From assembly GCF_000337355.1 (NCBI RefSeq), contig NZ_AOJH01000027.1, forward strand, positions 18,800 through 57,342: a DNA stretch of 38,543 nt. Direction: 5' to 3'. Source of the DNA: Halorubrum kocurii JCM 14978 (GTDB lineage: Archaea; Halobacteriota; Halobacteria; Halobacteriales; Haloferacaceae). Shown one piece after another: positions 1-38,543 of the stretch. Every line of letters begins with the position of its first letter. Within the stretch, counting starts at the first letter, position 1. The notes under the pieces are model-generated. The model was not told the origin of the DNA, ran no database searches, and was given only the letters and a program-made list of their open reading frames with translations. The translations under genes and the position numbers were made by a program.

Positions 1-576
1 CCGTACGACTACGACGCGCTGGAACCGCACATCTCCGAGCAGGTGCTCGAATGGCATCACGACACCCACCATCAGGGGTACGTGAACGGCTGGAACGCGG
101 CCGAGGAGACGCTCGAGGCGAACCGCGAGGAGCACGACTTCTCGTCGTCCGCGGGCGCGATTCGGAACGTGACCCACAACTCGTCGGGCCACATCCTCCA
201 CGACCTGTTCTGGCAGAACATGTCCCCCGAGGGCGGCGACGAGCCCTCGGGTGCCCTCGCCGACCGCATCGAGGAGGACTTCGGCTCCTACGAGGCGTGG
301 AAGGGCGAGTTCAAGGCGGCCGGCGGCAACGCCTCCGGCTGGGCGCTGCTCGTCTACGACACGTTCTCGAACCAGCTCCGCAACGTCGTGGTTGACAAGC
401 ACGACCAGGGCGCGATCTGGGGCGGTCACCCGATCCTGGCGCTGGACGTGTGGGAGCACTCGTACTACCACGACTACGGCCCGGCTCGCGGCGAGTTCAT
501 GGACAACTTCTTCGAAGTCGTCGACTGGAGCGAGCCTGCGGCTCGCTACGAGCAGGCCGTCGAGCTCTTCGAGTAA
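1..576 (+). CDS. sod: Superoxide dismutase (Mn/Fe family), 5' end outside window
   Basis: This enzyme converts superoxide to oxygen and hydrogen peroxide in the cytoplasm. The reading frame is open from base 1, so the N-terminus (about ten residues by family comparison) lies outside the window; the first visible residues are PYDYDALEPHISEQVLEW. All four metal ligands of the Mn/Fe superoxide dismutase family are visible: the first His of EWHHDTHH, the His of HDLFW, and the Asp and second His of LDVWEHSYY. The length fits the usual ~200 residues. Haloarchaeal enzymes of this type are normally manganese-dependent, but the metal is not proven from sequence. The gene converges on the minus-strand regulator that ends at 696. 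The 119 bases between them show no convincing terminator. Confidence 0.95.
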   Translation, partial: PYDYDALEPHISEQVLEWHHDTHHQGYVNGWNAAEETLEANREEHDFSSSAGAIRNVTHNSSGHILHDLFWQNMSPEGGDEPSGALADRIEEDFGSYEAWKGEFKAAGGNASGWALLVYDTFSNQLRNVVVDKHDQGAIWGGHPILALDVWEHSYYHDYGPARGEFMDNFFEVVDWSEPAARYEQAVELFE

Positions 577-695
577 CGAAGTCGATCGAGCGGTCCGGAC
601 TCGGCCGATCCGACCGAGGTATTCTACCGTCGCCCGTCGGGTCGTTCGGCCCGCCCGATGGGCGCTTTCGTTCCGCGAGCGACCGGTCTCTCGGT

Positions 696-1676
696 TTACT
701 TCACCAGCGCCGTCTCCACCACGTCCACCGATCCGTCGACGACCACGCGCAGTTCGTCGCCGTCGCACGGGAGCGAAAGTCGGACCCGAAGCGGGTCCTC
801 GGCGACGACCGTCGTCCGCTCGTCGCTCACGCACCAGTCGAACCCCCAGAACGGTTCGGTGTTCAGGTCGACGCCGCGCTCGGAGAAGAACAGCAGCGTC
901 TCCGCGTGGTCCAGCAGCGTGACGCCGACCGTCGACCGCAGTCGGTAGTTACACCGCCCGCAGACGTGTTCGACGGCGACGTCGAGGTCCGCTTCCTCGG
1001 GGTCGCGGACGAGCGTCGTCTCGACGGTCCCGGTGCACTCGGGACAGACACCGTCCGCGGCCAGACAGTAGTGGTGGCGGACGTAGTGGTGGAACGCCTG
1101 CAACAGCTCGCCGGTCGTGCGGTCGTCGAGCCCGCCGGAGGGAAAGGGGTAGCTCACCTGAATCGTGCCGCAGTCGGCACAGCCCACGGTGAGCGTGTCG
1201 TCGACGTACCAGCCGTGGAGGTCACCGTCGCAGTCGTAACACGCGCCCTCGACCGGGAAGAACCCCACCTGCGCGCGCTCGGTGAGGGTCCCGGTGAAGA
1301 TGGCGCTGACGACCTTCCGGCCGGGGTACCGGAACTCGTAGCCGTCGTCGCTCCGCTTGACGAAGTGGCCGGTGAGCTGCCGGAGGTGGTAGTTGAAGTT
1401 GGCGCTGTCGTCGACGTCGACCCGCTCGAAGAGGTCGGTGAAGCTCACCGCGGCCTCGTCGGCGCCGAGTTCGAGGAGGGCGCGAAGGATGTCGACTCGG
1501 GTGTCGTTGCCGAGGGTGGCGAACACCTCCGCGGGGAGCACCCGGGACTCCGTCCGGAGGGCGGGCGTCAGGTCACCGTCGGCCTCCGCACCCGCCTCCG
1601 CTCCCACGTCGGTCTCCGCTCCCGCGTCGGCTTCCGCACCCGCCTCTGCGCCGGCGGTCCGATCGAACTGGCTCAC
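696..1676 (-). CDS. Winged-helix (ArsR-like) regulator with zinc-ribbon-like C-terminal part
   Basis: Likely a DNA-binding transcription regulator. After a low-complexity Ala/Gly/Glu/Asp N-terminus there is a winged helix-turn-helix (EVFATLGNDTRVDILRALL, then a FNYHLRQLTG recognition-helix region). The C-terminal half has several Cys pairs (CYDCDG, CADCG, CPEC, CGRC), suggesting one or two zinc ribbons that could sense or stabilise. I chose the GTG at 1676 because a TATA-like element (TTTTATCC on the minus strand, 1699-1706) lies 23-30 nt upstream, fitting a leaderless transcript. An in-frame ATG at 1733 would lie upstream of that box. This gives 326 residues. The target and signal are unknown. 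Architecture resembles haloarchaeal 'ArsR-family' proteins of uncertain role. Confidence 0.8.
   Translation of the reverse strand: MSQFDRTAGAEAGAEADAGAETDVGAEAGAEADGDLTPALRTESRVLPAEVFATLGNDTRVDILRALLELGADEAAVSFTDLFERVDVDDSANFNYHLRQLTGHFVKRSDDGYEFRYPGRKVVSAIFTGTLTERAQVGFFPVEGACYDCDGDLHGWYVDDTLTVGCADCGTIQVSYPFPSGGLDDRTTGELLQAFHHYVRHHYCLAADGVCPECTGTVETTLVRDPEEADLDVAVEHVCGRCNYRLRSTVGVTLLDHAETLLFFSERGVDLNTEPFWGFDWCVSDERTTVVAEDPLRVRLSLPCDGDELRVVVDGSVDVVETALVK
1582..1665 (-). repeat. In-frame low-complexity repeat in regulator N-terminus
   Basis: Degenerate 6-18 bp units (variants of CTCCGCTCCC and GCGTCGG on the plus strand) encode an Ala-Gly-Glu/Asp-rich stretch such as GAEADAGAETDVGAEAG. It lies between the start and the winged-helix domain, so it is probably a flexible acidic linker that varies in length by slippage. 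Confidence 0.6.
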
Positions 1677-1698
1677 ACCGGTTTCACGCGGTATGGCC

Positions 1699-1706
1699 GG
1701 ATAAAA
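1699..1706 (-). promoter_or_regulatory. TATA-like element of the winged-helix regulator
   Basis: TTTTATCC on the minus strand lies 23-30 nt upstream of the GTG at 1676. This is the haloarchaeal distance for a transcript that starts at or just before the start codon, and it decides the start chosen for the regulator. Confidence 0.55.
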
Positions 1707-1797
1707 CCCATCGAAGGGGACGACGCGCTCCACCGCAACCGCTCGACGAGCGCGTCGCCCGGCAGGCTTTTCGATCGGACGCTCCTACGGCGACGCC

Positions 1798-2217
1798 ATG
1801 GCGGACGCCACCGAGATCGCCGACCGGTCCGCGGTCCCTGCGGGCGGCTCGTACCGCTTCACCGCCGAGGACGCCTTCGGAAACGAAACGGAGGTCATCC
1901 TCGTCCTGTGCGAGGAGTCACCCGGCGTCAGGGCGTGGGTCAACAACTGCACGCACGAGGACCAGCGCTTCGACGCGGGCCGCGGCGCGGCGATCCGCGA
2001 CGGCGAGATCATCTGTCCTCGACACGGGTCGATGTTCGACGCCTGCTCGGGCGAGTGCGACAACGGAGAGGCATCGGGAACCGCGCTCCCCGGCGTCGAT
2101 ATCGAGATCGAGGACGACACCGTCCTCCTCACCGACGACCGCTACGACTACCTGCACGACGGGGGCGTAAACGACGGCGACGACGGGCCGGGGTCGACCT
2201 CGCACCTCTCGTTTTGA
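1798..2217 (+). CDS. Rieske [2Fe-2S] domain protein
   Basis: Small soluble Rieske iron-sulfur protein, probably a ferredoxin-like electron carrier. The cluster ligands are Cys51 and His53 (CTHEDQRF) and Cys73 and His76 (CPRHGSMFD), in the C-x-H ... C-x2-H pattern. The protein is 139 residues with no transmembrane segment or signal peptide, unlike the Rieske subunit of a bc1-type complex. The C-terminus is a disordered acidic Gly/Asp tail. A TATA-like GGCTTTTCG (1765-1773) lies 25-33 nt upstream of the ATG. It is divergent from the winged-helix regulator and converges on the coiled-coil gene. No oxygenase partner is adjacent, so its redox partner cannot be named. Confidence 0.88.
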   Translation: MADATEIADRSAVPAGGSYRFTAEDAFGNETEVILVLCEESPGVRAWVNNCTHEDQRFDAGRGAAIRDGEIICPRHGSMFDACSGECDNGEASGTALPGVDIEIEDDTVLLTDDRYDYLHDGGVNDGDDGPGSTSHLSF

Positions 2218-2244
2218 ACCGTCACCCGATCCGATCGCGACCCG

Positions 2245-3102
2245 TCAGAGCCCCGGCCGCCCGCACGGCCGGACCACCGGTGCGTCGAGCACCGACTCCG
2301 GCGTCGTCTCGCCGCGACCGGCGACCCACCGGGCCGCCTCCGTGCCGAGCACGATCGGTCGCTCGAGGTCCGCGAGCCTGACCGCAGCCAGCGACGCCGC
2401 GAGCGGCGGTCCGTCGTACGCTCCGGGATCCTCGCCGGCGTCGGCGGGATCGGCGCCCGGAACGGCCGCCAGCGCCTCGCGGAACGCCGGGTAGGTCTCC
2501 CGGGCAAGCTCTCGGCGGGCGTCTCGCCGCCGATTCCGGAGGCGATCCCGGAGTTCGAGGCGTCGTTCGCGGGCGTCACGGGCGTCGGCGGCCCGCTCGC
2601 GGGCCCGTCGAAGCGCCTGCTCGGCCGCGATCCGTTCGCTCTGTGCCGCCGACAGCTCCGCGGCCGCCGACTCCAACTCGCCGAGGGCCTCGTCGGTCTC
2701 CGCTTCGACCGCCCGACGGGCCTGCACGCGTCCGCGAAGAGCGGCGACGCGCTCCTTCAGCCGTTCCTCCTCGCCGCTCGCGGCCGCGACCCGGCGCCTG
2801 GCCGCGTCGAGGTCGACCGGCTCGACCTCTACCGCCGCGATCGCGTCGCGGATCTCGACGAGCTCGCCCTCGACCGACGACGCCCGCCCGAGCGTCCGGG
2901 CCGCCGCCGCGAGTTCGCGACGGAGGCTCGCCCCCGTCGGGAGGCGACCGATCACCGCGGTCGACTCGGGAACCGCCGGTCCGAGAGCGGCACCGTGGTC
3001 GTCGCTTCCGGCGGGTCCTCTCTCGAGTCCGCCCGCCGGCTCTTCGCTCTCGGGCGTTTCCCCGGGGCTCTCGCGGTCGCTTTGCCCGTTTATACCGCTC
3101 AC
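2245..3102 (-). CDS. Conserved haloarchaeal coiled-coil protein
   Basis: Function unknown. The 285-residue product begins with a disordered Pro/Glu/Gly-rich segment (about residues 1-45). A long Glu/Arg/Ala-rich region follows (about 60-195) with heptad character, for example ERLKERVAALRGRV and ERRLELRDRLRNRRRD. A compact C-terminal part follows. No membrane segments or catalytic motif were seen. The GTG start overlaps the TGA of the upstream gene (GTGA, 3099-3102), so the two are translationally coupled. Together with the downstream-facing mcm cluster it forms a minus-strand block, but a promoter-sized gap separates it from mcm. Confidence 0.75.
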   Translation of the reverse strand: MSGINGQSDRESPGETPESEEPAGGLERGPAGSDDHGAALGPAVPESTAVIGRLPTGASLRRELAAAARTLGRASSVEGELVEIRDAIAAVEVEPVDLDAARRRVAAASGEEERLKERVAALRGRVQARRAVEAETDEALGELESAAAELSAAQSERIAAEQALRRARERAADARDARERRLELRDRLRNRRRDARRELARETYPAFREALAAVPGADPADAGEDPGAYDGPPLAASLAAVRLADLERPIVLGTEAARWVAGRGETTPESVLDAPVVRPCGRPGL

Positions 3103-3437
3103 AGCTCGTCGCCTCGCATCGAGTCCGGATCCGGGTGGTCGGTCCCGGCGGCGAACGCGGCGTACGGCGTCGACTTCGCGTCGCGGCGCGCGTACGCGCT
3201 CGCCGCCTCGCGGACCCGCTCGTCGAGTGCGACGAACTCGTTAAACGGCTCTGTCCGCTCGATCTGTACGTCCCCGTCGTACGACTCTCGCAGCCGGAGC
3301 GCGAGGAACGCGGCGTACACCGTCCCGTCGAACAGCGCCGCTCGACCGAACCGCCGTACGACGACTCCCTCGTGGCGGCGACACAGGTTCCGGAGCCCGG
3401 TCCGGGCCGCCGCCGAATACGTCACGACCAGCAGCAC
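3099..3437 (-). CDS. Conserved haloarchaeal small protein (unknown function)
   Basis: A 112-residue soluble protein beginning with the β-strand-like MLLVVTYSAAARTGLRNLCR, then an α/β pattern. It includes EGVVVRRFGRAALFDGTVYAAF and a C-terminal acidic tail. I recognise it only as a conserved haloarchaeal type; no catalytic residues are obvious. It starts with GTG and its stop overlaps the GTG of the coiled-coil gene, so the two products may act together. A weak AT-rich element (GATAAGTTTCGG on the minus strand, around 3458-3469) lies at promoter distance. Confidence 0.72.
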   Translation of the reverse strand: MLLVVTYSAAARTGLRNLCRRHEGVVVRRFGRAALFDGTVYAAFLALRLRESYDGDVQIERTEPFNEFVALDERVREAASAYARRDAKSTPYAAFAAGTDHPDPDSMRGDEL

Positions 3438-3488
3438 GAACGCGCCTGATCGGCTCCGAAACTTATCGGTTCCGGACCGGTACGACGA

Positions 3489-3797
3489 TCACACCCGTTC
3501 CACGTCGAATTCGGGGACATCGCCGCCTTCCATGTGTATCACATCCTCTAAACGATCGGACGCAGAGAGCGCGATCACGCGTTCCCGAGCCGCTGGCGCC
3601 GAGGGCGCGACCACGATCGTCCCGTCGACCGGCTCCTCGCCGACCGCACGGAACACGTCGTCGTCGCCGTCGAACTCGGTGGCGTACGTCCGGAGGACAG
3701 CCGCCACGCGCTGCTCGGTGTCGGCGAGGTCGGCGTCGCCGTTCTCGAACGCGCGGAGCGCGTCCTCGACGTTCCGTATCGCGGAGATCCGGTCCAT
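3489..3797 (-). CDS. Conserved haloarchaeal small protein directly behind mcm
   Basis: A 102-residue acidic protein, MDRISAIRNVEDALRAFENG..., predicted mostly α-helical at the N-terminus and then β-rich (DGTIVVAPSAPAARERVIAL). No known motif was found. Its ATG begins immediately after the TAG stop of mcm (no intervening base), so it must be cotranscribed and probably translationally coupled with mcm. That context suggests a link to replication or simply to the mcm transcript; this is inference only. Confidence 0.75.
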   Translation of the reverse strand: MDRISAIRNVEDALRAFENGDADLADTEQRVAAVLRTYATEFDGDDDVFRAVGEEPVDGTIVVAPSAPAARERVIALSASDRLEDVIHMEGGDVPEFDVERV

Positions 3798-6700
3798 CTA
3801 CGTCGTCCGGAGGTGCCCCTGCTTCGGTTCGTACACTTCGCCCTTCGTGCGAAGCTTCTCGATCTCCTGTTCGGCCTTCCCCGGGTCCATCCCGATCTCG
3901 CCGGCGCGGTCGAGCACCTCCTCGACGGGGGCGCCCTCCTCGAACTCTTCCTCGATATCCGCGATGAGGCCCTTGATGTTCTTAATGCGGTCGCGCTGGC
4001 TCTTGGAGGTTCCCGTCTCCACCACGTCGGCGTCGAACTGGCCCGTCTCGGGGTCGACGCCGATGTCCTTGAGACACGACTCGACGATGTCGGTCGCGCG
4101 GTCCGCGTCCTCGCGCTCGACGGTGTCCGAGAGCCGCACCCGCGCGCTCGCCTCCGAGAGCCGCACCATCGCCTCCAGCTTCCGCGCGGTGACCGGCACC
4201 GGGGCGTCCTCGTCGGCGCCCTTCGAGCGCAGGTCGACGTAGAACTCCTCGATCAGCCCCTTCGCCTCCTCGGTCATCGTCGGGTAACAGGACCGCTTCG
4301 CGTGGGCGATGTACTTCCGGAGCAGCTCGGCGTCGATCTCCGGCGCGACCTCTTGGGTCACCTCCGCGACCTGCTCCGGCGTGAACTCCGAGCTCGCCAG
4401 CTCCTCGCGCTGGGTGTTGAGCTCGCCGGCGTAGTTCGTCTTGATGATGTGTTTCGCCAGCCGGGAGTCGTGTTCCGGGTCCGGGCTGTCGGTCACCGTG
4501 AAGATCAGGTCGAACCGCGAGATGAGCGCGGGTTCGAGGTCGATCTGCTCGCCGATCGGCTCGTACTGGTCGAACCGGCCGTACTTGGGGTTCGCGGCGC
4601 CGAGCAACGAACACCGCGCCTTGAGGGTGGCGTTGATCCCCGCCTTCGAGACGGAGATCTTCTGCTGTTCGAGCCCCTCGTGCATCGCGGAGCGGTCAGA
4701 AGAGTTGTGCACGACGAGCCCGTTCGCGACGAAGTTGTGCGTCTCCTCGACGGTCAGGTCGTACACCTTCGGTCGCTCCCCGCCCTCGATCCGCTCCAAG
4801 AGCGAGCGCAGCCCGTCTCTGACGGCGTCGACTTCGCTCACGACCGCCTCTCGGAGCTCTCCGAGTCGGTCCGTTTCGACGGTCCCGGACAACCACCGCG
4901 AGACGGTCGCCTGATCCACGTCGAGCGACGACGCGACATCGGCCTGGCTGACCCCGTATGCTTCGAGCGCCGCCGATAGTTCCTCTCGGGTTTCGCCGAC
5001 CAGATCGCGTTTGAGCAGATCACGGGCACGTTCCTCGGCGGTCTCGACGGGGCCACCGAGAACGTCCGCAAGCCGCTGTCGGAGGACCTCGCCACGGTGT
5101 TCGGTCGACTCCGGCGGCACGGTTTCGACCGACTCGACGCGGCGCCACTTCACGTCACCCCGGACGAACTCGCGGAGGTCGCCGAGATCGGTTTCCACGA
5201 CTTCGGTGAGGACTTCCCGGAGTCGATCGGTCACCAGCCGACGGACTCCGTCGCTCTCGCCCCACTCGCGAGAGATCTGCTGCTGTGACAGCGCCGTCCC
5301 CTCGGCCAACTCGGACTGCGAGACGTGGTACCGGTCTTGCAGCTCCGCGAGCGTCTCCCACGTCGCCGTCTCGTCGAGCCGACGCCGGTCCTCGGCGGCC
5401 GTCTCCAGTCTGTCCTCGAACGCCGTGAGTATCCGGCCAGCCCGATGGAGCGACGCGTTCGCGTTCCCGTTCTCGAAGTCGTGATACGTGACCGCGTCGA
5501 GTCCGCACTCGCTTTGGTGAAGTCGGAGCGACTCGCGAGACCGCGCCAACACGTCGTCGATCTCCGGGACCACGTCGACAATCGTGCGGTCGCCGTCGGC
5601 GGCGTTGACGACGCGATCGAGCGCATCCGCCTTCCGGGTGGCCGTGAACCCGATATACCGCCGGTACGCCGTCAGCGAACCCGCGTCGGTCACCGTGAGG
5701 TAGTACACGTCGCGGCCCTCGTCTCGCTCGCGGCGTTGGAGTTGACTCGACACGCCGAACTGTAAGAGGAGGTTTCGTGCCCCGTCCAGTACGTCCCGGC
5801 TCGCCGACGCTATCCGAACGTTGCCCGCCGACTCGTCGACGTGTCCCTCGCTGTCGGCCAGCGCGCGAACGAACGCGGCCTTCGCCGTGCGGTTTCCGGT
5901 CGAAACAGGGGTCGGGAAGCACTTCTCGTCGTATCGACCGAGGTTCATGCCCGCGTCGAGAACGGCGTCGGCGCGCTCTTTCCCCGTGACGCGGATCGTC
6001 TCGACGCCGCCGTCGCGTTTCTCGCTCGGCGGCCGCGTCGGCTCGGCATCGAACGCCTCGCGCGCCGCGCGTTCGAAGTCATCTAAGAGTTCGTCGTCCG
6101 TGTTGGTGAACCGGACGCCGTAGACGCCCTCGTCGCGGTCGTAGTAGACGTTCCCGTCGCCGGAGAGGTATCCGAGGACGCTCGCCATCGCGGCATCGAT
6201 TCCGTCGCCGTTGACGGATTCGTCGTCGAACGGTTCGACACTTCCGGCGCCACCCGACACTGCCGCTGCCCCGGCGCCGTCGGTGGCTTTCGTCGGAATC
6301 TCTTGGGGGACGTACACCCAGTCGCCGTCGTTGAGCGCGGCCGCCTCACGCTCGACGCGCTCCCCGTCGTCGAGGACGAAGAACGGGTGGTCGGCCGTCG
6401 CGGTCAGCGACTCGCCGGTCTCCATCGTCACGCGGGTCAGTTCCGACGGCGCGTCGTACTCGTGGACCGCGGAGACGGGGCGCTCGACCAGACGCCCGTT
6501 CTCGTCCATCGTCCAGACGTCGAGATCGACGTCGCGAATGTGGCGACCGTTCGAGAGCTCTTCGATGTCGCCGTCTGCGGCGGCCTCTCGCGCCAGCTCG
6601 TCGATGCGCTCGACGCGCCCGTCCGCGAGCGACACCAGCGTGTCGCCGGTGACGCAGTCCATCTTGTCGAGCTCGTCGACCGCCGCGATCCCTTTATCAG

Positions 6701-7853
6701 CTAAGACGAGCGCGCCGGCCTCGAGCGACCACTGCTGGCCGTCGCCGAAGTCGTCGCGTACAGCTGCGGCCGTAAGTCCTGCAGCGGATGATCCTTTCCC
6801 GGACGTATAAACTGATCTCGGAGCAATATTCTCGACATAACTGATCATCTGACTCTTTCCAGTACCCGGGTCCCCGATCAGGAGCATATGCAGGTCGCCA
6901 CGGATCCGCGAGCCGTCGGGGAGGTGTTTGGTGACGCCGGAGAACAGCTGGAGGATCATCGCGAGCTTCTCCTCCTCGTAGCCGTAGATGGCGGGGGCGA
7001 TGGACTCGACCATCGCGTCGTAGATGTCCTCGCGCTCGGAGAGCTCGATGATCTCGCGTTTGTCCGCCTCGGTGATGTCCATGTCCTCGAACTCCTCGTC
7101 CTCGATGGCGATGGAGACGCCGTCCATGTACAGGTCGAAGATGGCGGACTTCTCGTTGCCCTGCTCGACCTGCTCGATGTGGAGGACGCCGACGCAGGTG
7201 ACGTGGTCGCCGGGGCTCACCTTCCCGGTGATGTCGTCGACGATGTCAACGTCGATGTTCTGGGGGGTCTCCCCGCCGCGGAGGCCTTCGGGCGACTCCT
7301 GAATGCGGAGCTTCTGGGAGTCGATGAACTCCGACTGGTCGAAGTTGACGCGGAAGGGGCCCTGTCGCTCACACCCCTGACACTCGTGGGGCTCCTGAAA
7401 GCCGCCGTCGCTCTGGGGGATGTACGTCATCGTGCCGCAGCGCTGGCACTCGAAGGCGGCCTCCGTCACCTTCGGACGGACGTCGGTCGCCTTGCGGACG
7501 ATCCCCTTGATCGAGACGAGCTTGCCGATGTGGTCGTCGTGGACGCGGATGCCGCGGATGTCGATGCTCTCGGGGAGGTTCTCGATCCGGACGTGCGCGC
7601 GTCCGAGACTGACGTCCGCGGGGAGGTCGTAGAGCCGGAGCGCCTCCTCGGCATACTCGCGCATCTGCTCCGGCTTCGTGCGGAAGTCCTCGGCGAGGTC
7701 GCGGTCGAACTGGTAGAGGTCGTCGTACTCGACGTACAGCGAGCGCTGTTCGTTGGGGTATCGCTGCGCGAGGGTGCCGATCTCCTCGCGGTAGTAGTTG
7801 CGGTAGAACTGAATGAACCGCTCCGTGAGGTCCTGATTCCCGGCCTGAGCCAT
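3798..7853 (-). CDS. mcm: MCM replicative DNA helicase, intein-containing precursor
   Basis: Replicative hexameric 3'-5' DNA helicase. The precursor is 1351 residues. Removing the 651-residue intein (residues 400-1050) leaves a 700-residue MCM, the usual haloarchaeal size. The N-terminal DNA-binding part has a zinc motif (CQRCG and CQGC). The AAA+ core has Walker A GDPGTGKS (327-334), Walker B-type DELDKMD (393-399) and the arginine-finger motif SRFD. The C-terminus carries a winged helix (about the last 70 residues). The intein interrupts the protein directly after the Walker B motif, so activity depends on splicing. The codons for Walker A and the sensor region have unusual A/T third positions. 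The downstream small gene starts at the stop codon. Confidence 0.97.
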   Translation of the reverse strand: MAQAGNQDLTERFIQFYRNYYREEIGTLAQRYPNEQRSLYVEYDDLYQFDRDLAEDFRTKPEQMREYAEEALRLYDLPADVSLGRAHVRIENLPESIDIRGIRVHDDHIGKLVSIKGIVRKATDVRPKVTEAAFECQRCGTMTYIPQSDGGFQEPHECQGCERQGPFRVNFDQSEFIDSQKLRIQESPEGLRGGETPQNIDVDIVDDITGKVSPGDHVTCVGVLHIEQVEQGNEKSAIFDLYMDGVSIAIEDEEFEDMDITEADKREIIELSEREDIYDAMVESIAPAIYGYEEEKLAMILQLFSGVTKHLPDGSRIRGDLHMLLIGDPGTGKSQMISYVENIAPRSVYTSGKGSSAAGLTAAAVRDDFGDGQQWSLEAGALVLADKGIAAVDELDKMDCVTGDTLVSLADGRVERIDELAREAAADGDIEELSNGRHIRDVDLDVWTMDENGRLVERPVSAVHEYDAPSELTRVTMETGESLTATADHPFFVLDDGERVEREAAALNDGDWVYVPQEIPTKATDGAGAAAVSGGAGSVEPFDDESVNGDGIDAAMASVLGYLSGDGNVYYDRDEGVYGVRFTNTDDELLDDFERAAREAFDAEPTRPPSEKRDGGVETIRVTGKERADAVLDAGMNLGRYDEKCFPTPVSTGNRTAKAAFVRALADSEGHVDESAGNVRIASASRDVLDGARNLLLQFGVSSQLQRRERDEGRDVYYLTVTDAGSLTAYRRYIGFTATRKADALDRVVNAADGDRTIVDVVPEIDDVLARSRESLRLHQSECGLDAVTYHDFENGNANASLHRAGRILTAFEDRLETAAEDRRRLDETATWETLAELQDRYHVSQSELAEGTALSQQQISREWGESDGVRRLVTDRLREVLTEVVETDLGDLREFVRGDVKWRRVESVETVPPESTEHRGEVLRQRLADVLGGPVETAEERARDLLKRDLVGETREELSAALEAYGVSQADVASSLDVDQATVSRWLSGTVETDRLGELREAVVSEVDAVRDGLRSLLERIEGGERPKVYDLTVEETHNFVANGLVVHNSSDRSAMHEGLEQQKISVSKAGINATLKARCSLLGAANPKYGRFDQYEPIGEQIDLEPALISRFDLIFTVTDSPDPEHDSRLAKHIIKTNYAGELNTQREELASSEFTPEQVAEVTQEVAPEIDAELLRKYIAHAKRSCYPTMTEEAKGLIEEFYVDLRSKGADEDAPVPVTARKLEAMVRLSEASARVRLSDTVEREDADRATDIVESCLKDIGVDPETGQFDADVVETGTSKSQRDRIKNIKGLIADIEEEFEEGAPVEEVLDRAGEIGMDPGKAEQEIEKLRTKGEVYEPKQGHLRTT
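4704..6656 (-). other. MCM intein with LAGLIDADG endonuclease and two helix-turn-helix segments
   Basis: In-frame intein of 651 residues, from Cys1 (CVTGDTLVSL) to the C-terminal VVHN, followed by Ser as the +1 extein residue. Splicing blocks seen: block A (residues 1-13), block B TATADHPFF (85-93), block F VYDLTVEETHNF and block G NGLVVHN with penultimate His and terminal Asn. Two LAGLIDADG-type motifs, LGYLSGDGN (161-169) and AFVRALADSEGHV (261-273), indicate a homing endonuclease. Two XRE-like helix-turn-helix segments are present: YHVSQSELAEGTALSQQQIS (443-462) and YGVSQADVASSLDVDQATVS (567-586). The second sits inside the C-terminal splicing domain. It inserts after MD and before SSDRSAM of MCM. 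All splicing residues look intact. Confidence 0.93.
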
Positions 7854-7947
7854 TACGAAACCCCTTCGTCGCCACCACGTATGAACCTCATGCTCGGGGC
7901 GGAGGTGGTCCCGGTGACGGTCCGTCAGCGTCCGAAACGCGATCGCC

Positions 7948-8310
7948 CTACGCCTTCCCCAGGTACGTCGCGTCCGCCGAGGTGCGCCCCTCGTTGAAGG
8001 AGAGCACCTTCGCGCGGATCACGTCGCCCTTCGACACGCCGCCGGGGATGTCCTCGGTGAAGACGACGAACCCCTCGACCTTGCCCACGGCGACCTCCTC
8101 GCCCGAGTGGTGGTCGGTGAGTTCGGTGACCCCGAACTCGTACGTCTCGCCGATCGCGACCGGCGGCTCGCGCTCTTGGGCCGCGTCGTGGGCGCGCTTC
8201 GACTCGCGCGCCTCCGACGAGGGGGCGCGCAGGCGGCGGACGCCGACCAGCAGGACGAGCAGGACGATTACGGCGACGGCACCGATGACGACCGGCGACG
8301 ACGGTAACAT
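7948..8310 (-). CDS. Membrane-anchored TRAM-domain protein
   Basis: Probably an RNA-binding protein attached to the membrane. One N-terminal transmembrane segment (PVVIGAVAVIVLLVLLVGV) is followed by a charged linker. A TRAM domain covers roughly the last 70 residues (ETYEFGVTELTDHHSGEEVA ... GDVIRAKVLSFNEGRTSADA). TRAM is a β-barrel RNA-binding module; free-standing small TRAM proteins are common in haloarchaea and have been proposed as RNA chaperones. I chose the ATG at 8310 (120 residues) because a TTTACG element lies about 24-29 nt upstream. An in-frame GTG at 8334 would extend it by eight residues. It is divergent from the helicase gene and next to mcm. Confidence 0.82.
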   Translation of the reverse strand: MLPSSPVVIGAVAVIVLLVLLVGVRRLRAPSSEARESKRAHDAAQEREPPVAIGETYEFGVTELTDHHSGEEVAVGKVEGFVVFTEDIPGGVSKGDVIRAKVLSFNEGRTSADATYLGKA

Positions 8311-8425
8311 ACCGGGCGGTCGATCCGCTGTCACGTAAACGCTCGGGGTCGGCGGCTGCCGAGCGCCTCGGTCGGGCCGGCCGCATGAGAAACGCCTTTG
8401 CTCTCGAAGCCCCCGGTTCGACGTG

Positions 8426-8479
8426 ATGCGAACGACTCTCGGTCGCCGTCGAGTCGCCCACGGGCGTGGTGCGGCGTGA
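8426..8479 (+). CDS. Putative 17-residue basic leader peptide coupled to helicase
   Basis: A short ORF, MRTTLGRRRVAHGRGAA, starts 50 bases upstream of the helicase start. Its TGA (8477-8479) overlaps the helicase GTG (8476-8478) as GTGA. A weak TATA-like CCTTTGC (8395-8401) lies 25-31 nt upstream of its ATG, so the transcript could begin at this small ORF and deliver ribosomes to the helicase GTG by termination-reinitiation. The alternative is that it is chance coding. Support is positional only. Confidence 0.35.
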   Translation: MRTTLGRRRVAHGRGAA

Positions 8480-10818
8480 AGGTCGCAGACGCGGTGCCGG
8501 AGTTCGCCGACGCCTTCGGGTTCGAGGAGTTCAACCGGATGCAGCGCGAGGCGCTGCCGGGGATCTTAGAGACCGACCACAACGTGGTCGCGTCGGCGCC
8601 GACGGCCTCCGGCAAGACCGCGCTCGCCGAGCTCGCGATCTGCAAGACCCTCTCGGAGGGCGGGACTGCACTCTTCGTCGCGCCGCTGCGCGCGCTCACC
8701 AACGAGAAGGAGAGCGAGTGGGAGCGGTTCGAGGAGCTCGGCTACTCCGTCTACGTCGTCTCCGGCGAGCGCGACCTGAACCCCCGCCGTGCCGAGCGCG
8801 CGGACGTGCTCGTGACGACCCCCGAGAAGGCCGACAGCGCCACGCGGAAGCACGATTCCGGGCGCTACTCCTTTATCACCGACGTGGACTGCGTCGTCAT
8901 CGACGAGGTCCACCTGCTCGACTCGGAGAAGCGCGGCGCGGTGCTCGAAGTCACCGTCTCCCGGCTCCGCCGGTTACAGGACCCCCGCGTCGTCGCGCTC
9001 TCGGCGACGATGCCGAACATCGCGGACGTGGCCGAGTGGCTCGACGCGCCCGTGCAGACCACCTACGAGTTCGGCGACGCGTACCGGCCGGTCGATCTGG
9101 AGACCGGCGTCAAGACGTACTCCCACGGCTCGAACGCCTTCGCCGACAAGTACCGACGGCTCTACCGCGCGCTCGACCTGGCCGAGCCGCACGTGCGCGA
9201 GGACGGGCAGGCGCTCGTGTTCGTCTCCTCGCGACAGGACACGGTGCAGGCGGCCAAGAAGGCGCGCGACGAGATCACCGACCGGGACATCCCGATCGAC
9301 TCGCGGGGCGACTACGACTTCCACAACGAGGCGAAAGAGCTCACCAACGACACCCTCCGCCAGTCGGTCACCGACGGCGTCGGCTTCCATCACGCGGGCC
9401 TCGGGAAGGAGGACCGCGACCGCGTCGAGGAGTGGTTCAAACAGGGGAAGATCAAGCTGCTCTTCTCGACGTCGACGCTCGCGTGGGGCGTGAACCTCCC
9501 GGCGCGCTGCGTCGTCATCCGCGACACGAAGTACCACGACCCGCTGGAGGGCGAGACCGACATCTCGCCGCTTGACGTGCTCCAGATGCTCGGGCGGGCG
9601 GGTCGCCCCGGCTACGACGACGTGGGGTACGGCTGGGTCGTCTGCGACCGCGCGGACGCCGACAAGTACCGCGAGCTGCTGAAGGAGGGCAAAGAGATCG
9701 AGTCGCGGCTCGCCGCCGAGCTCGAGTCGCACCTCAACGCCGAGATCGCGATGGGGACGATTCGGGGGCTGGAGGACGTGATGGAGTGGTTAGAGACCAC
9801 GTTCTACTACGTTCGCGCCGAGTCGAAACCCGACGAGTACGAGTTCGCCACCCTCCGTGACCGCGTCCGCGACACCCTCGAATCGCTCGTGGACGACGGG
9901 TTCGTCGCGGCCGACGACGACCTCGCGATCGAGCCGACGGCGCTGGGGCGCCTCGCCTCAAAGTACTACCTCCGGCTCGACACGGCCCGCCGCTTCCGGC
10001 GGCTCGCCGACCGCGAGACCCTGACGGTCGACTCGGTGTTAGAGACGGTGGCGTCGGCCGGCGAGTTCGACTCCGTCTCGGCACGCTCTGCCGAGTCGGA
10101 CGCGATCGACCGGATCCTCGACGGCCGCGACACCGACCTGGAGGACGGCCACCGCAAGGTGTTCGCCATCCTGCTCGCCGGGATGGCCGACTCCATCCCC
10201 TCGGACCTGCGCTCGGACGCGTGGGTGATCCGACAGAACGCGCTCCGCCTGCTGGCCGCGCTCGCGGAGTTCCTCGACCGGTTCGCCGGCCCCCGCGCCG
10301 CCAACCTCGCGTGCCGCGTCGAGGCGCGCGTCGAGCACGGCGTCTCCCGCGAGGCGGTCGCGCTCACCGCCGTCGACGGGGTCGGCTCCGGCCGCGCCGA
10401 GCGGCTCGCCGACGCCGGGCTCACCTCACCGACCGCCGTCGTCGACGCCGGCGCGACGGAACTCGAAAACGCCGGCATGAGCGGCTCCGTCGCCGAGCGA
10501 ATCGTCGACGCCGCGCGGGACTGTCCCCGGGTCGACGTCGACTGGGGCGACTTCCCGGACGCCATCGCGGTCGGCGAGAACGAGCTGTGCGAGGTCGCCG
10601 TGACCGCCGTCTCCGGGAGCGCTCGTGCGGGGATCCGGGTCACGGTCAACGACGTCGAGATGACCGCGACGACGACGTACCTCGATGGGGAGGCGACGGT
10701 CCCGGTCGGGGTGTTCGGTCCGCCGGACGCGGCCGAACTGGAGTTCGTCGTCGAGGTCGTCTTCCCGGACCTCCCGCTGATGCCGGTTCGGGCCACGCGG
10801 ACGGTTCGGGTGGAGTAG
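8476..10818 (+). CDS. Hel308/Ski2-like superfamily 2 helicase
   Basis: ATP-dependent DNA or RNA helicase of the Ski2/Hel308 group. Motifs: Q-like FNRMQREALPG, Walker A APTASGKT (41-48), DEVH box (143-146), SAT (LSATMPN), motif V/VI region STSTLAWGVNLPAR and QMLGRAGRPG. Downstream are a winged-helix/ratchet region, a helix-hairpin-helix (DGVGSGRAERLADAGL) and a C-terminal Sec63-type β-sandwich ending PVRATRTVRVE. The 780-residue length is in the family range. The GTG at 8476 begins the conserved MKVADAVPEF sequence; a TTG-started extension from 8398 is less likely. Hel308 acts in replication-fork repair; whether this paralogue acts on DNA or RNA cannot be told from sequence. The 3' end runs into a 27-bp tandem repeat. 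Confidence 0.9.
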   Translation: MKVADAVPEFADAFGFEEFNRMQREALPGILETDHNVVASAPTASGKTALAELAICKTLSEGGTALFVAPLRALTNEKESEWERFEELGYSVYVVSGERDLNPRRAERADVLVTTPEKADSATRKHDSGRYSFITDVDCVVIDEVHLLDSEKRGAVLEVTVSRLRRLQDPRVVALSATMPNIADVAEWLDAPVQTTYEFGDAYRPVDLETGVKTYSHGSNAFADKYRRLYRALDLAEPHVREDGQALVFVSSRQDTVQAAKKARDEITDRDIPIDSRGDYDFHNEAKELTNDTLRQSVTDGVGFHHAGLGKEDRDRVEEWFKQGKIKLLFSTSTLAWGVNLPARCVVIRDTKYHDPLEGETDISPLDVLQMLGRAGRPGYDDVGYGWVVCDRADADKYRELLKEGKEIESRLAAELESHLNAEIAMGTIRGLEDVMEWLETTFYYVRAESKPDEYEFATLRDRVRDTLESLVDDGFVAADDDLAIEPTALGRLASKYYLRLDTARRFRRLADRETLTVDSVLETVASAGEFDSVSARSAESDAIDRILDGRDTDLEDGHRKVFAILLAGMADSIPSDLRSDAWVIRQNALRLLAALAEFLDRFAGPRAANLACRVEARVEHGVSREAVALTAVDGVGSGRAERLADAGLTSPTAVVDAGATELENAGMSGSVAERIVDAARDCPRVDVDWGDFPDAIAVGENELCEVAVTAVSGSARAGIRVTVNDVEMTATTTYLDGEATVPVGVFGPPDAAELEFVVEVVFPDLPLMPVRATRTVRVE

Positions 10819-10914
10819 GTCGCTCCTCGCGTTTCATTGACGTAGATCGCTCCTCGCGTTTCATTGACGTAGATCACTCCTCGCGTTTCATTGACGTAGA
10901 TCACTCCTCGCGTT
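10815..10914. repeat. 27-bp tandem repeat at convergent gene junction
   Basis: About 3.7 copies of a 27-bp unit beginning GTAGATCGCTCCTCGCGTTT, starting at 10815, 10842, 10869 and 10896. Copies differ by one or two bases. The array begins at the helicase stop codon and its last copy contains the 3' end of the minus-strand RimK-type gene. The repeat therefore looks like serial duplication of that gene's terminal codons (TRREREE and stop) into the intergenic space. Confidence 0.9.
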
Positions 10915-12250
10915 CCCGTCTCGTGACGTCCACGTGGTAGCCGTCGAGGACGTCTCGACCGAGGAGCACGGGGTAGGTCATGTGGTTCCGATTCTCGATG
11001 CTCGCGGTCACGGTCCGCCAGCGGTCCCCGATCTTCACGTCGATCTCGACGAGCGGACGCTTCTGTCGCCCGGTCCGCGATCCGGATTTCACGTGGACGG
11101 TGTCGACGATCGGGCCGGCGCCGACCTCCGCGGCGACGTCGAAGTCGATGCTCGTTCGCCGGGCGCCGGTGTCCGACTTGGCGGTCACGTCGACCGCCTG
11201 CCGGCCCGCGCTCACGGTGACACGCTCGGTGTAGCCGATCGTCGTCGACCCCTCCGGTTCCGGGTCGATCGACGGCTTACACTCCGGGACCGAGTCGTCT
11301 AGTTCCGCCGCGAGGTCGGCGACGCGGTCCGCGTCGACGCGGCCGCCCGCCCGCTCGATCGCGAGGGCGGCGATGTACGGCGCGGGGCTGATCCCCGTCG
11401 CCTCGAAGAGCCCCTTAAACCCCGCCGTCACGTTCACCTCCAGAACGTACCACTCGCCGCCGCGAGACAGCAGGTCCACGCCGGCGTAGTCGAGGTCGAG
11501 CGCGTCGGCCGCCTCCCGCGAGAGCCGCGCCGCCTCCTCGGGGAGGTCCGCGGTGAAGTCCTCCACGTTCCCGCCGACGGCGACGTTCGTGCGCCACTCG
11601 TTCGAGGGCGCGTACCGCTTCATCGCGGCGACGACCCGACCGCCGACGACGTACGTGCGGACGTCGAACGGCCGCTCCGTGCCGGTGTCGATGAACTCCT
11701 GGAGGAACGCCCGCCGCCGGGCGATAAACGGGGAGACGGCGTCGCCCGCACCGACGACCGCCATTCGGTCCCCGTTCGTCCCGATCGCGGACTTGTGGAC
11801 CGCTTTCTCGTCCGTGAGGCGGCTGCCCTCGTTGATCGTCCGGTGCGTGAACGCCATGTAGGCGTCAGGAACGGGGATCCCTGCCGCGGTGAGCGTCGCC
11901 GCGGCGCCGTACTTGTGCATGGCTCGGACGACGACGGCCGGCGGGTTCAACACCGGATGCGTAGCGGCGTAGCTCGTCGCGACGCCGAGGTCGTCGAGCG
12001 GCTGGGCGGCCTTCGTCGTCAGCAGTCGGTTCGCGACGACGTCCACGTCGGGGTCGAACCGAAGGGCCCCGCCCTCGATCCACGAGCGGGCGTTTTCCTC
12101 GCGGAGCCAGACCGGCTCGTGACCCAACGCGCGAACGGCGTTGCAGATCGCCTTGGTCTCTTTGCTGTTGTGGAAACTCAACACCCCGACTCGAACGGAG
12201 GGCGCTGAGTCCGCTGTTCTCGACGGCTCTGCGCCAGAGGCCTCGCCCAT
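10901..12250 (-). CDS. RimK-type ATP-grasp ligase fused to RimB-like retropepsin domain
   Basis: A two-domain protein of 449 residues. Residues ~20-310 are a RimK/LysX-type ATP-grasp ligase, with metal/ATP residues visible in YVLEVNVTAGFKG (~268-280). This family attaches amino acids, typically glutamate, to carboxyl or amino groups of proteins or small molecules. Residues ~335-445 match the 'ATP-dependent zinc protease'/RimB family, a retropepsin-like fold with the signature KSDTGARRTSID (Asp360) and PVLLGRDVL. In bacteria RimK and RimB are separate genes, often clustered. The substrate here is unknown. The gene is divergent from the NucS-like gene and a TTAACTTAAC stretch lies near -26. Its 3' end is duplicated in the adjacent tandem repeat. 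Confidence 0.85.
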   Translation of the reverse strand: MGEASGAEPSRTADSAPSVRVGVLSFHNSKETKAICNAVRALGHEPVWLREENARSWIEGGALRFDPDVDVVANRLLTTKAAQPLDDLGVATSYAATHPVLNPPAVVVRAMHKYGAAATLTAAGIPVPDAYMAFTHRTINEGSRLTDEKAVHKSAIGTNGDRMAVVGAGDAVSPFIARRRAFLQEFIDTGTERPFDVRTYVVGGRVVAAMKRYAPSNEWRTNVAVGGNVEDFTADLPEEAARLSREAADALDLDYAGVDLLSRGGEWYVLEVNVTAGFKGLFEATGISPAPYIAALAIERAGGRVDADRVADLAAELDDSVPECKPSIDPEPEGSTTIGYTERVTVSAGRQAVDVTAKSDTGARRTSIDFDVAAEVGAGPIVDTVHVKSGSRTGRQKRPLVEIDVKIGDRWRTVTASIENRNHMTYPVLLGRDVLDGYHVDVTRREREE

Positions 12251-12347
12251 ATGTAGTCTTACGGAAACTATCTTGTTAAGTTAATCACACAATTTTCCGG
12301 CCGCGGAGCCTGCCCGGCCCGGGCGCGGCCGGTCTCACCGCCCACTG

Positions 12348-12353
12348 CTTAAG
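12348..12353 (+). promoter_or_regulatory. TATA-like element of the NucS-like zinc-ribbon gene
   Basis: CTTAAG lies 26-31 nt upstream of the ATG at 12379, consistent with leaderless transcription. A GC hairpin (CCGGGG-CAA-CCCCGG, 12361-12375) lies between the box and the ATG. Confidence 0.45.
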
Positions 12354-12378
12354 TCGGAAACCGGGGCAACCCCGGGGC

Positions 12379-13131
12379 ATGCCCGAACGGCTCCGCGTGT
12401 TCGCAGGCGACTGTCGAGTGACCGAACGCGGCGACCGCTCCCGCACCCACCGCGGGCGCGTCGTCGTCCTGATAAAGCCCGACGACACCACCCTCGTCCA
12501 CGACGCCGACGGCTACCAGCCCGTCGCGTGGCTCACCCGTCCCGACTCGGTGGTGGTCGAGGGCGACGGCGACGGCTTCTCGATCACCGCTCGCGACGGC
12601 GCTCGCCGGCTTCGAGTCGTCGCCGAGGAGGCGACCGCCGGCCGCGCGCTCCCGGTCACCGAGGCCGGGCTCCCGGTCGGTACCTGTCCGGACGACGGCG
12701 GCGTGCTCGTCCGCTCGCGGGGCGACGTGGCGTGCCTCGACTGCGAGAGCCGCTGGGGACTCCCGGCCGGCGCGAGCGTCACCGACGGGGTCTGTGACGA
12801 CTGCGGGCTCCCGAAGATCCGCATCGAGCGCGGGGAGCCGTTCCACCTCTGTCTGGACCCCACCTGCGACCCGATGGAGGATGCCGTCAGCGACCGGTTC
12901 GACCGCGTCTGGGGCTGTCCGGACTGCGAGGGCGACCTCACCGTCCAGTCCGCGCCCGGCCGCGTCTACCTCGCCTGCGAGAACCGGCCGGCGTGCGAGA
13001 CCACCTTTTCGATCCCCTCCGGCGTCGTCGTCGACGAGTGCGACTGCGGGCTCCCGGTCTTCGAGACGGCCGCCGGCCGCGGCTGTCTGGACGGGAGCTG
13101 CGAGCGCGAGGGGCACGCGGCGAGCGGGTAG
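12379..13131 (+). CDS. NucS N-terminal-like domain fused to four C4 zinc ribbons
   Basis: The first ~80 residues (ending near DGFSITARDGARRLRVV) resemble the N-terminal DNA-binding/dimerisation domain of the mismatch endonuclease NucS; the RVVVLIKPDDTTLVHDADGY stretch is characteristic. The NucS nuclease domain is absent. The rest contains four cysteine modules: CPDD...CLDC, CDDCG...CLDPTC, CPDC...CENRPAC and CDCG...CLDGSC, like topoisomerase I C4 zinc fingers. It is probably a non-catalytic nucleic-acid-binding protein. The family recurs in haloarchaea as DUF91- or zinc-finger-annotated proteins. It is divergent from the RimK fusion and convergent with tyrS. Confidence is high for the domains, low for the role. 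Confidence 0.8.
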   Translation: MPERLRVFAGDCRVTERGDRSRTHRGRVVVLIKPDDTTLVHDADGYQPVAWLTRPDSVVVEGDGDGFSITARDGARRLRVVAEEATAGRALPVTEAGLPVGTCPDDGGVLVRSRGDVACLDCESRWGLPAGASVTDGVCDDCGLPKIRIERGEPFHLCLDPTCDPMEDAVSDRFDRVWGCPDCEGDLTVQSAPGRVYLACENRPACETTFSIPSGVVVDECDCGLPVFETAAGRGCLDGSCEREGHAASG

Positions 13132-13234
13132 CAACGGCGGATTAACACAGCCGATAAAACCGGCGGATAAAACGGCCGGTAGAAGCGACGAGAGGGAACG
13201 TCGACGAAACCGACCCAGACCGCTTCCTCGCGAC

Positions 13235-14221
13235 CTACTCCGCGAGCTGCTCGCGCCCCGGCGCGATGAGCCGGTCGAGGTACTCCGCGAGCGCGCCCTT
13301 CGCGTCCGCCGGGTGAAGCTCGCCCGACTCCAGCTCCGCCTCTAACGCGTCGTACGCGTCGTACTCCAGGTCGCCGCCGTACTCCGCCGGCCGCTCGACG
13401 ACGACGGTGTCAAACCGCGGGAACACGTGGTACTCGAACACCTGCAGGACGGGGTTCTCCCGCGCCTCGCCGTCGTCGGTCGGCTCGGGGTCGGCCGTCG
13501 GCGGGCAGTACGCGCCGTTCACCTTCGACTCGATGTCGTCTCGGGAGTCCTCCATCGAGATGGTGACGCCCTCGCTGGAGGACATCTTCCCGCGGCCGGT
13601 GCCCAGATCGGCGATCAGCGGGGTGTGGAGGCTCGTCGGCGGCTCGCGGTCGATGCTCGGCAGCACGTCGCGCGCGAGCATGTGGACCTTGCGCTGCTCC
13701 ATGCCGCCGACCGCGAGGTCGACGCCGAGGTACGGGATGTCGAGCGCCTGCATCAGGGGGTACACCGCCTGCGACACCTTCACGGAGTCGCCCGAGGTAA
13801 TCTCGGACATCGCGCGCTCGGCCCGCGCGAGCGTCGTCTCGAGCTCCAGCGAGTGGAGGTCGAGCGTGTAGTCGTCGTCGAGCTGGAAGTCGGAGCCGAG
13901 CACGAACTGCGTGTTCGACTCGTCGAGCCCGTACGCGATGAACTGGTCGCGCATGCGCTCCGCGGTGTGGCGGATCTCCTCGAACGACCCCTTGTCGTTG
14001 AGGTAGGCGTGCACGTCGGCGAGCAGCACCGTCACCTCGAACCCGGCCTGCTGGAGGTCGATGAGCTTGTTCGCGGTGAGCATGTGCCCGATGTGGAGGA
14101 CGCCCGAGGGCTCGTAGCCGACGTACGCCCGCTTCCCGTCGGGGTCGTCGGCCAGCGCCTCGATCTCCTCCTCGGTGACCACCTCGGCCGCGTTCCGGGT
14201 GATCCGCTCGTAAGCGTCCAT
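13235..14221 (-). CDS. tyrS: Tyrosyl-tRNA synthetase
   Basis: Charges tRNA-Tyr with tyrosine in the cytoplasm. It is a class I synthetase of the archaeal/eukaryotic type, 328 residues. The two signatures are HIGH (residues 43-46, VLHIGHMLTA) and KMSSS (212-216, RGKMSSSEGV). The tyrosine-recognition region includes RAYVGYEPSG and VYPLMQALD. I chose the ATG at 14221 because it begins the conserved MDAYERITRNAAEVV and because a CATATG-containing TATA-like element (14245-14252) lies 24-31 nt upstream. An in-frame ATG at 14248 is the alternative. The C-terminus has the expected short helical anticodon-binding domain. It converges on the NucS-like gene. Confidence 0.95.
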   Translation of the reverse strand: MDAYERITRNAAEVVTEEEIEALADDPDGKRAYVGYEPSGVLHIGHMLTANKLIDLQQAGFEVTVLLADVHAYLNDKGSFEEIRHTAERMRDQFIAYGLDESNTQFVLGSDFQLDDDYTLDLHSLELETTLARAERAMSEITSGDSVKVSQAVYPLMQALDIPYLGVDLAVGGMEQRKVHMLARDVLPSIDREPPTSLHTPLIADLGTGRGKMSSSEGVTISMEDSRDDIESKVNGAYCPPTADPEPTDDGEARENPVLQVFEYHVFPRFDTVVVERPAEYGGDLEYDAYDALEAELESGELHPADAKGALAEYLDRLIAPGREQLAE

Positions 14222-14320
14222 ACACCCGACTGCGCGGTTGTCGGTCATATGACTTCTGGATGCGTGCGGACGGGTGGCGAGGGGCGTCTCTGCGGAACGC
14301 CCGCCTTGCCCCCGTCGACG

Positions 14321-16378
14321 CTACTCCTCGGTCTCGGGCAGCGTCCGCCCGGCCCGGTGCTCCGAGATGATCCGGTCGAGGTGCTCCTGTTTCTCGGCCT
14401 TCCGCCGGCGCTCGGCCCGCCGTTCCCAGTCGTCGAGTGCGGCCGCCACGGCCTCCTCGCTCGCGACCGCCAGCTCGTCGACCTCGCGGACCGGGACCGC
14501 GTCGCCCGGGAGGACCGGGACCTCGTGGTCGAACAGCACCTGGTCGGCCACGTCCGAGAGGTTCCCGTCGCGGATCACGGCGCGGGGTTCCGTTTCGGCC
14601 AGCCGCTCGGCGGTCCGACGACCTGCGCCGGAGGAGTCCCGGAGGTAGACCACGTCGCCGGCGACGAGGCCGTACTCGTCGTCGGCGGCCTGGATCGCGT
14701 CAAGGGTGAACTGCTCGACGACTTTCACGCTGGCGAGTCCCTGACCCGCCGCCACGTCGTCGAAGTTCGAGTGATCGAGCCGCCACAGCTCCTTCAGCGT
14801 CTCCACTTTCCCCTCCAGCTCCGCGACCCGCTCGCGCGCCTCGTCGCGCTCGCGTTCCAGCCGGTCCGTCTCGCGTTCGAGCCGCGACACCGCGCGCCGG
14901 CTTCGCGCCTCGATGCGCTCCTCGCGTTTCGCCTCCTCCAGCTCGCTCTCCAGCTCCGCGACCCGCTCGTCGCGCTCGGCGAGGTCCGCTTCCAGCGACT
15001 CGGCGTGCGACTCCAGCCGGTCGACGCGCTCGCGGAGCCGGCGGATCGTCTCCTCCTCCTCGGTACGCTCGGGCTCGGTGGGGTCCGACTCGTCCGCGCC
15101 GGCGTCGCCGCTCCCGCCGCCGCCCCCGCTTCCGTCGTCCTCGCTCAGGTCCTCGACGACGGCCTCGACGGAGGACCCGTCTGCGACGACGCCCGCGATC
15201 ACCGCCTCGCGGTCGAGCCGGGGCGGGGTCTTCGCCGCGATGCGCTCGAACTGGTCCTCGTGGTCGTCGTAGGCGTACAGCGCCGCCGCCAGCGCGTCGC
15301 GCTCGTGGTCGTTGTCGTAGCCCGCCTCGCGCGTCCGGTGGAGCTTCTCGTCGACGGGCAGGTCCGTCGTCGGCCGCCAGCCCGCGGCGTCGAACGATCG
15401 CCGGAACTTCTCGACGGTCTCCGGCATCGGCTCCACGTCGGCGGCGACGATGATCGGCCGGCCCTGCTCGATGATCCACTCGGTCACGTCGGCCGTATCG
15501 GCCGTCCGCGAGGAGTAGAGCGCGTGGACGGTGCCGTCGAGCCCGATGACGGCGGCCGCTGTCGTCGTCCCGGGGTCGATCCCGACGATCACCCGGTCGC
15601 GCCGCTGCACGAGCGGCTCGTACTCGATCCCGTCCCGTCGCTCGCGCTCGACCTCGACGCGCACGTCGCCGGCCCGGGAGTTCGACACCGGGATGTCCTC
15701 CGGGCGCGCTTCGACCGCGAACGTCGCGTTCGCGTAGCCCCCGTACTTCTCGGTCACGTCGCGCTCGAACGAGAGGTTCGCCTCCTTCAGCTTCGACTGC
15801 ACCTGTCGGGTTCGCTTCCGGACGTTGCCGTGGATCCGCCGGGTGTAGCGGTCCTGACTCCACCCGCCCTTCCCGGTCGAGCGCCCGCGGGACACCTTCA
15901 CCCTCGTCTCGTCGGTGAAGGCGGTCACCTCGTGGCCGACGTTCGCCGCGGCCAGCCGGGCCGCCGCCTCCGCCTCCTTCATCGGCTCCTTCCCGTACGG
16001 GATCCCGTGGCGAGAGGCGACCCGCGAGAGCGGCTCCGGGCGCTCCGCGCCGGTCACCTGCACCAGCCGGGTGCCGTCGGGCAGCGACCGGAGGAACCCC
16101 ACGAGCTCCCCTTTGTCCGCCGCCAGCTCGTAGGCGTTGTCGGTGGCGACGTACAGCGGCTCGCGGTCGTCGATCAGCCGGCAGAGCTTCCGGAACGACA
16201 CCACGTCGCGGGTCACCCGCGCCATCGGGCCGTCCACGTCGGGCGCGTCCGGGTCGTCCTCGTCGACGGGGTCTAAGATGACGAGGGCGTAGGAGGGGTC
16301 GTCGCCGCGGACGTCGCCGCTGTGCACGTCGACGCCGAACACCGGCCGGTCGCGGGCGCGGATGGTCCGGGTTGTCAC
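14321..16378 (-). CDS. DUF460 protein, RNase H/RuvC-fold predicted nuclease with coiled coil
   Basis: A predicted archaeal nuclease-like protein of 685 residues. The N-terminal domain (~1-240) starts RPVFGVDVHSGD and includes a basic region (RRIHGNVRKRTRQVQSK). A second RNase H-fold domain begins VIVGIDPGTTTAAAVIGLDG near residue 255; its first Asp and later acidic residues (DNDHERDALAAALYAY) match the RuvC-type pattern. A Ser/Gly/Asp linker leads to a long coiled coil (~430-550) and a C-terminal compact domain. The GTG start at 16378 is well supported: GTATATAC lies 24-31 nt upstream, so an ATG at 16414 would precede the promoter. Activity and substrate are not established for this family. 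Confidence 0.87.
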   Translation of the reverse strand: MTTRTIRARDRPVFGVDVHSGDVRGDDPSYALVILDPVDEDDPDAPDVDGPMARVTRDVVSFRKLCRLIDDREPLYVATDNAYELAADKGELVGFLRSLPDGTRLVQVTGAERPEPLSRVASRHGIPYGKEPMKEAEAAARLAAANVGHEVTAFTDETRVKVSRGRSTGKGGWSQDRYTRRIHGNVRKRTRQVQSKLKEANLSFERDVTEKYGGYANATFAVEARPEDIPVSNSRAGDVRVEVERERRDGIEYEPLVQRRDRVIVGIDPGTTTAAAVIGLDGTVHALYSSRTADTADVTEWIIEQGRPIIVAADVEPMPETVEKFRRSFDAAGWRPTTDLPVDEKLHRTREAGYDNDHERDALAAALYAYDDHEDQFERIAAKTPPRLDREAVIAGVVADGSSVEAVVEDLSEDDGSGGGGGSGDAGADESDPTEPERTEEEETIRRLRERVDRLESHAESLEADLAERDERVAELESELEEAKREERIEARSRRAVSRLERETDRLERERDEARERVAELEGKVETLKELWRLDHSNFDDVAAGQGLASVKVVEQFTLDAIQAADDEYGLVAGDVVYLRDSSGAGRRTAERLAETEPRAVIRDGNLSDVADQVLFDHEVPVLPGDAVPVREVDELAVASEEAVAAALDDWERRAERRRKAEKQEHLDRIISEHRAGRTLPETEE

Positions 16379-16401
16379 GGGTTCACGTAGGCCGTTGGCG
16401 C

Positions 16402-16409
16402 GTATATAC
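16402..16409 (-). promoter_or_regulatory. TATA box of the DUF460 gene
   Basis: GTATATAC lies 24-31 nt upstream of the GTG at 16378 (plus-strand text CGTATATACC at 16401-16410). It is a strong TATA match and fixes the leaderless start. Confidence 0.65.
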
Positions 16410-16460
16410 CCCACGCCGGGTGTGGCGGTTTCGAGGCTGGATCCGGTTCAGCGATCGACG

Positions 16461-16480
16461 ACTGGAACGGGTGTTCCAGT
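16461..16480. repeat. Perfect 8-bp inverted repeat between panB and the DUF460 gene
   Basis: ACTGGAAC-GGGT-GTTCCAGT forms a perfect stem of 8 bp with a 4-nt loop in the 195-bp gap between panB (ends 16574) and the DUF460 gene (starts 16378). It could be a terminator stem for panB or a protein-binding site about 50 bp upstream of the DUF460 TATA box. No T-tract follows it on either strand. Confidence 0.55.
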
Positions 16481-16573
16481 TCCTCGGCCGCGATACGACG
16501 GAATGACTCCGCGAGCGCCTATCGGGCGCGAGTCGCACGCGAGAGCGCCCCCGTTCGCTAATAAATATCCGAC

Positions 16574-17380
16574 TCAGTACAAGTCCTCGAGCTCCGACTC
16601 GACGTGCGAGTGCTCGTCTGCCGGGAACTCGCCGCTCACGACGGCCTCTCGGTACGCCTCGACCGCGTCGGACATCTCGCCGCGGACGTCGCCGAACTGC
16701 CGGGAGAACGGGGGCGACCACTCGCCGAGCCCGATCGCGTCGTTGATCACGAGCACCTGCCCGTCGCAGTCGGGGCCCGCGCCGATGCCGATTGTGGGGA
16801 TGTCGAGCGCCTCGGTGACGGCGCCCGCGAGGTTCGCGGGGACGTGTTCCAAGACGAGCGCGAACGCGCCCGCCTCGGCGTGCGCGCCAGCGAGCTCGAC
16901 GATCTCCTCGGCGGCGTCCTGATCGGTCCCCTGCCGGGTGTACCCGCCGAGCCGGTTGACGTGCTGGGGCGTCAAGCCGAGGTGCGCCATCACCGGGATC
17001 CCGATGTCGGTCATCCGCCGGGTCATCTCGACGGTGTGGGGGCCGCTCTCGATCTTCACCGCGTCGGCGCTCGCCTCCTTCAGGAGCCGTCCGGCGTTGC
17101 GCACCGACTCGGACTCGTCGACGCCGAAGGAGAGGAACGGCATATCGGCGACGACGAGCGTGTCCTCGGTCGCGCGGGCGACCGCCGCGGTCCGGCTCGC
17201 CACCTCCTCGAAGGTCACGGGGAGCGTGGAGTCGTAGCCGAGGACGGCGTTGCCCATGCTGTCGCCGACGAGGATCACGTCGATTCCGGCCTCGTCGACG
17301 ACCGCCGCCGTCGGGGCGTCGTAGGCGGTCAGCATCGTGATCGGCTCGTCGCCCTCCCGGAGTCCCCGCGTCGTTGTCAT
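16574..17380 (-). CDS. panB: 3-methyl-2-oxobutanoate hydroxymethyltransferase
   Basis: Transfers a hydroxymethyl group from 5,10-methylenetetrahydrofolate (or the archaeal equivalent) to 2-oxoisovalerate, giving ketopantoate, the first step of pantothenate and coenzyme A synthesis. The 268-residue length is normal. Metal-binding residues are visible: Asp40 in ILVGDSMGN and Asp79 in VVADMPF, plus a KIESG motif and PVMAHLGLTPQ. The ATG at 17380 has a TATA-like AATTTTACCC on the minus strand (17404-17413) 24-33 nt upstream. No other pantothenate gene is adjacent. It is divergent from the DUF5822-like gene. Confidence 0.95.
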   Translation of the reverse strand: MTTTRGLREGDEPITMLTAYDAPTAAVVDEAGIDVILVGDSMGNAVLGYDSTLPVTFEEVASRTAAVARATEDTLVVADMPFLSFGVDESESVRNAGRLLKEASADAVKIESGPHTVEMTRRMTDIGIPVMAHLGLTPQHVNRLGGYTRQGTDQDAAEEIVELAGAHAEAGAFALVLEHVPANLAGAVTEALDIPTIGIGAGPDCDGQVLVINDAIGLGEWSPPFSRQFGDVRGEMSDAVEAYREAVVSGEFPADEHSHVESELEDLY

Positions 17381-17503
17381 ACCCCGAACTCACCCGTGCG
17401 ACCGGGTAAAATTGCCGGGATCCGGAAACCCGGCGCTCCCCCAGACCGCCCGCTCCGGACGCGGACCGTCACCGATTTGCACGTCCGCCACGGAACATCC
17501 GAC

Positions 17504-17905
17504 GTGCAACCTGTCGAGCGGGCCGAGTACGAGGGCGTCGACTACGGCTGGGTGATGCAGACGACGTTCGTCGTCACCATCCTCGTCGGCGCACCGATCG
17601 TCGCGGTCCTCTCCGCGTTCGTCACCCTCGACTCGTGGGGGGCCCGCGCGGCCTTCGCCGTCCGCGTCGGCGCGCCGATATGGTTCGTCACCGCCGTCGC
17701 CGTCGCGGTCTACGCGCGGCGCACCGACGCGGGCGACGGCGGGGCGGCGGAGACGGACGAAACTATCGACGACGCCACCGAGGACGGAGACGACGACGCG
17801 GATAACGACGCGGGCGAGGATTCTGAAGGCAACTCTGAAGCTGATATCAAAGCCGATTCTGAAGGCGCTGAGACGGTCGACGAAGACGGCTCCGCCGGCG
17901 CCTGA
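17504..17905 (+). CDS. Small two-TM membrane protein (DUF5822-like)
   Basis: A 133-residue haloarchaeal membrane protein of unknown function. It begins at a GTG in the conserved-looking VQPVERAEYEGVDYGWVMQT. Two transmembrane segments follow (TTFVVTILVGAPIVAVLSAF and AAFAVRVGAPIWFVTAVAVA). A long acidic, probably disordered C-terminal tail contains repeated DSEG units. The resemblance to the DUF5822 family comes from the N-terminal EGVDYGWVMQ motif and topology and is from memory. Codon use in the tail (AAC TCT GAA GCT, GAT ATC AAA) is less GC-rich than the rest. It converges on the HAD gene; a 21-bp repeat lies between them. Confidence 0.72.
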   Translation: MQPVERAEYEGVDYGWVMQTTFVVTILVGAPIVAVLSAFVTLDSWGARAAFAVRVGAPIWFVTAVAVAVYARRTDAGDGGAAETDETIDDATEDGDDDADNDAGEDSEGNSEADIKADSEGAETVDEDGSAGA

Positions 17906-17919
17906 ACCGCTAACCGGCC

Positions 17920-18003
17920 GACAACCGGTCCAAGAGGGCCGATAACCGGTGCAAGAGGGCCGATCACTGGCCCAGTGGGCCCGATCACCGGTCCAGGAGG
18001 TCC
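17920..18003. repeat. Four degenerate 21-bp tandem repeats at convergent junction
   Basis: Units start at 17920, 17941, 17962 and 17983 and follow the pattern GATAACCGGTGCAAGAGGGC with variation. The last unit contains the final codons and stop of the minus-strand HAD gene (LLDR and TGA). The array therefore appears to be repeated duplication of that gene's 3' end towards the convergent membrane-protein gene. Confidence 0.8.
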
Positions 18004-18647
18004 GCCGCCCACGCGAAGGGGACGCCGGCACGCTCCGCCGCCACGGCGTCGCGCCGCGAGTCACCGACGAACAGCGCGTGCGACGGGTCGGCGCCGAGCC
18101 GGTCGACCGCCGCGAGCAGCGACTCCGGCTCCGGTTTGTGCGTGTCGACCGTGTCGCGTCCGACGATCGCGTCGGGGTCGAGCGCGTCGCCGAGGCCGTG
18201 CGTCTCCACCGCGACCCGACAGGCCTCCTCGCAGTTGAGCGAGCAGACGCCCGCCGGCGGGCCGCGCCGGCCGTCCCCGACGACCTCACCGCCCTCGATC
18301 AGCCCCCCTCCGAGCGGGAGGAGCGCAGAGTCGCGCGCGCCGGATCGCTCGTGGGCGGAGATGGCCTCCTCGACCGGATCCCGGAGGCCGTACTCCTCGG
18401 CGGCTTCGAGCAGGCCCCACAGCTCGTCGGTCGGAGGTATCATCGCGTGCGCGGCGTACACGTCGAGGACCGACTCCGCGACGGCGCCCCAGTCGACCGC
18501 CAGTTCGACGAGGGTGCCGTCGAGGTCGTAGACGACGGCGTCGTACGCGGCGAGGTCGATCGGGCGGCCGACGCTCGGGACGGCGCCGGCGGCGCTTTTG
18601 GAGGCGTCCCCGTCCGTCTCGACCCCTCGTTCGCCGTCACCCGTCAC
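17985..18647 (-). CDS. HAD-superfamily phosphatase
   Basis: A haloacid-dehalogenase-type phosphohydrolase of 220 residues. Motif I is YDAVVYDLDGTLVEL with the nucleophile and acid Asp of DLDGT. A helical cap follows, then motif III Lys in THKPEPESLL and motif IV FVGDSRRDAVAAERAG. The substrate is not predictable; the organisation resembles phosphoglycolate-phosphatase-like enzymes. I chose the GTG at 18647 because it overlaps the TGA of the acyl-CoA dehydrogenase gene as GTGA (18644-18647), giving translational coupling. Frames further upstream lie inside that gene. Confidence 0.85.
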   Translation of the reverse strand: MTGDGERGVETDGDASKSAAGAVPSVGRPIDLAAYDAVVYDLDGTLVELAVDWGAVAESVLDVYAAHAMIPPTDELWGLLEAAEEYGLRDPVEEAISAHERSGARDSALLPLGGGLIEGGEVVGDGRRGPPAGVCSLNCEEACRVAVETHGLGDALDPDAIVGRDTVDTHKPEPESLLAAVDRLGADPSHALFVGDSRRDAVAAERAGVPFAWAADLLDR

Positions 18648-19804
18648 TCGCCTAACACCCCCCGGGCGATGATCGTCTTTTGAATCTCGGTCGTCCCCTC
18701 GTAGATCTCCGTGATCTTCGCGTCGCGGTAGAGCCGCTCGACGTCGAACTCGGTCGTGTACCCGTAGCCGCCGTGGATCTGGACGGCCTCGTTCGTCACC
18801 GACATCGCCGCCTCGCTGGCGCGGTACTTCGCCTCCGAGGCCGCCACGCGGTTGTCCTCTCCGGCCTCGGCCTGCCGGCACGCCTCGCGGACCAGCAGCC
18901 GGGCCGCCGAGATGTCGGTCGCCATCTCCGCGAACTTGTGTCGAACCGTCTGGATGTCGTCGATCGGCCCGCCGAACTGCTCGCGCTCCGCCGCGTACGC
19001 CTTCGCCTCGTCGAAGGCGGCCTGCGCGACCCCGACCGCCTGCGACGCGATCCCGATCCGGCCGCCGGTGAGCGTCCGGAAGGCGGCCGAGAGCCCCTCC
19101 CCCTCCTCGGTGAGCCGGTTCTCGGCGGGGACCCGACAGTCGTCGAAGCTGATCCCGGTCGTGTCCGAGGCGCGGAGGCCGAGCTTCTCCTCCTTCTTCC
19201 CGACCTCGAACCCCTCGGCGTCGGCCGGGACGAGGAACTGAGTGATCGACCCCCTGTCGTCACCGTCGGCCTTCGCGAAGACGATCGCGACCCCGCCGCG
19301 CTTCCCGTTCGTGATCCACTGCTTCTCGCCGTTCAGGACGTACTCGTCCGTCTCGGCGTCGTACTCCGCGGTCGTCGACATCTCCGCCGGGTTCGACCCC
19401 GCGTGGGGCTCGGAGAGGCAGAACATCCCGACCGGGCGGCCCTCGGCCGCCATCTCCGGGAGCCAGCGCTCCCGCTGGGCCTCGCTGCCGAACTCGGCGA
19501 TACAGGAGGTCGCGAGGCAGTGGACGGAGAGCGCTGTCGCGACCGCCAGGTGGCCGTGCGCGAGCTCCTCGTTGACGACCGCGTAGGTCGTCTCGTCGGC
19601 GCCGAAGCCGCCGTACTCCTCGGGCACAGTGAGCCCCGTCAGCCCGAGCTCGGCGAGCCCGTCCCACACGTCCTCCGGGAACGACTCGGTCTCGTCGGCC
19701 TCTGCGGCCCCGGGTCGGACCTCCTCGGCCGCGAACTCGCGGACGAGCTCGCGGATCGCCTCCTGTTCGTCGGTGAGCGCCGAGCCGACGCGTGCGCCAG
19801 TCAT
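18644..19804 (-). CDS. Acyl-CoA dehydrogenase
   Basis: An FAD-dependent acyl-CoA dehydrogenase that introduces the α,β-double bond in fatty-acid or branched-chain acyl-CoA oxidation. It has 386 residues, typical for the family. Signatures: FAD/substrate-binding MFCLSEPHAGSN and WITNGKRGG, then C-terminal IHGGYGYTTEFDVERLYRDA, and the presumed catalytic Glu in ITEIYEGTTEIQ. The ATG at 19804 has CCTTTTTCAG (minus strand, around 19827-19836) at promoter distance. Chain-length preference cannot be read. It is coupled to the HAD gene by a 4-nt overlap. Confidence 0.95.
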   Translation of the reverse strand: MTGARVGSALTDEQEAIRELVREFAAEEVRPGAAEADETESFPEDVWDGLAELGLTGLTVPEEYGGFGADETTYAVVNEELAHGHLAVATALSVHCLATSCIAEFGSEAQRERWLPEMAAEGRPVGMFCLSEPHAGSNPAEMSTTAEYDAETDEYVLNGEKQWITNGKRGGVAIVFAKADGDDRGSITQFLVPADAEGFEVGKKEEKLGLRASDTTGISFDDCRVPAENRLTEEGEGLSAAFRTLTGGRIGIASQAVGVAQAAFDEAKAYAAEREQFGGPIDDIQTVRHKFAEMATDISAARLLVREACRQAEAGEDNRVAASEAKYRASEAAMSVTNEAVQIHGGYGYTTEFDVERLYRDAKITEIYEGTTEIQKTIIARGVLGE

Positions 19805-19878
19805 ACCGTTCGCTTCGATCTCACACTGAAAAAGGTGAGCGATCGGGGGTGGGTCCGGTCACGTCGGTCTCGTCTCTC

Positions 19879-20901
19879 CTACTCCCACAGGGGGTACAGC
19901 TCGTCGCGCGGCGCCTCGTCGATCCGGTCGCCGTCGAGGAGGACGGCCCCGGCGCCGGGTCCGTCGCCGTCAGCCGGGGCGCCGTCGCCGTCGCCCTCGT
20001 CGTCGGTGGCCCGCACCTCGCCAATCTCGTCGGCGTCGATCCCGGCGGCCGCCAGCGCGTCGGTCGCCTCGTCGACGCGCTCAGGGGGGACCGCCGCCAG
20101 TAGCGCGCCGGAGCCGAACGTCGCCAGCGGGTCGACGCCGAGCGCGCCGCAGCAGGCCCGCGTTTCGGGTCGAACCGGGACCCGGTCGCGCTCCACCGAC
20201 AGGACGGTCCCGCTCGCGTTCGCGGTCTCGACGAGGGCGGTCAACAGGCCGCCCTCGGTCGGGTCGTGCATGGCGGTCGCGGCGTCGCGCGCGGCGGCCC
20301 CGTCGGGGACGACGCTCACGTCGCCGAGGAAGCCGGCGGCCGCGTCGAGCGTCTCCTCCGGGACCCCGGCCTCGGCGCACTCCTCGCGGAAGTCGGTCGC
20401 GAGGATCGCGGTCGCCTCGATGCCGGCGCCCTTCGTGAGCAGGAGCCGGTCGCCCGGCTCGGCACCGCCGCTCGACACGAACCGGTCCGTGGTGCCGAGC
20501 GCGGTCATCGAACAGAGCGGGCGCTCCAGCGACGGCAACACCTCGGTGTGGCCGCCGACGATCGCGACGCCAAGGTCGCGGGCGGTCCCGTCGACCTGCT
20601 CCGTGACGGTCCGCCGCCGGGCGGGGTCGTCGTCGGGGAGAAAGAGCGTGTGCGTGAGCCACCGCGGGTCCGCGCCGCTCGCGGCCACGTCGTTGCAGGC
20701 GACGTGGACCGCCAGCTCTCCGACCGCGTCCGCCGCCAGCGACAGCGGGTCGGCGGCGACGACGAGGGTCGACGCCGCGCCCGCGAGGTCGATCGCCGCC
20801 GCGTCCTCGCCGTAGGCGGCTCCCACGTCGACAGCGGCGTCGTCGGCGCCGGTCGCCGCGAGCACCTCCGCGAGCGCCTCCGGACCGAGCTTCCCGGTCA
20901 T
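19879..20901 (-). CDS. AIR synthase-related (HypE/ThiL-like) protein
   Basis: A 340-residue member of the AIR-synthase/PurM superfamily, ATP-dependent enzymes that include PurM, ThiL, SelD and HypE. The N-terminal GEDAAAIDL and VVAADPLSL and the central VIGG-like AIVGGHTEV fit the family. The motif MHDPTEGGLLTAL is typical of HypE-like proteins. No hydrogenase genes are near, so a hydrogenase maturation role is unlikely and the true reaction is unknown. The ATG at 20901 overlaps the TGA of the AlaX gene (ATGA, 20898-20901); a longer in-frame start at 20916 would lie inside it. A Gly/Asp-rich acidic insertion occurs near the C-terminus. Confidence 0.84.
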   Translation of the reverse strand: MTGKLGPEALAEVLAATGADDAAVDVGAAYGEDAAAIDLAGAASTLVVAADPLSLAADAVGELAVHVACNDVAASGADPRWLTHTLFLPDDDPARRRTVTEQVDGTARDLGVAIVGGHTEVLPSLERPLCSMTALGTTDRFVSSGGAEPGDRLLLTKGAGIEATAILATDFREECAEAGVPEETLDAAAGFLGDVSVVPDGAAARDAATAMHDPTEGGLLTALVETANASGTVLSVERDRVPVRPETRACCGALGVDPLATFGSGALLAAVPPERVDEATDALAAAGIDADEIGEVRATDDEGDGDGAPADGDGPGAGAVLLDGDRIDEAPRDELYPLWE

Positions 20902-22190
20902 CGGTCGCGGAGCCACGCGACGACGCTCTCCGGGTCGGCGTCGAGCCCGCCGCCCTGCGCGAACGTCGGGCCGCCGCCGCCCCCGCCGCCGAACTCGTCG
21001 GTGACGGCGGCCACGACATCGCCGGCGTCGGGGGCGTCGTCGTCCTCTTCGCCGTCATCGTCGCCGGCCCCGCCGACCGCCTCGTCCGCGACCGCGGCGA
21101 CCACGAACGGCGCGTCGCCCGTCCCGACCGCCGCGATCGCGTCGGGGGCGTCCGCCGCGGCGAGGACGCGCTGCGCCGGCTCGCGCAGGTCGTTCGGGTC
21201 GGCGTCACCCACCGTCCCGACCGCCCACGTCGCGCCGTCCGCGTCGGCCTCGCCGACCGGGAACTCGCGCAGGCGCGCGGTGAGCAGGTCGACTGTGGCG
21301 GCTTGGAGGTCGGCTTCGAGCCGGTCGGCCTGGTCGCGGAGTCGGTCGACCGCGTCCGGCAGGTCGCCGATCCGCGCGTCGAGCGCCGCGGCGGCGTCGA
21401 GCGCCGCCGCGTGGACCGCGGCCTCGTGGTCGATCGCGGTCGGCCCCACCGCGAACTCCACTCGAGTCACGCCCTCGCCGGGGTTCGACCGGTCGAGCAC
21501 GGAGATCGGACCGATCTCGCTGGTGTTCCGGACGTGGGTCCCGCCGCAGGCGGCCACGTCCCACGTCGGCGCGCCCTCCTCGTCGCGCGCCCCGCCGCGC
21601 TCGCCCACCGTCACGACGCGGACCGCCTCGCTCCCGCTCATTGCGCCCTCCTCGGTCTTCGTGTTGAACGCGATCCCGTCGAGCGCCCGCGCCTCGTCCT
21701 CGGGGAGCGTCTCCCACGACACCGGCAGGGAGTCCCAGACGGCGCGGTTCGCGAGCCGCTCCAGCTCGACGAGGTCCGCGTCGTCGAGCGGCTCCGCGGT
21801 CGTCAGGTCGACCCGAACCTTCGTCTCGGAGATGTCGAAGCCGGCGTAGCCGAGGTCCTCGCAGGTGCGGCGCGCCGCGCCGTAGAGGACGTGCGAGGCC
21901 GTGTGCGCGCGGGTGCAGTAGGTCCTGAACGCGTCGTCGACGATCGCCGACACCGTCTCGCCGGCCTCGGGAACCGTCTCGGCGTCGTCGAGGACGTGGA
22001 CCACTCGGCCGTCGCGCTCGGTCACGTCGGCGACGAGGGCCCCGTCGATCGTTCCTCGATCAGCCGGCTGTCCGCCGGACTCGGCGTAGAAGTACGTCTC
22101 GTCGAGGACGACTCCGCGGCCATCGACCGATTCGACCGTCGCCTCGAACTCCCGAACGTCGGGCTCCGTCGGCGCGCGTGACGCAGTCAT
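20898..22190 (-). CDS. alaX: Alanyl-tRNA editing protein AlaX with DHHA1-like tail
   Basis: A free-standing trans-editing hydrolase that removes mis-attached serine or glycine from tRNA-Ala. It is the long AlaX form of 430 residues. N-terminal SGGQPADRG belongs to the AlaRS-like β-barrel. Zinc ligands are His96 and His100 (HTASH) and Cys215 and His219 (CGGTH). A helical linker (DRLRDQADRLEADLQAA) leads to a C-terminal DHHA1-like domain ending GGGGGPTFAQGG. An acidic loop (~350-365) is typical of halophilic insertions. TATTTATCC (22212-22220) lies 22-30 nt upstream of the ATG at 22190. It is translationally coupled to the AIR-synthase-like gene. Confidence 0.92.
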   Translation of the reverse strand: MTASRAPTEPDVREFEATVESVDGRGVVLDETYFYAESGGQPADRGTIDGALVADVTERDGRVVHVLDDAETVPEAGETVSAIVDDAFRTYCTRAHTASHVLYGAARRTCEDLGYAGFDISETKVRVDLTTAEPLDDADLVELERLANRAVWDSLPVSWETLPEDEARALDGIAFNTKTEEGAMSGSEAVRVVTVGERGGARDEEGAPTWDVAACGGTHVRNTSEIGPISVLDRSNPGEGVTRVEFAVGPTAIDHEAAVHAAALDAAAALDARIGDLPDAVDRLRDQADRLEADLQAATVDLLTARLREFPVGEADADGATWAVGTVGDADPNDLREPAQRVLAAADAPDAIAAVGTGDAPFVVAAVADEAVGGAGDDDGEEDDDAPDAGDVVAAVTDEFGGGGGGGPTFAQGGGLDADPESVVAWLRDR

Positions 22191-22211
22191 TGGCGGTCCG
22201 TGGTGGCGGTC

Positions 22212-22220
22212 GGATAAATA
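22212..22220 (-). promoter_or_regulatory. TATA box of alaX
   Basis: TATTTATCC on the minus strand is 22-30 nt upstream of the alaX ATG, a leaderless arrangement. Confidence 0.6.
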
Positions 22221-22239
22221 GGTGGGCGCCTCGGAAATT

Positions 22240-22249
22240 ATTTATAAAT
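22240..22249. promoter_or_regulatory. Palindromic TATA-like ATTTATAAAT
   Basis: A perfect 10-bp A/T palindrome in otherwise GC-rich DNA. On the plus strand it would start transcription near 22273-22276, just before three GC-rich hairpins, where no protein gene is visible. On the minus strand it lies further upstream of the alaX TATA box. Confidence 0.45.
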
Positions 22250-22274
22250 GACTGTGCGGCCGGCGCGTGCCTGC

Positions 22275-22560
22275 GAGCGGGCCATCGGCCCGGAGTCAGC
22301 ACGCGCGAGGGACGCCGCGAGCGAAGCGAGCGGCAGCGAGGCGCGAAGCGCCTCTGGAAGCCGGCGGCGGAGCCGCCGGCGATGAGGCTGGGGCTTTGGA
22401 GGCCCTCACCATTGATCCGCTGTCAACGATCTATAACCGATCGGCTGGGGCTTTGGGGGCCGTCACCGGGGAGTCACTGATCACGTATTGCCGAGCGGTT
22501 GGGGCTTTTGGGGCCGTCACTATCGATCTGTCGTCAACTACCTATAAACGAACTCCTGAG
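22275..22560 (+). ncRNA. Putative structured RNA: three consecutive GNA-loop hairpins plus repeats
   Basis: The 463-bp gap between alaX and the TnpB gene holds no supported protein. It contains three adjacent stem-loops: 22314-22334 (GCCGC/GCGGC with tandem G-A mismatches around a GAA loop), 22338-22354 (GAGGCGC-GAA-GCGCCTC) and 22360-22380 (GCCGGCGGC-GGA-GCCGCCGGC). A palindromic TATA lies at promoter distance upstream. Three ~55-bp direct repeats follow. A transcript from this promoter is inference; the hairpins themselves are plain in the sequence. Both ends are approximate. Confidence 0.3.
22386..22556. repeat. Three direct repeats of about 55 bp
   Basis: Copies begin at 22386, 22443 and 22497, each starting with a version of GGCTGGGGCTTTGGGGGCC followed by GTCACC or similar. 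Copies 1 and 3 also share a GTCAAC(N)-CTATAAnC stretch near their ends, which looks TATA-like; copy 2 has diverged there. Spacing is 57 and 54 bp. Confidence 0.75.
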
Positions 22561-22585
22561 ACTCTCACACTCCCGATCAATAGTT

Positions 22586-22760
22586 GACATCCTCCCCGCG
22601 CTGAAGCGCGAGGATTCCCACGGCACCGCACCGCTGGGTTGGGATATTGTGGTTTACGACGTAACCTGTTCTTGAGGCGCGAATGCGCCAGCTTCCTTGT
22701 CAAACAGGAACGTCGATGGCTGTGCCAACCAGCCGTTACTCCTATTCACCGACAGATTCG
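22586..22760 (-). ncRNA. Predicted TnpB guide RNA (ωRNA/reRNA) at right end
   Basis: TnpB proteins use a guide RNA that overlaps the 3' end of tnpB and extends to the element's right end. In Halobacterium, sense transcripts overlapping IS1341-type tnpB 3' ends have been reported. Here the 3' part of tnpB plus the downstream GC hairpin (22588-22613) has that layout. The guide portion would be the sequence just outside the right end, reading down from about 22585 on the minus strand. The 5' limit is a guess. Confidence 0.45.
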
Positions 22761-23934
22761 GTGAACTCGGAGATACTTTCTGTCGAATGTTCTCAGCGCC
22801 GTTCACATCTGCGTTCGCCACTGTACCGCACTCATCGCAGACATACAGTCCACGTTCAACACGGTTCGCATCACGCTTCCGGCCACAGCAGGAACACGAC
22901 TTTGAGGTATCCCGCTCAGATACTTGCTCAACCGCTATACCTTCCATCTCGGCTTTGTAGTCGAGGAGGTCGGTGAACCGGTCGAACGCCCACGAGTGTA
23001 GGTCAAGATTGCCGTGTTTCCCCCAGTCCGTTGACTTGCCGTTCTCCTCATTCTCACGGACGCCGGAGAGATCGCCCACCACGATAGTTCCAACACCTTC
23101 CTCAACACACCGCTGGACGATGTGTTTCGAGAGGGTGTGGAAGTAGTGGGTGCGGCGAGCCGACTTCTTCTGGTTCAGCCGAGTGGCCTGCTCGGAGTCC
23201 GAGTCGTTACACCGAGCGATTCGCTTGCTGAAGTAGTAGTCGTCTTGTTTCAAGCAGTTCAGTGGGTACAGCTCGCTGTGACCGTCTTCATACGCGAGTG
23301 CGGCAAAGTTGTTGATACCGAGATCAACACCCACCGTCTTCTCACCGGGGGCGTCAGCCACGTCGACCTCGACCTTACAGACGAAGTGTAGTTCCCATTC
23401 GTCGCCCGTCCACACAATCTTGGCTTGTTGGACGTTCTCCACGGCGGAGAGGTCAACGTCGGGGCGAGTTTGGTACTTACACAGGACAAAATCCGACCAG
23501 TACTCTTTCAGGTTCGATCCTTTTGAGAGTCGAACTCGGTTGTACTGGGTGTCGAGTTTGAAGCCAGCGGTTTTGAACGTTACCGTCGAACGGGGGTGTT
23601 CGTCGCCGTGTTTGCGGTAGCCGGGCGGGTTCGCTTTTGCATCTCCGTTTTGCCGTTTGCCGTACCAACCGTTGAACGCCTCAGCGAGTTCTTGAAGGAC
23701 TCGCTGACTTGACTGCGAATGCAAGTCATCATAGCGTTCGTGTGACTTCAGGTACGTGGTGAGTTCATTGTGGTTTGGGATGTGACCGATTTCATCCCAG
23801 ATTCGGCTGCATGTCCACCGGCCGACGTTCCAGAGCTTACTGGCTGCGAACCCGAGCGAATCAAGGTCGTCTTGCACCCGAGACTGGTTCCGTATGGAAG
23901 CAGTGTAGGTGCGTGTGACGACCCGTTTCGCCAT
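22654..23934 (-). CDS. tnpB: TnpB RNA-guided endonuclease
   Basis: RuvC-type RNA-guided nuclease of an IS200/IS605-group element, 426 residues, intact. RuvC-I Asp204 is in TVGVDLGINNFAAL and RuvC-III Asp376 in TVANADVNGAENI. The zinc finger is CSCCG (Cys347, Cys350) with CDEC (Cys366, Cys369). At RuvC-II the usual Glu of the (E)DL motif is Gly287 (TIVVGDLSGV). A candidate replacement is Glu340 in VSERDTSKSC, as in published TnpB/Fanzor subsets with a rearranged site. Codon use and G+C differ from neighbours. The start ATG has no clear SD sequence. It likely favours retention of the element by cutting empty sites. Confidence 0.94.
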   Translation of the reverse strand: MAKRVVTRTYTASIRNQSRVQDDLDSLGFAASKLWNVGRWTCSRIWDEIGHIPNHNELTTYLKSHERYDDLHSQSSQRVLQELAEAFNGWYGKRQNGDAKANPPGYRKHGDEHPRSTVTFKTAGFKLDTQYNRVRLSKGSNLKEYWSDFVLCKYQTRPDVDLSAVENVQQAKIVWTGDEWELHFVCKVEVDVADAPGEKTVGVDLGINNFAALAYEDGHSELYPLNCLKQDDYYFSKRIARCNDSDSEQATRLNQKKSARRTHYFHTLSKHIVQRCVEEGVGTIVVGDLSGVRENEENGKSTDWGKHGNLDLHSWAFDRFTDLLDYKAEMEGIAVEQVSERDTSKSCSCCGRKRDANRVERGLYVCDECGTVANADVNGAENIRQKVSPSSPNLSVNRSNGWLAQPSTFLFDKEAGAFAPQEQVTS

Positions 23935-24030
23935 ACGTAATCTATGTAGACAAACCTACTTGAAGGTGTGTATTGGAGCTGCGTGGAATATCCAGCCGTG
24001 CCATCGAACAGTGGACTGTGAAGGGTAGTG

Positions 24031-24070
24031 TCGGATTCATCCCCGCGCTAAAGCACGAGGCTTTCTCCTC
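24031..24070 (-). mobile_element. Solitary right-end-like sequence of another IS1341-type element
   Basis: CCCGCGCTAAAGCACGAGG (inside 24040-24060) closely resembles the right-end hairpin region at 22591-22613 (CCTCCCCGCGCTGAAGCGCG), in the same orientation. Here it is followed by the 3' flank of dodecin instead of a tnpB gene. It is probably the leftover of a second, lost element. The 186-bp gap 23935-24120 holds nothing else I can name. Confidence 0.5.
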
Positions 24071-24120
24071 GATTCTCCGTAAAAAGTCGGCCCTGCCGCG
24101 TGCCGAGACGCGAACCGGTC

Positions 24121-24318
24121 TCAGTTCTCGAGTTCGAACGCGACTTCGACCTCTGCCTGATACTCTCGCTCCGCGTCCTTCAGTTCGACGCCGAACTCCT
24201 CTACCTCCGCCCAGTACACGTTCTCCAGCGTGTCTTCGGCGCGATCGATCGCGTCGTCGGCCGCCGCGTCGAAGCTCTCGTCGCTCGTTCCGATCAGCGT
24301 GACTTTCTTGAAAACCAT
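24121..24318 (-). CDS. Dodecin (flavin-binding protein)
   Basis: A 65-residue protein that assembles into a dodecamer storing flavin; the haloarchaeal form binds riboflavin and lumichrome-type flavins. The sequence [20 protein letters not shown] is almost the family signature. Trp36 (VYWAEV) is the stacking residue and Gln54 (EYQAEV) the partner at the flavin site. It is slightly shorter at the C-terminus than the Halobacterium protein. Two TATA-like stretches (GATATATC near 24369 and GTATATTACC near 24385) lie upstream. It stands alone between the TnpB element and the GH13 gene. Confidence 0.95.
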
Positions 24319-24412
24319 GTGTTATCACCGTGTTTAGACCCGGCGCACAGCCTCACACGCCCGGCGGATATATCGTCACTCTGTGAGGTAATATACGTTC
24401 GGTCCGGGGCGG

Positions 24413-26110
24413 CTACGCCAGCCGGTACACCCGCGCCTCGTACGGCCGCAGGGCGACCGAACCGAGGTCCGTTCCAGGATCGTCGTAGTTGCACGCCAGC
24501 ACCGATTCGACCGCCCCCGCGGAGCCGAGGTCGACCCGCGACGTCCGACCGGCCCAGTTCACCGCGACCAAGACCGCCTCGTCGTCGGTCCGACGGGTGT
24601 ACGACCACACGCGCGGGTGGTCCTCGGTCAGGAGGTCGTAGACGCCGTACCGGAGCGGCTCCGAATCGCCGCGGACGTCGATCAGGTTGCTGTAAAATCC
24701 GAATATCGAGTCGTCGCGGTCGCGGTCGGCCGCGACGTTGACGCGGTCGCGGTCCGGATTGACCGGAATCCACGGCTCCCCGTCGGTGAAGCCGGCGTGC
24801 TCGCCGTCGCTCCACTGCACCGGCGTGCGGGCGTTGTCGCGCGAGCGGTAGCGGACCACGTCCTCGGCCGCCCCGAACGAGTCGATCGCGCCCGACTCGA
24901 GGGCGGCGTCAACGCGGCTGGTCGCGTCGGCGTCGCGCATCTCGCTGCGGGCGGACCACGGGTAGTTCGTCATGCCGATCTCGTCGCCCTGGAAGAGGAA
25001 CGGCGTCGCCGGCATCGTCAACAGGAGCGTCGCCAGGAGCGTTGCCGACTCGTAGCGGTAGCGGTCGTCGTTGCCGAACCGGGAGACGATCCGCGGGGTG
25101 TCGTGGGTCCCGAGGTACACCGTGTTCCACGCGTCGGTCAGCTCCAGCGCCCGGGCCCAGTCGCTGAGGACGGACCGCACCTCCGAGACCTCCCAGTCGA
25201 CGACGTCCCACCAGCCGCCCTCGCCGACGTCCAGCGAGGTGTGACCGTAGTGATACGTCATGCTGAGCCCGTCGCCGGACGGGCCGCAGTACCGCTTCGC
25301 GTCCCGCGGCGAGAGGTCCATCCCCTCTCCGACCGTCATGGCGTCGTACTCCGAGAGGACGTCCTCGGACAGGCCGCGGAGGTACTCGTGGATCCGCGGC
25401 CCGTTGGCGAACTGCTCGATCCCGACCCAGTCCTCGTCCGGGTCGCCGTCGGGGTACCCCTCGGGCTTGGACATGACGTTGAACACGTCCAGCCGGAAGC
25501 CGTCGACCCCCTTCTCGAGCCAGAAGCGGACGGCGTCGTGCATCGCGTCGCGGACCGCGGGGGTCCGCCAGTTGAGGTCCGGCTGCTTCTCGTCGAAGAG
25601 GTGGAGGTACCACGCGCCCCGCACCTCGTCGTAGGTCCACGCCGAGCCCCCGAACCCGGTCGTCCAGTTGTTCGGCGGCTCGTCCGGGTCGCCGTCGACC
25701 CAGTGGTAGAACGACTCGTAGCCGTCCTCCTCCCGTCGCGACCGCTGGAACCACTCGTGTTCGTCGGAGGTGTGGTTGAGGACGATGTCGAGGACCACTT
25801 TGATGTCCCGCTCGTGGAGCGACTCCAGCAGCGCCTCGAAGTCGGCCATCGTTCCGAACTCCTCGAGGACCGACCGGTAGTCGCGGACGTCGTAGCCGTT
25901 GTCGGCGTGCGGGGAGTCGTATATCGGCGTCAGCCACACGGCGTCGACCCCGAGCTCGTCGAGGTACTCGACCTTCTCCGCGATCCCCTGCAGGTCGCCG
26001 ATCCCGTCGCCGTCGCTGTCGTTGAAGCTCTGCGGATAGATCTCGTAGACGACAGCCTCCCGCCACCACTCCCGGCTCGCGTCGCCCGGAAGGATTGTTC
26101 CCTCGACCAT
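24413..26110 (-). CDS. GH13 alpha-glucosidase / oligo-1,6-glucosidase-type enzyme
   Basis: A cytoplasmic α-glucoside hydrolase with a (β/α)8 barrel, 565 residues, no signal peptide. The GH13 catalytic triad is visible: nucleophile Asp208 (DGFRLDVFN), acid/base Glu262 (TVGEGMD) and transition-state Asp337 (GTHDTPR). A Ca-binding DSDGDGIGDL loop (31-40) is typical of oligo-1,6-glucosidase-like members. Substrate could be sucrose, maltose or isomalto-oligosaccharides; the neighbouring fructan genes make sucrose-related sugars plausible. I chose the ATG at 26110 because CGGTTTTG (minus strand, 26135-26142) lies 25-32 nt upstream and matches the GH32 promoter core at identical spacing. An in-frame ATG at 26137 would overlap that box. 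Confidence 0.92.
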   Translation of the reverse strand: MVEGTILPGDASREWWREAVVYEIYPQSFNDSDGDGIGDLQGIAEKVEYLDELGVDAVWLTPIYDSPHADNGYDVRDYRSVLEEFGTMADFEALLESLHERDIKVVLDIVLNHTSDEHEWFQRSRREEDGYESFYHWVDGDPDEPPNNWTTGFGGSAWTYDEVRGAWYLHLFDEKQPDLNWRTPAVRDAMHDAVRFWLEKGVDGFRLDVFNVMSKPEGYPDGDPDEDWVGIEQFANGPRIHEYLRGLSEDVLSEYDAMTVGEGMDLSPRDAKRYCGPSGDGLSMTYHYGHTSLDVGEGGWWDVVDWEVSEVRSVLSDWARALELTDAWNTVYLGTHDTPRIVSRFGNDDRYRYESATLLATLLLTMPATPFLFQGDEIGMTNYPWSARSEMRDADATSRVDAALESGAIDSFGAAEDVVRYRSRDNARTPVQWSDGEHAGFTDGEPWIPVNPDRDRVNVAADRDRDDSIFGFYSNLIDVRGDSEPLRYGVYDLLTEDHPRVWSYTRRTDDEAVLVAVNWAGRTSRVDLGSAGAVESVLACNYDDPGTDLGSVALRPYEARVYRLA

Positions 26111-26195
26111 GCACGGACCCACTTCGGAGCGACGCAAAACCGTTGGGGATCGCGGTGCGACGCGAGACCGCGGGAGGGCGGTGAGTCGGCCGGAT

Positions 26196-26534
26196 TCAGG
26201 GGCTGCCGGGCGCGCCTTCCATCACCGCGAAGTCCTTGCCGTCGGCCTCGATGCCGATGACCGCCCAGTCGTACGGGGGCTTCTTCGAAACGAGTCGGTC
26301 CCGCAGGTCACCCGCCCGATCGAGCCACGTGACGAAACAGCGGAGCCGCGGGGCGTCGCCGCCGTCGGCCAGATACGGGTCGAGATTGTCGTCCTCCATA
26401 CACAACACGGTCACGAGCACGCGCCGCCATTTCCGCTCCGCGACGAACTCCTGTCCGCCATCGGAGACGGTGTACCCGAGTTCACGAAAGACGTCTCTGG
26501 CCTCCGTCGTCGGTGGGATGCTCGCAGTGGCCAT
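26196..26534 (-). CDS. Conserved haloarchaeal protein (unknown function)
   Basis: A 112-residue soluble α/β protein, MATASIPPTTEARDVFRELG, with conserved-looking LRCFVTWLDRAGDLRDRL and YDWAVIGIEADG. I know it only as a widespread uncharacterised haloarchaeal type; no catalytic motif is evident. GTTTATCAC (minus strand, about 26559-26567) is at promoter distance from the ATG. Its position between GH13 and GH32 looks coincidental. Confidence 0.75.
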   Translation of the reverse strand: MATASIPPTTEARDVFRELGYTVSDGGQEFVAERKWRRVLVTVLCMEDDNLDPYLADGGDAPRLRCFVTWLDRAGDLRDRLVSKKPPYDWAVIGIEADGKDFAVMEGAPGSP

Positions 26535-26675
26535 CTACCCCGATATTGGCCGGCTTCCGTGATAAACTTTCTCACGATTTCGACCACCCGCGATCCCGGT
26601 CGCTCGGGCACCGAGCCCCGCCACTCGGGGATCGCGGGCTGTCGCTTCTCCCCACGCCACTCGTGGCTCGCCTCG

Positions 26676-26921
26676 CTACTCGTGGGCGGCGTCCCACTCG
26701 TCCGGCTTCCGGAAGTTGCTGCACTCCGTACACTGGATCCGGCCCATCGTGTCCATCGCGGTGTCGAACGAGCCGCAGTTGCCACAGCGGAACCCCCACC
26801 GCGAGGCCCCGTCGGCGTCTGCGAACACGACGTAGAACGGCCCCTCGGACCCACGCTCGACCTGTGTCCGGTCGGTGTACACCCGCTCTCCGTCGCCCGT
26901 CGTCGCCGCGTTGAGACTCAT
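26676..26921 (-). CDS. Small zinc-ribbon protein (DUF5816-like)
   Basis: An 81-residue protein with one zinc ribbon: Cys46/Cys49 (FRCGNCG) and Cys64/Cys67 (IQCTEC). A β-rich N-terminal half includes EGPFYVVFADADG. The resemblance to the haloarchaeal DUF5816 family is from memory. The role is unknown; single zinc ribbons often bind nucleic acid or proteins. The ATG at 26921 is chosen because GCTTAAAAGC (26945-26954), a near-palindromic TATA-like element, lies 24-33 nt upstream. The 141-bp gap before it (26535-26675) shows only GC-rich sequence. Confidence 0.78.
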   Translation of the reverse strand: MSLNAATTGDGERVYTDRTQVERGSEGPFYVVFADADGASRWGFRCGNCGSFDTAMDTMGRIQCTECSNFRKPDEWDAAHE

Positions 26922-26967
26922 GCCAGTCCGTACCGGTCGGAACCGCTTAAAAGCGTGACTCGACCGC

Positions 26968-27333
26968 CTACGTCCGGAAGGACTCGCCGCAGCCGCACTC
27001 GGAGACGACGTTCGGGTTCTCGACCTCGAAGCCGGCGGCCTGCAGGCCGTGCTCGTAGTCGAGCTTGCTCCCGCCGATGTAGTTCCGGCTCGCTGGATCG
27101 ACGAACACGCGAAGCCCGTGGTGCTCGACCACGAGGTCGTCGTCTTCCGGTTCCGTGTCGAACCGCATCCCGTACGAGAGGCCCGCGCAGCCGCCCTGCT
27201 GAACGAACAGTCGGAGCCCGGCCACCTCCGTGTCGAGGCCCTCACCCTCCAGTAGCGAGAGCGCCTCGTCCGCGGCGTCCGCAGTCACCTCGATCGCCGG
27301 GTCGCCCCCAGTGTCGACCGTTTCGGTACTCAT
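26968..27333 (-). CDS. IscA/ErpA-type iron-sulfur cluster assembly protein
   Basis: An A-type carrier that helps transfer Fe-S clusters to apoproteins. It has 121 residues with the HesB/IscA fold and the three conserved cysteines: Cys49 (QQGGCAGLSYG), Cys113 and Cys115 (SECGCGESF). FVDPASRNYIGGSKLDY is a family signature. The ATG at 27333 has GGTTTTTACC (minus strand, 27355-27364) at 22-31 nt. It is divergent from the GH32 gene with a 231-bp intergenic region. Housekeeping gene; no functional link to the sugar genes is apparent. Confidence 0.93.
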   Translation of the reverse strand: MSTETVDTGGDPAIEVTADAADEALSLLEGEGLDTEVAGLRLFVQQGGCAGLSYGMRFDTEPEDDDLVVEHHGLRVFVDPASRNYIGGSKLDYEHGLQAAGFEVENPNVVSECGCGESFRT

Positions 27334-27484
27334 GCGAACGTCTTCCGTTCGCACGGTAAAAACCCTGCCGGCGAATCGCCGCCGGTCGTTGTCGCTAACG
27401 GTTACATCACGCGCCGCCTCCGGTGGAACGGGCCCGCCTGCGGTTGCGCCGTCTCGCCGCGTTCCCCGACCGCTCCCCCCGATT

Positions 27485-27500
27485 ACGGGGACTTCCCCGT
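27485..27500. repeat. 16-bp inverted repeat upstream of GH32 promoter
   Basis: ACGGGGA-CT-TCCCCGT is a perfect inverted repeat lying 34 bp or more upstream of the GH32 TATA-like element. It may be a regulator site or a chance GC palindrome. Confidence 0.4.
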
Positions 27501-27533
27501 CGGATCGATCCGCGACGGCCGCCGGGGCGACAC

Positions 27534-27555
27534 GGTTTTGACTCGCTATCGAGTG
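27534..27555 (+). promoter_or_regulatory. GH32 promoter core with TrmB-like operator
   Basis: GGTTTTGAC (27534-27542) is TATA-like at 23-31 nt before the ATG at 27565. It runs into the inverted repeat ACTCG-CTAT-CGAGT (27541-27554). Written as half-sites, GACT-N7-GAGTG (27540-27555) resembles the TACT-N7/8-GAGTA motif described for Halobacterium TrmB, with one mismatch per half. Binding between TATA and start codon would suit repression. Confidence 0.45.
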
Positions 27556-27564
27556 AGTACGCTT

Positions 27565-29895
27565 ATGACTGAGTCGCCGTTCCGTGTCGGCGTGCTCGCC
27601 GCTGGGGGCCTCTCCGACGAGCAGCGCGCCGCGTTCGAGTGGCTCGACGCCCGGGAGGGGGTCGCCGCCGAGGTCGTCCGGTTCGACGCGGTCGCGGCGG
27701 CCGCGGTCGGTGCCGGCCGGGCGACCGCCACGGATCCCGACGCGGGCGATCCCCTCTCTGTCGAGCCGCCGACGGCCGACTCGCCGGCCGCCGACCCGGA
27801 CGCCAGGGAATCGCTCGGCGGCTCGTACCCGGGCCCCGGCGTCGGTGACCGCGACGACCCGATCCGGCGGTTCGACGTCCTCTGGTGGCACCGCGCGGCG
27901 CCGTACCCCGACGCGGACCCGCTCGACGACGCGGCGGCGGCGATCGACGGCTTCCTCGCCGACGGCGGCGGCCTCCTCCTGACGCTCGCCGCGATGGCCT
28001 CGGTCGACCGGCTCTCGGTCGAGTCGGTTCCGCCCGACCGCGTCGGCGACGAGTCCCTCGCCGAGCCGACCGGGGTCCTGTGGCGGTCGGCGTACGCCGA
28101 CCACCCGGCGCTGGCGTCGCTGGAGGGGCTCCGCCACCCGCTCCGCGCCCGCGGCACGGTCCCCGCGGTCCGCTACGAGCGGGTGCTCCCCGAGCGCGGC
28201 GAGGTGCTCGCTTCGACCGTCCGCGGCGACGCGGAGCTCCCGGACCAGATGACTGCGGTCTCGTGGAGCGCCGGCGATGGCGCGGTCATCGGACTCGGCG
28301 CGCCGGTCCTGTTCGCCGAGCCGCCGGCGGCGGGCGACGACCCGGCGACCGATCGGCTCGCCGAGACGCGCGACCGGCTCGTCGCCGGCTGCCTCCGGAG
28401 CCTCGCCGTCGACGACGGGACGCCCGGCCGGCCGACCGACGCGGTCGACATGCGCCGCCTCCGCGAGCGCGTCGCCGACGCCGGCGAGGACGGCCCCGGT
28501 GGGCGGCCGAAGTACCACCTCACGCCGCCCGCGAACTGGCTGAACGACCCGAACGGGCTGATCCGGTGGGACGGGCGGTATCACGTGTTCTACCAGTACA
28601 ACCCAGCCGGCCCGTTCCACAACACGATCCACTGGGGCCACGCCGTCAGCGACGACCTCGCGACGTGGCGCGACGAGCCGGTCGCGCTCTCGCCGTCGCC
28701 CGACGGCCCCGATCGCGACGGCTGCTGGTCGGGCTGCGCCGTCGACGACGACGGCACCCCGACGCTGCTGTACACGGGCGGAAACGGCCGCGACCAGCTC
28801 CCGTGTCTCGCGACGACCGACGACCCGGGACTCCGGACGTGGGAGAAGTACGGGGGCAACCCCGTCATCGAGTCGCCCCCGGCCGACCTCGACGTGCTCG
28901 AGACGGAGCACTGGCGCGCCGAGTTCCGCGACCACAACGTCTGGCGCGAGGGCGGGCGCTGGCACCACCTCGTTGGCACCGGTCTCGCGGACGGCGGCGG
29001 CGCCGCCCTGCTGTACACCTCCGAGACGCTCACCGACTGGACCTACGAGGGCCCCCTGCTCGCCGGCGGACCCGACACCGGCGCGGTGTGGGAGTGCCCC
29101 GAACTGCTCGATCTGGGCGACCGGCGGCTCCTCCACGTCTCCGACTACGAGAACGTCGTCTACTTCCTCGGAACCGTCGAGGACGACGAGTTCGTCGTCG
29201 AGTCCGAGGGCCTGCTCGACCACGGCGACTTCTACGCGCCGCAGTCGCTCGACGACGGCGACCGCTCGCTCACGTGGGGCTGGCTCCCCGAGGCCCGCGA
29301 CGTGGACGCGCAGTGGGACGCCGGCTGGTCGGGCGCGCTCTCGCTCCCCCGGGTGATCGAGACCGGTCCCGACGGCGACCTCCGCCAGCGTCCCGCCGAC
29401 GAGGTGGCCGACCTCCGGACCGAGCGGCTCGTCGCGGACGAAACGGTCGCGCTCGCGCCGGACGAGCGCCGACGGCTCGACGTCTCGGGCGCGGCGATCG
29501 AGATCGAGGCGGCGATCGCGCTCGACGACGCCGAGGCGGTCGAGCTGTCGGTGTTCGAGACGCCGGACCGGGCCGAACACACGCCCATCCGCTACGAGCG
29601 CGACGGCACGCTCTCGGTCGACCGCGCGCCGTCGAGCGGCGACGGCCACGCGTTCGCCGACGCGCAGTCGATGGCGGTCCCGCCGTACGACGAGCCGCTC
29701 TCGCTGCGGGTGTTCCTCGACCGGTCCGTGATCGAGCTCTACGCGAACGGCCGCCACTGCCTGACCAGCCGGGTGTACCCGACCCGCGAGGACGCCGTGG
29801 GGGTCTCGGCCGTCGCCGAGGGGGGCCGCGCGTCGATCTCGTCGCTCTCGGCGTGGGCGATGGGCGAGGCGATACCGACCGACGACTCGGACTAA
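27565..29895 (+). CDS. GH32 beta-fructosidase with N-terminal GATase-like domain
   Basis: A cytoplasmic fructosidase (invertase/inulinase/levanase type), 776 residues, no signal peptide. The catalytic five-bladed β-propeller begins near residue 316: nucleophile Asp328 in WLNDPNGL, Asp456 in FRDHNVW (the usual RDP triad, here RDH) and acid/base Glu510 in WECPEL. A C-terminal β-sandwich follows (~640-776, SLRVFLDRSVIELYANG). The first ~315 residues are an extra domain with FDVLWWHRAAPYP and FLADGGGLLLTLAA, like ThuA/class I amidotransferase-fold proteins. The start ATG follows a TATA-like box at 23-31 nt. It ends four bases from the convergent GH68 gene. Confidence 0.93.
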   Translation: MTESPFRVGVLAAGGLSDEQRAAFEWLDAREGVAAEVVRFDAVAAAAVGAGRATATDPDAGDPLSVEPPTADSPAADPDARESLGGSYPGPGVGDRDDPIRRFDVLWWHRAAPYPDADPLDDAAAAIDGFLADGGGLLLTLAAMASVDRLSVESVPPDRVGDESLAEPTGVLWRSAYADHPALASLEGLRHPLRARGTVPAVRYERVLPERGEVLASTVRGDAELPDQMTAVSWSAGDGAVIGLGAPVLFAEPPAAGDDPATDRLAETRDRLVAGCLRSLAVDDGTPGRPTDAVDMRRLRERVADAGEDGPGGRPKYHLTPPANWLNDPNGLIRWDGRYHVFYQYNPAGPFHNTIHWGHAVSDDLATWRDEPVALSPSPDGPDRDGCWSGCAVDDDGTPTLLYTGGNGRDQLPCLATTDDPGLRTWEKYGGNPVIESPPADLDVLETEHWRAEFRDHNVWREGGRWHHLVGTGLADGGGAALLYTSETLTDWTYEGPLLAGGPDTGAVWECPELLDLGDRRLLHVSDYENVVYFLGTVEDDEFVVESEGLLDHGDFYAPQSLDDGDRSLTWGWLPEARDVDAQWDAGWSGALSLPRVIETGPDGDLRQRPADEVADLRTERLVADETVALAPDERRRLDVSGAAIEIEAAIALDDAEAVELSVFETPDRAEHTPIRYERDGTLSVDRAPSSGDGHAFADAQSMAVPPYDEPLSLRVFLDRSVIELYANGRHCLTSRVYPTREDAVGVSAVAEGGRASISSLSAWAMGEAIPTDDSD

Positions 29896-29899
29896 CGGG

Positions 29900-31297
29900 T
29901 CAGTTCGTCTCCCCGCCGTCGCGCGTGTCTCTTCCGTCGCCGTCGAGAGCGCCTCCGCTCCCGCCGACCGACGCGGCGTAGCCGCCGACCGTCCCTCCCT
30001 CGGGGATCTCTCCGCGCAGCGCGTCGCCGCTCGGGAGGACGGACCCGTCGGCGGGCGGGAGCGGCTCGTCCGGGGCCGGGATCCGCCACGCGCCGAGGAC
30101 GCCGAGGAGCCGGGTCCGGTCGCCCTCGAGCGCGAGCCGGAGCGTCGGCGCGAGCGTCCCGCCGAACCGCTCGCGCTGCTCGGCCTCCGGGAGGTCGGCG
30201 ATCGCGTCGAGCGAGTCGCCCGCGAAGTCGTAGTAGTTGCGGAAGCTCTGCACGAGCACCTCCTCGTCGTGCGCGAACGCCATCCACGAGTACGCCTGAA
30301 ACGGCGCCGCCGGCGGGTTCGTGGCGACCAGCCCGGAGCCGTTCAGGGGGCGGTACTCGCCGTCGAGCGCGTCGGCAACGAAGCCGTAGAGCCCGTCGGG
30401 GCCGGTCACGCCGGGCGCGAACGTGTGGACGTGGCTGCAGACGAACAGGTAGTAGCGCCCGTCGGCGACGACGACGTGCGGGCGCTCAAGCTCCTGGTTC
30501 ACCCCGACCGCGTCGAGTAGCGGCGGGCGGAGCTCCCACGAGAGCGGGTCGCCCGACGGCGACGTCGCGATCCCGACGCAGCCGTTGAACTCCCGGCGAT
30601 AGGTCGTCTCCGGATCGTCGCCCGGTCGCTCCGGCGCGGGCGCGTTCGCCTCGAACAGGAGGTGAGTGTCGCCGGTCGCCGGGTCCTCGAAGAACCACGG
30701 GTCTCGGAAGGTGTAGATCATCCCGCGCGACTGCGCTTCGGTCTCGTACCAGTCGCCGTCGGGCGTCAGCAGCGTCTCGTGGGTCCACGGGCCGGCGAGT
30801 TCGATCCCGTCGGCACCGGCGCTCACCTGGCCGCCGTGCGCGACCGCGATCCGCTGCGTGTACGTCATCTCGTCGGCGCTCTCGTCGCCGGCGGCGGTGT
30901 AGTAGAGGTACAGGTCGCCGTCGTCGTACAGCGCGGAGCCGGCCCACTGCCGCTGGCCGAGCGCACCGCCGTCGAAGACCGGTCCGGCGTCGTGCCACCG
31001 CTCCCCGTCCGACGAGTAGAAACACCGGATCGCGGCCACGTCGTGCCGCTTCCCCGGGAGGAAGTCGGCCGGGGCGCTCAGCGAGAACGCCAGCCGGTAC
31101 CCGTCGACGTCGGCGAGCTCGCCGTGTCGATCGCGGAGCAGCCACGTGTCCCAGACGTGGAGTTCGGGGAAGGGATCGGTCTCGGGGGCGCCGGCCACCG
31201 GCGCGACGTTCCCGCGGCGGCGCTCGATGGACGCGGCCTGCTCTCTCGTCCACCGCGCCCGCGGTCGACCGCCGTCGCTCCTCGTCGTCTCGTGCAT
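29900..31297 (-). CDS. GH68 fructosyltransferase (levansucrase/inulosucrase type)
   Basis: Cleaves sucrose and transfers fructose to growing fructan, fructo-oligosaccharides or water. It has 465 residues with the GH68 triad: nucleophile Asp50 (HVWDTWLL), transition-state Asp199 (YTFRDPWFF) and acid/base Glu271 (VNQELERPHV). No signal peptide or Tat motif is present, so a secreted enzyme would need another route; cytoplasmic action on imported sucrose is the direct reading. A Shine-Dalgarno GGAGGTG (31303-31309) precedes the ATG by 5 nt. GCTTTATC (31321-31328) gives a near-leaderless start; the palindrome at 31376-31389 could give a longer, SD-containing 5' UTR. The C-terminal tail is disordered Gly/Asp. 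Confidence 0.93.
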   Translation of the reverse strand: MHETTRSDGGRPRARWTREQAASIERRRGNVAPVAGAPETDPFPELHVWDTWLLRDRHGELADVDGYRLAFSLSAPADFLPGKRHDVAAIRCFYSSDGERWHDAGPVFDGGALGQRQWAGSALYDDGDLYLYYTAAGDESADEMTYTQRIAVAHGGQVSAGADGIELAGPWTHETLLTPDGDWYETEAQSRGMIYTFRDPWFFEDPATGDTHLLFEANAPAPERPGDDPETTYRREFNGCVGIATSPSGDPLSWELRPPLLDAVGVNQELERPHVVVADGRYYLFVCSHVHTFAPGVTGPDGLYGFVADALDGEYRPLNGSGLVATNPPAAPFQAYSWMAFAHDEEVLVQSFRNYYDFAGDSLDAIADLPEAEQRERFGGTLAPTLRLALEGDRTRLLGVLGAWRIPAPDEPLPPADGSVLPSGDALRGEIPEGGTVGGYAASVGGSGGALDGDGRDTRDGGETN

Positions 31298-31375
31298 ACG
31301 GGCACCTCCGACATCGACCGGATAAAGCCTTCGCAGTCTGAACGGCGGTCGATCACCGATCCTCCCGTCGCGGAA

Positions 31376-31389
31376 ATAAAACGTTTTAT
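31376..31389. promoter_or_regulatory. 14-bp palindrome ATAAAACGTTTTAT, possibly a bidirectional TATA
   Basis: A perfect palindrome in the divergent region between GH68 and trmB. Its right half (TTTTAT, 31384-31389) is 23-28 nt before the ATG of the leader ORF at 31412. Its left half read on the minus strand could start a GH68 transcript near 31350. It may also be a regulator site. Confidence 0.5.
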
Positions 31390-31411
31390 CACGGCCGTGG
31401 TACTCTAAACC

Positions 31412-31528
31412 ATGGCCGAATCACACATCGGGCGACACCGACGAAAACGCGCCGACGGCCGGGGCGCGACGGGGGGACGCGACCGCGCGGACGGCGGGAC
31501 CCGCCCCGAGACCGCGTGCGGAGGATGA
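31412..31528 (+). CDS. Putative 38-residue basic leader peptide of trmB
   Basis: A short ORF, MAESHIGRHRRKRADGRGAT... ending TACGG, Arg/Gly-rich in an otherwise acidic proteome. A TATA element (TTTTATC) lies 22-28 nt upstream of its ATG, so the transcript would start here without a leader. Its TGA (31526-31528) overlaps the trmB ATG (31525-31527) as ATGA, and a GGAGG Shine-Dalgarno stands just before that ATG. This suggests translational coupling, possibly regulatory. The product itself need not have a function. Confidence 0.5.
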   Translation: MAESHIGRHRRKRADGRGATGGRDRADGGTRPETACGG

Positions 31529-32601
31529 ACGTGGACCGCGCAGAACTCACCGACACGCTGAAAGACGCCGGGCTCTCTCCGTATCAGGCGGACGCCTACG
31601 TGACCGTCCTCGAACTCGGCGCCGCGCCCGTCACCCGTGTCGCCGACGCCAGCGGGGTGCCCGACCCTCGGATCTACGACGTGTTGCGCGACTTGGAGAG
31701 CGCGGGCTACATCGAGACATACGAGCAGGAGTCGCTGTACGCCCGCGCGAACAGCCTCGACGAGATCACCGACGAGCTCCGCACGCGAGCGAACCGGTTC
31801 ACGGCGGCGACCGAGGAGATCGAGCGCCGCTGGAACGAGCCGTCCGTCGAGCAGTCCACCGTCAGCATCGTCACCCGCTTCGAGACGGTGATCAAGAACG
31901 CCGACGAGTTCATCCGCGACGCCGAGACGCAGGTGAACGTCTCGCTCGGCGCCGAGCACTTCGAGCGGCTCCGCCCCGCCCTGCGAGCCGCGACCGAGAA
32001 CGGCGTCCGGGTCAACCTCTCCATCCACACGCCGGACGGCGACACCGAGGCCCTCCCCGACCCCGAGGACCTGGTCGACGTTTGCTCGGAGGCGCGCCAC
32101 CGTCGGCTCCCCTCCCCGTTCGTGGTGATCGTCGACCGGACGCGGACCTGCTTCGCGCCGCACGCGGGCTCGACCAACGAGTACGGTGTCCTCGTCGACG
32201 ACCGAACCCACACGTACGTGTTCCACTGGTACTTCCTGACGACCCAGTGGGACACGTGGGAGGCGATCTACACGTCCCTCGACGACGAGCCGCCGATCGA
32301 CTACATCGACATCAGATACTGCGTCCGGGACCTCGCTCCCCTCCTCCGGAACGGCGACACGGTCCGGGTCCGGATCGAGGGGACCGACACCGACACCGGC
32401 ACGGACCGCGTCGTCGAGGGCGTCCTCTCGGACGTCGTGGTCACCGGCGACGCCGACGTGGGCGCGGAGACGATCGCGAGCTACGGCGGGCAGGTCGGAC
32501 TCGTCGTCGAGACCGACGACGGCCCCGTGGAGGTCGGCGGCTGGGGGGCGATGGTCGAGGCCGTCGAGGCGCACCGGATCACGGTCGAATCGATCGTCTG
32601 A
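31525..32601 (+). CDS. TrmB-family sugar-responsive transcription regulator
   Basis: Archaeal sugar-sensing regulator, 358 residues. The N-terminal winged helix is AGLSPYQADAYVTVLELG ... SGVPDPRIYDVLRDLESAGY (~15-65). A coiled coil follows (RTRANRFTAATEEIERRW), then the PLD-like middle part and the C-terminal TrmB sugar-binding domain (from ~240, YIDIRYCVRDLAPLL onward). In Halobacterium and Thermococcus, TrmB proteins repress or activate sugar genes according to bound sugar. The start ATG overlaps the leader-ORF stop and has GGAGG immediately upstream. Flanked by GH68 and the ABC importer, it is the probable regulator of the locus. The ligand is unknown. Confidence 0.93.
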   Translation: MNVDRAELTDTLKDAGLSPYQADAYVTVLELGAAPVTRVADASGVPDPRIYDVLRDLESAGYIETYEQESLYARANSLDEITDELRTRANRFTAATEEIERRWNEPSVEQSTVSIVTRFETVIKNADEFIRDAETQVNVSLGAEHFERLRPALRAATENGVRVNLSIHTPDGDTEALPDPEDLVDVCSEARHRRLPSPFVVIVDRTRTCFAPHAGSTNEYGVLVDDRTHTYVFHWYFLTTQWDTWEAIYTSLDDEPPIDYIDIRYCVRDLAPLLRNGDTVRVRIEGTDTDTGTDRVVEGVLSDVVVTGDADVGAETIASYGGQVGLVVETDDGPVEVGGWGAMVEAVEAHRITVESIV

Positions 32602-32727
32602 GTTCGGAACCGTGACGCGCGCCGTCGCCTGCCCCGCGGCGACGCTCCCGTCGTCGCGTGACTGAAAGAGGGATCCGCGGTGCGGTCGGTCGCGGCGCCC
32701 GGTGGAGCGGCCGGACGGCCGCGTCGC

Positions 32728-33855
32728 TCACTCCAGCGAGTGCGTGATCGCGTCGCCGCTCGCTCGGTCGAAGAGGTGGATGTTCTCGCGGTCCATCACG
32801 ATCCGGATGTCGTCTCCCTCCTCGATGTCCGTGTCGGGCACGAGGTTGATGAGCAGCTGTCCCTTGCCGCGCCCCTCTGCGCTCGCCTCCACCTCGCGGT
32901 CGAACAGCAGGTAGGCGTTCATCTCCTTGCCCATCGGCTCGAGGACGTCGACGACGGCGTCGAACGCCTTCGTCGGCGAGGCCGCCTTGTGCGAATCCTC
33001 CTCGAGGAACACGTCCTCGGGGCGGACGCCGACCGTGATCTCCTGTCCCGGCGAGACGCCGTGGGTCCCGGGGTCGAAGTCGATGTTCGTGTACTCGGAT
33101 TCGAAGCCGCCGTCGACGACTTCGCCCTCGAGGAAGTTCATCGCTGGCGAGCCGATGAAGCCGGCGACGAATCGGTTCGCCGGCTCGTTGTAACACTCCA
33201 GCGGCGGCGCCACCTGCTGGAGCACGCCGCCGTTGATGACGACGATGCGGTCGGACATCGTCATCGCCTGCGCCTGGTCGTGCGTGACGTAGATGATCGT
33301 CGTGTCGAGCTCGCGATGGAGCCGCTGGAGCTGCGTGCGCATGTGGACGCGAAGCTCCGCGTCGAGGTTCGCCAGCGGCTCGTCCATCAGGAACACGTCC
33401 GGCTCGCGCACGATCGCGCGAGCGATGGCGACGCGCTGCCGCTGTCCGCCAGACATCTCCTTCGGCATCCGGTCCATCATCCCCTCCAACTGGACGATGT
33501 CGGCCGCCTGGTCGACGCGCCGGTCGATCTCCTCCTGGTCGTACTTCCGGAGCCGGAGCCCGAAGGAGACGTTCTCGTAGACGTCCATGTGCGGGAACAG
33601 CGCGATGTTCTGGAACACCATGGAGATGCCCCGGTCTTTCGGGGGCAGGTCCGTGACGTCCCGCTCGCCGATGCTGATGCTCCCCTCGGTCGGGAGGGTG
33701 AGACCGGCGATCGTTTCCATCGTTGTCGACTTCCCGCACCCCGAGGGTCCGACGAAGGTGATGAACTCACCGTCGCGGATCTCGAGGTTCATGTCGTCGA
33801 CGGCTGTTACGTCCTCGTACTGTTTCGTGATATCTTGCAGTGTTACGGATGCCAT
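32728..33855 (-). CDS. Sugar ABC transporter ATP-binding protein (MalK/UgpC type)
   Basis: The ATPase that powers sugar import, 375 residues. Walker A is GPSGCGKST (36-44), the Q-loop MVFQNIALFPHM, signature MSGGQRQRVAIARA, Walker B VFLMDEPLANLD and switch His in YVTHDQAQAM. The C-terminal ~130 residues are the TOBE/MalK regulatory domain (ITVGVRPEDVFL, RIVMDRENIHLFDRAS). It is the last gene of the importer operon: its ATG follows the permease stop by 3 bases. It converges on trmB with a 126-bp gap in which I see no obvious terminator. Confidence 0.95.
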   Translation of the reverse strand: MASVTLQDITKQYEDVTAVDDMNLEIRDGEFITFVGPSGCGKSTTMETIAGLTLPTEGSISIGERDVTDLPPKDRGISMVFQNIALFPHMDVYENVSFGLRLRKYDQEEIDRRVDQAADIVQLEGMMDRMPKEMSGGQRQRVAIARAIVREPDVFLMDEPLANLDAELRVHMRTQLQRLHRELDTTIIYVTHDQAQAMTMSDRIVVINGGVLQQVAPPLECYNEPANRFVAGFIGSPAMNFLEGEVVDGGFESEYTNIDFDPGTHGVSPGQEITVGVRPEDVFLEEDSHKAASPTKAFDAVVDVLEPMGKEMNAYLLFDREVEASAEGRGKGQLLINLVPDTDIEEGDDIRIVMDRENIHLFDRASGDAITHSLE

Positions 33856-33858
33856 GGT

Positions 33859-34824
33859 TTACTCCTTGACCGCCCCCGCGGTCAGTCCGCTGACGATCTT
33901 CTCCTGTGCGACGATGACGAGGATCGCGACCGGCAACACCGCCACGATACTGGCTGCCGCCATGAGGTTAAACAGCACCTCGAACTCGCCTTGGAAGCGT
34001 AAGATCCCCTCCAACATCGGGGCCCAGCTCTGTGGCCGCCCGTCCGTCATCAACGAGGAGAAGAAGTACTCGTTGTAGACGGTGATGAACGTCAACACGC
34101 CGGCGGTCGCCACGCCCGGTGCCGACAGCGGCACGATGATCCGGAAGAGCGCGCCGAGACGCGTCGTCCCTTCGACGCGGGCGGCATCCTCGAGTCCGTC
34201 GGGGATCTGCGAGTAGAACGTCATCAGGATGAATATCGACAGGGGGAGGTACAGCGCCGACAGCGGGATGAAGATCGCGTACGGCGTGTTGTACAGCGAC
34301 CCGTCCTGCATCAGCGGCCGCAGGATGTCGATGTTCCGATTGAACAGCCGGTTCAGCGGCACGAAGAAGGCCGCGGGCGGGAAGAAGGACGTGACGAGCA
34401 CGCTGAGCAACAGCACGTTCTTCGCGCGGAACCGGAGCCGGCCGAAGACGTACCCGGCGAGGCTCGCGACGAACAACACGATGACGGTCGCCACGACCGC
34501 GATCAGGAAGCTGTTGAAAATGTACCGGTGGAACGGGAGCGTGGTGAAGATCTCGACGAACGCCCCCGGGTTGAACCCGCCGGGCGTGAGGACGCCGACG
34601 CTGCTGAGCCTGTTCCGCGGCGTCAGCGCCACCATCAGCAGCCAGTAGAACGGGAACAGCGTAGTGACCAGGAAGAAGATGGTCGCGACGTAGAACGTCG
34701 CTCTGTACGCCCGGTCGGGGTTCGATATCATCTTCGCGGCCCACGCCTCCACCATCCCGCGGTCGAGGTCGGGCTCGTCGGTTTTTTCCATCGCCGCCAG
34801 GTCGGCTTGGTCTTTCTCGCTCAT
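33859..34824 (-). CDS. Sugar ABC transporter permease (MalG type)
   Basis: Inner-membrane permease of the CUT1 sugar importer, 321 residues, six predicted transmembrane segments (for example ATFYVATIFFLVTTLFPFYW). The EAA loop that docks the ATPase is EDAARVEGTTRLGALFRIIV. An N-terminal charged cytoplasmic extension (MSEKDQADLAAMEKTDEPDL) precedes TM1. Its ATG overlaps the stop of the upstream permease (ATGA, 34821-34824), and its stop is 3 bases before the ATPase gene, so all are translated together. Confidence 0.95.
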   Translation of the reverse strand: MSEKDQADLAAMEKTDEPDLDRGMVEAWAAKMISNPDRAYRATFYVATIFFLVTTLFPFYWLLMVALTPRNRLSSVGVLTPGGFNPGAFVEIFTTLPFHRYIFNSFLIAVVATVIVLFVASLAGYVFGRLRFRAKNVLLLSVLVTSFFPPAAFFVPLNRLFNRNIDILRPLMQDGSLYNTPYAIFIPLSALYLPLSIFILMTFYSQIPDGLEDAARVEGTTRLGALFRIIVPLSAPGVATAGVLTFITVYNEYFFSSLMTDGRPQSWAPMLEGILRFQGEFEVLFNLMAAASIVAVLPVAILVIVAQEKIVSGLTAGAVKE

Positions 34825-35795
34825 GTCACACCGGCCTCCGTATCGCGCAGGCTAATCAGGTACAGCAGGACCAGGACGCCGATGACGACGGCCGTCAGGA
34901 ACGCGACCGCGGACGCGGTCGCCCAGCGTCGGGTGTTCTGCAGCGCGGTGATGACCAGACAGCTCATCGACGGCACCGTCTGACAGCCGGCCGTCGCGTC
35001 GATAAGGCCGTAGATGCGCATCGCGTCCATCGTCCGGAACAGCATCGCGACGAGCAGCGCCGGCGCGATGAGCGGGAGCGTGATGTACTTGAACTGCTGC
35101 CACGGCGAGGCCCCGGAGACGCGAGCGACGTCGTAGAGCCCGCGGTCGATGCTCTGGAGCCCGGCGAGGATGAGCAGCGCCATGAACGCCGACGTCTTCC
35201 AGATGTCGGCCACCAGCACGATGATGAACGAGTCGGTGGCGTTCGTCAGCGGGTTGCTCCCGAACACGCCGATGGACTGCATGAAGTCCGCCGCGAAGCC
35301 GACGGTCGGGTTGAACATGAGGTAGAAGATCATCGCCTGGATGACGATGGGGATGGCGTACGGGATGATGATCGCGACGCGGACCCAACGCCGTCCGTAG
35401 AAGTCCTGGTCGAGAACGATCGCCTGTCCGAAGCCGATCAGCGTCTCGAACAGCACGCTGAGGATCGCGAACGCGAGCGTCACGAAGAGCGCCTGCTGGA
35501 GTATCGGCGTCGCGAACGACGGGTCGAGGAACTGCTGCGGCAGCAGCGCCTCGCCCGTCAGCAGGGCGACGTAGTTGTCGAACCCGATGAACTCGCCGAA
35601 CGGGGTCGGCGCCGCCGTCTGGTCGGCGAGCAGCGAGAACGAGAACGTCCGCAACAGCGGGTAAAAGGCGATGACTGCCAAGAGCAGAAACGCCGGCGCC
35701 AGCAGGACGTAGGCGAACGTCGCCTCGCTCTGGGTTTCGAGCCAGTTCAGCGGTCGCATGAGCAGCCGCGTGTCGGTGTCTTGTTTCGTTGTCAC
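34821..35795 (-). CDS. Sugar ABC transporter permease (MalF type)
   Basis: The partner permease of the importer, 324 residues, six predicted transmembrane segments. The EAA loop is YDVARVSGASPWQQFKYITL. Unlike the enteric MalF it lacks the large periplasmic insertion. The start is GTG with a Shine-Dalgarno GGAGG five bases upstream (around 35801-35805), which supports this start. The gene follows the binding-protein gene after 15 bases. Confidence 0.95.
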   Translation of the reverse strand: MTTKQDTDTRLLMRPLNWLETQSEATFAYVLLAPAFLLLAVIAFYPLLRTFSFSLLADQTAAPTPFGEFIGFDNYVALLTGEALLPQQFLDPSFATPILQQALFVTLAFAILSVLFETLIGFGQAIVLDQDFYGRRWVRVAIIIPYAIPIVIQAMIFYLMFNPTVGFAADFMQSIGVFGSNPLTNATDSFIIVLVADIWKTSAFMALLILAGLQSIDRGLYDVARVSGASPWQQFKYITLPLIAPALLVAMLFRTMDAMRIYGLIDATAGCQTVPSMSCLVITALQNTRRWATASAVAFLTAVVIGVLVLLYLISLRDTEAGVT

Positions 35796-35810
35796 GGGTG
35801 CCTCCGGTCG

Positions 35811-37265
35811 TTACTGTCCTTCGTTCTCGATGCTGGCGAGCTCTTCTTCGAGGTCGGCCATGGCGTCCTCCGGCGACTTCTCGCCGCGGTACGCGTCGCT
35901 GACCTCGCCCGAGATGAGCGGTGACTCGTCGGGCCACGCCGTCGTCACCGGCCGCGGCACCGTGTTGTCGGCGGCGACGGCGAACGTGTCGAGGAAGTTC
36001 GCCAGGTCGCCGACCTGCTCCTCCGTGGCCTCCTGCGTGACGGAGGCGACCGGCGGCAGGTTGCCAAGCTCCTCGAAGACGGTCAGCATCACGTCCTCGT
36101 TGGCGAACGCCTCAAGCACCGCGATCGCGTCGTCGAGGCGCTGGCTGTTCGGGTTGACGGTGAGGTGCCACCCGCCGAGCGCGTGGCTCGTCCCGCCGGT
36201 TCCCTCGTAGTTCCCCTCGCCCTCCTCGACGCCGTACGGCATCGGCATCACGTCGTAGTCCTCGCCCGCCGTGAACCCCTCGTCGAGGTTGATGTTGATC
36301 GCGTACGGCCAGTTGCGCATGAACGCGGCGTCGCCGCCAGTGAACGGCTCACGCGAAGGCTCCTCGGTGAACTCCACGAGGTCGCTGTTGCTGATCTGCG
36401 GGATGTCCGGGTTGGTGTTCTCCTCCTCGGGCCCGTACATGAACGAGCGCATCATCCTGATGGTCTCGTAGAGGGGCTCCTCGTCGACCGTGATCGGCCG
36501 GTCGCCGACCGGCCCGAACAGGTTCTCGTGGTCGCCGAAGTACGCGCCGCCCATCGAGGTCATCATCTCGTTGAACGTACAACAGGAGGTGCCCTCGTAG
36601 TCGCCTCCCTGGGTGGTGTACCCGTAGTCGAGGTCGGGGTTCTGCTCGAGGACGTCGGCGGCGACCTCGGCGAACTCGGTCCACGTCATCGGCTCCGTGC
36701 TCCAGTCGGACGTGTCGTAGCCGGCGTCCTCGACGAGGTCCTTTCGGTAGTGCATCACCGGGTAGTCGGGGAACACCGGCAGCCCGTACAGGTCGCCCGA
36801 CTCGGGGTGACTGGCGGTGCTGACCGCCGCGGAGAGGTAGTCGTTCTGGACGAAGTCCAGCGTGTCCGAGGACAGCTCCTCGCTGAGGTTGACCAGCTGT
36901 TCGCGGACGATGAACGGGATCGTCCACCCGGAGTCCATCATGAAGATGTCCGGACTCGACCGCCCGGCGTCCAGCGCCGACGTGAAGTCCGTCTGCCGCG
37001 CGCCCGTCTCGAAGTCGCCGGGGAGGAACTCGACGTCGATGTCCTCGCTGAGCCCGGCCTCGTACAGCGCCTCGACGACCGGCTCCTGCGCGTCGGCCCA
37101 CTCCCCGTCCATCGACATCTGGATGGGCTGATCGCCGCCGTCGCCGCCGTCGCCGCCGCCGAGACAGCCGGCGACGCCCATCGCGGCGCCCGTCGCGCCC
37201 GCCGCACCGAGGAACTTCCGTCTCGAAACTCCGCTTTCACCCGCGTCTGGATCTTGATGAACCAT
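35811..37265 (-). CDS. Sugar ABC transporter substrate-binding lipoprotein (family 1, Tat)
   Basis: The extracellular receptor of the importer, 484 residues. The N-terminus has a twin-arginine motif SRRKFLG, a hydrophobic stretch and a lipobox AGC (Cys34 region, GVAGCLGGGD), followed by a Gly/Asp linker, so it is Tat-exported and lipid-anchored. The rest is a type I sugar-binding fold, ending near ALGGWHLTVNPNSQRLDDAI and a helical tail. The bound sugar is not predictable, but GH68/GH32/GH13 neighbours suggest sucrose or fructo-oligosaccharides. It is first in the operon. The A/T-rich upstream region has two TATA-like elements around an inverted repeat. Confidence 0.94.
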   Translation of the reverse strand: MVHQDPDAGESGVSRRKFLGAAGATGAAMGVAGCLGGGDGGDGGDQPIQMSMDGEWADAQEPVVEALYEAGLSEDIDVEFLPGDFETGARQTDFTSALDAGRSSPDIFMMDSGWTIPFIVREQLVNLSEELSSDTLDFVQNDYLSAAVSTASHPESGDLYGLPVFPDYPVMHYRKDLVEDAGYDTSDWSTEPMTWTEFAEVAADVLEQNPDLDYGYTTQGGDYEGTSCCTFNEMMTSMGGAYFGDHENLFGPVGDRPITVDEEPLYETIRMMRSFMYGPEEENTNPDIPQISNSDLVEFTEEPSREPFTGGDAAFMRNWPYAININLDEGFTAGEDYDVMPMPYGVEEGEGNYEGTGGTSHALGGWHLTVNPNSQRLDDAIAVLEAFANEDVMLTVFEELGNLPPVASVTQEATEEQVGDLANFLDTFAVAADNTVPRPVTTAWPDESPLISGEVSDAYRGEKSPEDAMADLEEELASIENEGQ

Positions 37266-37290
37266 TACGGTCGTGGTTAATCCTCATCAT

Positions 37291-37340
37291 TAATATAGCT
37301 AATGGGAACAACCCGTGTTGTAGTAAATATATTATAACCG
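37291..37340 (-). promoter_or_regulatory. Importer-operon promoter with inverted repeat
   Basis: An A/T-rich stretch upstream of the binding-protein gene. Proximal TATA-like GCTATATTA (37291-37299) lies 26-34 nt before the ATG. A second A/T block (TTATAATATATTTAC, 37323-37337) is further out. Between them is the inverted repeat ACAAC-CCGT-GTTGT (37308-37321). Depending on which TATA is used, a regulator bound there would act as activator or repressor. Confidence 0.5.
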
Positions 37341-37465
37341 GCAGTGAATCCGAACACCCGCCCGTTGGCCCTCCACGAGGGGTTTCATGCGATTATTGAG
37401 AAAAGCGAGCGTCGGAGCCGTCGAACGACTTATATTTCTGGGGTCGAAATCCACGCGGACTAACG

Positions 37466-37903
37466 ATGAGTGCGTGGCACACGCGGTTCTTCGACTGGTT
37501 GGAGGGGATCTTCTTCGGCGGGATGGAGCTCTCCTTCCTCTCGTCGCCGGGGTTCGCCCTCGTGGTGGTCTTTCAGGACCTGTATCCCGACGCGGTGGCG
37601 CTGGCGGGGCTGCTCGCCATCGGCACCGGGAGCCTCGCGGTCGCTGAGTTCCGGAACCGCACCGTCGACGTCGGCGCGTGGCCGCGACGGAGCGAGCTGA
37701 CCTCGCTCCCGCTTCGTGTCGGGTACTTCAGCCTCCTCTTTCTCGTATCATCGATGGGCGTCGCCGCGCTCGTTACCGCCGTCGGCAACTGGTGGCTCAC
37801 ACTGCTCGGCGCGGTCGTCCAGGTGGGTGGGCTCGCGGCGTTCCCGACCGCGTACCACCTCGTTTACGGCGAGCCGCTCGGTGACAGCGCGCTCCGCGCC
37901 TGA
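37466..37903 (+). CDS. Haloarchaeal membrane protein (unknown function)
   Basis: A 145-residue protein, MSAWHTRFFDWLEGIFFGGM, with about four predicted transmembrane segments (SSPGFALVVVFQDLYPDAVA, LAGLLAIGTGSLAVAEF, GYFSLLFLVSSMGVAALVTA, WWLTLLGAVVQVGGLAAF). No catalytic or transport motif is recognised. ACTTATATTT (37428-37437) lies 29-38 nt upstream of the ATG. It is divergent from the sugar importer with a 200-bp promoter region. Confidence 0.78.
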   Translation: MSAWHTRFFDWLEGIFFGGMELSFLSSPGFALVVVFQDLYPDAVALAGLLAIGTGSLAVAEFRNRTVDVGAWPRRSELTSLPLRVGYFSLLFLVSSMGVAALVTAVGNWWLTLLGAVVQVGGLAAFPTAYHLVYGEPLGDSALRA

Positions 37904-37952
37904 GCTCGCTCGGTCCGGAGATTTATCCCGCCGCGCCTCCGCGTTCAGAGCG

Positions 37953-38543
37953 ATGACCGGATTCGAGTCGCTCCGTCGGACCGCCGACCGCCTCCGCCGA
38001 CCGGAGCACACCGGCGAAAACCGCTGTCTCCCGTGTACCGCTCTCAACGCCGCTATCGTCGGCGTCGCCGCGTTTGCGCTCTCTCGCCGAAACCGTCCGC
38101 TCGGCGTCCTCGCGCTCGCCGCCGGCGCCGCGCTCATCTCGCTCCGCGGCTACGTCGTCCCGGGGACGCCGCGGTTCGCGCCCGCGCTCGTCGACCCGCT
38201 TCCCGTGGCGTTCGGTCACGGACCGGCCGCGGGCGTCGAGTCGGGGTCGACCGCGGACGTCGAGTCGGACTCCCTCGCAGACGACCGCGACCCCGAAGCC
38301 ATGATGGCGGCGCTCGTCGACGCGGACGTCATCGCGCCCGACGGCGACCAGCTGTACCTCGACGACGCGTTCCGGGCGGCCTGGGAGGACCGGATGGCCG
38401 AGCTCCGGGCGCTCTCGGGCCGGGAGCTCGCCGCTCGCACGGCGGCGGCCTCACACGACTCGGTCGAGGGCGAGTTCCACGGCGAGCGGGTGCTGTTGGC
38501 CGGGGACCGAGACGCGTGGCTGAGCCGGGCGGTCGCGATCGCC
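37953..38543 (+). CDS. Haloarchaeal protein with CxxC motif, 3' end outside window
   Basis: Open from an ATG at 37953 to the window end (197 codons visible). The N-terminus MTGFESLRRTADRLRRPEHT is basic and is followed by CLPC (a CxxC motif) at the start of a hydrophobic segment (ALNAAIVGVAAFALS) and a second one (LGVLALAAGAALISL). The remainder is a soluble acidic part (RDPEAMMAALVDADVIAPDG). I recognise the N-terminal pattern only as a recurring haloarchaeal one. A TATA-like ATTTATCCC (37921-37929) lies 24-32 nt upstream. Function unknown; it may bind metal or form disulfides. Confidence 0.7.
   Translation, partial: MTGFESLRRTADRLRRPEHTGENRCLPCTALNAAIVGVAAFALSRRNRPLGVLALAAGAALISLRGYVVPGTPRFAPALVDPLPVAFGHGPAAGVESGSTADVESDSLADDRDPEAMMAALVDADVIAPDGDQLYLDDAFRAAWEDRMAELRALSGRELAARTAAASHDSVEGEFHGERVLLAGDRDAWLSRAVAIA

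Follow-up and report, generated by a model that had tools for sequence, protein, structure and literature searches.

The trmB locus and its leader

We have analyzed a stretch of 38,543 nucleotides from Halorubrum kocurii JCM 14978, referred to here as the window, in which a gene of the trmB family is preceded by a short open reading frame. The TrmB protein of the window combines a winged helix (PF01978) with a sugar-binding domain (PF11495), both scoring above the Pfam cut-offs. Besides a divergent GH68 gene, its neighbours in the Pfam scan include a GH32 gene and an ABC ATPase, and by appearance, apart from any Pfam scan, other nearby ORFs resemble permeases and a substrate-binding protein. 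The relevant features are as follows.

29900-31297, minus strand: divergent GH68 (levansucrase/invertase) gene, a sugar context (PF02435, E=2.3e-73)
31371-31383, plus strand: BRE-like stretch CGGAAATAAAACG preceding the TATA box (conservation; BRE consensus)
31384-31389, plus strand: TATA box TTTTAT
31387-31402, plus strand: inverted-repeat operator TATCAC-GGCC-GTGGTA over the TATA box, a putative TrmB autoregulatory site (conservation; match scores)
31412-31528, plus strand: leader ORF of 38 codons, MAESHIGRHRRKRADGRGATGGRDRADGGTRPETACGG, a predicted leaderless uORF (conservation, frame and shuffle tests)
31520-31524, plus strand: Shine-Dalgarno-like GGAGG within the 3' end of the leader, 6 nt before GTG 31531 and 0 nt before ATG 31525
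31526-31528, plus strand: leader stop codon TGA
31531-32601, plus strand: trmB-family regulator gene, favoured start GTG 31531, alternative start ATG 31525 (PF11495, E=3.7e-54; PF01978, E=1e-14)
37307-37322, minus strand: tentative second operator-like site TACAACACGGGTTGTT, one mismatch to TAYMACNNNNGTKGTA (11/12)

The first-pass annotation of this DNA had described a leader of 38 codons with a TATA box at leaderless distance, a stop codon overlapping a trmB ATG, and a GGAGG directly before that ATG. All of these elements are in place. The leader reads as ATG, 37 codons and TGA; the first T of TTTTAT lies 28 nt before its ATG; the TGA and the ATG at 31525-31527 together form an ATGA; and GGAGG abuts that ATG. 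The 38-residue leader peptide contains 8 arginines and has a calculated pI of 11.2. From the TATA distance we infer that the trmB transcript is leaderless, starting at or next to the leader ATG.

Conservation of the leader among haloarchaea

The leader was compared in 19 distinct loci of the Halorubrum clade, 76.7-100% identical to the TrmB of the window, every locus having been oriented by tblastn. The distance from the start of the TATA box to the leader ATG is 28 nt, and that from the end of the operator 9 nt, in all 19. Columns -41 to -29 upstream of the ATG carry about 1.0-2.0 bits (the reported BRE consensus is CGAAA, PMC4983044), and the ATG itself carries 2 bits per position. The spacer between operator and ATG is variable, with less than 1 bit at each of the eight positions -9 to -2, and position -1 is C in 18 of 19 loci. 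The leaders range from 15 to 50 codons and all of them stop at the trmB start. In 16 of the 19 the stop ends at +4 relative to the start of codon 31525 or of its homologue, 2 nt before a conserved GTG or ATG. In the other three (L014, L033 and L034) it ends at +3, +10 and +17, or -1, +6 and +13 nt off the usual place; the place or frame of the stop is shifted in these loci, yet it still falls at the trmB start.

There are no in-frame stops in 726 leader codons, compared with 29 in 1414 codons of the other two forward frames (15/707 and 14/707; naive p about 3e-7), a count that runs from the promoter-fixed ATG to each leader's own first stop and whose value depends entirely on that stop lying at trmB in each of the 19 loci. 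Shuffling gives the fairer figure. When leader bodies were shuffled and read in a random frame, the probability that the first stop fell between -6 and +20 nt from position 31525 was 0.15-0.45 per locus (mean 0.27); the product over the 19 loci is about 5e-12, which is not a p-value since the loci are related. Leader length has changed at least 14 times among the Halorubrum loci on a tree of 66 TrmB proteins made by a quick method, termination near trmB being kept throughout, and each of these changes could have broken the arrangement of leader and trmB. Simple p-values here and below overstate the case, because loci are related to one another both inside the Halorubrum clade and across the two other sets.

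Outside this clade, leaders were recognized by a rule: an ATG with TTTA or TTTT 27-31 nt upstream, opening an ORF of 5 codons or more in a frame different from that of trmB, with its stop between -10 and +20 relative to the trmB start. A set of 46 loci remained after 13 were dropped as duplicates and L079 (no upstream sequence) and L052 (a run of N upstream) were excluded. Eight of these have a leader by the rule (L016, L053, L054, L058, L063, L065, L067 and L073, of which L053 and L054 are near-copies), against 0.10 expected from shuffles. For a hold-out, 391 genomes of the class were searched with L053 as query at E <= 1e-110; 74 matches listed from other genera, less 8 duplicates, gave 66 loci, and four matches already in the first set (L015-L018) were excluded. 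The hold-out contains relatives of the first set and so represents new sequence rather than wholly independent lineages; 29 of its 66 loci have a leader, against 0.16 expected from shuffles, with stops ending -5 to +19 relative to the trmB start. Two more loci, L136 and L142, have the operator and a leader ending 6 nt before trmB, which escaped the rule by sharing the frame of trmB, and with any frame allowed 31 of the 66 qualify. Over all leader loci the length is 15-59 codons, stop and start are separated by up to 6 nt or overlap by up to 19 nt (overlaps above 8 nt are reported as rare in H. volcanii, PMC10666635), and leaders are present in genomes of family codes f1, f4, f6 and f7. The first-pass annotation had proposed looking for the overlap in other species, and the outcome is positive: a fixed ATG, an open frame and a stop at the trmB start recur in all 19 Halorubrum loci and in other haloarchaea. 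The leader is thus, on comparative grounds, a real ORF rather than a chance one.

The specificity of the rule was checked on 181 long ORFs in the window and one set of loci, of which it picked out 20: 18 of the 35 trmB genes and 2 of the 146 remaining ORFs. The two other matches, L063:5901-5939 before an ABC permease (PF00528) and L052:557-613 before a PfkB sugar kinase (PF00294), both belong to sugar loci.

A TATA-like word lies 20-34 nt before trmB in 26 of the 46 and 20 of the 66 loci outside Halorubrum, and at -34 to -20 in none of the 19 Halorubrum-clade loci. Leader and trmB-proximal TATA word exclude each other: the 112 non-Halorubrum loci comprise 46 with the word, 37 with a leader and none with both (Fisher p=4.8e-4 for the 46 loci and 4.1e-7 for the 66, relatedness ignored), and the two occur together in 0 of all 131 loci. 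Neither a rule leader nor the TATA word was found in 29 of the 112 (12/46 and 17/66), L136 and L142 among them. Mini-ORFs, short ORFs before trmB, lack the leaderless promoter spacing in L055-L057, L015, L059, L070 and L075 and in 6 of the 66 hold-out loci; 17 hold-out loci combine a trmB-proximal TATA word with a short ORF without leaderless spacing and were not counted as leaders. On the tree, leader or mini-ORF rows form one clade of 29 rows (support 92, not starred; row L052 unclassified) and 6 of the 7 rows of a second (support 84). At least 3 exchanges between ORF and TATA-proximal start are needed, gain and loss of the leader not being told apart on a tree for which no root was inferred.

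Some mini-ORFs are arranged in other ways. In Haloquadratum (L055, L056 and L057) two of them, of 6 and 12 codons, run head to tail through ATGA junctions into trmB. In L015 and L059, read by eye, the stop of an apparent upstream gene overlaps the ATG of a 15-codon ORF (TGATG or TAATG), and this ORF terminates at the trmB start or 5 nt short of it, possibly as a relay within an operon. These cases suggest that trmB may have acquired a means of ribosome delivery on more than one occasion. A near-identical 18-codon ORF, MHVNCVLSFPVHTWTTAN, overlaps the trmB start despite a proximal TATA word in L018, L137, L144, L147, L148, L150, L154, L155, L161, L162 and L165-L168; it was taken as chance because its ATG lies upstream of the TATA word of trmB.

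The junction, the reading frame and the operator

Two in-frame codons compete as the start of trmB. Position 31531 is a start codon in all 19 Halorubrum-clade orthologues (18 GTG, 1 ATG), and in the alignments it corresponds to the ATG that starts many orthologues having a trmB-proximal TATA box. The homologue of position 31525 is a start codon in 15 of the 19 (9 ATG, 6 GTG) and a non-start codon in L005 (ATA), L014 (TAA), L032 (GTA) and L033 (GCC). The probable start is GTG 31531, 2 nt past the leader stop and 6 nt past GGAGG, in preference to ATG 31525, which makes TGA-AC-GTG a likelier description of the junction than ATGA alone. Both starts may be in use, and ATG 31525 would give the 4-nt overlap that is reported as the commonest in H. 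volcanii, with 354 pairs (PMC10666635).

The Shine-Dalgarno-like motif was scored as the best pairing energy with the anti-SD sequence in the 22 nt before trmB. The mean is -6.2 kcal/mol in the Halorubrum clade, where 16 of 19 loci, the window included, reach dG <= -5. It is -4.1 kcal/mol in 13 other loci with a leader or mini-ORF (excluding L054 and L057 as near-copies and L018 and L026 as probable chance cases), with 5 of 13 at -5 or better and no good motif in the remaining 8, and -2.3 kcal/mol in 26 TATA-proximal loci, with 4 of 26 at -5 or better. Pairing is stronger in the ORF-bearing loci than in the TATA-proximal ones (pooled p=3.7e-4); in the latter the 22 nt before trmB are probably hardly transcribed.

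The first-pass annotation attached importance to the basic peptide and its Arg codons, and in this respect its account is not supported. In two groups of close relatives the pN/pS of the leader frame is 0.91 and 1.24, within or near the range of the shifted frames (0.72-1.20; 1.20 and 0.75, 1.12 and 0.72), compared with 0.15 and 0.14 for trmB; over 16 loci the leader frame gives 1.05 and the other frames 1.05 and 0.94. These ratios are uncorrected proportions from non-independent pairs. Positional GC in the leader is flat (GC1/GC2/GC3 = 0.73/0.71/0.69), whereas GC3 is 0.83-0.97 in 26 of the 27 predicted genes of the window, for which the gene filter itself asks GC3>GC1>GC2. A basic peptide is indeed unusual in an acidic proteome, as had been remarked, but not for the local DNA: over the same 19 leaders the Arg content is 22.5% in the leader frame, with values of 13.7% and 27.4% for the remaining two forward frames. 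Given a pN/pS of about 1, flat positional GC and intermediate Arg content, the frame is selected and its product, as far as these tests reach, is not. Comparison thus shows that selection keeps the start codon, the open frame and the place of the stop, and not the peptide.

The first 8-10 codons of the Halorubrum leaders are somewhat conserved, with Arg at codon 8 in 16 of 19 and Thr at codon 6 in 11 of 19. Third positions are among the most conserved (A of codon 4, C of codon 6, A of codon 8), and the conservation of this 5' end suggests a constraint on nucleotides at least as much as on a peptide. By eye, leader peptides from other genera show no relationship. Folding of the window's leader RNA is weaker than that of its shuffles (z=+1.75, with 194 of 200 shuffles folding as well or better), and this one sequence gave no sign of the regulatory RNA structure of an attenuator. 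Nor did the conserved regulatory codons or peptide of an attenuator appear among leaders with a pN/pS of about 1 and 15-50 codons, a weak N-terminal consensus remaining. We have accordingly set aside both a function of the peptide, on pN/pS, positional GC and the Arg content of the other frames, and an RNA attenuator, on the poor folding of the window leader.

An inverted repeat TATCAC-N4-GTGGTA of the TrmB operator type lies on the core promoter. Operators were scored out of 12 against TACAAC-N4-GTTGTA. Seven leader promoters from outside Halorubrum (L054 excluded) score 7-11, and 26 TATA-proximal promoters 5-7 (p=4e-5); the latter loci were picked by hand, three of them by eye, and are identical to the 26 of the automatic pattern. 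The consensus was read partly from this first set, so that the hold-out is the fair test: here 22 of 29 leader loci reach a score of 9, compared with 1 of 37 other loci. The TrmB of the window would be expected to bind the site at 31387-31402, and the trmB promoter is probably autoregulated, against which counts the report that Haloarcula hispanica TrmB is not autoregulated in vivo (PMC10817205).

The tentative second site TACAACACGGGTTGTT lies about 41 nt upstream of the start (37265) of a putative substrate-binding-protein gene (35811-37265). A strict operator scan of this transporter promoter gave a single site across 9 stretches of other genomes. Matches of 9-10/12, such as TGTAACAACAGGTGTA, lie right at the start of the homologue of the substrate-binding gene in 8 of 9 genomes (L081-L089), at a position different from that in the window, and are suggestive only, being the best of about 105 positions. 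In these 8 genomes the gene is 67-69% identical; in L088 it is 89% identical and the operator match is only 8. On the strength of these matches in 8 of 9 genomes, the transporter may be under the same regulator.

Proposed ribosome delivery to trmB and other explanations

The reading that we consider likely is that the leader is a leaderless uORF which takes in a ribosome at the 5' end of the transcript and passes it to trmB by termination and reinitiation, downstream of a probably autoregulated promoter. To judge from the TATA distance, transcription from the box at 31384 would start at or next to the leader ATG. A ribosome would load at the 5'-terminal AUG, translate 38 codons and terminate at the TGA with GGAGG beneath it. 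Geometry and conservation suggest that it would then make TrmB by restarting at GTG 31531, 2 nt further on, or else at ATG 31525, which overlaps the stop. The TrmB-type site on the TATA box would make this an autorepressed regulator gene read only by reinitiation; TrmB would then be kept low and tied to translation of the leader, which would control its dose. The first-pass annotation had likewise proposed reinitiation behind a basic leader. The coupling is borne out by comparison (fixed ATG, open frame, stop at trmB, SD-like motif), and the role given to the basic peptide is not.

A more far-reaching version, in which the leader is a haloarchaeal autoregulation module joining self-repression to a product-free leaderless relay, with TrmB dose set by reinitiation efficiency and maybe tuned by the translational or energy state, is speculative and we think it rather unlikely. 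If true, it would mean that a translated control element is kept between haloarchaeal families without selection on its product. Closer to an even chance, though short of it, stands a passive relay, in which the upstream position of the operator promoter is accidental and the leader survives only because trmB needs it for its translation, with no regulatory gain. This accounts for a frame without peptide conservation, and it agrees with the report that reinitiation in H. volcanii needs a nearby stop and start (PMC10666635). A trmB-proximal promoter is evidently possible, however, given the TATA word in 26/46 and 20/66 other loci, and leaders of 15-59 codons are nevertheless kept over wide divergence and co-occur with the operator, a retention and co-occurrence that hint at some benefit.

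Long ORFs are expected in GC-rich DNA, 15-45% of shuffled leaders of a single locus end at trmB, and a GGAGG is present, so the leader might be a chance ORF in a GC-rich 5' UTR, with trmB initiated de novo at the SD motif or from an unseen promoter. We regard this as improbable in view of the joint conservation at 19/19 loci of many lengths, the leaders of 8/46 and 29/66 other loci where 0.10 and 0.16 are expected, and the lack of a TATA-like word at -34 to -20 of trmB in all 19; moreover, at a tested H. volcanii 5' UTR the SD motif was reported as unused for initiation (PMC3986360). A functional basic micropeptide with a nucleic-acid or protein partner could be supposed from the pI of 11.2 and the weak N-terminal consensus (Arg codon 8, Thr codon 6). 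It too deserves little credence when pN/pS (0.91, 1.24 and 1.05) is near that of the other frames and far from the 0.14-0.15 of trmB, GC1/GC2/GC3 is flat beside the high GC3 of window genes, length varies over 15-50 codons in Halorubrum alone with unrelated-looking peptides in other genera, and the conserved third positions at codons 4, 6 and 8 suggest constraint on nucleotides. Stalling at Arg codons, or a nascent chain that alters trmB expression, would suit an Arg-rich leader with several CGA codons near its 5' end; such a sensor is highly improbable, as Arg content falls between those of the other forward frames, the window leader RNA is less folded than shuffles, and neither leader length nor codon content is conserved. 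Finally, the overlap of stop and start in neighbouring frames could recall a programmed frameshift fusing leader and trmB into one protein. This is scarcely credible: relative frame and overlap vary, stops end anywhere from -6 to +19 of the trmB start, in-frame cases with a stop included, and no common slippery site was noticed when the junctions were read by eye.

The proposed termination-reinitiation between a leaderless uORF and trmB has several partial parallels. In the overlapping gene pairs of H. volcanii (Huber et al. 2019, PMC6728339; 2023, PMC10666635), as here, stop and start lie a few nt apart, an SD-like motif sits in the upstream ORF, and the host is haloarchaeal. All nine tested pairs were reported to depend on upstream translation, and removal of the SD motif, whose importance for reinitiation varied, never abolished reinitiation and raised it in 1 of 7 pairs (PMC6728339); SD motifs in haloarchaea are described as amply used for reinitiation and little for de novo initiation (PMC6728339, PMC3986360). 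Those pairs have an ordinary gene as the upstream ORF, in many cases one encoding a partner in a complex, whereas here it is a leader of 15-59 codons that would start the transcript and whose product is apparently unselected. A short ORF likewise precedes a normal gene in the 16 H. volcanii uORFs listed from long 5'-UTRs (PMC4983044, Table 2). Those encode 15-31 aa with a low calculated pI, which the authors interpreted as evidence that the genes are valid, and the section of that paper devoted to them shows no conservation or coupling; here the relay is conserved and the peptide is basic by composition only. A ribosome-delivering uORF has been proposed for translational coupling (PMC12548453), with the same role of delivery to the next gene rather than of making a protein; our case differs in its archaeal family, the comparative evidence, and the leaderless entry with an operator. 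The Thermococcales glycolytic motif TATCAC-N5-GTGATA, listed for TrmBL1 (PMC4158304), has a TATCAC half-site identical to that of the window operator, and the TrmB domains are common to both; the window operator differs in its spacer of 4 rather than 5 nt and its right arm GTGGTA.

In a term look-up, neither 'leader' nor 'upstream orf' occurred in the TrmB review PMC4158304, nor 'leader' in PMC10817205. Among the top matches listed from the open-licence literature, judged by titles and the starts of abstracts, we found no report of a leader ORF before trmB or of a conserved product-free archaeal uORF, which is no proof of novelty, and the matches listed from the sugar-operon literature held nothing on the trmB gene of the window. 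Leaderless translation and termination-reinitiation are already known in haloarchaea; a conserved leader selected for its translation and not its product did not turn up in the literature searched. Such a leader illustrates a way in which ribosomes may reach a gene that lacks direct leaderless initiation where SD motifs are ineffective in driving entry, and it ties this relay to the probable autoregulation of a sugar regulator. The natural variants, with 15-59 codons, gaps and overlaps, could serve to work out the rules of archaeal reinitiation. Short, basic, unannotated haloarchaeal ORFs can also matter for reasons other than a peptide.

The genome of the window contains 9 trmB-like matches, and the best relatives belong to Halorubrum. 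Three of the 8 other matches were inspected as possible carriers of the same device, and none of the three has an ATG-started leader ending at trmB; in one (L090) the upstream ORF ends 92 nt inside the gene. Upstream of another paralogue (L091, G000 contig 60) there is a tandem 21-base repeat that reads as repeats of MRRAPGC. Elsewhere in the window, the ORF at 22654-23934 (minus strand, 426 aa) has a GC3 of 0.66, compared with 0.83-0.97 in the other 26 predicted genes, and was perhaps recently acquired.
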